From Humulus lupulus (Eukaryota; Streptophyta; Magnoliopsida; Rosales; Cannabaceae), in NCBI RefSeq assembly GCF_963169125.1, contig NC_084795.1, positions 277,646,122 through 277,710,121 on the forward strand: a DNA stretch of 64,000 nucleotides, read 5' to 3'. The position numbers and the translations under genes are program-made. The notes beneath the pieces are model-generated. The model ran no database searches. It worked only from the letters and a program-made list of their open reading frames with translations, and had not been told where the DNA came from. This document shows positions 1 through 64,000 of the stretch, in pieces. Each line of letters opens with the position of its first letter. Positions within the stretch are counted from its first letter, which is position 1.

Positions 1-150
1 TTTGAAGAGGAAATGTTTATTGGTTTAACAGAAGTTTATTGGGAATAATTAGAGGATTTTGACTTTATATTTTGGGGTATTTTGAATTATTCTTTTAGTG
101 CTTAATTATTTGTGTTTAAGGAAGATTATCTTTGAGTCTTGAACTGACGA

Positions 151-1305
151 ATGGCTCCAAAGAGATTTCGAAAGAATGCTAAAGGTGTTTTCTCATCTAA
201 GGTTGAGTTTGATGCCACCAAATTTATTTCTGAGGAGGCATTCAAACGCTATCAAGATGTGGTAGTGAAACAGAAAACGATGATTGAAGAAAGGGAGTTC
301 GATATGGAGATTTGTCATGGGTATCCATCTATTGCAGAACAAATTGAGAAAAGACATTGGACGAAATTTTGTTCACAACCAGATGCTGCAATAATCCCTA
401 TTGTCAGAGAGTTCTATGCTAATGGAATTTCTCAATTTACAGCTATGGCTACAGTGCGAGGAATTAATGTGAACTTCTCAAGTGCAGCCATAAATCAATT
501 TTATGGGCTTCATAGCATTGACAATGATGAGTACAGCCAAATCGTTGATAATCCTGACTTGAATGAGATTATCCAATTTCTGTGTAAGCCAAATACCCAA
601 TGGAAGTTAACTGAAACAAGTCATCCTATTAAATTTAAGAGAGAGGCAATGGGAGTTATTAAAAAAGCATGGCATAAGTTTATTAATGCAAAATTATTTC
701 CCACTAAACATGTTAGTGATGTGAGTGTGGATACTGCTATACTTCTATATGCTATCTTGAAGGGGAAAACAATTGATGTGGGACGCATTATTAAGTCTTC
801 CATTCAGAGCAGTTTCAGAAATGTTTCTAAGGGGTTCTATCATCCCCATCTCATTACCGCTATGTGTGCTCAAGCTGGGGTGAAATGGGATCCCTCAGAG
901 CCATTGCTGCAACCCATGCATATACTGAATAGATCCTCCATTACTCACTTTAAGGTCACTGACACTGCAGTGGCTAGCTCATCTTCTCATACTCAGACTA
1001 GACCACCGCCATCTACAAAAAATATGACCTTGGCAGATCGTATGACACTTGTGGAGGAATCTCTGTACACTACATCTCAAGAGTTGCATGCTCACCGTAC
1101 TGAATTCCAAACACATCAGCAGCGCATGATTGAGTGGGCTAGTTATCAAGATGTTTGTTTCAGGATGAATGCCATACACCTTGGTTTGGACATGACAAAC
1201 TACCCACCTGCACCACAGTGGATTCAACCATATCCACCACCTATTCCCATGATGCAAGATGATGAAAATGAGGAGGAAGCAGAAGATGATCAAGGAGATG
1301 CCTAA
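151..1305 (+). CDS. Retrotransposon env-like / 'putative plant transposon protein' (PF20167-type)
   Basis: This is an uninterrupted 384-residue ORF. Its central part resembles the 'putative plant transposon protein' family: residues about 45-125 contain the REFYANG and FYGL blocks, and residues about 165-250 contain KAWHKFINAKLFPT, LLYAILKGKTIDVGRII and HLITAMCAQAGV. The C-terminal third is low-complexity, with a likely coiled-coil stretch, a proline-rich segment (PPAPQWIQPYPPP) and a final acidic tail (ENEEEAEDDQGDA). I see no clear signal peptide or membrane segment, so 'envelope' is only a positional label. The ATG at 151 is the first in frame. It sits upstream of a polypurine tract and LTR, where Athila-type elements carry their extra ORF. 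No stop or frameshift breaks it. Its function is unknown and it is not a host gene. Confidence 0.72.
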   Translation: MAPKRFRKNAKGVFSSKVEFDATKFISEEAFKRYQDVVVKQKTMIEEREFDMEICHGYPSIAEQIEKRHWTKFCSQPDAAIIPIVREFYANGISQFTAMATVRGINVNFSSAAINQFYGLHSIDNDEYSQIVDNPDLNEIIQFLCKPNTQWKLTETSHPIKFKREAMGVIKKAWHKFINAKLFPTKHVSDVSVDTAILLYAILKGKTIDVGRIIKSSIQSSFRNVSKGFYHPHLITAMCAQAGVKWDPSEPLLQPMHILNRSSITHFKVTDTAVASSSSHTQTRPPPSTKNMTLADRMTLVEESLYTTSQELHAHRTEFQTHQQRMIEWASYQDVCFRMNAIHLGLDMTNYPPAPQWIQPYPPPIPMMQDDENEEEAEDDQGDA

Positions 1306-2282
1306 TTAATAAACATTCACTTCGGTTGAGGGAGTTTTTCTTTATCTTTTTCTTTCTTTTCTTTCATTTTATTTGCATTGAGGACAATGTTTCTTACAAG
1401 TGTGGAGGAAGGGAATAACTGAAAGTAAACAATTTTGATTTTATTTTTATGATGTTTCTGTAGTTATTGCTTTGACTTTATTTTGTTTATCATTTTTAGT
1501 TTTTTTTAGGTTGTCATAAGCATGGCATGATTATGTTGGAAGTTGTTTGTCAATGATAAATTTTTTGATTGAAATGAGACTAGTTTCATAGGAAATTGAT
1601 GAATTATGCATGAATTGTGTACTTAACTCTTGTCTAGTTGTTAATTAAGCTTGATCTTAGATTTTTAAACATAATGTGTTCAATTAGATTTATTTTTTCA
1701 CTGTTGTTTGGAGATATTTATAGGCTATGGTGTGATTTAAGCTTAAATATTCATTTTTCATCTACCTTCAACCTTAGCCTTATATTACAAGCTTTTAAAG
1801 ACCTTATGATTCTTGATTATGTGTGTTTACATTAGTGGAGAACAATTGGTTCTGGTTGATCAATCTTTGAGATAACTAACACTTTCAACAAAATCATTGC
1901 TTATGTTTTATTTATTTAGTTTTTAGTTTTTATTAGGGATTTCGCTAACGGACTAGCAAAGTTTAAGTCTGGGGGAATTTTATAAGGGTATTTTGGATAT
2001 TATATATTTTATCCTTTGGCATTTAGATAATGTTCCTTTAAAGTGTTTTGAGGTGCTCTTAGCTTTGTTTTACGAGATTTTTTATTTTTAAGTCATAAAA
2101 TATTTTATAAGGTATTATTGATGAATTTGATACAATTTTGTGGTTAAAAATGAAAGTGCAATGATATGACTCGAGAAAATGAAGTTTTGAGCGAGATTGA
2201 AGTGTTTTCGAAGTCCCTAAACCCGATGATTGAGCCTAAGTTGGAGATTATGAAGAAAAAAATATAGGAGCAGAAAATGATC

Positions 2283-2437
2283 AGTGGCCGCGGCCACCAG
2301 CATTTACTGGTCGCGGCCTGGGAGACAGGGAGTATTGGCCGCGGCCAACATGATCTCCTGGTCGCGGCCTCCGCGTGAACATGGCCCAGAATATGACCCG
2401 TGGCCGCGGCCATCAAGAATTACTGGCCGCGGCCGTG
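2283..2437. repeat. GG(C/T)CGCGGCC motif cluster inside the LTR
   Basis: Six copies of a 10-bp near-palindrome, GGCCGCGGCC or GGTCGCGGCC, lie within about 150 bp in otherwise AT-rich DNA, separated by 12-50 bp. They sit 50-200 bp upstream of the LTR TATA box, so they occupy the enhancer position. They also form a dense CpG island. Confidence 0.8.
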
Positions 2438-2486
2438 CGACAAATTTTTCTTTAAAATTTAAATTTTAAATGTAATTATTGGGGGC

Positions 2487-2494
2487 TATAAAAG
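2487..2494 (+). promoter_or_regulatory. TATA box of the LTR promoter
   Basis: TATAAAAG is preceded by 'gggggc' and followed about 30 bp later by a pyrimidine/adenine context suitable for initiation. It is in the expected place between the GC-rich U3 repeats and the U5-like tract. Confidence 0.6.
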
Positions 2495-3357
2495 GGATTA
2501 GGGTTAAATTTTATCATAACTTTGGATTGCGATTTTTAGAGGCTAGAGCAGCAGAGGAGGAGGAAAAAACATCATCATCTATATTCTTCAATCTAGTTTT
2601 TCTTTCTTCTCAAAACACTTTTATTTTCATTGAATATTTATGTTTATGAATATGAATATGATTATGGAGTAGTTTTCTTTATAGTTAAGGGTTATTTCAA
2701 AACCCTAGACATGATATCTTGAATGCATTGATGAATTTTATTTTTTTTATTCCCTTATATTAAATTGCTTCTATTTTTCTATTTGAATGTCATGGATCTT
2801 GTAAAATCTTGTTTAGATGGCCACTAATTAAGGTTTTGCATTGTTCTACTATCATCTTAGGATTTCTATTCACCTAATAGTTTAGGATTCTAAGTAAAGT
2901 GATAAATTGCAATTAAGGTATTGTGACGTGTATTCTAATTGTGATGAGAAATAGAACCTAGGTTAAATATATTGCATGCTTAATGAATTTGTTGCCTAGA
3001 TTATCTTGTTTCCACAAAGTGTAATGCTTTTACTAGGTTAAATAAATTGCATGCTTAATGGGTTTATTATTGGGTAAAAAGGGTTAATTAAGAGCGCTTA
3101 GCTTTAATTAATTATATTAGGGAAACTGGGATAATTGACTGCTTAAGTGTTATCTGCGGGGTTAATAGTTTAATTGGGAATAGGGAATATTATTCATCAT
3201 TGTTGATAGATTGATTGTTGAAGGTGGAGAGTAATTCTTGACTATTTCTTTAATATCGTTATATCCTTAGTTATTCAATCATTGATATTTATTTCATTTT
3301 ATGTTTTCAGCTATTAAAACTAAAACCCTTTTTTAATTTTAATCTAGTATTAGCATT

Positions 3358-3610
3358 GGTCTAGAATTAACTGTCGGCGTTGGGGTCAATAGCGACACAT
3401 TTTAACTGTCGGCATTGGTCTCGAATTAACTGTCGGCGTTGGGGCCAATAGCGACAGTCAAAAGCAACGGCAACAGTTATTAGCTGTCGGTGTTGGTCTC
3501 TATGCCTACAGTTTTTAACTGTCGGCGTAGAGTCACACTAAGCAATTACGACAGTCAACAGAGTTGACTGTCGTGGTTAGGTGTCGGGAAAGCCCAGTTT
3601 TGTAGTAGTG
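3358..3610. mobile_element. CACTA (En/Spm) transposon terminus, family A
   Basis: The right end reads, on the minus strand, CACTACTACAAAACTGGG, a CACTA-type terminal repeat. Inward of it are repeated subterminal blocks 'actgtcggcg' and 'agcgacagt' in both orientations, which is the expected transposase-binding architecture. Only one end is recognisable. No transposase is present, so this is a fragment or a non-autonomous copy. Confidence 0.7.
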
Positions 3611-3676
3611 AGTGAGAGTGAGGGTGAGGGTGCGGCGACGGTGGCGGTGCGGCTACAATCAGCTGGCTGAGATCTA

Positions 3677-3716
<40 letters not shown>

Positions 3717-3930
3717 ACGGCGACGGTGGCGGTGAGGCTGAGATCGAGAGTGAGGGTGAGGGTGGGGGTGAGGGTGCAGCGGCGATGAGGCTGAGATCGA
3801 GAGTGAGAGTGATAGTGAGGGTGCAGCGGCGACGGTGGCGGTGAGGCTGAGATCGAGAGTGAGGGTGAGGGTGCAGCGGCGGTGAGGCTGAGATCGAGAG
3901 TGAGAGTGAGAGTGAGGGTGAGGTCTGCAG
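3611..3930. repeat. GAGGGT-rich minisatellite
   Basis: The stretch is (GTGAGG)n-like sequence alternating with a longer unit containing 'gcggcgacggtggcggtgag' and 'gctgagatcgagagtgag', repeated about four times. It begins directly at the CACTA-A terminus. A 94-residue ORF on the minus strand is only a Ser/Pro/Leu-repeat reading of it. Confidence 0.8.
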
Positions 3931-3984
3931 TAATAAAGAAATCGAAACTATAAGGCAAAGAGGAAAATGAGGGTCTGTATCAGG

Positions 3985-4281
3985 GGCGACATTTTATAAT
4001 ATTAGGGGCGACGTGTCGCCCCTAATAATTTTTACAAATGGCGAAAATTTCTCGACATCAAGGGCGACTAATGATGTGTCGCCCCTGATTTCTAGAATAT
4101 TAGGGGCGACACGTCGCCCCTAATAATTTTCACAAATGGGGAAAATTTCTCAACATCAGGGGCGATTTATACCAATATCAGGGGCGACTAATGATGTGTC
4201 GCCCCTGATTTCTAGAATATTAGAGGCGACATATAGTCGCCCCTAATAAAGTCGCCTCTTAGACCAATATTTCTTGTAATG
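3985..4281. mobile_element. CACTA transposon terminus, family B
   Basis: The right end on the minus strand is CATTACAAGAAATATTGG, one base off the classic CACTACAAGAAA terminus. Inward are many copies of 'aggggcgac' and its complement 'gtcgcccct', often paired as small hairpins around 'acgtgtc' or 'atgatgt'. The subterminal word differs from family A, so this is a different CACTA family. The other end was not found. Confidence 0.72.
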
Positions 4282-5562
4282 TAAATACCTTATTTTGTGG
4301 AATATTGATTTTAGTTAAATAAATAAATAAAAGAAAAATGAAATATCCCTGAAAAGTGAATACACAAGTGAGAGATACAATTCATAATAAGTTTCAGAAT
4401 TTTTGTTAGACAAAAGATTGTCTTCTTCTTCTTTATTCTAACATTTCTCAGACCATAATCCAAATTCTCATGTGCTGAGAAATACTTGTGATTCCTAAAT
4501 TAAAAATTCACGTTCTCTATGCTCCCACACACATCTTGACGTGTAGAGAACACTCCGGAAGATTGTGGTTTGAGTACTCAAAGCGCTGGATAGGAAGATC
4601 GATATATATATATACGAAAAGACTCAAGGACACTTGATAGGCTTCAAGAGGTAAATACTTATGTTCTTGAATATTGTTGTATACGTTTATATGATATATA
4701 AATATATTGTATATTTATATATATGTTGCATGAATAATAATATTGTATGTTAATGTTTCTATCTGGATGTTTTCTTGATCATATATAAATTGTTTATATG
4801 AGAGATGAAATTTTTTAATTGTTGTATACAATGGGCCCACCACGCCTATTCCCCTGCGTTACTCTAATTGTTTTTCCAACAGCTTCATCACCGAACTCCA
4901 AGAGGGCAAGAGGAAAAGACTACGGTTCGCGATTCATCCCAAGCTAATTTCCATTCCTCAAGCCTTACCACTTGACCGCTCTTTGTCGATCTTTTTCGCT
5001 TTCCGACTTAACAAAATTTCCTACGAGATAATGAAAGCTCTTCGAGCAGAGCTTCGCAACCTTACTCTAATCCTCCACCGCCCTCTTTTGGTCCCAAAAT
5101 AAATAGCTCTCTCCCAGTCACCAAGTTCTAATTTTTCAAGGTCGACTACAATGAAAGTTTGGTTCAAAACACAAGGTGTGTCTCTAACATCCTATCCTCC
5201 CATGGCCTCAAAAGATCCAACAAACTGGTATGTCGAGCTCCTTATAAGGACGAGAGGAGCATTTACGCACCAGGCGAACACAAGCTAGATCAAAAGTACA
5301 AGCTCGCGGCATGAAGCCTTGAGCATATGAAAGCTGGGGCCCTGCTGCCCCTAAAACAATACTTTAAGAGCTCCACTGATTGGGTCAGTATTGCTCCCTT
5401 CTAACTCCAGACAAACTCATAACGGGTCCTAGCGAAACTAAAGTCGCTATACTTCAAGATGTAATGGCAAGAGCCATCACCCTACGAGATTCTTTACATG
5501 TTTTGTTTGAAGAGCAATCCGTTTAGGAAACAAGGTGGAGATGAGTTTTATTACCTTTCGAG
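4282..5562. other. Unassigned, probably decayed retroelement leader
   Basis: The stretch 4282-4830 is AT-rich with short microsatellites. It contains a U5-like segment (about 4400-4660) followed by 'gaggtaaata', a possible splice donor, and 'ttccaacag' at about 4872, a possible acceptor. From 4880 to 5500 the sequence is GC-richer and reads as short broken reading frames with many stops. I recognise no protein. It may be a degenerate gag region of another element. Confidence 0.3.
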
Positions 5563-7448
5563 CTAGCCTAAGGTGGAGATTCTTAATTGTTTCAAATTTG
5601 GTGTCCTCCCAATCCATTTTTCATAGGGTGTTTTAAATCCTAAAACTCTCTCTGGACTTTGGTTCACTAAATAATATGCAGTTGCTAAGGCTTCACCCCA
5701 AAATCGCTTACTCAAACTAGAAGTTATTAAAATACATATTACTTTATTTAGAAGTGTTCTATTCATTCTGTCCACAACTCCATTTTGTTGAGGAGTATGA
5801 ATCACAGTTCTATGACTTTTTATACCATGTTCAATACAAAGTTTATCAAATTCTTTATTTATAAACTCTAAGCCATTATTAGTTTTTAAGAAAATAATTT
5901 TCAGTCCTTTTTGGTTTTCTACTTTTTGTTTCCATTATTTAAATTTATTTATGCACTCATCTTTAGTCTTAAGTAAATGAACCGATACACAATGACTAAA
6001 GTCATCTATAATAGATAAGAAATAGTGAAATCCTAAATATGTAGCCTTTTTGCTGGAGCCCCAAAGATCAGCATGTATGTATTCAAGTGGCCTTTTTGAG
6101 CAGTGTATTGCTGTAGCAAACTTAAGTTTGTGATGTTTCCCTAGTACACATGTATCACAGAACAGTAAACCACCAATTTTGAACTTTTTCAGCATCCGTT
6201 GTCTATGCAATTCATTAATTCTTTGTTCACTCATGTATCCCATGCGCCTATGCCATAACTCCATCTCTGATTCTTGATGTTTTAGCATTGAAGTTATAGT
6301 TGCTTGCACCGTTTCTCTTTTGAGAACATATAGGCCATTCAACTTCTCTCCCTTCTCCACAATCATGGATCCCTATGCAATCTTTAGTGTCTCCATGTCA
6401 GCCTTATAGCGATAGCCCTCATCTTCCAATGTGTCGAAATGTGTTTGCCATCATTTAGGACTCTCACGGTTCCATCAAAGTGTTTGATGGCAACTTTTCC
6501 AACATCAATGACCCTGCAAGATTGATCATTACCCATTAGTATTGAACCATTATTTACCTTCTTATTTTCAAAGAAACTCTCTTAATTTGGGCACATATGG
6601 TATGTGCATTCGAAGTCTAGAATTCATTCTTTTGTGGTTCTTCTATTCGAGACCACTAAGAGATCTCCATCAGACGAACAATTGTCTGATTCCTCAGCCA
6701 CCGAGTCTGCATCACGTCTTGAGTCTCCATCTTCTCTTATTTTCTTCTTGTATTCAAAGCAAAACCTTTTCAAGTGCCCTAGCTTCCCACAAAAGTAGAC
6801 TTTGATCTTGCTAGTGACTTGCTTTGTATTCTCCAGTGATCTCTTTTGGAATTTCAACCTCTAACAAAATAAGCTTCGTCCTTGGAATTTTCCTTATCTT
6901 TCTCAAGTTCAAACTCCTTTGACTTGAGAGCTTTAAGAAAATCTTCAAGAATATGTGTGTCTCTCCCATACTTGTTCACTGGCTTGACTTTCAACGACCT
7001 TAGAAGGATTACGACTTGGCCTTCTGCATCAGAAATGTAATACATTGGCCAAACAACTTATAATTTGGTTAAAGGAATCTAAATTAGCATCAAGAGATAA
7101 AGAATGAGTAATTTTGAATCCATAGAGTTTTTCAAAAATGTTGATTTTGTTGGTTGAGGAAGGTGCCATGTAGAGCTTTTCAAGCTTTTCCCATATACCT
7201 CTGGTTGTTTTCTCTAACTGAACTTTCCTCCTCAAATTATCGAACAAATATACGATAATGTTATAATAGGCTAGCTCTTCCTTCTCCTCCAATTCATCGG
7301 GTTTGTATTTTTCCTCAAGACCCTTCTTATCTCCAAGCATATTTGCCAACTTTTGATGCATCATAATTCCATTTAAACTTTCTCTCCACAAGTCAAAGTC
7401 CCCACCACCATTAAACTTTTCTAACTTAAATTTTACTGAAGTTACCAT
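5563..7448 (-). pseudogene. Truncated Ty1/copia polyprotein (gag, protease, integrase)
   Basis: Read on the minus strand, the pieces follow Copia order. Gag (UBN2-like, about 7448-6860) starts MVTSVKFKLEKFNGGGDFDLW. The zinc knuckle near 6800 reads VYFCGKLGHLKRFC, with the first Cys replaced by Val. The protease block near 6600 has LDFECTYHMCPN, where DSG would be expected. The GAG-pre-integrase domain (LWHRRMGYM...CDTCVLGKHH) and integrase core (HADLWG, IIDDF) lie at 6366-5935, and TPQQNGVVDRMNRTL at about 5800. Two catalytic acids look changed: TNNGLEF where TDNG is expected, and VDRMN where VERMN is expected. Frames shift repeatedly and the copy stops before reverse transcriptase. It is a dead fragment. 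Confidence 0.85.
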
Positions 7449-7465
7449 GGCTTCTTGATTGTGTT

Positions 7466-8400
7466 CACTAATACAAAAACTGGTTTTTATGACACTTTTT
7501 TAGGGCACTCACCTAGATGAGAGCCCTAAAAATATCTCCTAGAATTTTTAGGACACTCTGTGAGAGTCCTTAAAAAAAATATTTAAGGACATGCAATGCG
7601 AGCCCTAATTACTAATGTGAGTCCTAAAAGACTATGAGGAAATTTGAGTCAATGGAGACTTTTAAGGGCACACTTTGAGTGTCCTAAAAGAGTATTTAGG
7701 GCGCTTATAGCGATCCTTAAAAAAAATGAATAAAGTAAAGGTTTATTAATAACTAAATTAAAAAAATCACTCATGTCCATTTTTCTCTTTCTCTTCGGAT
7801 CCCTCTCTCTCTCTCTCTCCCAAAGCTCTTTCTCTCTCTCACTCTCCCTGCGTCGTCTTTGCCAGGGCCGAACGACCACCCTCCTATTGCCGACCACCAC
7901 CACGCTCCATCCTAGTCGAAACGCCGTCCCCCTAAACCCCTAACCCCCGAAGCCCAGCTTCTCCGTGCAACCTAAGGCCCTCAATGGGGTGTTCGAAGTT
8001 ATGCGATTTTGGGTTTCTCCCAAACTTTCCGAGCACTTTTTTGCCACCTCGAGCCACCACGAGCTGAACCACCCCCACCACCATACTCCTTGCTTCTTGG
8101 GATTCAAAACCCACTAAAGAATCAGACTCAATGGTCACTAGAGTTGGAAGTCATTGTTCGTCAGAATCCATGGTGATTTCCAAATCTTCAAGCGTAGATC
8201 CGAGCTTTTCTGAGCCATTTCAAACTAAAGCACCATCACCACGACATTTCCCATGGCTTGGGTTTTAAAACCCAGTAGTTAGTTTTCCGAACCACCACCG
8301 TTGAGTGGCGGCACCACCACCGTCGCTTGAGCTCCGTCATGGGTCTCGGCTTACGGCCACTCAGAGTGAACAAAGACTCATTCTGAGCACTATGGTATAA
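7466..8400. mobile_element. CACTA transposon terminus, family C, with GC-rich interior
   Basis: The left end reads CACTAATACAAAAACTGG, close to a CACTA terminus. It lies 18 bp upstream of the Copia gag start. Inward (7490-7720) are degenerate direct and inverted copies of 'agggc...gagccct' and 'gagagtcctta'. The interior 7780-8390 turns CT-rich and then GC-rich with CCACCACC runs, as if carrying captured gene sequence, but no protein family is recognisable. The right end was not identified, so the limit given is arbitrary. Confidence 0.6.
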
Positions 8401-10612
8401 AATTCTAACTACAGTTTTTAACTATTTTGAGTCTTGGAAATTAAATTTGATTTAGATCTAAGTATGCGTTACAGACTGTTTTGATGAGTCGAATTGTTAT
8501 GTGAATTATCTTGCTCCCTGAGATATATAGTATATATGTGTTTATTGCAGGATTTTAATTTTTTGAGATATCCGATTTACAGTCGTTATTCTGTGAGATT
8601 TCTAGTAAAAAGTAAGGCTATATATAAGATAGCCCTTGAATATATGGCTTCGAATGCATTTTATGAATATGGCTTGAAATAAATTGTTATCTAATTTATA
8701 GTTTTTTTTCTCCATTTCCTTATGTATAGTGGATGTTATTATCAATTTATGTGGTCAACTCACTTATCTTAAACCTTGTCATATATGCACACCTGTATGA
8801 ACTAAGGTCATGTTATAGTGACTTTGAATTCTTTTTTTTTCTTCTTCTTTTATGTGCAATTGTAGATTATGAGGGAGCAAGAGAGTACTACTAGTGAACT
8901 AGACACCTTGAAGAGCGAGTATTAAATGATGGGTTGATGCTAGCTGAAAGAGGCAAACAAAGATGGACTTGATGGGAAGAAATAGTTCAAATATCTTGTA
9001 AGGCTTATTTTTTTTGCTATATTTGTAATGCATAATGCAAACATCAAATTGTTTCTTTTCTGGGATTGGGTAGAAGTTTAAAAATTTTAATGTATAAATT
9101 TCTAGATTATTCTTATATTTGTTCTAAAATTTGTTTTTTTAGATTTGTAACTATCTTATTGAATGTAAAAATTTTGTTATTTTAATATATAAGTTTTTAT
9201 ACTTGAATATAAATGTTTAATTTGAATCATAATTTTTAATTTAAAATAAATATCAATTATTTTTTTCAAAATTAAAACTATAACTATTAAAGGCACGCGA
9301 ATATCAATTAAAAATTAACACGTTTGGATTTTAAGCTGCCTATGATCTATTGTGATTTCAGCAGCAAGATTCAATCTATACAACACAATCACTCCAAAGA
9401 AACAATATCACAAGCACTTGGTAGTCACAAAAATCAAAGATAAAAGTAAAAAAGAACACAACAAATTATATTGGTTCAGAACAAGATCTAAGATGATCTT
9501 GAACCTACATCCAGTCTTGGGAAATTACCACAAGACTCCTATTTATTAATCAGAGAACTAAAAAAAATACACCATCCACAGTCAAGAGATTTGTCTTCCT
9601 CACATTACAAGGATGAACACTCAACCCCAGGTACCCCAGTGGTGCTAAGCTCAAAATCCTCTCAACAGAACAGAACTCTCTTTTCTTGGTGTTTTTCTCT
9701 CTAAGAAATGCGAGTACCCCTGTATATGTACTGATATTTAGGGTCCGAATTAGTTCATTACTATACCTCTCGTTTAATTTAATTATGGGTTAAAATACTT
9801 AATAACAATATAATAAGGGGAATATTACACAAATTTAGAGTTAAAATAAACTCTTGAAATATCTTATTATTAGCTTTCATGGAGAGAACTATAATGGTTT
9901 TCATGGAACATGGTAATATATCAATGCGAAGTTTTTTTTTATTTTTTTATTTTATATATATATATATGTATGTGTATGTGTATATATATATATACGTGCA
10001 CACTTGCATGAGAGTGTCTTATTATTAATTATCTCGTATCAACATATATATATATATTCGTAAATTATTAGTTCGTACATATTTAATAATAATAGAGATT
10101 TGGTCAAGTAAGCTATATAGTGTTCACAAGATTTGGTTACTTGGGCTTAAGATTCTGTCATTTGGGTTTGGGGTATCAGAAGAAGAGATGCCCTTAATTA
10201 TTAGCTGAAAATATTTTTATTGGCTTCTCAGATCGATCCATAATTCTCTTCTCTTGTACTTAATTAATTAGGTCAGAATTTGTCACTTTGGTACACAAAA
10301 TTTATTACTAGTGATGAGCGGTGAGCTCAACGCTTTCATTAAATGGCCTCAATTAATTACTTGATTAGCTATGACGATACCATTAATTAATTCTCACATA
10401 TCCATATAATAGTATTCAGAGCCTAAACATCAAGCTCTTCAGTAATAAACACGTACGTACGTGTTTATAATAACCCTAGCTAATATATACACTTCGAAAT
10501 CACACAATATTAGAACAGACAATATCTGTTATATATATTTGTCTTAATTAAGAGTACTGAACTTAATTATTATTAGAAATCGATGAGAAGCATACACACA
10601 ATATATATTTCA
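8401..10612. other. AT-rich intergenic stretch
   Basis: No convincing gene. Near 9360-9720 there is a moderately GC-richer block ('tattggttcagaacaagatc', 'tgaacctacatcc') that resembles an LTR fragment in composition but has no partner here. Around 9950-10060 are TA-rich and GTATAT microsatellites. At 10451 there is a short 'acgtacgtacgtg' run. Confidence 0.4.
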
Positions 10613-10614
10613 CG

Positions 10615-11036
10615 ATAATTTTCTTATAGGGTCTGTATTTTAAGCCCTGTCAGTAGGGCTCTAAGTGTTTCTTGACCCGTGAATAGTTTTCGGCGCGATT
10701 TTTTTTTATGACCGTCTATATTGTAGCTACTTAGAGCATTCTGCAAATTTTCAGAAATTTCCAAATAGTTTACAATACCGAAAACTAAGTTCAAACATGT
10801 TATTTTCCACGCGCATAAAAAAAATTAATTACGCGTGCAACAACATGTTTGAACTTAGTTTTCGGTACTGTAAACTAATCAGAATTTTTTGAAAATTTGC
10901 AGAATGTTCTAAATAACTACAATATACACAGTCATAAAAAAAAAATTGCGCCGAAAACTATTCAAGGATTGAAAATACTGAGAATCTTACCGGTCGGAGG
11001 CTTAAAGTGTGAAACACCTGTTGGAGAATTTCCCTT
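10615..11036. mobile_element. Palindromic MITE (foldback), copy 1
   Basis: Two arms of about 150-190 bp are inverted copies of each other. 'gaatagttttcggcgcga' and 'gaacttagttttcggta' in one arm recur as their complements in the other, around a short loop near 10810-10840 ('acgcgcat' / 'acgcgtgc'). The outer ends ('aattttcttatagggtc' and the complement of 'gagaatttccctttat') are imperfect. The element lies about 300 bp downstream of the KNATM-like stop codon and belongs to the same broad family as the element at 62093. Confidence 0.75.
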
Positions 11037-11342
11037 TATAAATATTACAAACATGAATAAATAGATACTAACATGCAGATACATATATCCAAATCCAAAG
11101 CAAAAATTAATAATAATAATATATATAACAGCAACATTAATAACATATATCGGTCCAAATCAGCACAATATATATATCATCTTCTCCATAAACAAAATAA
11201 AGTGCTAATATTATTCTAATAATAACTAACTAATTAATTAATTAGCCAGTAGTAGTAGTAGTAGTGTATATATATATTGTAATATATATATATAATATGT
11301 TATTGATCTTAATTTTTTGTGGGTAGTGAAAATCAAAGTTTG

Positions 11343-12842
11343 TTATTTTTTCTGATTTTCTGGGAGAGAGAGATCATTAAGTTGAGAATAGATGGTGGAG
11401 ATGAAGGATGTTGCGTCCTTCAGAGGTTCCTCCATCGCCTCTTTAAGCTTCCTCAACGCCATACAATATGCTTCCTAATTATATTAAAAAATTATATATT
11501 AATTATACACAAACCACCATCTCCAACAATTAATTAATAATTTATAGTCACATTAATTATATATATATAAAATATTTAATTGTAAGATGTTTATTTATTA
11601 TAGGCCAAAGTTATGTTGCATTAATAAAGTAAAACTTCTATTATTAAGATTTTAAGTGGTTAGGTGATGTGAGTGTAAAAAATTTCATATGTATTTTAAT
11701 TTTAGCCATTAAGATTAATTGATATAAAGATGTTTATTATGGTATATAAAAATTTACATATATGTATATGTATATAAAATTTTCTATTAAACATGGTTAT
11801 TTATATAGTTATATTCTGCGTCTCCTGTGGACACTTGAAGATGTATATATTCTTTCACTATTATATAGATAAATTCTACATTTGTCAAATGTTTCAAATT
11901 AGATCTAACTTTTAAAATTTAGATACATAATCTAAATAGTCAAAATTAGTAAGAAAAATAAGTATTAAAAATGCTAACTCACAATAATTATACATATTAA
12001 GATTTAAAACGACATAACTCCAACAAAATATATATATATATACAAAGAAATGAGTAGGAGCTAACATATTATCTTACTTCAGATACACATTGTATTTTTT
12101 TTTTTTAATATTGTTTGTATTGTATTTTCAAATTAATATCGGTTGGTTCAAAATTCTAAATAATTTTATCATCACATAATGGTTAAGATTTGAGAGAGAG
12201 ATGTGGGTGCATGGGATTATACATAACACCATTGTATGATGAAATTTAATGATAAAATTTGTATCTTTATTTATACTAGTCTTGATCATAAAATTAAAAA
12301 TGAACAAAATATTATTAGGTATACATACCATAAACTTATCAAGCTCCGGAGAATTAGGAGTAATTTTGGAAGTGGCTTGGCAGCTGTTGTTATTATAAGC
12401 TGTTGTGACAGCAGTTTCTCGATCAATTTCACCCAATCCCACCTGACATATAAATATATATTTATATCATTAGTTACTATTTTTCACAGACCAACATATA
12501 TATATATATATGTATATATACATACATGACCTCATCATCTTCCTTTGTCCTTCTAAAACCTAGCCAGAGAGTATATTATATTTATTTTTATTATTATATA
12601 AATATATTTTGCTCTGACTCAATGAACTAAATAGTCATTATTCTATGCATTCATAGAATTAAAGTCAGTCATCTTACCTACCCATCTGCTTATTAATTAA
12701 TTAATTAATCATGCAAAACAAAAAGTGGAAACACACAACTTACAATTATATGGTTTTTGAATAAAAAAATCTCTTACCTTTTTTTTTTGACTTATGATCG
12801 CAACTCCATTATAATTATCTCAAGTATATATATATACCATAT

Positions 12843-12873
<31 letters not shown>

Positions 12874-13686
12874 CTAGCTATTATTCAGTCTCGATTATAC
12901 CTTAATTTACACTATTTATATTATGTATGTAAATATGCATACAGACAAGCATACATATATACAAAGATCGAGACTGAATAATAATTATGCAAAAGTTAAA
13001 AAATCTTTTAATAATTATTATAAAGATCTGACAACTCAAACTTACTATGCATATATTTGTATAGTTTACCATGTATAAGGTTTTCTTTATCATACCCTAC
13101 CTCAAATTGCCTTCACTTTCTTTATCTTTTGCTAAAGCCCTGTTTGGAATATATATATATATATATATATATAAATATATTTCTATACATGAGTTCATGC
13201 GCTTATTGAATTAGGGCTTGATATTTAGCCAATTATTAAGTTGTGAACCACACATTAAAAAACGAGTTTATTAATAGAATGCATTTGTCTCCATACCAAT
13301 CCTCTTAAAAATTAATAAATATATAGGCAACTTACTCTTAAATATATATTCTGATTATATATGTTTGAACAAAATAATTAGTTGTCATTACTAGGTACAT
13401 ATATACAAATATCAATATTTTTCCCCAGTACATAATTGCACTAGCGCACACTTGATCATGAGAAAGTTAGTCAAATTAATATGTCTTTATATATACAAAA
13501 AATTAATAACAGGAAAGTACAAAAAGAAATTCCATATATGTCCTATATATATTAAATCATATTTATACATAATAGACAAGCCAACCTAATAATTATTATG
13601 AAAAATTCACGCAGGTATATACATTTAATATTCTTAATTAATTTTTCTTTTTTCGGCCAAGAGATTTATCATAAGTCAATTGCTAT

Positions 13687-13724
<38 letters not shown>

Positions 13725-14047
13725 CATCAATATATTAATGGAGAAAGCTAATGAACTTAGGAAATAAGAGCTAGGGGAGATAAAAAAAAATTAAAAACCT
13801 TCAAACAGTTGAAATGAGTGTCAATCAAGAGGTGAAACAAAGGATGTTCGGAAATCATCCTCTTCATCATCAGAATCTTCTTCTTCTTCTTCTCATCATT
13901 ATCATCATCATCATTATCATTATCATCATCATCATCAACGTCAAAAACATCATTTTCAACTTCATCAGCAATAGCAATAGCAGCTCCTTCAAAAGCCCTA
14001 ACTATACTATTACTATTCTCAGTAGTCTCACCACTGTTTTCTCCCAT
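11343..14047 (-). CDS. KNATM: KNATM-like MEINOX protein (KNOX family, no homeodomain)
   Basis: Three minus-strand exons, all joined in phase 0 with GT-AG borders: 14047-13799, 12442-12329 and 11474-11343, giving 164 residues. Residues about 36-57 are an acidic run followed by lysines. KNOX1 begins at about 64 (SEHPLFHLLIDTHFNCLK) and crosses the first junction. KNOX2 spans about 114-152 (SPELDKFM, then EAYCMALRKLKEAMEEP and FISTIYSQL). Seven residues after the last conserved segment comes a stop, with no ELK or homeodomain. Known KNATM proteins have this build. They bind BELL-type TALE homeodomain partners through MEINOX and modulate KNOX activity in leaf patterning. The exons were assembled by eye. 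The family call is strong; true orthology rather than a truncated KNOX paralogue is likely but untested. Introns are 1356 and 854 nt. Confidence 0.82.
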
Positions 14048-14262
14048 TCTATCTCTCTCTCTCTTCTTCTTAATTTCTCTCTAGCTATCTTCGATTGCCA
14101 AAATGAGATAGATTGTAGTGCATGAGAAGCCAACAAGTACGTACTCTTATTCTGCATACCTTTTGCCAACTTATTATTGGGAAAGGAGAGAGAGAGAGAG
14201 AGAGAGAAAAGGTAACCTGTTACCTGTTACCTGTTACCTGTTGTTACCTGTTACCTGTACCA
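14048..14262 (-). promoter_or_regulatory. 5' leader and proximal promoter repeats of the KNATM-like gene
   Basis: Upstream of the ATG the minus strand has a GA-rich leader. At 14186-14208 there is a (GA)n tract, and at 14211-14262 about six copies of the 7-mer GGTAACA (minus-strand reading). No TATA box could be assigned with confidence. GA tracts and short tandem repeats at this distance (about 140-215 bp) are often regulatory, but a role here is inference. Confidence 0.45.
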
Positions 14263-16309
14263 ATATTATTCGTACGTACGTAGGTCCATGCATGCAGCAT
14301 GAATTTACGATTAAAGGTGATTTATAATTACTTGTATTATAGAGAAGTAAGTATATAATAATGCTAAGGAGGCTACATAATATATGAATCTAAAAACTAA
14401 AGAAGAATCAACATCGATCATTATTATATCGAGAGGCTGGAGAATAATATTGTAGAGATAATATTGAAGATAAATATTAAAAAATGAAATGAAAGGAGTG
14501 GATGTGTATTTTTGGCTTCGGTTTTTGAGGTGAAAGGAACGTGTCAATAGTTTTGTGTTCGATTAAAGCAGCTTTTTGAACTATTTATCCCTCTCCTGAA
14601 ACACCCATTAGGCGCAAATTTCCGTGTCGTTTACTGTTGCACGTTGTAGTTTTATACTTTGTTGCGTCATTGATTGGCAGATAAAGAAACTGATACTTTT
14701 GTCCAGTTATGTATCAACAGTAGTTACTTACACAGAACACTCTGCACTGCACTGCACTGCACTATATATATAAATATATATATACACACATAGATAGACA
14801 TAGCTAGTTGTAGTAGTAGTAGTCATCTGTAATAATAAGGTCTCTTCTGTGTGCTTTTTTTATTTAATATTTTTCCATATTTGCTACAGTACTAGGTGCT
14901 TTTTTTAAATTTTAGAACAGTAGTTTCTTCCCATTTCTTACTGAAACGATCGATCACTAGTGATTCACGTGTAATTCACGTGATGTCTTCTGACACCGGA
15001 TCTTCACTATGTTAATTACTCAATCTTTTGCTTCTGTTGTGTACATACGTGTTCATATATAAACAATACAATGTTTCAACAATTATTCAACCTATTATTG
15101 ACTTCCTTCTCCTACTACTACTGCCCCTTATTCAACATACAAATTTTAGGTTTGTTATATATATATTATAAACGATATATATGCCAAAATGATCTTATTA
15201 CCCATCTCATCTCATGTATGATTACATGTCAAATGATTTAAAAAATTTAGAAAATTTATACAATATATATTTATGAGAGTAACAATCACTTACTATTGTT
15301 AGATGGAATGAAATATAGATATATAAACATTTTTATACAAAGAACATCGAAAATATAAACTTGCTATTGTTATTGATAGTTTTAGATTTACAAAATAAAA
15401 AAAATAAAAAAATTAGAATGAGTACACAAATTTCTAAAATTTTACGAACTCTTTAGAAGAAGTTACCGAAAGTCAAAATGGACAGTGAACTTGGATACCT
15501 ATACTAGTGAGACATTATCAGAGTCTCTGCAACAATTATAAAAATTGAGATATTTTCTCAAAACTTAATTGACATATTCCTGCATTTAATTAAAAAATTC
15601 AAATTAAATAACAAATAAATGTTACCCTTGGCTTTGATATATTAAAGGAATAAAAATCAATTAATTAGTTGTAACAAATTCATTCTCAATCTATCATAAA
15701 AAATACTCTAACATATATATCCTAAACCACCAATCCCATAACATAGTATATTTCCTAATATGAATAAAAACGTCAATGTTTGTGATGTTGGAATCTATAT
15801 ATGTTAAATATATATATATTAATTATCGTAGCATATGAAACATTAAATACAGATGTGACATTATTAATCTAGCTACATAACATGATGATGATTCTACAGT
15901 AGTCAAGTCATTGTACGAAAAATTCTGAGAAGATGATGACATATATATATATGTTTTTGCAGACATGGATAAGATAACGTACGTACGTACCTCAAATGTC
16001 GCTATATATGCAATTATCAAAGACCACATCGATCATCACTTTTAATTTCCCTAAGTGTTAATTAGGCAGTTAGTCCATCATTAATTTACATATAATTACA
16101 CAATTGAACTTCTACACATTAAACTAATATAACTCAATATATGTGGTAGTTATGCAAATTTTCTTTATAAATTGTATCATATATATAGGGCATTTTTCAC
16201 TTAGTAAAGAATTTACTATAATAACATCACATATACAATATATAAACATATACTATTTACAAAAGTATATACAATATATAAACATATATAAACACAATCT
16301 CACCTATTA
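14263..16309. other. AT-rich upstream intergenic region
   Basis: No gene, RNA or clear transposon was recognised. Simple repeats include four 'cactg' units at 14743, 'tagtagtagtagt' at 14809 and 'acgtacgtacgtac' at about 15979. The small ORFs here have no family features. Confidence 0.4.
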
Positions 16310-16986
16310 AGAAAGTGTAATAATGTTTATCAATATTAAAACAGTAAAATAAAAAAAAATTGTAATGATAAATGTAAAAATCTCATATAAATATCACAAT
16401 TGAGTTTGGGCCTCAATTAAATTTGTTGTAAATAACCCATGTTGCTTATGTTATAGAAAATCGCTAACATTATCTCATTCGAGCTACATGGCTTTACCAT
16501 AAATAACACATGGTTACAATTTCTTTGTTGAGCTCAAAATTGATATTTTAATACCAGCAATATCTCAAACAATCTAATTTTTTAGTCACAAATTTTAGAA
16601 TAAATATTTATAGGCTTACATTAATGTTTTAAATTGTTTTAATTTATTAAAATGTGAGTTGATGAATAGTTCTTTGTCGATTTAGCCCATGTAATTTTAA
16701 GTGATTTTTTATTAATGGACTTAGCATCAATAGTAGTCTAGTTGAAGCAGAAGTGTGAGCTTTCTAGTTAACTGAAGTTTTTGATGAGGAGGTCCAGTCC
16801 AATTAGGATTTGTAGCTAGGTCCCATCCTTATCTCTATAAATATGTATTGTCTCGTCACAATTGTATGTTCTGAAAAACTACTTCAGAAATAGAGATAGG
16901 GAGGAAAGCTTAGTAAATTAGTATTGTACTAATCAATCTATATTATCTCAATTATCTGAATGGATCAATCGATCATGTATGTCTTC
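16310..16986 (+). repeat. LTR copy 1 (Copia-like), uninterrupted
   Basis: This stretch is a direct repeat, roughly 93-95% identical by eye, of two separated segments at 35572-35903 and 46287-46640. It contains a promoter-like 'ctctataaatatg' at 16834. At 16986 it loses similarity, just before the outer gypsy LTR. Because it runs straight through the point where the second copy is split, it is the empty-site version for MULE-1. Confidence 0.8.
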
Positions 16987-17013
16987 TATATCATTCAATT
17001 ATTCAATTACTCA

Positions 17014-17620
17014 TGTGTGTTTATCAGAAAAAACAGCTGTGGATGACGTGGCAAGAATTTTCAACACGTGACAGAGTTGTTGCTCGCCTATCGACCAGAG
17101 ATGCTTCCATACGCGGGGTTCAAGTTTTATATACGACCAGCCTTGTCATATACTCCGTTTATTTATGTATAAATTTGTATAGTTGTAATTATAACCGAGA
17201 GTATCTCTTCATTATAACCTGAATATCTGTTTATTAAGGAAAGATATGATTGATTGACTCATGTAACCCTCCTTGAGCCTATAAATATACAAGAAATAGC
17301 TCAAGGGGGGATCTTCTATTTTTTCTTTTCCGAATCCTCTTTTTTGATCTGAGAAAAAGAGAATTGTATTGCTATTATCCATCATCTATATTTTTCTCCT
17401 TCTAAGGTTTGTGAAACTTAAGAACCCTAGTTCTTTGATCATACCTTTGAAGCTCAACATTAATAATAGCATCAAGTGGACGTAGGTCATTACCAATCTT
17501 TGGAGCCGAACCACTATAAATTTTTTATGTCATTTTCTTTTTCCCATTAGATCTTGATTATCACATTATTTACATCCAAGTATTTGACTCCGTGTCAGTT
17601 GTCCAAAACGAGAGTCAACA
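17014..17620 (+). repeat. 5' LTR of the outer gypsy element
   Basis: The right edge is clear: 'gagagtcaaca' then 'tt' and the conserved 'ctggtgctttcattgagagc', matching the LTR/primer-site junction of the inner element. A TATA-like 'ctataaatatac' lies at 17279. The left edge (TGTGTG at 17014) is tentative because no 3' LTR survives for comparison. Confidence 0.6.
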
Positions 17621-17657
17621 TTCTGGTGCTTTCATTGAGAGCTTGTGAGAGAATCTA

Positions 17658-19299
17658 ATGGCAAAAACATCCAAGAAGACCGGACAAGCCGCTGGTGCTG
17701 CATCATCCCAGCCTCCTCCCCCAAATGTGGCTGAGGATGAATCGAATTTGGGGTTTGATGAGGAGGAGTTAGATTCTGAAACCCCGAAGGCAACACTAGG
17801 GGTGTTGCAGGATGAGTTGGCCAATCTGAGGGCCAATCAAGAGAATGCTGCCGAGATAATGGCGTCGCAGCAAGAGAAATAGAACACCAGCGTTAGGAGC
17901 TGAGCGAGCGGTAGGCTGAGATGGACCGTCGACAGAGGGATGCCATGGTTACCCTTGAAGCAACCATCCAGCTGGCTAGGAATCACGCTGCGCCAGCCTC
18001 CCAGCCAGATCAGCCACCAAACGGGCCACCTCAAAGGGGTCCCAATCCTAGTCCTCCGCTCCAGCCAGTAAGCCCTCAAAGGCCGAAGCAGCCACCTGTG
18101 GCTCAGGATGATGTCCCACCTAGGGATCCTAAGCAGCAGCCTCTGTCCCAGGATGTTCGAGGCAATCTACCACGCCCGAGGTAGAATAGGGCAAGGCAAC
18201 TGTCCCGCATCCCTAGACGCCCAGGGGATGAAGAGCCACATCCACCGAGCAGGGGGCAGCGTCCTTTTGCCAACGGGAGGAACTCAGAGACAGGCTCTGC
18301 GGTCAGGGCCCCCCCACAGCATAACAATGGACCCCCGACCAGCGCAAGCCTCCCCCTAACGCTCAGGAAATGCAGGCCCAAAGAGGCAACAAGGTAAATA
18401 ACCGTTCCCACCATAGTCAGCCACAATTCAGAGATGGCCACGACTACAATGAAGTCGACTCTGGCAGAAGGAATGCTAGTCGAAGGGACGAAGAAAGAGG
18501 TGGAGCAGGAGCCCCCCACCTAGAGAAGACCGACCAGCAGGCCATAACGCTGGGGGGAAGCCTAAGCAAAATAACGTCTTTAGTCGGCTGGGAGCCAGCG
18601 ACCAGCGGCGAAGAGGCGATGATCTGAGGGACGTACTTAACGACCGCCGAGAAAGGCATGATGAGTACATTCCCCTGACACCAGAGGCCCCAGCATTCCC
18701 AGAAGTTGTTCAGGCTCAAATTGATGCCCTGAACCAGGCGGTGCAGGGGGCGAACATCCCACATTGAGTACGATCGGAGGAGAGGCACCCCCTTCGTACA
18801 GAGGATGGCTGTGGCTGAAACCCCCAGTAATTTCAAGATGCCCACTCTTCCGAATTTTGATGGGTATGGAGACCTAGTATCTCATGTCAACAAGTTTGAG
18901 ATACAAATGGATATTCAGAAAATATCTAAAGATGTGAGTTGCAGGATCTTCCTAGCAACACTCTCTGACGCCGCCCAGGAGTGGTTCTTTAAGCTCCCTC
19001 CTGCGAGTATAGTATCTTGGGAAATATTTGTGAATGAGTTTTACGGACAGTTCCACGCAGGTCGCGTACATCCTACTGAGGCAAACCAGTTGGTCGAAAT
19101 ACGTCAGCAGGAAGGGGAATCATTGAGAGACTATGTCCAGCGTTTTATGCGAGCAGCAGTTGGAGCTAAAATAGTAGGTGATGAAGGAAAGATGATGGCT
19201 CTAACTACAGGAGTTAGGCGCCATTCACCCCTCTGGAGTAGCCTTAGAAAGCATGGGGTTAAAAGTACCCAGGAGTTCTTAGATCGGGCTGATCGATAC
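17658..19299 (+). pseudogene. Gag of the outer gypsy element, 5' part
   Basis: The first ATG after the primer site (17658) opens a 74-residue N-terminal piece (MAKTSKKTGQAAGAASS) ending in TAG at 17880. The middle (17900-18800) is proline/arginine-rich and frame-shifted. From 18805 a 165-residue segment is a recognisable Retrotrans_gag domain: FKMPTLPNFDGYGD, AQEWFFKLPPASI and GESLRDYVQRF. The frame runs directly into the target site of the inner element (gatac, 19295-19299) and resumes in the same codon phase at 31534. This gag was continuous before the insertion, although other damage had already occurred or came later. Confidence 0.8.
19295..19299. repeat. Target-site duplication (left) of the inner gypsy element
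   Basis: 'gatac' directly precedes the 5' LTR and is repeated at 31529-31533 directly after the 3' LTR. Five bases is the expected length for gypsy integrases. Confidence 0.95.
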
Positions 19300-20057
19300 T
19301 GTACGCCCTGATTTTTCCACGGGCTGATTAGAGGACTGAGCTGCGACCTAATCATGATTATCTCGTGGACCTCCCTAAATCCGGAGCTTCCGTCATAAGG
19401 TCATACCTCCTTAGCTCGAGGCAACCCAAGGGTTCGCCAAGATTGCCTAAGACTTGAGTTCGGAATCTGAAGGCCGAAGGCCGAGTTAAGTTTCCAGCTC
19501 GTGGTACGAGCTGGATATGGAGGCTATGACCCTTCGTAAAGTCAACACACGCAAGGTAAACGTGCATATATCAGACATCACGTGTCTGATATGCCCCTGA
19601 CTTCTCGGACACGCAGCAGGAACGTGCGTATTCAGACACCCACGACTGGGTTGGGCCGTGCGGCCCATTATCTCCTTACCCATCGATTTGACCACACTTA
19701 TGTGTCAGGTTTAGGAATTAATCAGGAATGTCACAGAGTTGATATGATAGGTAAGAAGGTCACGGGATGACCTTCTTACCAACTCCCAGGTGCCTTCTCC
19801 TATAAATATGGAGACCCTGGGAGTTGATAGGGGTTGGATGATCTCTTGTAAGAAATATCCTGTAATCATATTCCCATAATAGAGCAATAATATTGACTAG
19901 TGGAGTAGAAGAATTTTAACCTTTGAACCACTTAAAAATCGTTTCTTGAGTTACCTTTCCATTTCATAAGATCATATATCTATTTTGGTTCATTATTAGT
20001 ACTAATCCCTTCCTCTTCCTTTCTTAAATTACCTGTTGGCGAAGAACCGCGTCAACA
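19300..20057 (+). repeat. 5' LTR of the inner gypsy element
   Basis: It begins TGTACGCCCT and ends GCGTCAACA. It has the same length as the 3' LTR and I count 22 substitutions with no indel (2.9%). A TATA box (TATAAATA) is at 19801-19808. The end is followed by 'gt' and the primer-site sequence. Confidence 0.95.
19801..19808 (+). promoter_or_regulatory. TATA box of the inner gypsy LTR
   Basis: TATAAATA sits about 260 bp before the LTR end and is conserved in both LTRs (second copy at about 31272). Confidence 0.65.
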
Positions 20058-20058
20058 G

Positions 20059-20078
20059 TTTGGTGCTTTCATTGAGAG
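20059..20078 (+). other. Primer-binding-like site of the inner gypsy element
   Basis: 'ttggtgctttcattgagagc' lies 1 base after the LTR. Its complement ends in CCA, as required of a tRNA 3' end. The same sequence follows the outer element's LTR. I have not assigned the tRNA. Confidence 0.6.
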
Positions 20079-20113
20079 CAAGTCCAATTCAGTGCTGTCG
20101 CAAACATCCAATT

Positions 20114-23100
20114 ATGGTGACAACTCGATCCAGGCACGGTAACGAGGCAGAGCAGCATGATGGGCAGGAGGCTCATCATACTGCTACCCCTGGTGAACAA
20201 GTTCCTGAAGTCCAGCAGCGGCCAGGAAAACATCCGGCGGGCCAAGACGACACCGGAAGTTCGGCGCCTAGGCCGCCTAACTCGAACCCATTTTATTACA
20301 CTGCGGTGGAAATGGAGAATGCTCAGCTGAGGAGCCAGCTAGCAATAACTAGTCAGCAGATCAAGGATGTGCTGGCCCGACTACCCCCTCTCACAACCGA
20401 CGTTAACGTCGGAGAGAGGCAAGGCGAGGCTTCTAAGTCTCGCCGGGGTAATCGGTCCAGGCGTAGCCGTTCAGACAGACTTACGACACCCAACTCCACT
20501 CCTTCATCACACCATCGAGAGGCAGACTTCAGAGGAATTCCTAGAGTCGAACAACAGCAATACAGCCGTTCGGTCAGAACGTCCACTCCTAGCTCCCAAC
20601 CATCCTCGATCGCGCCCAGGAAAGCTCGAGGAAATTCCCGAAGGAGATCCGGGGAGGGCTCACAGCATCAACCCGTCCCCAACAACCGTCCTACGCCTCG
20701 TCCAGATCGTCGGGCGCGGAACTAGCGGGTTAGCAGGGCCGAAAGGCCCCCACCGAATCTAATCCGACCAGACGGAACCAGGATTGCCTCTCCAGTCAGG
20801 CATCCTCCGTCTCCGATCAGGTATCTGTCTCCTCCTTGACCCGTTCGAGATATTCCTGCCTACGGAAGTAGCAGAAGAGACCCGCCATCAGCTGGACCTT
20901 CCCGGTGTAGCAGGGCACCAGGGGAAAGCCCAAGTCCTCACCACCAAAGGCGGACTCCTAGCCTATCTAGCAGGAGCCACTGGACCGGTAGTCGCCGGAG
21001 TGATCTCTCTGGGGGAGACCTGTGCCAGCGTTTGAGTTCGGCGCAAAGTCCTCGAGTCACCCAAGGAGGCGACCTTTGAGATCGCCTCAACTCCCGTAGA
21101 GAGGAGCAGGTGGGAGGAGATAGCCACGATCGCTCAGGGGGGGCCCTGTCCGAGGTACGTAACGGAGGGAATGCCCCAAATAACCTATCTCAGGATAGGA
21201 GGGGCAATAACCCACCAAATATGTACAATGGATCCAGAGCTGTTGAACAGCCCCAAAATAACCAAGGACACCAGGACCAAACCCTCGAGCGCCTAACTCG
21301 AATGGAGGAGCTGATGAAGAAGCTCCTGACGGAGAAAGAAAAAGATGAGTACGATTCAGGGGACGAGATGGAACTCTTCGCCCCAAGTATAGCAGCAACG
21401 GCGTACCCATCTGGTTTCCGTATGCCTCACTTGTCAAAGTTCAATGGGGACGGAGACCCATCAGACCATCTAGGGATGTTCAACACCCTCATGATGGCCC
21501 ATAACATTGGCCCCGAGCTGAGATGTTTAATCTTCCCTTCCACGCTGGTTGGACCTGCCAGGCAGTGGTTCAAACAAGATAAAAAGCAGTCAATCAGCTC
21601 CTGGAAGACTTTCTCGGCAGATTTCAAAAGGGCATTCCGAGCCTCCCAGGCCGCCCGCGTTCAGGCCGACTCCCTGGCTAACGTGAGGCAGCAGCTCGGT
21701 GAGACTCTGAAGGCCTACCTGAGCAGATTTGCGAACGTCGCTGCTCGAGCCAGAGACGCGGATGATAGCTCCAAGCTCATGGCCATGAGAACTGGAATCC
21801 TCGTCGGAGGAGATCTCTGGAAGGATATACAAAGGAAGGGAGTCAGCTCAGTTAACGAATTCCTTAACAGAGCCCAAGAATGGATCATCTTGGAAGAAGT
21901 CGAAGCTTCTGCTGCAGGAACCAGCCAGATCCCTGAGCAGCCCGCTGGAGTGGGGACGGAGGTCGTGGCAGTGACCCAGAACGTCACACAGAACAACCAG
22001 CCCGGTGGAGGCAAAAGAAAGGGAAATGGCGAAAACAGTCCGCACGGCCAAAAGAAGAATAAGTCCGTAGACAAGTTTAAGTCCGTCTTCGTGACTTATA
22101 CCGAGCTCACCCAGTCTAGGGAGAATATCTTCCTATCCAATTCTACTCGAGTCCCCTGGAAGAGGCCGGAGCCATTAAAGCACCACAAGGGGAAGAGAGA
22201 CACTTCCAAGTTTTGCCGTTTTCATAACGATGCCAGCCACAATACCGACGATTGTAGACATCTAAAGGATGAGATCGAGACTCTCATCTGAGCCGGCCCT
22301 TTGGCTCAATACGCACGGAACAGGGTTCCAGCAAACCGACCTGCTCCGGAAGTCCCGGCCAGTCAGCCCGGGTCTCGGGTAGACCAGGATGTTCCTCCTC
22401 TTGTGGTAGGAGGAGAGATATCCACCATCTCTAGAGGTCCGCACATGGCCGGCACGAGCAGAGGCGCCCAGAAGAGATACGTGAACGAACTAAAGGCTCA
22501 TAATGGAGTGGAGTTCGTCCCAGAGCAGCGTCAATCAAAATAGCAGCGATTAGAGAGGCAACCAATCATTTTTACGGAGGAAGATGCAGGCCATGTCCAG
22601 TTCCCTCACAATGATCCTCTGGTCGTAGCAGTTCAGCTCGCCAATCGGAGGGTGAGGAGGGTACTGGTAGACAACGGGAGTTCGGTGAACCCCCTATTCC
22701 GATCCACCTTAGAGAAGATGGATTTGACTGTCGCCGAGCTGAAGGCAACCTCTATGATGTTGTATGGTTTTTCGGGAGAAGGATCAGCAGCGATAGGGAC
22801 GATCGAGCTGGTGATCACCCTAGGTGAAGGATCTCAGACAGTCTCCAAACTCCTCGAGTTCGTGGTCATTGACTGCTCCACTGCCTACAACGCCATTTTG
22901 GGACGACCTACGCTCATAGCTTTCGAGGCTGTCACGTCTATTCGCCACCTCACGATGAAATTCCCCACTTCGACGGGAATCTGCACTATCTATGGCGATC
23001 AGCTCGCTGCCAGGGAATGCTACAGCATTTCCATGAAGGGAAAATCTAAACCCGGGCAGCTGGCAATGGCCATTCAAGGTGAAGAGGAATCTCAGGAACC

Positions 23101-26100
23101 CTTAGCGGATCCTGAGATTGAAAATCCTCAAAGCGCCGAGGGGGAAAATGTCGTCTTAAGTGAGGATATTGACCCCCGAATAGGCGAGGACAGATCCGAG
23201 CTCCAGGCGATTAAGGAGCTCGAGGAAGTGAACATTGATCCTCAGAATCCATCACGGATGGTCAAGCTCGGGAAAAACCTACGTAGCAAGAGGAAGGCGG
23301 AGCTGACCAAGTTTCTGCAAGATAACCTGGACGTGTTTGCTTGGTCCCATGGGGACATGGTGGGAATCAACCCAAGTGTCATCATGCATACACTTCATCT
23401 GGATAAGAGTGTTCCCGCCAAGTCCCAGAAGTAAAGGCGTTTAGGAACAACCCGAGCTGAAGCCCTAGAGGAAGAGGTAGCTCGACTCAAGAAATCTGGT
23501 TTTATCCGTGAAGCCAAATTTCCAATATGGGTTGCCAACCCCGTGCTGGTTCCGAAGCCTAACGGGAAATGGCGGACCTGCATCGACTTCTCCGACCTGA
23601 ATAAAGCCTACCCCAAGGATTGCTTTCCAGTGCCCAGGATTGATCAGTTGGTAGATGCCACGGCAGGGCGCGAGCTCATGTCCTTTATGGACGCGTACTC
23701 AGGCTAAAATCAAATCGCGATGAATCCGGCGGACTAGGAGCACACCAGCTTCATGACCCCGACTAACGTCTATTGTTACAAGGTCATGTCGTTCGGTCTG
23801 AAGAACGCCGAAGCTACCTACCAAAGGCTAGTAAATAGAATGTTCGCAGACCAGATCGGAAAAAACATGGAAGTTTACGTTGATGACATGCTAGTCAAGT
23901 CAAAGACTGCCGATAACCATGTTTCCGACCTGGAAGAATGTTTTAAGATACTACGGGAATATGGCATGAGGCTCAATCCACAGAAATGCACTTTTGGAGT
24001 CGCGTCAGGAAAATTCCTGGGGTTCATAGTCAATACCCGAGGAATTGAGGCAAACCCCGACAAGATCAGATCACTGCTCAAACTTCCTTCTCCCAGGTCA
24101 CAAAAAGATGTCCAAGGCCTGACAGGAAGAGTGGCGGCCCTCAACCGATTTATTTCCAAGTCCACCAATAAGTGTTTGCCCTTCTACAACCTGCTCCGAG
24201 GAAACAAGAAGTTTGAATGGACAGTAGAATGCAAAAGCGCATTCCTCGATCTGAAGGCACATCTGGCTGAGCCGCCCGTGTTATCCAAACCCAAGGCAGG
24301 AGAGTCCCTTTTCCTCTACCTTGCTGTTACCAAGGACGCAGCTAGTGCCGTATTGGTACGAGAAGAGGACCAAGTTCAGAAGCCAGTCTACTACGTCAGC
24401 AAGAGACTTCTCGGGGCTGAATCCCGATACCCGCTGATGGAGAAATTGGCATTCTGCCTTATCACGGCTTCGCGAAAGCTCAGGCCGTACTTCCAGTCCC
24501 ACTCGATTCATGTCATGACCAATCAACCTTTAAGGCAGGTTTTGCAAAAACCTGAAGCATCGTGACGTTTGTTAAAGTGGGCCATCGAACTCAGCCAGTT
24601 CGAGATTCTGTACACTCCGCAAACTGCTATAAAAAGTCAGGCCTTGGCCGATTTCTTGGCAGAGTGCACGGGATTCCAGGAGGATCCCGCAAAGCACTCA
24701 CCCAAAATCAGCTCACCCCAAGCTTCGTGGAGGGTCTTTGTAGATGGTTCATCCAACGAGAACGGCTTCGCAGCTAGAATCATTTTGATATCCCCGAGGG
24801 ACATAGATTCCACTCGGCGCTGAGATTCGGATTCAAAGCCTCCAACAACGAGGGCGAATACGAAGCTTTGCTGGCAGGACTGAGGATAGCCCAGGAGTTG
24901 AAGGCGAGCTCCGTCCAGTGCTTCAGTGACTCCCAGCTCGTGGAAAACCAGGTCTTGGGCGAATATCATGCACGGGGACCCAAGATGGCCGCCTATCTGG
25001 CGAAGGTAAAAGTTGAGCTGTCCGTGTTTGAGCGAGGCTCGATCGAACAGATACCTCGGGAGTATAACGCTAACGCAGACACTCTTGCCAAGCTCGCCAC
25101 CTCTGGGGAAACGGAGACCTTGGGGCTAGTACCAGTCGAATTCTTGGAGAAACCAAGCGTAGAAGATGTCAGGAGGGAGGTCGAGATGATCGATGCCAGG
25201 CCGACCTGGATGACCCCCATCCTTGAATACCTCGTTGAGGGCAAGCTACCTGAAGGATGTAACGATGCACGGCGAGTCCTGTACCAAGCTCCTAGGTATA
25301 CGATAGTTGATGGGGTGTTGTACCGACGTGGGCACTCCCTACCTCTCCTCCGGTGTGTTCTTCCAGGCGAAGCAAAGTCCATCCTGTAGGAAGTGCACGA
25401 AGGATTTTGCGGAGACCACACTGGGGGGCAAAGCTTGGCCTTAAAGGTCCTGAGGCAAGGATATTACTGGCCAACTTTGTCCAAAGACTTGATCTCTTAC
25501 GTGAAGAAGTGCGACAAGTACCAGCGATTCGCCGCAGTTGCCCGAGCTCCTCCAGTCGAGCTGAAGATGATCTCGTCCCCATGGCCGTTTGCCGTTTGGG
25601 GGATAGACTTGGTTGGTGCCCTCCCCACTGGAAAAGGCGGTGTCCGTTACGCTGTGGCAGCCATCGACTACTTTACAAAGTGGGCTGAGGCAGAACCTTT
25701 GGCAACAATAACGTCCAAAAAAGTGCTTGACTTCGTGGTGAAGAGCATTATCTGCCAGTTCGGCCTGCCTAAGAAGATCGTTTCCGACAACGGCACTCAG
25801 TTCGACAGCGACCTGTTCACCGAGTTTTGTGAAAGATACGGAATCGTAAAAAGTTTCTCCTCCGTGGCCTATCCTCAGGCTAATGGCCAGGTCGAAGCTG
25901 TCAACAAGACTCTGAAGGCGAGCCTCAAGAAGAGATTAGATGAAGCAAAGGGGGTCTGGCCAGAACAGCTCCCCCAGGTCCTATGGGCATACCGGACCTC
26001 GCATCGGACTCCTACGGGTCATACTCCCTTTTCCCTAACCTTTGGGAGTGAGGCAGTCCTACCCGTGGAAATTAAAGTGCTTTCGCATAGAGTCCAGTCT

Positions 26101-26442
26101 TACGACCAAGATCGAAACCACGAGCTCCTGTGCAATTCCCTCGATCTAATTGATGAAAGGCGAGAGGATTCACAATTCCAGCTCACCCATTATCAGCAGA
26201 AAATCACTCGCTACTTCAACACCAAAGTCAAAAAGCGCGCCTTTAGCGTTGACGACTTGGTCCTAAGGAGAGTTTTCCTAGCCGGGATTGATCCCAAAGA
26301 TGGAGTTTTGGGACCAAACTGGGAAGGACCATATCAGGTCATCGAAATCATTAAGGAGGGAACTTATAAGTTAGCTCGACTTGATGGAGGGGCAGTCCCG
26401 TGGACTTGGAATGCCATCCACTTAAAGAAATATTATCAATGA
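20114..26442 (+). pseudogene. Gag-pol of the inner gypsy element (stops and one frameshift)
   Basis: One frame can be followed from the ATG at 20114 (MVTTRSRHGN) to about 24795. Retrotrans_gag lies at about 21400-21900 (GPARQWFKQDKKQSISSW) and a C-x3-H-type knuckle at about 22210 (KFCRFHNDASHNTDDC). Protease has VLVDNGSSVN (22660). Reverse transcriptase has FSDLNKAYPKDCFPVPR and YVDDMLVKS (23875), followed by RNase H. One C missing from the run at about 24793 shifts the frame, which then continues through a second RNase H (NNEGEYEALLAG), the integrase zinc region and the DDE core (WGIDLVG, SDNGTQF, NGQVEAVNK). Stops in the line of reading: 20723, 20837, 21077, 22289, 22541, 23432, 23705, 23735, 24563 and 25387. 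The integrase zinc finger has CDKY where CxxC is expected. The protein is not functional as it stands. Confidence 0.92.
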
Positions 26443-26569
26443 TTCACTTGTAAGCCCTGGAAGGCCATTTCTTATGTATAAATAAGAATCAGATTTTTGT
26501 ACATGTTTGCAAGTGTAATCTAAAGTAACCACGAAAGACCCTTTCCGAGTTACTTAGGGGGCATATGGT

Positions 26570-27025
26570 GCCTGGATATAACCAGGTCTCCTTAATGACT
26601 TAGAAGTTGATTCGTATCGATTGACCGTTGTTTTCGTTAAAAAAAACGTGAGATATTGATAAGGATTAATGCTAACTAAGTCCTATCCTGGTCCTAACCG
26701 GGTCATAAAACTTAGAAGTTGATTTAAATCTATTGATCGTTGTTCTTCTTAAAGAGCTCGAGATATGGATAAAATTTAACACGAACTAAGTTTTCAAATA
26801 AGTTCCTGGTCCTAACCGGGTCATAAAACTTAAAAGTTGATTTAAATCTATTGATCGTTGTTCTTCTTAAAGAGCTCGAGATATGGATAAAAGTTAACAC
26901 GAACTAAGTTTTCAAATAAGTTCCTGGTCCTAACCGGGTCATAAAACTTAGAAGTTGATTTAAATCTATCGATCGTTGTTCTTCCTAAAGAGCTCGAGAT
27001 ATGGATACGAGTTAACACGAACTAA
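26570..27025. repeat. 118-bp tandem repeat after integrase
   Basis: Three close copies start at about 26687, 26805 and 26923 with 'cctggtcctaaccgggtc', and a diverged fourth copy lies before them (about 26570). The units contain 'gttgatttaaatctattgat' and 'agagctcgagatatggata'. They sit between integrase and the end of the antisense gene. Tandem repeats here are common in Tat elements and may arise by template slippage. Confidence 0.85.
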
Positions 27026-27183
27026 GGTTTTAAAAAAAAAAAGGTTGTAACCAAAATGCGTAAAGGCAAGAAAGAGGATCCATTAAAAGCATTAAATCAA
27101 ATTGTCTTGGGGTGAAAGCACCTCATGTAAAGGTTACATAAAAAGTATTTAAAAATATTGAAGGGCACAAGAAAAGAAACGCC

Positions 27184-29771
27184 CTAAGCTCCGCCAGGTG
27201 GCCCCTTGGAGGTCGCCGTCTCGCCTTGCTCAGCTGCGCCAGAACCATCCCCGGTCTCCGAGGGCGCCTCTTTATCAAGGCGAGCTTGGAACTTCACCAG
27301 CAAGCGCTCCCAGAGGCTCACTGACATGAAGGAGAAGTCAGCATCTGGATTGTAGACCCAGCAATGGTAGAACAGATCTTCCATGGACTTTTCCGAAGTT
27401 GTCCGCTCGGCCTCTAGGGCAGCCTGGACGACCTGGACCTCAGTCTTCGCGGCATCTAGGTCTGTCCGCGAGGTGGCGAGAGAGGCCTCGAGCTCTTGGA
27501 CCTTCGAGCGGGTTTTTTCCAACTCTACCTGCGAGGCCACCAAGACATCCTTAGCCGCCTGTAGGGTGGTCTGGTGCTCGCTCCTCATGTCCTCAAGCAG
27601 ATTTTTGGTCTTGACGATGCTCCTGTGAAGGGCAACGGCGCTCTGCGAAGTTGAAAAGACAATTGCCTTAGAAAAAAAAAGAAGGAAAAGCATAGCAAAG
27701 TGCAATGATAAAAACCACAAAAAAGTAAGTCAGTCTACCATCATGGCCATGCCCAATGAAGACTCCAGCACGCCCACCGGGCTCAGTGTCTCGATGGCCC
27801 GGAGCTCCTTCTCGGTGAACCTGTATATGTGGCTGACGGTGTAGTTCGCCGACTCATACACCGTTCCCCGGAAGGCCTCGGGGATCTTCTATAGGTCCTG
27901 TGGATTGACTAGGATGCGTACATCGGAGGGTACAACTGCCGAAGTCCCGATCACGGAGGGGTTGGAGGCATGTTGCTTTCCCCTGCAGCAGGAAGGATCG
28001 CTCCCACGACCTGGTCAGCCAGGGTTTGCTCCTTCTCCTTTGCCGAAGACTTGGTGGGGACCCCGGCGGCATTCTTAGACGTCCGGAGCCTTTTCATTTT
28101 TGGCCCAGCTGAGGGGTTCCGCCCGAAGACCGCACCTCGCAGGCTCTCCTCGGGCTGAGACATCTCTTCTGTCAAAACAAAAATGTGGTTAGCACGAGTT
28201 AGCAACCATACAGATACAAAAGCAAAGGGGTAAAGATAAAAAAGTATATGAATACTAAGGGAATCCTACCCCCCGAGTTCGAAGAAGAATCTAAGTCGAT
28301 TACTTCCCGAACTGGCGCAGGTTCTGGCTCCGAGGCTGACTCAGGGCTAGATTCCTCTACGTATTGCCTAAGCCCCGGAGCTACGGCACCCCTCCGGAGT
28401 GATGGCCATGTCCGAAGGTTAGTCCCATACTCCTCGAAAAGGATCGACCTAAAGGCTAGGGTATTATCTACTACTACGGTACCCCTAGGCCGGCTATCTT
28501 GGTAGTCCAGCACAAGCCGGTCGACACAATGGAACAGGGTGGTATTCGGGTCCGGATCACTTCGGTGACGATGGACGAGCTGCCTAGGATTGAACCTAAC
28601 CAGCTGGGGGTCTGCTGTGGCCCTATCTAGACTCCTAAACATGTAAGGGTTACCTTGGCCAGAAGGACCCGCGACTGCTCCGGATTGGATCCTCTCCTCG
28701 CCCGTCCTCTGGGCGACCTCCAAGGTCTGCTTCCTATTCCTCACGAGGGGAACTTCGTCGCCCTCTTCCTCCTCATCTTCATCTCCCACGACCTCCTCCA
28801 CGATGATGGGTCTGGTGTCGTGAGCTGGGGGAAGCCCCCGAGGCCTCCTGAGGTTCAAAGTCTGATTCGGGAAAATCAGCTTGCAGGCTATCATCGTCTC
28901 GTCTGTTACGAGCACACGGTAATATTTCTCACTGGGGGGCAAGCCCGCCAGCGTCTCGTATTGGGCCTCGAGGGTCATAGATTTCTCTGTCCTCGCGAAG
29001 ATGGCTGCAGAATTAGTCTAAGTCAGAAAGGGGTACAGGAGGACCTAAAACGACACTTAACTTACGAGCTAAGGATGAAAAACACTTACGAGGACGATTG
29101 AAGTAGTGGAGCTCGCAGTTCCTAAACCCTGTCGACATGAAGAACTGATCCTTGAAGTCGTTGGGGTGGCTGGGCAGCTCGATGACCACAGCCGTATTGG
29201 GGAATCGGGTTAAGTAGTAAAATCCGTCACCCCGCCCCCGCTGATCCGGGCTGGCCTTGAGGCAAAAAAAGTATAAAATGTCCACTGGAGTGGGGACCTC
29301 CCACTCGTGCTTCAAAAATAAATATCTCTGCCCTGCCAACAACGGGTAAGAGTTGGGGGGGGGGGGGGGGGGAGCTGAAATGGTGCCAACCTCACATAAT
29401 TGAGGAAGTCCGTGAAATACTGGTCTAGCGGGAGGAATGCCCCCGCCTTGAAATGCTCGCCGCTCCAGGTTGCGAACACCTCGTCGAGCGGCGCGCAGCT
29501 CCGCTCGCCTTCTAAGGGAGGTCGGGCCGCCACAGATGTTCTCCCCAGGGACATGTTGTGGGAGAAATATTTTGTTGATCTTCGCCTGGTCGGTGACCTT
29601 TGAGACGATCCTCTCCGCCTCAAAGAAGGCATCGGGGGCGACCTCGACCTCCTGCTCCACCGCCGGCCCAAAGTTAGGGATTGGGGAGTCCGGCATCACC
29701 GCTTTTCCTTTGTCCTGCTGTGAGGCCTAGCTACTAACGGTCTTCTTGGGAGCATTCCTTTTCGGTGCCAT
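27184..29771 (-). pseudogene. Antisense spliced ORF of the Tat element (Transposase_28-like, with coiled coil)
   Basis: Four minus-strand exons can be traced with GT-AG borders and matching phases: 29771-29090, 29004-28270, 28168-27739 and 27642-27184. Exon 1 starts MAPKRNAPKK and contains a gypsy-type 'transposase' domain as in PF04195, with FKAGAFLPLDQYFTDFLNYV, LFLKHEWEVPTPVDILYFF and RGRGDGFYYLTRFP. Exon 2 is acidic and basic linker sequence (EDEEEEGDE). Exon 4 begins with a coiled coil (SKVQELEASLATSRTDLDAA) and ends in TAG-free sequence to a stop at 27184. Damage: TAG near 29729, two compensating frameshifts in exon 1 (one at the G18 run), and a frameshift plus TAG in exon 3. Tat relatives such as Grande carry an antisense gene of unknown role in this position. 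Confidence 0.75.
29355..29372. repeat. G18 homopolymer within the antisense exon
   Basis: Eighteen consecutive G on the plus strand encode a proline run in the antisense gene. The recognisable protein is in one frame before the run and another after it. The run marks one of the two frameshifts in exon 1. Confidence 0.9.
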
Positions 29772-30273
29772 CTGGTAGCCTAACGAACAAAAGAAAACAT
29801 TTCAGAAAAGGCGACCCAAGCCTGAGGAAAAAGCAAAGTGTTATTTGCACGAGCTGGGGTAAGCCCAGCCCGTGGAGAGTGGGACCACGCGGTTCAATGA
29901 ACACGCGCCTGTGCTCCCAACAGATCCCCGATTACTCGGAATTCGTGTGTCAGGAGGGTCAGGATAGAATTTGCCTTGGGGGGAAAGTTTCAGTAGGCAG
30001 AAATTGCAAAACCTCCTGTGAGACGTGTCCCCTAAGCTACCCGGTTTTGCACCCAAAATATGTCAAAAATCCTACCCAGAAATCGTCCCCAGAAAAAGCA
30101 TCCTATAAACAATACTCTTAAGTGATTTCTTACAGCAAAAATACCCTAACCTAAAAGGCTTTCACCTTCCGTATCCACAAAACCCAGTGAACCCTTGCAT
30201 GCGGCTACAGTAAAATATTTACCTAAGCTACAGTGAAATATATTTTCAAAGCACACATGGTCAGGAAACTTAC

Positions 30274-30507
30274 AATGTTTGACTAGGAGGTGGATGAAGG
30301 TATCGCCTAGGTGAAAGCTTCGTCGGAGTATTGGCTTCCAAAGCTTTGAAGAAATCCTTACGTGTAGGCTTCTTGAACGCTGAGTGTAGCAAATCACAAA
30401 GAAGAGGGTTTTTTCTTCTGAGATGAAGAGAGAAGAAGAAGAGAAGTTATGAGAAATTTCAAATGAAAGGGTGGCCCATGCGTAGGATGGCCACCCCTTT
30501 TTATATA
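30274..30507 (-). promoter_or_regulatory. Antisense promoter and 5' UTR exon inside the Tat element
   Basis: On the minus strand a good TATA box, GTATATAAAAA, lies at 30498-30508. It is followed about 30 bp on by a pyrimidine/GA-rich leader (about 30470-30280) and a donor AACATT/GTAAGT at 30273. An acceptor (…CTACCAG) directly precedes the ATG at 29771. This gives the antisense gene its own TATA promoter and a 5' UTR intron of about 500 nt, independent of the LTR. Confidence 0.6.
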
Positions 30508-30770
30508 CGTGAAGGGTCACATGTAGAGGGCCGTTGGATGGCCCTGATGAGGGATCCGAGGCCCTCCACTCGAAATACGAAACGACGGTTGGGCATAGGC
30601 TAGGCCATTAAATGCGGTTCTCGTAAGACGTACCGTCACCAACCACGATGTTCCACGTATCAGACGCCTAAGTAAGAGGTGGAATGTGAAGAGTTCATGG
30701 GGAAGCCTAAAAGCCCCTACTGTGGTCTTATACGACGTGGTATACCACGAGCAGGGGCTTGGGGGGCAGA

Positions 30771-31528
30771 TGTACGCCCTAATTTTCCCACGGGCTGATT
30801 AGCGTACTGAGCTGCGGCCTAATCATGATTATCTCAAGGACCTCCCCAAATCCGGAGCTTCCGTCATAAGGTCGTACCTCCTTAGCTCGAGGCAACCCAA
30901 GGGTTCGCCAAGATTGCCTAAGACTTGAGTTTGGACTCTGAAGGCCGAATGCCGAGTTAAGTTTCCAGCTCGTGGTACGAGCTGGATATGGAGGCTATGA
31001 CCCTTCGTAAAGTCAACACACGCAAGGTAAACGTGCATATATCAGACATCACGTGTCTGATATGCCCCTGACTTCTCGGACACGCAGCAGGAACGTGCGT
31101 ATTCAGACACCCACGACTGGGTTGGGCCATGCGGCCCATTATCTCCTTACCCATCGATTTGACCACACTTATGTGTCAGGTTTAGGAATTAATCATGAAT
31201 GTCACAGAGTTGATATGATAGGTAAGAAGGTCACGGGATGACCTTCTTACCAACTCCCAGGTGCATTCTCCTATAAATATGGAGACCCTAGGAGTTGATA
31301 GGGGTTGGATGATCTCTTGTAAGAAATATCCTGTAATCATATTCCCAGAATAGAGCAATAATATTGACTAGTGGAGTAGAAGGATTTTAACCTTTGAACC
31401 ACTTAAAAACCGTGTCTTGAGTTACCTTTCCATTTCATAAGATCATATATCTATTTCGGTTCATTATTAGCACTAATCCCTTCCTCTTCCTTTCTTAAAT
31501 TACCTGTTGGCGAAGAACCGCGTCAACA
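30771..31528 (+). repeat. 3' LTR of the inner gypsy element
   Basis: It is preceded by the polypurine tract and followed by the right target-site copy gatac (31529-31533). It matches the 5' LTR over all 758 positions except 22 substitutions. Confidence 0.95.
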
Positions 31529-31533
31529 GATAC

Positions 31534-34330
31534 ATCAAGCTCAAAGATGCGATTGCTAATGAAGGAAAGTCGCCAAATAAAGACAAGAGGCCCAAAGAAC
31601 CCGCCAAATCCGCCAACGGGTCGAAGCCCAATGACAACGGCAAAGGCAACGGGAATGGCAATGGTAAGAATGGTGGAAAGCGGGCGCATAATGAACCCTC
31701 GACCTCCGAGAGTAAGAGCCCCAAGGGAAATCGTTACGAGCCGAGATTCACCAACTACACCACCCTCGTCGAATCTGGAGCACAAGTGTATCAGGCTACA
31801 AGATCCAGTGTGCCCTACAAACGACCCGCTCCCATAAGAAAAGATATTTTAAAAAGGGATACAACCAAGTTTTGTCGTTTTCACAACGACTACGAGCATG
31901 ATACCAATGAATGTAACCAGCTGAAGGACGAGATCGAGTTCCTGATCAGACATGGACATTTGAGAAGATATGTGCAAGCCGCGGGAGGTTCCCAACGAGC
32001 AGGCGCCCACACGCCAGCGCTCGCCACCTTTACAGCCAGATCCTATGGCAGGCACATTACTCACCATCTGTGGAGGCCCACATTTCGCAGGGAACAGTGG
32101 AAAGGAAAGGGAACGATACGCTCGAACCCTACGCCACGACCAGGACATCGAGATGATGAGTGTTGAGGATCGAGCACCAAAAAAGGCTTGAATAAAGGAG
32201 GAATTAATAACCTTCTCTGATGACGATGCCCAGCATGTGTGATTCCCACACTCCGATCTGCTGGTCATGGATGCTCAAATTGCCAATATGATGGTAAAGA
32301 GGGTACTAGTCGATACAGGAAGTTCAGTCAACATCCTGTATAAGTCTTCGCTGAAAAGAATGAAGTTGTCCGTTAAGGACTTAGAGCCATGCAACCAAAC
32401 CATTTATGGTTTCTCTGGTGAAGGACTCGCCCCAACGGGGTCTATTAGACTCCCAGTCACAGCAGGCACTGCACCTGCTAACAGGACATTACTCACTACT
32501 TTTATAGTAGCTGATTGTCCTTCAGCGTACAATGCTGTAATTGGAAGGCCAACACTAGTCGACCTTCGAGCCGTCACCTCTATATGGCACCTGACCATGA
32601 AATTCCCAACAGACGCAGGGGTAGGATGCGTACGTGGGAATCAGCGGGAAGCAAGGGAGTGCTATAATGCCTCAATCACCAAGGCAAAGAAGGGTGTGTC
32701 GAGGAATGTTCCTGCAAAGGAGTTACAGCTGGCCATTGATGCGCAGACCTACTCAGGTGATAATATCACCAAATAAGGTGTTGCCCAAAGGAGGATAGGG
32801 ACTTGGATCCTCGCTTTGGGGATTTTGAAGAAGAAATAGGACCCATCGAGGACCTGGAAGAGGTCCAACTCGATGAGGCACATCCGACCAGGGTTGTGAA
32901 AGTCGGAAAAAACTTAGAGACAACAACCAAACAAGCACTGGTGGAATTTTTGAGGATCCAGGAAGTCTTCGCTTGGTCGCATAAAGACATGGTTGGGATA
33001 GATCCTGCAGTCATCAGCCATGTCCTGAACATCGACAACATTTTTCCACTTGTGCAGCAAAAAAGAAGGCTGCTCGATAAAGACAAATCAAAAGCCATAA
33101 AAGAAGAAGTAGAAAAACTGAAGGATAATGGGTTCATCAGGGTGTCGTTTTATCCATCATAGGTCACTAATCCTGTGCTAGTTCCCAAGCTGAATGGCAA
33201 ATGGCGAACATGCGTGGATTTCACAAACCTTAATAAAGCCTGCCCTAAAGATTGATTCCCACTCCCCAGGATCGACCAGCTAGTCGACGCCACTACAGGG
33301 CATGAGATCCTCTCCATTATGGATGCATACTCGGGGTATAATCAAATTAGTATACACCCCCCTGATGAGGATCACACTATCTTTCGAACCGACACAGGGC
33401 TTTACTATTATAAAGTAATGCCCTTCGAATTGAAAAACGCTGGTGCGACTTATCAGCGACTAGACAACCACATGTTTAAAGAGCTGATCGGTACAAACAT
33501 AGAGGTTTACGTCGACGACATGCTGGTTAAGTCGAAAAAGGCAGAAGGACATGTGAAGGATTTACATGAGTGCTTCAACGTCTTAAACGAGTATCAGATG
33601 AAGCTATATCCTCTCAAATGTTCCTTCGGAGTAGGATCAGGGAAGTTCTTGGGATTCATAGTCAACTCAAGAGGAATCGAAGCCAATCCCGAAAAGATTA
33701 AAGCCCTGATTGATATGAAATCGCCAATGAGGATCAAGGATGTTCAAAGTTTACAGGAAGGATTGCTGCACTCAGTAGATTCATTTCAAAATCAACAGAT
33801 AAGTGCGTTCCTTTCTTTAATCTACTTAGAGGCAACAAAAAATTTGAGTGGACAGGGTAATGCGAGCAATCATTTCAAGCATTAAAAGCTCATATGGTGC
33901 AGCCACCCGTCCTATCAAAACCTATAGATGGGGAAACTTTTTTCATCTACCTAGAGATCACAGAATATGCTGCAAGTGCTGTGTTAGTAAGGGAGGAAGA
34001 AGGTGTCCAAAAGGCAGTTTATTATGTAAGCAAAAGGCTGATCGGAGCAGAGTTGAGGTATCCCCCCATCGAAAGGTTTGCCTAGTTGTGTCCTTACTTT
34101 CAAGCTCACCCGATCACAGTTTTAACTCACCAGCCCTACGGCAAGTCCTGCAAAAGCCAGAAACTGTTGGTCGATTGTTGAAATGGACAGTCAAACTTGG
34201 GCAATTCAATATAACTTACTTGCCGCGAGCAGCAATAAAAGGGCAAGTCTTGGCTGACTTCATTGCAGATTTCACTAAACTCACAGATAGCGAGCAGAGT
34301 GAAAAACCTAACTATAATATGCTATTCTAA
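31534..34330 (+). pseudogene. Gag end, protease, RT and partial RNase H of the outer gypsy element
   Basis: Gag resumes after the inner element with a glycine/lysine/asparagine-rich linker and a knuckle KFCRFHNDYEHDTNEC (about 31870). A frameshift follows near 31980. Protease has VLVDTGSSVNIL (32305). Reverse transcriptase runs 32803-33770 with DAYSGYNQISIHPPDEDHT and YVDDMLVKSKK (33508), and is broken by TAG at about 33160 and TGA at about 33255. Near 33770 another frameshift leads into RNase H (AASAVLVREEEGVQKAVYYV). The coding similarity ends at LADFIADFTKL, about 34280, and the next kilobase is unrelated AT-rich DNA. Integrase is absent. Codon use and GC content match the inner element, so both belong to the same broad lineage. 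Confidence 0.85.
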
Positions 34331-35249
34331 TGGATTCTTTTTTTTTTTTTTTGATAAATTTTTAGAAAAAAAGACAACTATGTATAATTATAATCTACCC
34401 AACTAACAATTATATGTTTGTTTATTCATGATAAAAGTAAATGAAAACGGTGTTTAATAATAGCATTATTGTCATATATGTTACTATTTATTTTATTAAA
34501 ACCAGATACACAAATATGATAACTGTATATATTTACTACAATGGTTATTTGAGAACATCGTTGTACTTATAAAAAAGTAAACTAAACATAAGCATATAAC
34601 AGTTTATAAGGATGTTGATAATATCAACAACATTTAAGAACCACATCTACCAATTTAAAACAAAAAATAACAATTAAAAAATAAACAAATTTGTTTATTG
34701 TACAATATACTCACTCAAAATTGACAAAATAAATATTGTTTTCAAAAAAATAAACATAAACTTATCAGTGTATTCATAGCAAGAAAAATTTATAAAAATA
34801 AATATAATAATAATTGTATATTCATAAAAAAAAAAAGAAAAAAAAATTAACACATACAAAACAAACATAAAAATAAACAAAATTGTTACTAAGAGAAATT
34901 AAATTTAAAATAAAAATATACTATTTAGTTTAGAAAAAAAAAAACTACGTTAAACATAATAATAAATATATTTGTTTATAACAACAACCAATAATCAATG
35001 ATCAATAAAAAAAATACTCTTGAAATCAATTAACGTGGGTCGATGGAGCACCAGTGGGCAAACATGGGTCTTCTTCTTCCCTGAGCTAAACCCATTTCCA
35101 CATTTGGCATAAACACACTCCCCCGTCACTCTCCTCCATTTCCTGCGGCTACCCTCACTCTTTTCGGTTTCCAATGATTGAGTATAGTGGGTACCTCCTC
35201 CATTTCGATTACTCACCTTTACTAGAGAAACCACTATATATTTTTTTAT
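34331..35249. other. AT-rich stretch with one unassigned ORF
   Basis: This is mostly A/T-rich sequence without structure. On the minus strand 35234-34995 there is a 79-residue ORF in locally GC-richer DNA with four Cys residues (GECVYAKCGNGF, THVC) and basic stretches. It may be a captured gene fragment. I recognise no family. Confidence 0.3.
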
Positions 35250-35515
35250 AACGTGATGAAACTAGTAAAAATGTATGAGTAATGAATCAATGTGATTATA
35301 ATCCCTAATATTTCTCGACTAATTATTAGGTGTAAGTTACTAAAAAAAAGACCCCCATTTTTAGTAATTAAATAATATAATATAAACGTGATGAAACTAG
35401 AAGAAATATATGAGTAATGAACCAATATAATTATAATCTCTAATATATCTCAACTAATTATTAAGTGTAAGTTTTAAAAGACCTCATTTTTAGTAATTAA
35501 ATAATATAATAATAA
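35250..35515. repeat. 135-bp tandem duplication
   Basis: Two adjacent copies start at about 35251 and 35386 with 'acgtgatgaaactag' and share 'ctaattatta' and 'tttttagtaattaaataata'. They lie just upstream of LTR copy 2. Confidence 0.85.
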
Positions 35516-35571
35516 CTAATATAAAAAAGGAAAATATTACAAATAAAATTTAAATCCGTTAGGAATTATAT

Positions 35572-35903
35572 AAGAAAGGGCAATAATGTTTTTCAATATT
35601 AAAACAGTAAAATAAAAAAAAATTGTAATGATAAATGTAAAAATCCCATATATATATCACAATTGAGTTTGGGCCTCAGTTAAATTTGTTGTAAATAACC
35701 CATGTTGCTTATGTTATAGAAAATCGCCAACATTATCTCATTCGAGCTACATGGGTTTACCATAAATAACACATGGTTACAATTTCTTTGGTGAGCTCAA
35801 AATTGATATACAAGAAATATCACAAACAATCTAGTGTTTTAGTCACAAATGTTAGAATATTATGGGCTTAAATTAATGTTTTAAAGTGTTTTAATTTATT
35901 AAA
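35572..35903 (+). repeat. LTR copy 2, left half (split by MULE-1)
   Basis: Homologous to 16310-16643. The last nine bases, tttattaaa (35895-35903), are the left target-site copy of MULE-1. Confidence 0.85.
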
Positions 35904-35958
35904 GAGAACTTAACATAAATATGGGAATCTTAACTAAACTTAACATATATATGGACAA
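35904..35958 (+). repeat. MULE-1 left terminal inverted repeat
   Basis: It pairs with 46232-46286. Both contain 'atatggga' and, further in, 'atatatatgg'. Identity is about 70% by eye. Confidence 0.8.
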
Positions 35959-36142
35959 AAAAATAATTAAGCTAAATATGGTAATACACGGTTAATACAA
36001 AAATATAAATATGGAATTCCCATAAATTAAACAAACAGATTCCCATAATTTTCTCGCCCACTGCCAATCAAGAAAATTTTTGTCCGCGTACAGCAATTCA
36101 TCGACCATTTTTTCCGATCACAGCTTCATATTCTCCATTGAT

Positions 36143-36242
36143 TCCGATCAAAATCCGATCAAGAACTGGTGGCTGCTACTCTCATCATCGTCTCCGATCA
36201 AAATCCGATCAAGAATTGGTGGCTGCTACTCTCATCATCGTC
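36143..36242. repeat. 50-bp tandem duplication in the MULE-1 leader
   Basis: Two nearly identical copies start at 36143 and 36193 with 'tccgatcaaaatccgatcaa'. They are in the 5' UTR of the transposase gene. Confidence 0.9.
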
Positions 36243-36976
36243 TCCTTTCTCCAGTCATCCAATTAAAAATTCAATTCAATTTCAGATCTTCTTCTTCTTC
36301 TTCTCCGGCAGATCTTCTTCTCCGATTACATCCCCTGCTTTTACGTTCGTTCACATCAGCAAAAGCAGAAATCCATCAACTTCTCTGATTTCTCAAACAG
36401 GTAAACAAATCTTTCTTCAAATATACGACATGCAAAATATTTACACAAAGAATCTGCAAATTACTTCCTGATAAAATTCTTGACTCAAACTACTTGTTTC
36501 AAAACTTTTTTAATTACACACGTGAAACCAGTTACATCACAAAAAAGTTCAACATTACATAATTCAAATATTACAAAATAATATAAAAATAACAACAAAA
36601 TAAATACAGAAACCAGTTACATACGAAAAATAATAATAATAACATTCTGCATAATAAATTATCATGAAAAATGTAAAAGTACAAACTGATTTATGATTAT
36701 GAAACCAGTTACACAATATAATTTTAACTTTGCATATTTGTAAATAAAAATAAAAAATAAAAATAAAAAGACAACACATTCACTAAAGTAACCAGTTACA
36801 CACACAAAAACAGAATTTAATGCAACATAAATAATTATGGAACCTGGAAAATAGTTCTCGATTCAGTAAAAGAAACCAGTTACTAAAATAATTTCAACAT
36901 TAATAATATTCATTCACTAACACAACAAGATACATTTTAAACATCACTAAAAATTATGTTGTGCTATATTGCAGAT

Positions 36977-39590
36977 ATGGAGACCATAATGACATTGATT
37001 CGTTTTGGAGGAAAATGGACAGATAGATATCAGTATGATGAGTACACCATGACTGGACTGATAATACCAACAAATTGTTCTCTAAACAATTTGGTTCATT
37101 TAGTGAAAACTGAAATAAAATGCAATATTCAAAATATTGAGCTGAGTTACCAGTTATTACCAGGTATGTCACCAATGAGATTACTCACTGACAATTCAGT
37201 CCTATTCTACATTGAGCTGAAAAAGAAGCAAAATGAAGTAACTGAGCTACCACTATGCATCACCACTATTGATCAAACAATAGCTGAAACTGTTCAACAC
37301 ACTACATATGAAGAAGAAACACAAAAACAGAACACAGATTTAGAAAAGCTAGTTCTTCAACTAAACAACGAGCAATCAGCTACAGAATTACAATATCACG
37401 AAGCAACCTACACGAGAAATAACCAGATACAAACCTTCCCAAATACTACAGACATAGATGATGATGTAGCAGAATTTATCATAGAGAGAACAGAAGAAAA
37501 CAAAAGAAAAAGAAAAGAAGAAACAGAAATTATAACTGATCATAAAATTTTCAAAGTTGAAGAAGGCCAGATTTATAAGGACAAAAAGCTCTTAAAATCT
37601 GCTCTATGTTATTATGCTATGATCCACAACTTCCAATTCAAGACAAAAAGATCTGAACCAAGAGAGTACCTGGTAACCTGTGTGGATGAAAATTGTAACT
37701 GGTTACTTAGAGCTTCAAAGTTCAGGAAAACAGATACATTTTAAATCAGAAAGTATGTAAAAACTCACACCTACTCCTTGGATATCATTATGGAAGACCA
37801 CAGGCAGGCTAATTGCAATGTCATTGGGGAACTAATAAAATCAAAATACATGTCAATAAAGAGAGTACACACACCACATGACATAATCAACGACATGCTA
37901 GATGATTTTGGTGTTTCAATGGGGTACCAAAAAGCCTGGAGAGCAAGAGAAAAAGCTTTAGAATTGGCAAGGGGAAACCAAGATGATTCATACCAAAAAC
38001 TTCTCATCTACCTTCACATGCTAAAAGTCTCGAACCCAGGTACAATTACACACCTGGTTACAAACAATACAGAACACTTCAAATATATGTACCTAGCATT
38101 TGCAAATTCCATCAAAGGATGGAAACACTGTAGGCCAGTCATTGTGATAGATGGAACTTACTTGAAGACATCATTTGGGGGAACTTTATTCACTGCTTCA
38201 ACAATGGATGCTAACAACAACATATTCCCATTAGCCTTTGGAATAGGAGACTCTAAAAATGATTCATCATGGTTATGGTTTTTCACAAAGCTAAAGGAGA
38301 CATATGGAGAAAGAGAAGGTACTGTTTTCTTCTTTATATTCTTATTGAAACAAACTAAACTCATAAAATTATCAGTTTAATAATAATCCAGCAATAAAAT
38401 AGAGAAAACAGTGTAAAAAAAAAAATTCATATAAATTAATGAAACCAGTTACTCAGTTAAGACATAATAACCAGTTACTCCATTGTGATTTTGCAAACAG
38501 GTATCAATCATTTCAGACAGGCATAAAAGCATAGAAAATGCTATAGACAATGTATACCCAAAAGCTTTCCAAGGAGCATGCATATTCCACCTGTTAAACA
38601 ACATTAAAGTCAATTTTGGTGTCCATGGGGAGGACCTAAACCTAAACTTTGTCAAAGCCGTAAAGGCATACAGGGTACAATCATTTGAGCACTACATGCA
38701 TGAAATAGACAAGATTGACACACGCATAAGACCGTATTTACAAAAAATTGGATATTTAACTTGGTCTAGATGCCATGCTCTAACAAGAAGATATATAATG
38801 ATGACATCAAATATAGCTAAATCAATAAATGCTGCATTGAAAGCTGCAAGAACGCTGCCAATCACTACAATGATGGAGGGCCTTCGAAGTTTAGTTCAAA
38901 AATGGGTATGGAAAAATGGTAACGAAGCAAACGGAACATTCACACAAGTAACAACAGATACTGAAACTGTGCTTAGAGAAAACTTTATTCGTGCCATTAA
39001 ATTTCAGGTACCTGACATATATTGAGCACTGAATATTATTTATCAAAACTTTTAGTAACCAGTTACTCAAAAATATCACAGTATCCAGTTTCTAACATGT
39101 GTTTCTCTACTAAAATAAACAGGTCTTCCCAGTAAACACTATACTGTATCAAGTTGTGGTTGAACAGAAAGGAAATTTTTTGGACAACCTAATGGAGAAA
39201 ACATGTGAATGCAAAAGATTCCAACAAGACGAAATACTGTGTGCACATGCAATAGCAGTATTCGCCAAAACACGGCTGAAAACATATGATTATGTTGCTA
39301 ATTACTACAAAACTACAACTATGAAAGCAACATATGACTCAACTGTTCATCCATTGCCAAATGAAAGCGAATGGACACTGCCAGAGACTTTAAACATAAT
39401 TTTCCTACCACCAAAATCAAGAAAACCACCAGGCCGCCCTAGAAGAAAAAGAATCAGATCTAGAGGAGAACCAAAGGTGCAAATAAAATGTGGAAGATGC
39501 GCGCAGCAAGGGCATAATAGAAAAACATGCAGGAATGAACCAATCCCAAAGCTGCGAAACACAACAAAGTCAAAGAAAATAGACAAATAA
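36977..39590 (+). pseudogene. MULE-1 transposase (mudrA-like, MULE + SWIM + CCHC)
   Basis: A 5' UTR intron (36401-36974, CAG/GTAAAC to TTGCAG) precedes the ATG at 36977. Exons: 36977-38318, 38501-39007 and 39123-39590. Order: N-terminal region beginning METIMTLIRFGGKW, a MuDR-type DNA-binding segment (GQIYKDKKLLKSALCYYAM), MULE transposase core (VIVIDGTYLK, then ISDRHKSI in exon 2), SWIM zinc finger (CECKRFQQDEILCAHA) and a CCHC knuckle (CGRCAQQGHNRKTC) with a basic tail. Faults: one in-frame TAA at 37742-37744, a phase mismatch of about 2 nt at the exon 1/2 junction, and Lys in place of the conserved Glu in the N-x-A-E-S-x-N block (NIAKSIN). The gene is nearly complete but probably dead. It would cut and rejoin the element ends. 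Confidence 0.88.
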
Positions 39591-40537
39591 TTTTCTAAAG
39601 AATAGATATACTACAATTTCAATATTTTCATTTGATGTAATAAAATTGTATCCTAATGTTTTCTACTTCAATAAAAGTACAAACTTTTTAAACATTTTAC
39701 ATTTTATAAACTTGATACTCAACTTCATGGTTCCAAACACAAAGATATTCCAAATCTGGAGACTCAAGTACCTGGTTACAACACATATTATAGAAGAAAA
39801 AAAACAGATACTATAAGTAAATTTAACAAACAACTACATATACATGTAACCAACGATTTAAAAACCTAATTATATAACCACAAATCTTTCACAAAAAACA
39901 AAAAAACATAAATATTATAAACTTGATGCTCAACTTCTAGGTTCCAACACAAGATATTCAAAAACTGAAAATTCAAGTACCTGGTTACAACACATAAAAA
40001 TATAAAAAAAAAAACAGTTACTATAAGAAAATTTAACAAACAACTATATATTAATAAAGCCAACTACTTAAAAAACCTAGTTATATAATCACAAATCGTT
40101 CACACAAAAAAAAAATACAACAAACATAAATAAATCAAAAAATAATTAAAAAAATAGAAATAAAAACTAAAGAAACAGTAACCAGTTACCTGAAACATAT
40201 AACTTTTACAATCTAACACAGAAGTAACCGGTTACACCATCTTCATACAATAATAATCGAAACCTATATGAAAAAAAAAACATGTACATAACAATATCTT
40301 CACACTTAAAAAAAAAAAATCACCAACTCTATTGAAAAAAAAACATACACATTAAAATAAAATACATTAAAAAAAACTTTATATTAAGCCAAAAGTTGAA
40401 ACCAATTCTTTACATTGACAAAAAAACATAAGTCCAGTACTAAAACAGTATCCAGTTACAAACCACAACTTCACTATTAAACAAAGAAAAAAAAAACATG
40501 GTCGTTAATACAGCTAAAAAAAAAAACTCCAACATCT

Positions 40538-43500
40538 CTACTTATAATTCCTCCTCCTCTTTGATTTCTTTGATGGAGCATCATCTTCTGTCTTGTACCC
40601 ACCAATCTGCTTCTTTTTTGCATGACTATACAAGTTAATGGCAAGATAATCACGATAGGTAGCAATTTTGGCAGCCATGTTGTTCGGGATGTCATCAATC
40701 TTCCCATGGATAAACAAATCAGCATACTTGATAACAAATACTCCACAATCACTGCAAAAAAAAAAAAAAAAAAACACAAAAACAACATATGAAATTCTTT
40801 AAAAACAAACAAAATAGAAAAATAAACAACAATATACAAAAAACCAGTTACTTACTTATCCTCTTGAAATGGCAAGTCTTTGGCAAAGTTAAAATCAATT
40901 GGATCCTTCTTCCCAACAGAATATGGACCAACATTCAAGTCCAAATCTTTCCTAGAACAATAAAAATCAAGAAAATCTAGAAAATATGGTAAAACAACAG
41001 AATAAGCCTTCACATATGGCAAAGCAATACTCTCATTCTTCTTCCTCGTCAAAGAATTGTAGACAGTTAACATCCTACTCTTAATGGAAAAGTGAATAAA
41101 AACCCAATGCAACTGAACCTTCACATGCACAGGAAAAAGAACATGATCCACATCCACCCAAGGAGTGTTACAAAACAAATATTCACCAATAATGTAATCT
41201 GAAATTAGGTTATCAAAACGAATGCTGCTTGAATCACATTTGGCTGCCACAAAGTTATCATACAAACCCTTGATAGTTGCATCAAACCAAGAGTCTGTAG
41301 TTGTAACCCTCTTGTTCAAACCATCAATCAACTTAATCTTCTTCCTCAAGTAATAAAAACATACATTTATCTGCTACAAAAAATAAATAAACATACAAAA
41401 GTTAGGAACCTGGATACTAGCCAATATATAATAAAAAAAAACAATTTACACACAGTACTAAAAGGAACCTGGTTACTTGCCTTAACCATGATCAACAACA
41501 AAAACAAAACATCTAAACAAACAAATACTAATTAATAAACATTATACCAAGAACCTGATTACTAGCCAATATATGATAATAAAAAAACAAGTTACACACA
41601 ATGCTTCAAAGAACCTGGTTACTACCCAAAATTTAAAAATAATTTACACACAGTACTAAAAGGAACCTGGTTACTTGTCTTAAACATGATCAACAAAAAA
41701 AAAAACATCCAAACAAACAAATACTAATAAATAAACATTATAACAAGAACCTGGTTACTTACAGTGTCCATAAGGTCCTCCCCACAAGTTTGAAGCTTGT
41801 AAAACCACATTTTCTCAGAAAATTTTTAACAAAAGAATAATCCATTGGTGGATTGATAATGTTATTGACATCAGAAAATTTATTCTTCCTTCAAAACAAA
41901 AAATATATATATATTAACAAACAATTAAATATCAAGAATAATAATATTAAACAAAATATAAAAAAACATACTTATTCTTAAAATTCATTTTATCCTCAAT
42001 CCAATAAATATAATCCAGGCAATCATTCTTTGAAACATTCTGCCCAATTTCATTTTCAAATGGAAGCAATCCTCTAACAATCACCACTGCCTCTCCCTTC
42101 CTCTTCACAGTTTCTTTTACTTCAGAAGAACCAAACTCAGTAACAAAAGGAGATTTGACATGAGTACTAGGTTTAGGCTCCCTCTTTTCAATAGCAACAG
42201 GAACCTCATCATCATCACCAACCATCACAACCTTCCAATCATCCTTACTCCCACTAAATATCTTTTCTCCTTTTGCATACTTAACAGTTTTATCAATAAC
42301 ACTCAAAATCTCTGGATCCGCATATACTTCTTCAAAACTTAAACCAACTGAACTAAACTCAGGCTTCTTTGTAAAATCCTATAATGAATAAAAATAAAAT
42401 CAATTACAACAAATTCAATTTTAAATAAAATAATACAAGAAACAAAAACAAAAATAAATTACAAAACCTTATCTCCATCCACAACATTTGACAACTCCAA
42501 CCCAGAATAAACAACATCAAAATTTTCATTTAAATCATTCTCGACACCCTAAAAGAAATAATGAAACTGGTTACAACAGTGACTGGTTACACTAAACAAC
42601 TACAAAAACACAACATACTATTAAGAAACATAAACCAGTTACCCTACTACCATCAGACTCTTCAGCTGAATCATTTCCACAATCCTAGCCAAAAAAAAAA
42701 AACAATCTGGTTACAACTTAAAATGGTTTAAAAAAACAATAAAGCATAAAAACAAACAAGTTACCTTAGAATCATCAGAAATAGGACTGGAAACATTATC
42801 AAAATCAGCTGGCTTTTCCCCTTCATTAAAACCAGCACTTTCATCACTTGTATTTGCAACTTTTTCAGAATTTTTTGCAACAAATTTTGCAATCATTGCA
42901 GATAAATCACTGAGTTTCCCCATGAACTCAGATCTCATAACTGCAATGTCACTAATAATAGTTTCTTGGCATGCTTTTATTGATGAGATTGATTCACAAA
43001 TCAATCTCAACTTTTCACTATCAACCTAAAAAAACAAAATAAAATACTTTACAAAACAGCCAAAAAAAAACATAAAAAGAAACCTATAAATTTAAAAAAA
43101 ATATATATATTTTTTTTTAACTAAAACAAACAACAAAACCAACCAATACCTGGGTACCCGGACTACTGTCTCCATCTTCAGCACACACCTTCGACAAGTA
43201 TAGAAGCTCAAACTTAAACTTCTTTACTGCCAGTTTCTTTCTCTCCTCAGAAGACGGATAGACATTCAGGATAGTCAACTGAATAAATTAAAAATATATA
43301 TATACAAAATCAAGAAAACTGGTTACCATCAACTGAAACCAGGTACACAAAAAAAATCCAAAAATGAATAAAACAAATTTAGCAAGAAACCAGTTACAAA
43401 ACAAAAAGATTATACCTTCTGATTGTTGAAAACCTTTCCCACCAAGTTTGCATAGAAGGCATTATCTGTACTCTTCCAATTCAACAAACGTGGAAATTTT

Positions 43501-45194
43501 TTCCCAACCCGTTGACAAAACTCAGGACTCAACTCAGCTATACTTTCATATATCCATACAAGAAAAGTAATGGGAAACCCAAGAAGTTTCTAAGGGTGAA
43601 GGCCAACCTTCCTATCAATGAACAGTCCATCAAAAATTTTATTCCCACCCTTCAAAGCAGTTTTCAAATAATGAAAACTCCTATCCCATACAAACTTGCC
43701 AAAACTAATATTTGCTAAATCAGAAAAATCTCGATCAACCATCTCAAAAAAGAAATCATCAACCAACTTATCACTAGTATAGTCGTACAAATAGTTAACT
43801 AGGATATGAACTATACCCAATTTGACAACATCCTCATCATCAACTAGATCCTTACTAATAAAAGCATTTCGTAATTCAGACTTTGACACCTTACCAACAA
43901 AACGGCCAAATATTTTTTTCTTAAACAAAACTTTCTTTTTTTGAAAACGACTTAAATCAAAATCACCATCACATCTAAGACCCGTAACTAGAGCAAACTC
44001 TTCAATAGAAAACCTACACACTCAACGACCAAGCTTAAACCACATTTCCTCTTCCTCCCTCTCATGAGAGACCTCTCTCAATAACACAAGTTGGGCAAGT
44101 TGAGTTTGAAAATGAATATCACATACTTCTAAAAAGTGCCCAAATGGGGTCTTCTTAAACAATGATTTCTGACTTTTCGTCAACTTAGATTTCAAGTCAG
44201 TAATGACACTCTTGTCATTAAAATGTTGAATCTTACTACCAAACCTCTTGGAGGGGTTTATCTTTAAATGAGCCTGCAGAAAAAAACAAAACAATTAAAC
44301 GTGTAACCAGTTTCAAAAAATATAAACATGAAAAATTGATAAGTACTTTACATTTATAAAACCACTTATATGTATTTAACTTTGTATGGTTGAAATATAC
44401 ATATAAAAAAAAAACAATTCATTCACTAAGGTAACCAGTTAAAAACTCATTAAGCAAAATCGTTCACTGTTATCTGCAAAGTAACCAGGTACATATATAA
44501 CCAGGTACACATGAAACCACGTACAAAAAAAAAAAAAAAACAGTTTAACAACAAAAATAACAATAAAACAAACACAAAACATAATTGAAAATTATGCAAA
44601 TTAACTACAAATCTACAAGAACCCAGATACACAACCATAAAAAAATAAAAATAAAAACAGAATCCACATGTAACCAGGTACAAAAAAAAAAAACAGTTTA
44701 ACAACAAAAGAAAGCACAACAATAACAATAAAACAAACACAAAACAGAATTGAACATTATGCAAATTAACTACAAAACTACAAGAAACCAGATACACAAC
44801 CATAAAAAAATAAAACAAACAGAATCCACCGAATGTGAAACACAATAACAGAAACATAAACAGATGAACAAGTTTTTATGATAATAATTAAAAAAAAATA
44901 AACACATACCACAACATGTTTAGTCTCATGAGAATCATCTCCAGCATCCTTACTACCAGATGCACACGAATCCTTCGTCTGTTTAACAGTGGAAGGCGAT
45001 TTACTTGTCTTCCTTGCAACAGAGGAAGGGGATTTACTTTTCTTCCTTGCAACAGACTTCAAATGTGTAATGTTACTCCTTTGAGGAAGAATCTCACCAA
45101 TATCATCCCCTACATTCTTCGATTCATCCTCTACTATACTAGAAATTTTCTTCTCAAAACCAGAAACACCACCGGTTTCTCCAGAGTGATCCAT
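40538..45194 (-). pseudogene. MULE-1 DUF1985 / Ulp1-like C48 protease gene (10 exons)
   Basis: Minus-strand exons with GT-AG borders and matching phases: 45194-44910, 44273-43416, 43278-43150, 43025-42765, 42684-42643, 42548-42468, 42378-41972, 41888-41763, 41370-40856 and 40751-40538 (about 970 codons). Exon 1 starts MDHSGETGG and holds KSKSPSSVARKTSKSPS. Exon 2 is a DUF1985 domain (VCRFSIEEFALVTGL). The middle exons encode an acidic, helical linker. Exons 8-10 form a Ulp1/C48 domain: EKMWFYKLQTCGEDL, the His in VQLHWVFIHF, Gln in LPFQED and Cys in NDCGVFVIKYADLF. The Asp position reads VYNSL, so Asn replaces Asp. Faults: TGA at 44022-44024, TAG near 43590 and a 1-nt loss in exon 8. Related Ulp1-like TE proteins are predicted SUMO-type proteases. 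DUF1985 links it to VANC anti-silencing factors. Confidence 0.87.
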
Positions 45195-46231
45195 GACAGA
45201 ACTTCGAAATGCACTGCATAAAAAAAAAACACAAATGAAAAAAGAATAACAGATATACATATATATAGAGTACAAATTACAAATAACTATCCATAAACTT
45301 CCCAAAAAATAAACTGATCAAAAACTGACAAAAACCCCACTAAAAAACTAACGATAAAATCGTGCACCAAAAATAAAAACCACCATTAACACAGATTAAA
45401 AAACAACCACCCACGACAGAAAAATATATAGTACAAAGCAAAATTAACAATCAATATACATTAAAAAAATAAAAAAAATAAACCCTGAAACCGAGTACTC
45501 ACCGATACGAAAACACCACAAAGAGGCACAAATCCACAACAAGAAACTTATAAAAATACTAAGAAAAAGAAAAAAAAAAAAAAAAGAAGAAATCAACACA
45601 AAATACCAAATGCTGAAGGAAAGAAAAAATTCGAACCAAACGATATATAAAAAACGTGATACTGAAGCAAACGGAAAAATACATACCTGAAACCAGGTAT
45701 TCACCGAGACGAATACACGCACAGATGGCACAAAATCGACAACAAAATACTCAAATAAACCCTAAAACAGAACGAAAACTAAGAACAAATATCACCCCTG
45801 AAGAAAACGTGATGCTGAATAAAATAAACTAATAAAATTGAGAAAACGTGATGCAGATAAAAACGTGATAGAGCATATGTACTCAAGTACCTGCATGCAT
45901 ACTGGGAATTGATTTCCTTACAAAAAAAAATTCAAAACAATAAAAATAAAAACACATAAAATGACTGAAAAGCCCTCACAAAAATCCACATAAATGCATA
46001 ATAAACAAATACTGAATTAAAATTTTCTCACAAAAATGTTTACCAAAATAATAAAAAAATAATAATAATAAAAAGACAAAAATTCCCTCATAAAAATACC
46101 CTTATAGAATAAAAAAAACGTAAACAAAAAAATATGGGATACAGAAACAATATTTTGATAAATATGGCAAAACAAAACCCATAAAAAAGGAAAACAACAA
46201 AAAAAAACCATAAAAAATGCACACACAAAAA

Positions 46232-46286
46232 AAAGCCATATATATCAAATTTTATTGAATTTTCCCATATTTCATGTAAATTCCTC
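46232..46286 (-). repeat. MULE-1 right terminal inverted repeat
   Basis: Inverted partner of 35904-35958. It is followed by the target-site copy tttattaaa (46287-46295). Confidence 0.8.
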
Positions 46287-46650
46287 TTTATTAAAATGTG
46301 GGTTGATGAATAGTTCTTTGTCGATTTAGCCCATGTAATTTTAAGTGATTTTTTATTAATGGACTTAGCATCAATAGTAGTCTAGTTAAAGCAAAAGTGT
46401 GAGTTTCTTAGTTAACTGAAGTATTTGATGAAGAGATTCAATCCAACTAGGATTTTGTAACTAGGTCCCCTCCTTAACTCTATAAATATTTATTGTCTCA
46501 TCATAATTGTATGTTCTGAAAAACTACTTCAGAAATAGAAATAGGGAGGAAGACTTAGTAAATTAGTATTGTACTAATCAATCTATATATTATCTCAATT
46601 ATCTCATGAATGGTCAATCGATCATGTATATCTTCTATGAATTTCTAACA
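46287..46650 (+). repeat. LTR copy 2, right half, with promoter and end
   Basis: Homologous to 16635-16986. It contains 'ctctataaatatt' at about 46480 as TATA region and ends in ...TTCTAACA. A Met-initiator-type primer site (TGGTATCAGA) follows at 46655, so this is a 5' LTR of a Copia-like element. Confidence 0.8.
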
Positions 46651-46860
46651 CATGTGGTATCAGATTGCCAATTGTATGTAATTTAAGACCTATTATTTGT
46701 GTTTAATCATGTGATTAATTAGAGATTCAAAATTAATAGATTTCATTAATGTTCTATGAATTTCTAACATGTGGTATCAAATTGCCAGTTGTATGTAATT
46801 TAAGACCTATTATTTGTGTTTAATCATGTGATTAATTAGAGATTCGAAATTGATTTCATT
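46633..46860 (+). repeat. 119-bp tandem duplication spanning LTR end and primer site
   Basis: The block from 46633 ('ttctatgaatttctaaca', then the primer site and leader) is repeated from 46752. The second primer-site copy reads 'tggtatcaaatt'. Each block holds 'acctattatttgtgtttaat'. Confidence 0.88.
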
Positions 46861-49240
46861 ATTTTATGTTGAAATTTTTGTTTGTTAATCATAAAATTTT
46901 GGGACTTTTATTTCTCGTATCATAAGCTTTCTGGTCATATATTTTATGCTTATTTTCGTTTAGTAATATGAGAGAATTTTGTGTTTAAAGTTCTAGGGTT
47001 TTATATGAATTTAATTATGAAATTGATTTGGAATATTTAATTTTTGTGGTTATAATTCAAATTGAATGACTATAACATATGATTTATGGATATACAACTT
47101 TTTATGGAGATTTAATTCGATTTTTTGCTTAACTTTTATGATGATATTGGACTTTTTTTCTTGTTTAATTTTTTAGGCATTCCAAGCTTAGATCTCCTCA
47201 TTTTTTGTCGTTTCACTCATATTAAACAACTTAGATCTCTTAGAAATCTTGTTCCAAGCAAAATCTCTCAATATCCCGTCGAAAATATGCCATTTTTTTT
47301 TTGCCGGAATAGCTTCAAACCCGCAGCTGTAACAAACAAGGTCGAGTACCTTGAAGAAAACTTCCTCGAATGACGCTCACTCTTAGCAGCAGAGAGTGGA
47401 GGCGAGTGCGGCACTTCTGGGCATCATTTTTTGATATTTTTTTCCAAATTTATTAAAATTTAATTTCTAATTTTTGTGTGATTTTTAATTAATTTTTTAA
47501 CGCCATAAAATAATTATTATTGAATTAATATGGTTTCTGCAATTATAAAATACTAATAAATATTTTTTTAAAAATTTAAATCATAGAAAATTATTTGAGT
47601 ATTTTCTCCTTCTTTTGTACACGCTCACTCTCTTGGTTACCCTCTAATTCATGGTGTACTCTGTACTCAAATGTTTGATTTCATTTTCTTCAATTAAATT
47701 ATTTTTTGTTGTTCTAAGTGACTACCTTGATTTGTTGATATAGAGGTCATGGATGACACTTTATTTTGATTATCAACATCTTATGAGCAGATTTTCTAAA
47801 GATTTGGATGGAAATTATTAATATTATTTCACCAAAGTGATTTGATTTATTAATTTTCAATGATTGTTTTATCACCAAATTTCTTTTGTTTGTAGAAAAT
47901 ATTTCTTTTGGCTAATTAATATGTGCAATTACTTGTCCAAATGCGGTAGTTATATATATTAATTAGCTATGGTTCATAAAGTGTGTTAACGGTTAATGTG
48001 CATGTTTAAAATTATTTGTCCAAAGGTAATAAAATTTTAATTTATACATGTTTTTTCGTTTACACTTCATTAAGATAGATCATATGTGTATCATATTCTC
48101 ACCCCAAATAGAAGTTTATGATGACCTTCTTGACTCTATTTATAAATCTTATTGACTTGCTCATAATTTAATTAAGTTGTTCATTTTTTGTATTTATAAT
48201 CTATTTTTCTTTGAACAACAATAATACCTCCATTTAGCTGATCGGGTACAACTATAAAAAATGGAAACAAGATATAGATTTGAGTTTGGGGATGATGGAC
48301 TTAGATTCTATACTTGCGAGAAGATGAACCTAATGCTCCTATTGATGCAAGCACTCTGCCCAACGTAGTCTCCATGCCCAATGACAAAAGTTGAATCGCC
48401 TTAGTCTCATTACCATGAAAAGATACATGATCAAAGAGATCAGCATGACTTTTATATTGTGATGAAACCATAGTTAAGGATATCGATCGTGTATTCGTGA
48501 AAAACATGAGCCAAATTAGTATTTTTTTTCATTATATTATTAGAAAAAAATGAATTACAATAAATAAATAAATTGGCTGCATAAGTATTTCAACGAAAAC
48601 ACAATAAAAAATAAAGGTCATAATGCAAAATGGTTAAAAACTCATATATAATTTAACAAATTCACAAGATTAAACCTAAAATAAGTAGAAATACAACTTA
48701 CCAAGGAGAAATTGGAGATAAAAATATCTAGAAAAAATCCAAATCCCTTGCTCAATCCTAAATCCACCTACATTGCACAATCCAAATTCTAGGACAAAAT
48801 GTGTATGATTTAACACTTTAAACTTAAAACTAACAAAGGAAAAATATTCATAACAACGAACTAAATTATTTGAGCAAGAAAAATAACTTCATTGTGGCCT
48901 ATAACAGCGAATACTCAGTCAACAGATGAAGAAAGTACATTCACTGGTGAGAAAAATTTGAGAGAGTGCTCGCCCGATTTGTATACTTGACACGAGACAT
49001 CGATTTTACCTAAGAATCAACCTTTGTTGTTCTATATTTTGTTTTTTTTAACATTTTGAATTGTATTTTTATTATTTGATTAGTAATTATTTTCAACAAA
49101 ATTATTATAGATTATTTACTTATCTTTTTAAAATATGTAAGACTGTGAAATCTGATAATTGTGGTGACTATTAATTATGGCAGATGAGATGAAAAATTCA
49201 TATGCTCACATTTCGGAGGCTTGAAAACATTTGGAGAATA
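46861..49240. other. AT-rich leader and intergenic sequence
   Basis: Downstream of the Copia-like primer site no gag or pol is readable. An 82-residue ORF at 47125-47373 lacks family features. The remaining DNA to 49240 is AT-rich without a recognised gene. The LTR element may be a non-coding (LARD/TRIM-like) copy or a truncated one. Confidence 0.35.
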
Positions 49241-49244
49241 TTGG

Positions 49245-49640
49245 GGTTTGTTTGACATTGTTTTCTATTTTTTATTTTCAAAATTGTGTTTTCAGAAATG
49301 AGAACAAAAACAGTTTTTGTAGTTCAAAAAAAAAACAAGAGATGTTTAGTTAATGTTTTCTAAAAATATTTTTTTAGTGTTTTTTTTAAAAAAAAAAATC
49401 TTAAATAAATATATTTACAAAGAGAAAAATATTTTAAAAGTTTGTAATAAATAATGTGAAAGAAAAAGTGATGAAAAATAATGAGAGAGAAAGTGATGTT
49501 AGAGAAAGTGATGAGAGAGAAAGTGACGTAAGATAATAATAATTAAAAGGTTATGTGAGAAAAAAAAAATTGAGAACAACTAAACACAATTTTTTGTTAT
49601 TCTTAAATTTTTTTGTTTTTTGTAACTTTGTTTTTAAAAA
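49245..49640. mobile_element. MITE-like repeat, left part (split by MULE-2)
   Basis: 'gtttgacattgttttc' near 49250 reappears inverted just right of MULE-2 ('gaaaacaatgtcaaacac', about 57755). This suggests a small inverted-repeat element of 'gtgtttgacattg' type into which MULE-2 jumped. The last nine bases, ttttaaaaa (49632-49640), are the MULE-2 target-site copy. Limits are approximate. Confidence 0.45.
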
Positions 49641-49753
49641 GGAAAATTTGACTTTTTATGCTTAATGGGGTGGTGTAATTCAAAATAATGCTAGGCATTT
49701 TTATCATTACAAAATAATGCCAATTCATTTTAGGATACCCAAAATACCCCTCT
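49641..49753 (+). repeat. MULE-2 left terminal inverted repeat
   Basis: It pairs almost perfectly with 57624-57734. The inner end is 'atacccctc' on this side and 'gaggggtat' on the other. Confidence 0.92.
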
Positions 49754-49947
49754 CACAACTATCTCCTCTCTTCCCTCCTCCTCTCTTCCTTCTTCCTCAC
49801 TCTCTTTCACTCACCTCACCTCAACTCACACCACCACTAAGAGCACCACGGTAGAACCCCATCGAGCAAGGGACCGCCACTAAGAAAGCCATTTGTAGAG
49901 GGGATCAAGACCAAAGTAAGGATTGAGAAATCTTGGAGAAAAATTTC

Positions 49948-52900
49948 ATGGGTAAGCAATTTTTTCTTAAATACTTGGATTAGTGAAGTTTCCTTTAAAC
50001 ATTTTGGGCATTTCGAATAGATCTGAGCAATATTTGCACATTTTTTTGGATTTTTTCTGGTTTTTTGGCGATCTGCGTTTTCTGGAAATTTTTTGGGTTT
50101 GGGTTGTGCTCGATGGTTGCTCGATGCTTGCTCGATGTAGGCTCGATGGCACATCAATTTTAGGGTTGCATGTTCTGCTCGATGGTTACTCGATACCTAC
50201 TCGATAGGTGCTCAATGGTAATGTGCATTATCACTATTTCATGCATGCTCGATGGTTGCTTGATGCCCGCTCGATGCAGGCTCGATGGCACATCAATTTT
50301 AGGGTTGCATGTTCTGCTCGATGGTTACTCGAAACCTACTCGATGGTAATGTGCATTATCAATATTTCTTGCATGCTTGATGGTTGCTCGATGCATGCTC
50401 GATGGAACATCAATTTTCACGGTTGAATGTTGTGCTCGATGGTTACTCGATACCTAGTCGATGGGTACTCGATGGTAATGTGCATTCCCACTATTTCATG
50501 CATGCTCGATGGATGTTCGATGCCTGCTCGATGCAAGCTCGATGGCACATCATTTTTTACGTTGCATGTTGTGCTCGATGGTTACTCGATACCTACTCGA
50601 TGCAAGCTCGATGGTAATGTGCATTCTCACTATTTCGTGCATGCTCGATGGAGGCTCGATTCCTGCTCGATGCAGGCTCGATGATCATGTTTTTCAGCAT
50701 CATTAAAATACTATTTCCTACCATCTGTTTTTCAGCTAATTGTATTTGTGTTTTTTTATTTCAGGTTCTACTGTTTACGTATTTGTTTCTTACAATGGTG
50801 TTTGGGAAATGCATGGTAGGAAATGGTATTTTAAGGATGCTGAAAGTGAAGTGATACCAGTAGAGAATGGTGTCACTTAGTTGCAACTACTTGACATACT
50901 GCACGAGACATTTCAGGTGGATAGAGAGGTGTATGAATTGAAACTCAAGGTGCCATACGTATGCAGCGACCAACCATTTGCACCGGTTCAATTGAGGAAT
51001 GATCGTCAAGTTCGTGTATTCTTAGGAATAAGCTTGAAAGAATGGGTAGTCTTATGTGTGACTCCAGTTAAGAAGAATGTCATATCAGATCCTTCTCCTA
51101 GTGTGAACAAAAAAGACACAACCAGTGTCGATCCATCTCCTGCAGGTAGCAGTTACAAGCATCTTAGCGAGGTGGGCACTTTTGTTCCAATTATTGATCT
51201 GATGGCTACTATTCAACTTGATATACCACAACGAGGTCCCACAGGTGTGCTTGAGGCATATGAGTACGATTCCTATGTGAATGATGATCCAGTTGGTAAT
51301 TGCTTTGAAGATAATGTTGATGGTTCCGAGGATGACTCGTATTATAGTGCAAATGTTTCAAATGAGGAGTTAGACATTTCCCAAGCCCAACAAGTAGAAG
51401 AAGAGTCAGGACTGCCTTTTGCACAGGCACACCTCCTAACTCAAGGACGCTGAGCACCTGCTCGAAGCAGTAATCAACTTGCTAGGACAGAAGATAACAC
51501 TGGGTGGAGGGAGACAATTGTATCAAGAGAAGATCACACCAGATGGAGTGCCCCAATGTTTACAAAAGAAGATATTGAGGCATCTGCTAAAACCCATTCC
51601 TCATCATCTGGTGGACCAATGGGAGAAATATATGTTGGGAAGACTTTTGAGGACAAGATTGATTTAAAAACCAAAGTTGCTCTATTTACAATGGAGAATA
51701 ACTTTGAGTATATGGTGAAAAAGTCTGGTACTGACGTGTGGTATATTACATGCAAAGATCCTGACTGTTGTTGGAGACTGAGAGGGAAAAAACTACCAAT
51801 GTCCCCCATGTTTTAGATCACGGTACACAAGAGCGTACACACATGCTCACTAGAAGTGCGACAAAAAGGTCATCGTCAAGCTGCATCGTGGGTCGTTGGA
51901 CACCTCATAAAGAACAAATATGCAGTAGATGGGACCAGTTACATGGCAAACAACATAAAGGAGGATATGAAGAAAAAGTTTGGTATTGATATGAGTTATG
52001 AAAAGGCATGGAGATGTAGAGAGAAGGCACTTACGTATGTTAGGGGGACATATGAGGATTCGTATTGCAAGTTGCCATCCTACTTGCACATGTTCCAGCA
52101 AAAGAATCCAGGTACAATTACTGATTTTGTCACTGAAGATGGTCATTTCCTATATTGCTTCTTTGCCCTTGGAGTTTGTAGGAGGGGATTCAGATTTTGT
52201 CGTCCTGTGATATGTGTGGATGGCACATTCTTGAAGAATAAGTACGGTGGCCACATGCTATGTGTCGTTGCTTTGGATGCGAATAGTCATTTATATCCAA
52301 TTGCATTCGGGTTGGTGGATAGTGAGAACCACAACTCGTGGAAATATTTCATGACGAAGTTGAAGGAAGCCATTGGGGACGTTGATGACTTGGATTTCGT
52401 GTCAGATAGGCATGCTAGTATTATTCATGCTCTAGAGGCTGTCTTTCCTGATGCCTACCACGGCGCATGCTACCATCACATCAGTATGAATGTGAAAGCC
52501 AAGTTCAAGACTGATCACTGTCACAGTGAGATGTGGGTAGCAGCCTATGCATGGAAGAAGACCGAATTTCTAAAGCATTTTGAAAATATTAAGCGAATGG
52601 ATCCTCTTATAGCTTCCTATTTGGAGGAATTGGTTTCGATAAGTGGTCTCGTCCTTTCTTTCCTGGAAAACGTTATGATATAATGACAAACAACTACGCT
52701 GAAAGCTTCAACAACAAGACCAAGGATGCAAAAACCTTTCCAGTTACAATTTTTTTAGAATTCATTCGGTTCACACTAGTCTTGGTTTTCTGAACGACGT
52801 AGTGTGACAGAGAAGACTACCATCAAATTATCCACCCTGATGGAGGCAGATGTATCAAACAATGCTGACAAAGGAAGGTTCATGAATGTCTATGCCCTTG

Positions 52901-53330
52901 TTCAATTTGAGTTTCATGTAACTGGTGCAAACAGCGATGCTGAGGTGAATTTGATGACGAAATCATGCTCAAGTGGGGTATTCCAGCTCATAGGCACACC
53001 TTGTCCCCATGCAGCTGCAGCGCTATAGAGCGTGGAGTGAACCTTTACTCTTTGTGTTCACCGTTTTACACCATTGAGTCATGGAGGAATTCGTACAAAG
53101 AAACCATTTACCCAACTGGGAACGAAGATGACTGGATACTTCCAGATGACATTAAGAATATGGTAGTTGGTGTACCCATAGAGAAACAACAAGTTGGCCG
53201 TCCAAAAAATCCAAAGCTAGGAAGACCAAGGACAAACCGTTGGCCATCCGGCGGGGAAAAATCAGTTACAATGCGTAAGTGCAGTAAATGTGGTGGTCGT
53301 GGCCACAACAAGTCCTCATGCAAAGCTTAG
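49948..53330 (+). pseudogene. MULE-2 transposase (mudrA-like, MULE + SWIM + CCHC)
   Basis: The likely start is a four-base first coding exon, ATGG (49948-49951, donor GGTAAGC). It is spliced over a 0.8-kb motif-filled intron to 50765 and opens M-G-S-T-V-Y-V-F-V-S-Y-N-G-V-W. The frame then continues as an N-terminal region (LLDILHETFQVDREVYELKL), a MuDR-type segment (VGKTFEDKIDLKTKVALFTM), the transposase core (VICVDGTFLKNKYGG, FVSDRHASI, NNYAESFNN), SWIM (CSSGVFQLIGTPCPHA, where CxC has become CxS) and a CCHC knuckle (CSKCGGRGHNKSSC). Faults: stops at 50878, 51451 and 51814, and frameshifts near 52629, about 52780 and just after SWIM. It is more decayed than MULE-1. The residue choices resemble MULE-1 but the two are clearly diverged families. 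Confidence 0.87.
50105..50690. repeat. MULE-2 motif array 1 (TCGATG), in transposase intron 1
   Basis: About 30 copies of TCGAT, mostly within (T/A)GCTCGATGG or ACTCGATACC. They are arranged in a higher-order unit of about 117-140 bp with anchors at about 50167, 50307, 50424 and 50563 ('tgcatgttctgctcgatgg'). Units also share 'ggtaatgtgcattatcacta'. Confidence 0.93.
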
Positions 53331-53514
53331 CTTTGAGTTTATTTTTTGTTGTATTTTATTTAAACTTGAAGTTGAAGGTTATTTGTTGTTTTGTTTTTTT
53401 ATTGTCGTTAATGAATTTTGGTCGTTAATTGTCGTTAATAAAAAGATGCTCGACTCAAAAAAATTTCTTAATAACCTAAATTTTAAGCAAATAAATATAA
53501 CAACAAGAGAATGT

Positions 53515-56500
53515 TCAATGTCTAACATTCTGATACCATAAGTCAACTGTCCATTTGTTTCTGAACAACTCCATGTTGTCATCGCAAATCGTGTCAAGTG
53601 GTAGCCTACCCAATAAGTGTTCGATGTGCTTGATGGCGTACACACCACAATCTCCAATATGAACGAAACATAAATTGCATTAGTAACAAAATCAACATAG
53701 AATTTAATTTAAAAAACTTGAATAAAAACTAGAATTTTGATTACTTGACTTTGGTTTGGGGTACTGAATCAACTGTCATGCGGTGCACGTTGAACTCTTT
53801 GCATCTTTTAGCTCCAGGTGGAATTGTCAACCGAGGGTCATCCTTGAAAAGTTGTGACTGCAATAACAACGATGGGAACAAAGTAGACCATGACTTCATA
53901 AATGATTGTAGTTGTTTATCACTTATCACTGTCACATCCGAATCATAAACATTCAGAGTTCAAGTAGAAATGGAGGCTTCAACTGCAAATCAATGCGCTT
54001 GAAGGTAGTTCTGGCACCAATATATAGTGTCTACTCCCTTCCACGATGACAGAAATTGATTGTCAATTCCCGTAATCATTGATATCACATCTGAATCCCA
54101 CAAAAACCTTTTCTTATCCGCTTCCTTGGCATTTTGATATGCATCATAACGGGCTGGTACCACTTGTGAGAACATAATATTCATCACAACAGCATCTTGC
54201 GGATACGCCCCGGGATAGAACTGTCGACGCCTACATAGCATATGCTTGGCTGCATCAATATGCTGCAAAAATGATAGGAAAGCAATTAATCAGTCTATCG
54301 AACCATTATTGAAACCCCTATCGAAACCCGCATCAAACCCCATGAACCCAAACCATCTGCCTATCAAAACCCCTATCGAAACCTGCATCAAACCCCTATC
54401 GAACCCCATGAACCCAAACCATCTGCCTATCGAACCCCATCGAACCCCTATCGAACCCCATGAACCCAAACCATCTGCCTATCAAAACCCGTATCGAACC
54501 CCATGACCCAAACCATCTACCTATCGAACCCCATGAAACCAAACCATCTGCCTATCGAACCCCTATTGAACCCCATAAAACCCCTATTGAACCCCATGAA
54601 CCCAAACCATCTGCCTATCGAAACCCTTATCGAAACCCGCATCGAACCCCTATCGAACCCTATGAACCCAAACCATTTGCCTATCGAACCTCATTTAATG
54701 CTACTACAACCCACAGTGAACCCACATTGAACCCTATCAAACCCATTGTTTATACCAGATAATAGATATTAATGAAATTACTTACCCCATCATCGATCCA
54801 AAACTGTGGTGTCTTCATCGTCAGAAACCAACTTGGACCATACACACTAGTTTGGACATCCCTCTTCGTCTTGTTCGGAATATCTCCAAGCAACCACTTG
54901 CCGACCGTCCTGTACTGTGTAGCAAGTGGCTTCTTTAGAGGGTCGAGGACTAATGGCACGTCATCAATCGCATCCAAACGAGCTTTCTTTCTGGTTGGGT
55001 CGGTGTAGTCTTCAAATTTCTTAGGTTTGCGTCTTTTCCTCTTGGCCAATTCAAACTCTACACCAGCAACATCCCCAAGTTCTAAAATAGCAACACCTGG
55101 GGTCTCAGGATTTGCTGTGAATACTATCGGGGGAGGAGTGCCTGTGTCATGTGAGACAAAATCATCTGGGAGGTCAAGTGAGTCGGAATCAGAATCATTT
55201 GGAAGATCTTGTACGAATGTCAAGATCTTATTGACAGCATCCATGATGACCGCCTGGTTCTTTAGGATGGTATCTTGACGACTCTCGACTCGCTCCAACC
55301 TCTCCAACACCTCCCGTAAATCAAGTTGATCAGGATTGGGGTGTACCAATGGGGTAGGGGCCGAGGGTGTGGGGCCGATGGGGACTGGGGTATCCTCATC
55401 ATCAGGGCCATCAACAAAAATATTGGCTGCCTTCACAACCTCCGCAACTATCTCTGCCACCTTCTCAAAATCAGTGGGAGTTTCTACCTCTTCTTCTTGG
55501 CCCAACCCGGGATACAAGGGAGCATCACCCTGTGTCAGAGCGCTATAATAATCTATCTCCGAAGGCGGGGGCTTCAACATGGACAACACAATCAACTACA
55601 TCAAACACAAAGCATTAAGTTAGTTTGAAACCACCAAAGAATACTCTATTTTGACATAATATAGCAGAACTTACACTCGTCTTCTTGAACATCGGAGCAA
55701 GGTCGGCCTTCGAAATAGGACGCTCCTTATTGCTCGACCAACTGAGCATCCTCGGAAACTAGTTTCCATGGTTAATACCATACTCACGTGCAAACTATTG
55801 GATGGCTTCGTATGCCCAATACTGCAATGCAGGGACATAACCATACAAACTGTATTTTGCTTCTTTCTGTTACCCCTTAACTTCCTTCTTCTTCTCATAG
55901 TTCCTCTTCTGATGATGCATGTCTTTTTTACAGGAATCCATAAGCTTGTTAAAAGACACCTTCCCCCATGGGTAAGTAAAGAAGTACTCAGTGTCCTCCA
56001 CCATCTTCAGCGAATCTATCCAGACATTTAACTTGCCCTCTCGTGCAAGTAAAACCCCCTCAACAAAGAAACATAGGCCCAACTTGTAGGCATCTTCAAC
56101 TACAGTGCAGTTTTTTAAAGCAGCCTCCAAATGCATTATCTTCACTATTTCTTCATCATTAAAGTACTCCTTGATTAAGCGGTCACTAGTCAAGTGTTTC
56201 TTCAAATCAGTCTCAGATGGCCTGGAACTAAAGTTTAACCCCGTAACCAAAGCAAACTCGCCTCTACCAAATCTACAGGGTCTAGATCCCAAATGTAAAT
56301 GCAACTCATCCTCTTTGATGCACTGGATCTTGCGCAACATTAATTGATGTATGAGAGATGCAGAGAAGTCTAACTTCTCAGCCATGAAAAATTGTTTGAA
56401 AGGGGATTCCTTCACCCTTTCTATCAACCCGAGCTCCTCAAACTTGTCCTTGATTATTTTAAAGTAACCATTGCCCCTATATGTGACTCGTCCAGGAAAG

Positions 56501-56532
56501 TGATATGTCAAGGGTAAAAGAAACTTTGGCAT
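53515..56532 (-). pseudogene. MULE-2 DUF1985 / Ulp1-like C48 protease gene
   Basis: Recognisable minus-strand exons: 56532-55675 (858 nt), 55595-54786, 54262 to about 53745, and a last piece ending at 53515. The upstream first exon was not found. The 858-nt exon carries DUF1985 (PCRFGRGEFALVTGLNF), then YSLYGYVPALQYWAYEAI. The next exon is an acidic, helical linker (LREVLERLERVESRQDTILK) with a basic segment (KRKRRKPKKFEDYTDPTRKK). The C48 part has HIDAAKHMLCRRR, VYDSDV-type sequence and GDCGVYAIKHIEHLLG with the catalytic Cys. Faults: three stops near 55872-55755, stop and frameshift around 53960-53990, and an unclear last acceptor. The domain order is as in MULE-1. It lies tail-to-tail with the transposase gene, ends 185 bp apart. 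Confidence 0.85.
54295..54745. repeat. MULE-2 motif array 2 (TATCGAAC), in a DUF1985-gene intron
   Basis: About 15 copies of ATCGAA occur in units such as 'ctatcgaaccccatgaaccc' followed by 'aaaccatctgcc'. The array fills the intron 54785-54263. ORFs read through it are Pro/Asn repeats without meaning. Confidence 0.92.
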
Positions 56533-56604
56533 CTGCAAAAAATAAAGAGAAAAATAATACAGTTAAACAAAGTCGCTTGAAAAATCCATCAATAAACATA
56601 CATG

Positions 56605-57125
56605 CAACCATCGAACCCCTATCGAACATGCATCGAACCCCTATCGAGTACCCACCGAACACCCATCGAACAACCCTAGAGCATGCATCGAACCCAACAT
56701 AAAACCCAATCCATCGAGCATGCATCGAACCCCCATCGAGCATGCATCTAATTTCTTAGGTTTAAACCTGGAACCCATAATGGGCCTACCCTATGGGTTC
56801 CTAATTGAGCATGCATCGAATGACCATCAAGCATGCATCGAACACCCATCGAACCCCAATCGAGTACCCACCGAACACCCATCGAACCACTATCGAACAA
56901 CCCTAGAGCCTGTATCGAACCATCGTCGAACCCAACATAAAACCCACTCCATCGAGCATGCATCGAACCATGATCGAGCATGTATCAAATCACAGAAGCA
57001 CAAACCTTAAACCCCAAATGACCTAACCTATCGAACCCAATCGAGTATGCATCGAACCCTCTAAATGCCTACCCATCGATGCTCATTGAACCCCCCATCG
57101 AATAACATCGAACCCCCCATCAAAC
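56605..57125. repeat. MULE-2 motif array 3 (CATCGA(A/G)C), upstream of the DUF1985 exon
   Basis: About 25 copies of ATCGA, chiefly 'gcatcgaac', 'ccatcgagc' and 'tatcgaac', lie immediately upstream of the DUF1985 exon, in what should be its 5' intron. The orientation is opposite to array 1, so relative to each gene's transcription the motif reads the same way. Confidence 0.92.
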
Positions 57126-57623
57126 CATCAAGCAACATAAAAAAAACCAAGCAAAAACTCACAGTTGTCTTTCAACATACCCATTCCAAAATACTCAAAC
57201 AAAGCATATCAATATGCTCAAAACAATTCGTAAACTATGCAATAAACGAAAAAAGTCACAACATTCACACAAAAAATTAAAAAAATATATATATACATAT
57301 AATCATATATATATACACACCATATGCACATCTGAATACAATAGGGAGATCGACCTTAGTGGGTCAGGAACCGTTGAGGCGGAGGAGGGAGGACGGAGGT
57401 CTCGGGAAATCGACTCGGAGTTGGGTTCAGGTCTCGGGGAATCGACGCCGTGCGGGTCTCGGGGAATTTACGAGGGAGTTGGAGACAGACCGTCGGTCTC
57501 GGTGGGCGGTCTCGGGCAGTCGGCGGTTGTCGTGCGGGGAGTCGGAGGATACACTGAAAGAGAGAGAGGGAAAACTGTAGAGTTCCGAGAGAAAGAGAGA
57601 GAGGGAAAACTGACGAGACAAAT

Positions 57624-57734
57624 GAGGGGTATTTTTGGTATCCTAAAATGAATTGGCATTATTTTGTAATGATAAAAATGCCTAGCATTTTTTTGAATTA
57701 CAACCTCATATTAAGCATAAAAAGTCAAATTTCC
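57624..57734 (-). repeat. MULE-2 right terminal inverted repeat
   Basis: Inverted partner of 49641-49753, followed by ttttaaaaa (57735-57743). Confidence 0.92.
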
Positions 57735-57844
57735 TTTTAAAAATTGTTTTCTGAAAACAATGTCAAACACCCTTATTTATTTTCAGAAAATAGTTTTTAA
57801 GTTTTAAAAACAAAATATAGTTTTTTAGTTAAGTAGCCAAACAC

Positions 57845-58009
57845 CAGGGCCCGGCCTCAGTTAAGGTGAGCTAGGGGCCCCCTTAGCCCAAGAGCCCATT
57901 GTTTTAACATTTCTTTTAAAAATACCATAAATTTTTACAAATTTTTAATAAAAAGGGATCCTAATCCCCAATTTTTCCTAGGGCCCAAAACTCTTTCGGG
58001 CCGGCTATG
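57845..58009. mobile_element. Small hAT-like MITE
   Basis: A 165-bp GC-tailed insertion flanked by 'ccaaacac' (57837-57844 and 58010-58017), an 8-bp duplication typical of hAT. Ends are CAGGGCCCGGCC and, inverted, CATAGCCGGCCC. The interior is AT-rich. It interrupts the right part of the MITE-like repeat that flanks MULE-2. Confidence 0.7.
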
Positions 58010-58059
58010 CCAAACACCGTCTTGGTTATTTAGACTCTGAGAAAGTAGAAAATCCACTT

Positions 58060-58500
58060 TTGACTATGTTTTCATGTTGGCAGGAAGTGTTATCTCCAAG
58101 AAAAATGTTGAACAGACACTTGTAACTAACCTCCTTCACTATGAAAGCAGAGTTTGTAGCATAAACTACCTCCGGACTCGCTCAACAGTGTTTTGACCGC
58201 TTTAACCATAAATACTCGTAGCGAGTCCTACAACACTATAGGCAATGGATGTTTGGAACAACTCATGCACCCACGGACCCGTTCTTATGGTTCGAAGTAC
58301 CCCAGTTACGTTATCACTAGTGTGCAAATTATTGATGACATTACAGGTCATTGAGGATCAACTGCCGAGTTGTGTTTTAAGAACAATTATCACTTTGTCG
58401 AAGTCCAAATACATCAACAGAACATCTGGTTGTCAATGAAAGAGTTCATGATGGTATTTAATCCAGTATCCAACCAATAGTTTGTCATCCAAATCAGTTG
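58060..58500 (+). pseudogene. Remnant of Copia RNase H / pol 3' end
   Basis: Short frame-shifted pieces match the end of a Copia polyprotein: FMLAGSVISKKNVEQTLV near 58070, TMKAEFVA near 58140 and HLVVNERVHDG near 58430. Several stops and frame changes occur. A (TA)n run at about 58536-58560 follows. This is a relic only. Confidence 0.55.
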
Positions 58501-58560
58501 TAGAGAGGGTGATCTACCAAATCAGTTGGAGTTTATATATATATATATATATATATATCT

Positions 58561-59886
58561 TTGTATTTGGTTATCTTATGTGGATGCCGTTTATTACTGA
58601 CATTTTGATAGTATTCTTCATGATTTTGTAAGTACCTAAAGTAGTTTAATTTTGTGTTTTATTTTTGCAACTTAATTAGAGTTCATATATTATAAATAAT
58701 GTGTAATTTCTACATTGAGTTCAGTATTATAATATGCTTCAAAAATACTTTATGTTCAGTAAAGAGGGACTAACATCATAGAAAGTAAAAATAAACATAA
58801 ATTATTTAAAATAAATTAGATAAAATAGAAATATTATAAATTAATAAATTGGTTATAAAATATTACAAAATAATTCTTAAAAAAATTACAAAATACCTTT
58901 AAAATAATTAAATACAATTCTTAAATAAAAATATAGCTTATTTTATAAATTTACATTTATGTGGGACTAATTGTCTCATAAATTAGACTATAATTTAGAT
59001 CCCATAATAAAATGTTAATAATTCTAAAATCCTATATAAATTAGAACCTTAAAAAAAGGCCTTATTTCATTTAAATTCCTTTAATATCTTAAGATAATTT
59101 CTAAGTTATCAATTTGATTATTTTGAGTCACATATTGTAGCTCACTTGGTTAATTGTTTGATATAATATTTGCAAAAATGACAACTTTTGTTAAAACTTT
59201 AATAAAATACCAGTGTGCTATATTTTATGCAGTAAAATCCAATTATATAGATCAATGTGTTAATTTTAAAAAATAAGAAGCCCAAAAGGCCCAGGTGCTT
59301 GGGCATTGACCCAACACTACATAGATAGTTTAGTCAATAATCAATATAAATGAAAACAATCTTTAGCTTGACCCTGGAAAAAAAATCTGAAGAACAAATA
59401 ATTTCAAATTAAGAAAAAACACATAAATAAAAGGAAATACTCCAGTTGTAGTGAAAAAAATACTAAGAAAAAAATTAATAATAAAAAAACTAAAAAAAAT
59501 GAAAACAATCTTTAGCTTGACCCTGGAAAAAAAATCTGAAGAACAAATAATTTCAAATGTAGAATATATAAAAAAGAATTAAGAAAAAACACAAATAAAA
59601 GGAAATAGTCCAGTTGTAGTGAAAAAAAAACTAAGAAAAAAATTAATAATAAAAAAACTAAAAAAAATAGAAATCAAGAAAAGAAAGATTTTATTAGTGG
59701 ATGGTGACTTGTTTTCCTTAGTGAAGTGCCTCCTGACTTGGTCCCTCTGAAAATGTCTCTATAAATTTGCAAATTATAATATAAAACTAATCCTTTAATT
59801 TATTTTTTATAAAAATGGAAGTACTTTCTCACTTGTTTAGTTTCTTAAAAATAAAAATTAAAAAGATGTATAACTAGATAATGCAT
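58561..59886. other. AT-rich stretch with a 149-bp tandem duplication
   Basis: No gene was seen. From 59352 to about 59665 two copies of a 149-bp unit start with 'gaaaacaatctttagcttga'. The last eight bases, taatgcat (59879-59886), are the target-site copy of the next element. Confidence 0.6.
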
Positions 59887-61088
59887 GGGAAATTTGATAA
59901 ATCATGCTTACATTAGCTTAATATTTAAAATTTGAACCAAAGTTAACTACCATATGAAACAAATGCTCATCTTTCATTTAATACCAAAAATACCCTCATA
60001 CCTTTTCTCTCTATTCTCCATCTTTCTCTCTACCTTTCATTTAATAGCTTAATAATTAAAATTTGAACCAAAGTTAACCACTATTTAGAATGCTGTTTCG
60101 ATGTTGGATTTGTAGTTTGTTGGTATTTTTTTGTAGTTTTTTGGGTGAAAATCGTATTCTGTGAAAATCTGCGTTTTTTTTGGGTTCCTTGAGTTTTTTT
60201 CGAAATGCCCGATAGTGTCCGATAGAGGCCCGATTCGGGCACGATAGTTGTTGAGTTTCAAGGTTAGGGATGAAGGTCCGATGGAAACCCGATGGTTGCT
60301 CGATAGTTTTGGTTACCCGATAGTTGCCCTATCGTGCTAATGTCGTACCATCATCGTACATTTATGGCAAAAACTACAGTATTATACACCATCGTACCCA
60401 CTAGCGTCCCACTGTCGTACCATCATCGTACCATTGACAAAGTAAGTTAACAATTTGAAACTAACTATTATCGTACTACCATCGTACCTATATCGTCCCA
60501 CTACAAATTCTAAAATTACGATGTTATAGTAACTACTTAACAAATTCTATCGTACACCTATCGTGCTAATATCGTACCATCATCGTACCCATTATGGAAA
60601 TAACTACAGTATTGCACACTATCGTACCCACTATCGTAATACCGTCGTACCACCATCCCTAACCTTGACTATCGGGCAACCATCGGGTTGTCATCGGACC
60701 TTTATCCCTAACCTTGAAACTCAATAACTATCGTGCCCGAATCGGGCCTCTATCGGACACTATCGGGCATTTCGAAAAAAACTCAAGGAACAAAAAAAAA
60801 CGCAGGTTTTCACAGAACACGATTTTCACTAAAAAAAAACAGCAAAAAATACCAACAAACTACAGATCCAACATCTAAACAACATTCTAAATGGTGGTTA
60901 ACTTTGGTTCAAATTTTAATTATTAAGCTATTAAATGAAAGGTAGAGAGGAAGAGGGAGAATAGAGAGGAAATGTATGAGGGTATTTTTGGTATTAAATG
61001 AAAGATGAGCATTTGTATCATATGGTGGTTAACTTTGGTTCAAATTTTAAATATTAAGCTAATGTAAGCATGATTTATCAAATTTCCC
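59887..61088. mobile_element. Non-autonomous MULE-like foldback element with ATCGTACC motif
   Basis: A 1202-bp element flanked by taatgcat (59879-59886 and 61089-61096). The arms are inverted copies of about 420 bp starting GGGAAATTTGATAAATCATG on both sides, leaving about 340 bp in the middle. The arm tips and the block 'aataccaaaaatacc' resemble the MULE-2 ends, and the arm also shares the 'atctgcgttttt' leader type. The centre holds about 13 ATCGT copies plus GTCGTACC copies. Arms contain further CGATAG/TATCGGGC variants. No coding capacity. Confidence 0.88.
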
Positions 61089-61850
61089 TAATGCATCAAC
61101 TATATATTTCTTATCTTATCTTATTCTATATATGTTTTTTATTTATTTATTTAGCTATTTTGTAGTAATATAAATATATTTATATGGTAGTTTTCGTTTT
61201 CGTTTTCGTTTTCGTACCTAATCATCTATACCTAACCCTCAATTCTTTACACTTATAAAATATATATATTTATATATATGGATTATCTCCAATTATAGCC
61301 TACTAAAACAAACCTTGTATTAAATATATAATGGAAAGTTTTGGATATATTTAATGATTAGAGGTATTAATTTAAACTTTGAAAAGAAGCGTGCGAATAA
61401 TTATTAATATTATCTTCAATACTTAATATTAGTATAAAGATAAAACATTTTCAATAGGACTAAACAAAGATAAGAAAATTAATAAATGTTTGCCAGGTCT
61501 GAACCAATCAAAGTTTGTGCCCACATAAAATTTAAATAGCCCTACACCTATTATAAATATATTTTTCATAAATAAATATTATATATTAATTTATGAAAAA
61601 GGAGTAAACTTACAAAGATAAGAATTGTCAAATGTGAATAAAAGTTAAAATAAGTACTAATGACATTTTTTTAATTCTATCCTTATCTAGATTTGTATAA
61701 TTTACCACGTTTTGATTATATTAAACCAAACAAAACAATATGGTAGGTGAATGTTGATAAAAGATAATATTAAAAATGTACTTTAAGATTTTGAGATTTA
61801 TAACATTATCAGATACTTTAAACTCATGTGAGAGCTAGCCCATATTGTTG

Positions 61851-61898
<48 letters not shown>

Positions 61899-62092
61899 TA
61901 TATGAATATATTAATATCATGTATTATGATTATCGGTTAAAAAAAAAGCTGTCCCAAACTGTGTTCAACTAAAACTATTTAGAAGTCTAAAAAGTGAACA
62001 TTTTTTTGAACTTTTGAATTGTTTTATAAAATATATCTAAAAACTATTAGTTAGAAACAAAATGAACTATAATAATTTGATAATATATATAG
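61089..62092. other. AT-rich stretch with (TA)n
   Basis: No gene. A (TA)n microsatellite of about 40 bp lies at 61856-61895. Confidence 0.6.
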
Positions 62093-62551
62093 AGAAATTT
62101 TATAGTGGGATGTGAGTTTAGTCCCTACTGGTAGGGGTGTTTATGTTTCCGGCATGTAGAAAAATTATAACTCAATTTTTTTATATGACACTGTATATTG
62201 TACTTAAAAAATTACTAGTTACAGCAGTATCTCATAAATTTTCGAAATTTTTTGAATGGTTTATGATGACCAAAACTAAATTCAATCAGTCAATTGTACG
62301 CATGTGTTTTGTTTGTTTGTTTGTTTATACAAGTGTAAATAATTATTTCGAACTCTTGTTTCGGTATTTTAAAATTTTCAGAAATTTTTAAAAATTAGTG
62401 GGATACCTACTATAACTATATTATACATCATTATATAAAAAACATTGAATTATAATTTCTCTACATGTCTAAAATAGAGATATCCCTACGAGTAAAAGCT
62501 AAACTCCCTACGAGTAAAAGCTAAACTGACACCCCTACTATGAAATTTCCC
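62093..62551. mobile_element. Palindromic MITE (foldback), copy 2
   Basis: The termini GAGAAATTTTATAGTGGGAT and, inverted, GGGAAATTTCATAGTAGGGG define a 459-bp element. Its arms pair through 'gtgagtttag' / 'gtcagtttag' and 'ataactcaattttttta' / 'ataattcaatgtttttt'. Internal blocks such as 'ttttatatgac.ctgtatattgta' parallel the element at 10615, so both belong to one family or close families. Confidence 0.75.
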
Positions 62552-63684
62552 AATATATAAAGACAAATATTTGGCTTGTCGGATAAGCTAATTTAATTAG
62601 AGAGTGATGATGATCATATGTTAGTTGTATATTTTAGTCTATGAGTAATGATATGTGCACCAAAAACATGCACACAAACATTACATACAGTGATGTGTAA
62701 CTGTTTTTTAAAACAGTGGATCGTAGTTTTAATAAATATGATTGGCTAGACTAAACTATCACATCAGTGTGTGTAATATTTTAGTATATATTTTAGGTGC
62801 ATATATTATTATTCTTTAGTCTATAGTTGCATAAAATCGATATTAATTCAACAAGCTAATTTGTATATATATTAATTATAGGAAATATAAGTAAATGTAA
62901 TAAGTTCATTAATAGAGTCACGAGACATGCTTGTATAAATTAAATGAAAAAAGCAATAGTTAGTCATCCATAGAGAGGTCATTGTTGAATAATAATAATA
63001 ATAATATTAATGTATTTTTGAAAAGGCAATAGGGTCGATCGAACATGTCATAAATCATAATCAAGGTTGCATATATATAAATATACATATATATATATAA
63101 ATAATAGATAAATAGTGTTGACTAAAGCATGGGTTGTGTCTGTTGTTATAATTAACACCAAACAAGTAAAGAAGTGGCCATCTTTAATTATTGTGGATGA
63201 TCAGTCCAAGTCGAATGAGGTTCTTTCTTAGCCTTGATTTGGATTTGGACGGATCAAGCATATATTTCTCCATTTACGTCCCATGTTTTTTTGCAATTTA
63301 ATTCTTCACAACTTTATATAATATAGCTGCAATTTCTTTATAATAGTGAATTTTATTTATTTATTTATTAAATTAGGGCTAAGGATTTTAATTATATTAT
63401 TGAATTTACAGATGTGATGAATTATTTAATATTGTTTCTATTCCTTTTTATATTGCAAAATGGTACAAACAACATTTATATAGTTCCTTAGAAGGGACCA
63501 CATGTACACTACTAAACAGAAACAAGACAACTGTCTAAACAAATACAGCAAGGATAGAAAATCAGTAATTAGAGACAATTAAGCATAATTAATACATCCA
63601 TTTATGGTTTAACATCCCCCTGCAAATGCAGCGGGCATGGATGCACGGTAAGTTTGGATTGCAACTCCTGGAACCGGGTTGTCA
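62552..63684. other. AT-rich intergenic stretch
   Basis: No gene or RNA recognised. Contains 'aataataataataata' at about 62989 and short TA microsatellites near 63070. Confidence 0.45.
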
Positions 63685-64000
63685 CACAACAAGGAAAATG
63701 GGCTTTTACTTCGGTTTTTAAACTTGATTTACTTCGGTTTTCGCTAAAATTCGCAACCGCAGTAGTTCGAAGCGAAGTAAAAACTAGCTAAAAATCGAAG
63801 TAGAATGCCCACTTTCTACTTCGGTGTTTACATAATAACCGAAGTAGAAAGTGTATATACGCTAGCATCCTGGGCACTTTCTACTTCGGTTTTTAGGTAA
63901 AACCGAAGTAAAAATGGTACTTTCTACTTCGGTTGTTAGGTAAAACCGAAGTAAAAGGTCTACTTTCTACTTCGGTTTTGTCTAAGAACCGAAGTAAAAA
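63685..64000. mobile_element. CACTA transposon left terminus, family D (runs off the window)
   Basis: CACAACAAGGAAAATGGGC at 63685 differs by one base in the first ten from CACTACAAGG-type termini. It is followed by a dense array of ACTTCGGTTTT and its complement AAAACCGAAGT, spaced so that adjacent copies can pair. This is subterminal CACTA architecture. The body lies beyond 64000. Confidence 0.75.

Follow-up and report, generated by a model that had tools for sequence, protein, structure and literature searches.

A 12-bp word spread through a Mutator-like element of Humulus lupulus, putative landing site of a VANC-like protein

Why should a single transposable element carry dozens of copies of one short word, most of them in its introns? 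The question is raised by a window of 64,000 nucleotides of Humulus lupulus (the whole stretch of DNA that was analysed), in which the first-pass annotation reported about 40 copies of a near-palindromic word in an element called MULE-1, and suggested that the DUF1985 protein encoded by the element lands on them. In Arabidopsis, it has been established how transposons counteract silencing in a sequence-specific manner. According to PMC5735166, the protein VANC21 occupies introns, intergenic regions and terminal noncoding parts of VANDAL21 (ChIP-seq, EMSA), binds the motif YAGTATTAY in vitro and causes methylation loss. On the evidence presented here, we consider it likely that the word of MULE-1 is the landing site of the putative VANC-like protein of its family.

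MULE-1 is a complete Mutator-like element located at 35904–46286. It is larger than the range covered by the word, which had been correctly delimited as 36524 to 45700: the first site starts at 36524 and the last at 45689 (45689–45700, plus strand), 597 bp from the right end. The same 9-mer, TTTATTAAA, is found directly outside both inverted ends as a target-site duplication (35895–35903 on the left, 46287–46295 on the right). The terminal inverted repeats (TIRs), GAGAACTTAACATAAATATGGG / GAGGAATTTACATGAAATATGGG, are about 51 bp long and 77% identical (35904–35954, plus strand; 46236–46286, minus strand). The MULE transposase gene (36977–39589, plus strand) was modelled by hand with exons at 36977–38318, 38501–39007 and 39123–39589, and matches the Pfam families DBD_Tnp_Mut (2.5e-9), MULE (5.6e-11) and SWIM (4.2e-9). 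Its frame is broken by an in-frame TAA at 37742–37744, and the junction of exons 2 and 3 is out of phase in the hand-made model. The second gene, which is VANC-like and carries DUF1985 and an Ulp1-like Peptidase_C48 domain, lies on the minus strand (40541–45194; 10 exons, hand-made model) and is damaged by a TGA at 44022–44024, a TAG at 43590–43592 and a frame change near 41823. MULE-1 is a decayed copy, with both genes broken.

The DUF1985 domain announced by the first-pass annotation was recovered by Pfam in the joined VANC-like gene (E 1.1e-17), together with C48 (4.6e-16). The proposed link between DUF1985 and VANC also stood: among solved PDB chains, the best match to the DUF1985 region of MULE-1 is Arabidopsis VANC21 (9lnj, E 1.6e-6), in an alignment spanning query residues 25–255 with stops entered as X, and the second best is DEPDC5 (E 5.5e-4), over a short stretch. 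The VANC21 structures deposited are 9lnj and 9lnk. In the joined gene DUF287 was not found at E ≤ 0.1. When this gene was used to search a protein database, 7,992 candidates were scored, and none was a relative at E ≤ 0.001. The weak alignment obtained with SENP1 (E 0.81) places an Asn opposite the Asp of YDS, which we take to be a catalytic residue.

The word is 12 bp long, with the consensus G[T/A]AACCAG[T/G]T[A/T]C. With a refitted weight matrix and a threshold of at least 13 bits, 44 sites are found in MULE-1, one in MULE-2 (a neighbouring element, see below) and two in the remaining window, against a mean of 0.22 and a maximum of 2 in 200 runs of order-1 Markov sequence built from MULE-1; the estimate of about 40 copies is thus borne out. 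The rest of the window, with 3 sites in 53.6 kb, is not dense in the word. A looser cut-off of at least 8 bits gives 49 sites in MULE-1 and 23 raw matches outside it. The sequence GTAACCAGTTAC, allowing up to two mismatches, has 47 matches in the window, versus 4.3 expected and a largest value of 11 in 100 shuffles; 40 of the 47 are inside MULE-1, at only 35 distinct places because five places match on both strands. In a seedless word count, the two 10-mers of MULE-1 with the highest z scores are ACCTGGTTAC (9 copies) and AACCAGTTAC (13 copies), neither of which occurs in the other 53.6 kb of the window. To avoid circularity, matrices were also fitted on one half of MULE-1; they found 20 and 19 matches in the unseen half (about 5.2 kb), as compared with 4 and 2 in the remaining 53.6 kb of the window.

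Single-linkage clustering of the flanks groups the 44 sites into 25 separate contexts. Across these contexts conservation is restricted to the 12 bp, with columns averaging 1.36 bits inside the word and about 0.10 in the flanks, where the highest column reaches 0.30 bits. The copies had been described as dispersed rather than tandem, which agrees with the 25 contexts but not with those copies that lie in local duplications. The term near-palindrome proved loose: perfect GTAAC..GTTAC arms are present in five of the 44 sites, but the strongest columns form the asymmetric centre CCAG.

The distribution of the sites is uneven. In the hand-made exon model, introns (2,610 bp, 25% of MULE-1) hold 30 of the 44 sites, exons (5,233 bp, 50%) hold eight and other noncoding sequence (2,540 bp) six, so that 36 are noncoding. 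The enrichment in introns has p 2.4e-9, a value that is valid if the sites are independent. The 25 separate contexts comprise 13 in introns, eight in exons and four elsewhere; since eight of them are exonic, the depletion of exons weakens, and the intron bias holds. The statement that copies lie chiefly in introns, the 5′ UTR intron and the spacer is therefore right for the majority, but it leaves out the exonic sites, seven of which are crowded into exon 2 of the transposase.

Five copies, all on the plus strand and spaced 84–92 bp apart (36524, 36609, 36701, 36788 and 36872), occupy the 5′ UTR intron of the transposase gene (36401–36974, plus strand), whose borders look splice-like by eye (CAG/GTAAAC and TTGCAG/AT), and the two inner introns of this gene contain four more. 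The inter-gene spacer (39590–40540) has five copies, two of them inside a 211-bp tandem duplication. Within the VANC-like gene, one intron (41371–41762, minus strand) contains six copies, all on the minus strand and all ending in GGTTC, in a local duplication; another (44277–44910, minus strand) contains eight, all on the plus strand and of mixed subtypes.

As claimed, both orientations occur, and the strand is arranged in blocks (p 0.0008). The variants at word positions 11 (p 0.003) and 9 (p 0.03) also cluster along the element; position 2 has no block pattern (p 0.13). Some of the blocks are visible local duplications. Word copies are carried by the 211-bp unit, present twice at 39704–40119, by a 165-bp unit present twice at 44508–44829, and by repeats within 41406–41759. 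Blocks of this kind, some of them duplications, are what local growth of arrays through duplication would produce. For the 22 adjacent gaps, phasing gives p 0.69 at 10.5 bp and p 0.002 at 11.0 bp, the latter uncorrected for the choice of period.

Searching the window with the proteins of MULE-1 identified a second element, MULE-2 (49641–57734, plus strand, 8,094 bp), at a distance of 3.4 kb and with the same gene layout: transposase on the plus strand, DUF1985/Ulp1 gene on the minus strand. It has target-site duplications TTTTAAAAA at 49632–49640 and 57735–57743, and TIRs of about 145–150 bp that are 85% identical (161-column alignment including the 9-bp duplication). The two transposases are 39% identical over 335 aligned positions. 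Pfam matches in MULE-2 are MULE (1.7e-24), DUF1985 (7.5e-25) and, in one of three pieces of the 3′ part of the DUF1985 gene, C48 (8.8e-6). An open DUF1985 frame of 220 residues has VANC21 as its best PDB match (9lnj, E 6.3e-5). MULE-2 looks decayed too, its genes being split across several reading frames. AlphaFold models of the DUF1985 regions of both elements, made from two-row alignments, were unusable (mean pLDDT 36.1 and 41.5).

MULE-2 has a word of its own, centred on TCGAT and roughly G[C/T]TCGAT[G/A]. At a threshold of at least 12 bits it has 64 sites in MULE-2, none in MULE-1 and three elsewhere in the window. Sixty-one of the 64 lie in three intron-like or 5′ stretches, all sense to their gene: 17 in the first intron of the transposase gene (49952–50764, all plus; borders by eye), 21 in an intron of the DUF1985/Ulp1 gene (54263–54786, all minus; borders by eye) and 23 upstream of the DUF1985 start codon, in an intron or 5′ region (56533–57370, all minus). 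At the threshold of 9 bits or more there are 92 sites in the element, and 49 of their 91 adjacent gaps measure 10–12 bp, 36 of them exactly 11. Adjacent-gap phasing gives p 1e-13 at 10.5 bp and 9e-17 at 11.0 bp, although the gaps within tandem arrays are mutually dependent; the best period over all pairs is 11.7 bp. Such a pairing of one layout with two private words is what would be seen if each DUF1985 protein recognised a word of its own.

Enriched words are not confined to the two elements. A control scan for the best 10-mers of overlapping 8-kb segments across the window found 10-mers of equally high z in MULE-2 and in compact arrays outside the MULEs, each spanning a few hundred bases, at 3368–4200 (3979–4200 in the 8-kb scan), 14215–14249 and 63707–63987. 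The assertion that nothing of comparable density exists elsewhere in the window therefore holds for the MULE-1 word itself but not for enriched words in general, since MULE-2 and the compact arrays have theirs. The MULE-1 word is distinguished by its spread over 9 kb rather than by its z score. A tandem run of GTTACCT at 14212–14254 was considered as a part of the system and rejected as a simple local repeat. To the eye, the arrays at 3368–4200 and 63707–63987 resemble terminal repeats of other elements.

This terminal appearance, and the fact that plant DNA transposons commonly carry family-specific short repeats, would suit a word that binds the transposase of the element itself at internal or subterminal sites, as the end repeats of many cut-and-paste elements probably do. 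We regard this explanation as very unlikely for MULE-1, where the word is absent at 13 bits or more from the leftmost 620 bp and the rightmost 597 bp, and hence from the TIRs, and where the sites are interior and biased towards introns. Equally improbable, in our view, is a neutral spread, in which small duplications and conversion in an AT-rich element copied a word devoid of function. The three duplicated regions described above do hold several copies, and clustering along the element is seen for the strand and for two of the three word positions tested. On the other hand, the sequence around the 12 bp shows no conservation in 25 separate contexts, the word persists in either orientation as well as in transposase exon 2, and two elements show the same pattern with different words.

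The private character of the words also bears on the possibility that MULE-1 has multiplied a site for a host transcription factor, for example of the MYB type, in order to recruit expression. The AACCA and TAACTG/CAGTTA cores of the word presumably resemble plant MYB sites. We nevertheless find this less probable again, because MULE-2, with the same layout and in the same genome, has an unrelated word, because the sites extend over 9 kb and include introns and spacer distant from gene starts, and because so few sites exist outside the element. Least probable of all is an intron signal acting at the RNA level, in splicing or in intron-mediated enhancement, which would accord with the strong intron bias and with the sense orientation of all nine intron sites of the MULE-1 transposase gene and of 61 out of 61 intron-like sites in MULE-2, but not with the introns of the minus-strand gene of MULE-1, where 9 sites are sense and 12 antisense, nor with the five sites in the spacer.

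We thus return to the word as a landing site of a VANC-like protein. MULE-1 would be a Mutator-like element of the DUF1985/Ulp1 type (KIU-like), whose family would encode a VANC-like reader of the 12-bp word. Through the many sites in introns and spacer, this protein may coat the copies of its own family; coating would remove DNA methylation, and both genes would then be expressed and the element mobile. We infer both that the protein binds the word and that silencing is removed by this binding. The distribution of the word, mostly noncoding, chiefly in introns and within one element, resembles that of VANC21 in PMC5735166. As both genes of this copy carry stops, its sites could serve only as a target for the protein of an intact relative. 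Several observations weigh against a perfect fit with VANC: the presence of sites on both strands, the copies in exons, the lack of clear helical phasing, the part of the enrichment that is owed to local duplication, and the stretches of the window with enriched words that need no VANC.

Since the word is found on both strands, in one exon of the transposase and, unlike the words of MULE-2 and of the published arrays, with no clear phasing, a different mode of binding is possible. Sequence, density and helical periodicity are reported by Sasaki et al. in 2022 to be determinants. That the reading mode of MULE-1 departs from the short, same-oriented and close arrays of VANDAL21 and MULE-2 is a tentative idea that we hold to be rather unlikely; it is based on the longer, partly dyad 12-bp word, its two orientations, its mostly wide spacing and its copies in the transposase exon. 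If it is correct, the DUF1985/Ulp1 protein would read single sites, perhaps as a dimer, instead of phased arrays, and neighbouring elements in one genome would have anti-silencing systems that differ in their grammar and not just in their words.

From sequence alone, two neighbours in one plant genome each show a candidate word together with its likely reader protein. Given intact relatives, the two protein–word pairs are testable by DAP-seq or EMSA, each element being the specificity control of the other. Our results suggest that saturation with a self-word could be used to locate such systems in unannotated plant genomes. Pairs of this kind, combined with the VANC21 structures, could reveal how DUF1985 proteins change specificity.

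Among known systems, MULE-1 resembles VANDAL21 (Hiun) in having a MULE transposase and a DUF1985 protein homologous to VANC21, a short motif that is dense in its own noncoding parts, and some motifs in tandem units. In PMC5735166, Arabidopsis VANC motifs are described as spreading via tandem repeats, and the motif arrays of VANDAL21 as same-oriented. Unlike VANDAL21, MULE-1 has a 12-bp word that is dissimilar to YAGTATTAY and occurs in both orientations, an Ulp1-like domain with no DUF287 found, and TIRs of about 51 bp. The by-eye resemblance of CAG[T/G]TAC in its word to YAGTATTAY or AGTTGTAC was judged too weak and set aside. The pair MULE-1 and MULE-2 recalls VANDAL6/8 with VANC6, where a related element has a different private word: VANC6 acts on other elements through other motifs, its targets carrying AGTTGTCC/AGTTGTAC (PMC5735166), a motif that by eye matches neither the MULE-1 nor the MULE-2 word. 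Two DUF1985/Ulp1 elements, each with a private word, parallel VANDAL21 and VANDAL6 as published.

MULE-1 also shares with the Kaonashi (KIU) MULEs a gene for DUF1985 and C48/Ulp1 oriented opposite to the transposase. Ulp1-bearing VANCs (KIUs) act likewise, as stated in a 2026 review (PMC13317346), and ULP-bearing TIR-MULEs are reported from grapevine and melon (PMC2528002). The KI-MULEs of Arabidopsis are non-TIR elements, whereas MULE-1 and MULE-2 both have TIRs. MULE-1 is accordingly not filed as an Arabidopsis-type KI-MULE, because of its TIRs, nor as VANDAL21-type, because no DUF287 was found. It possesses the transposase, the 9-bp duplication, the DUF1985 homologue and the dense, mainly noncoding motif of VANC-type MULEs, and on these features it is filed as a VANC-type, DUF1985/Ulp1-bearing MULE.

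MULE-2 (49641–57734) is a second complete Mutator-like element (MULE) in the window, with the same layout as its neighbour MULE-1 (35904–46286), and it carries a private word centred on TCGAT, commonly spaced at 11 bp within three intron-like stretches. The core of the word is, in each of the two elements, a symmetric methylation site: the 12-bp word of MULE-1 has a CAG (CHG) core in 42 of its 44 sites, and the TCGAT (CG) core is present at 53 of the 64 sites of the MULE-2 word. Nine of the 11 MULE-2 sites without TCGAT read TTGAT or TCAAT, the pattern that decay of a methylated CG would give.

Exon 2 of the MULE-1 transposase gene (36975–38318) contains seven copies of the MULE-1 word and exons 3 and 4 contain none; a single copy lies in the exons of the other gene of the element. 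A short tandem run of GTTACCT (14212–14260) resembles this word at one or two mismatches. A short way to the right of MULE-1 is a tandem duplication (46633–46851; 117-bp unit, 95% matches).

Other repeat arrays are found elsewhere in the window. Those at 3368–4200, of the ATTAGGGGCGAC and AACTGTCGGCG types, are both inverted and direct and, judged by eye, look like terminal parts of other DNA transposons. The TACTTCGGTTTT / AACCGAAGTA array (63700–64000), in both orientations and truncated by the end of the window, looks, again judged by eye, like subterminal repeats of a further element.
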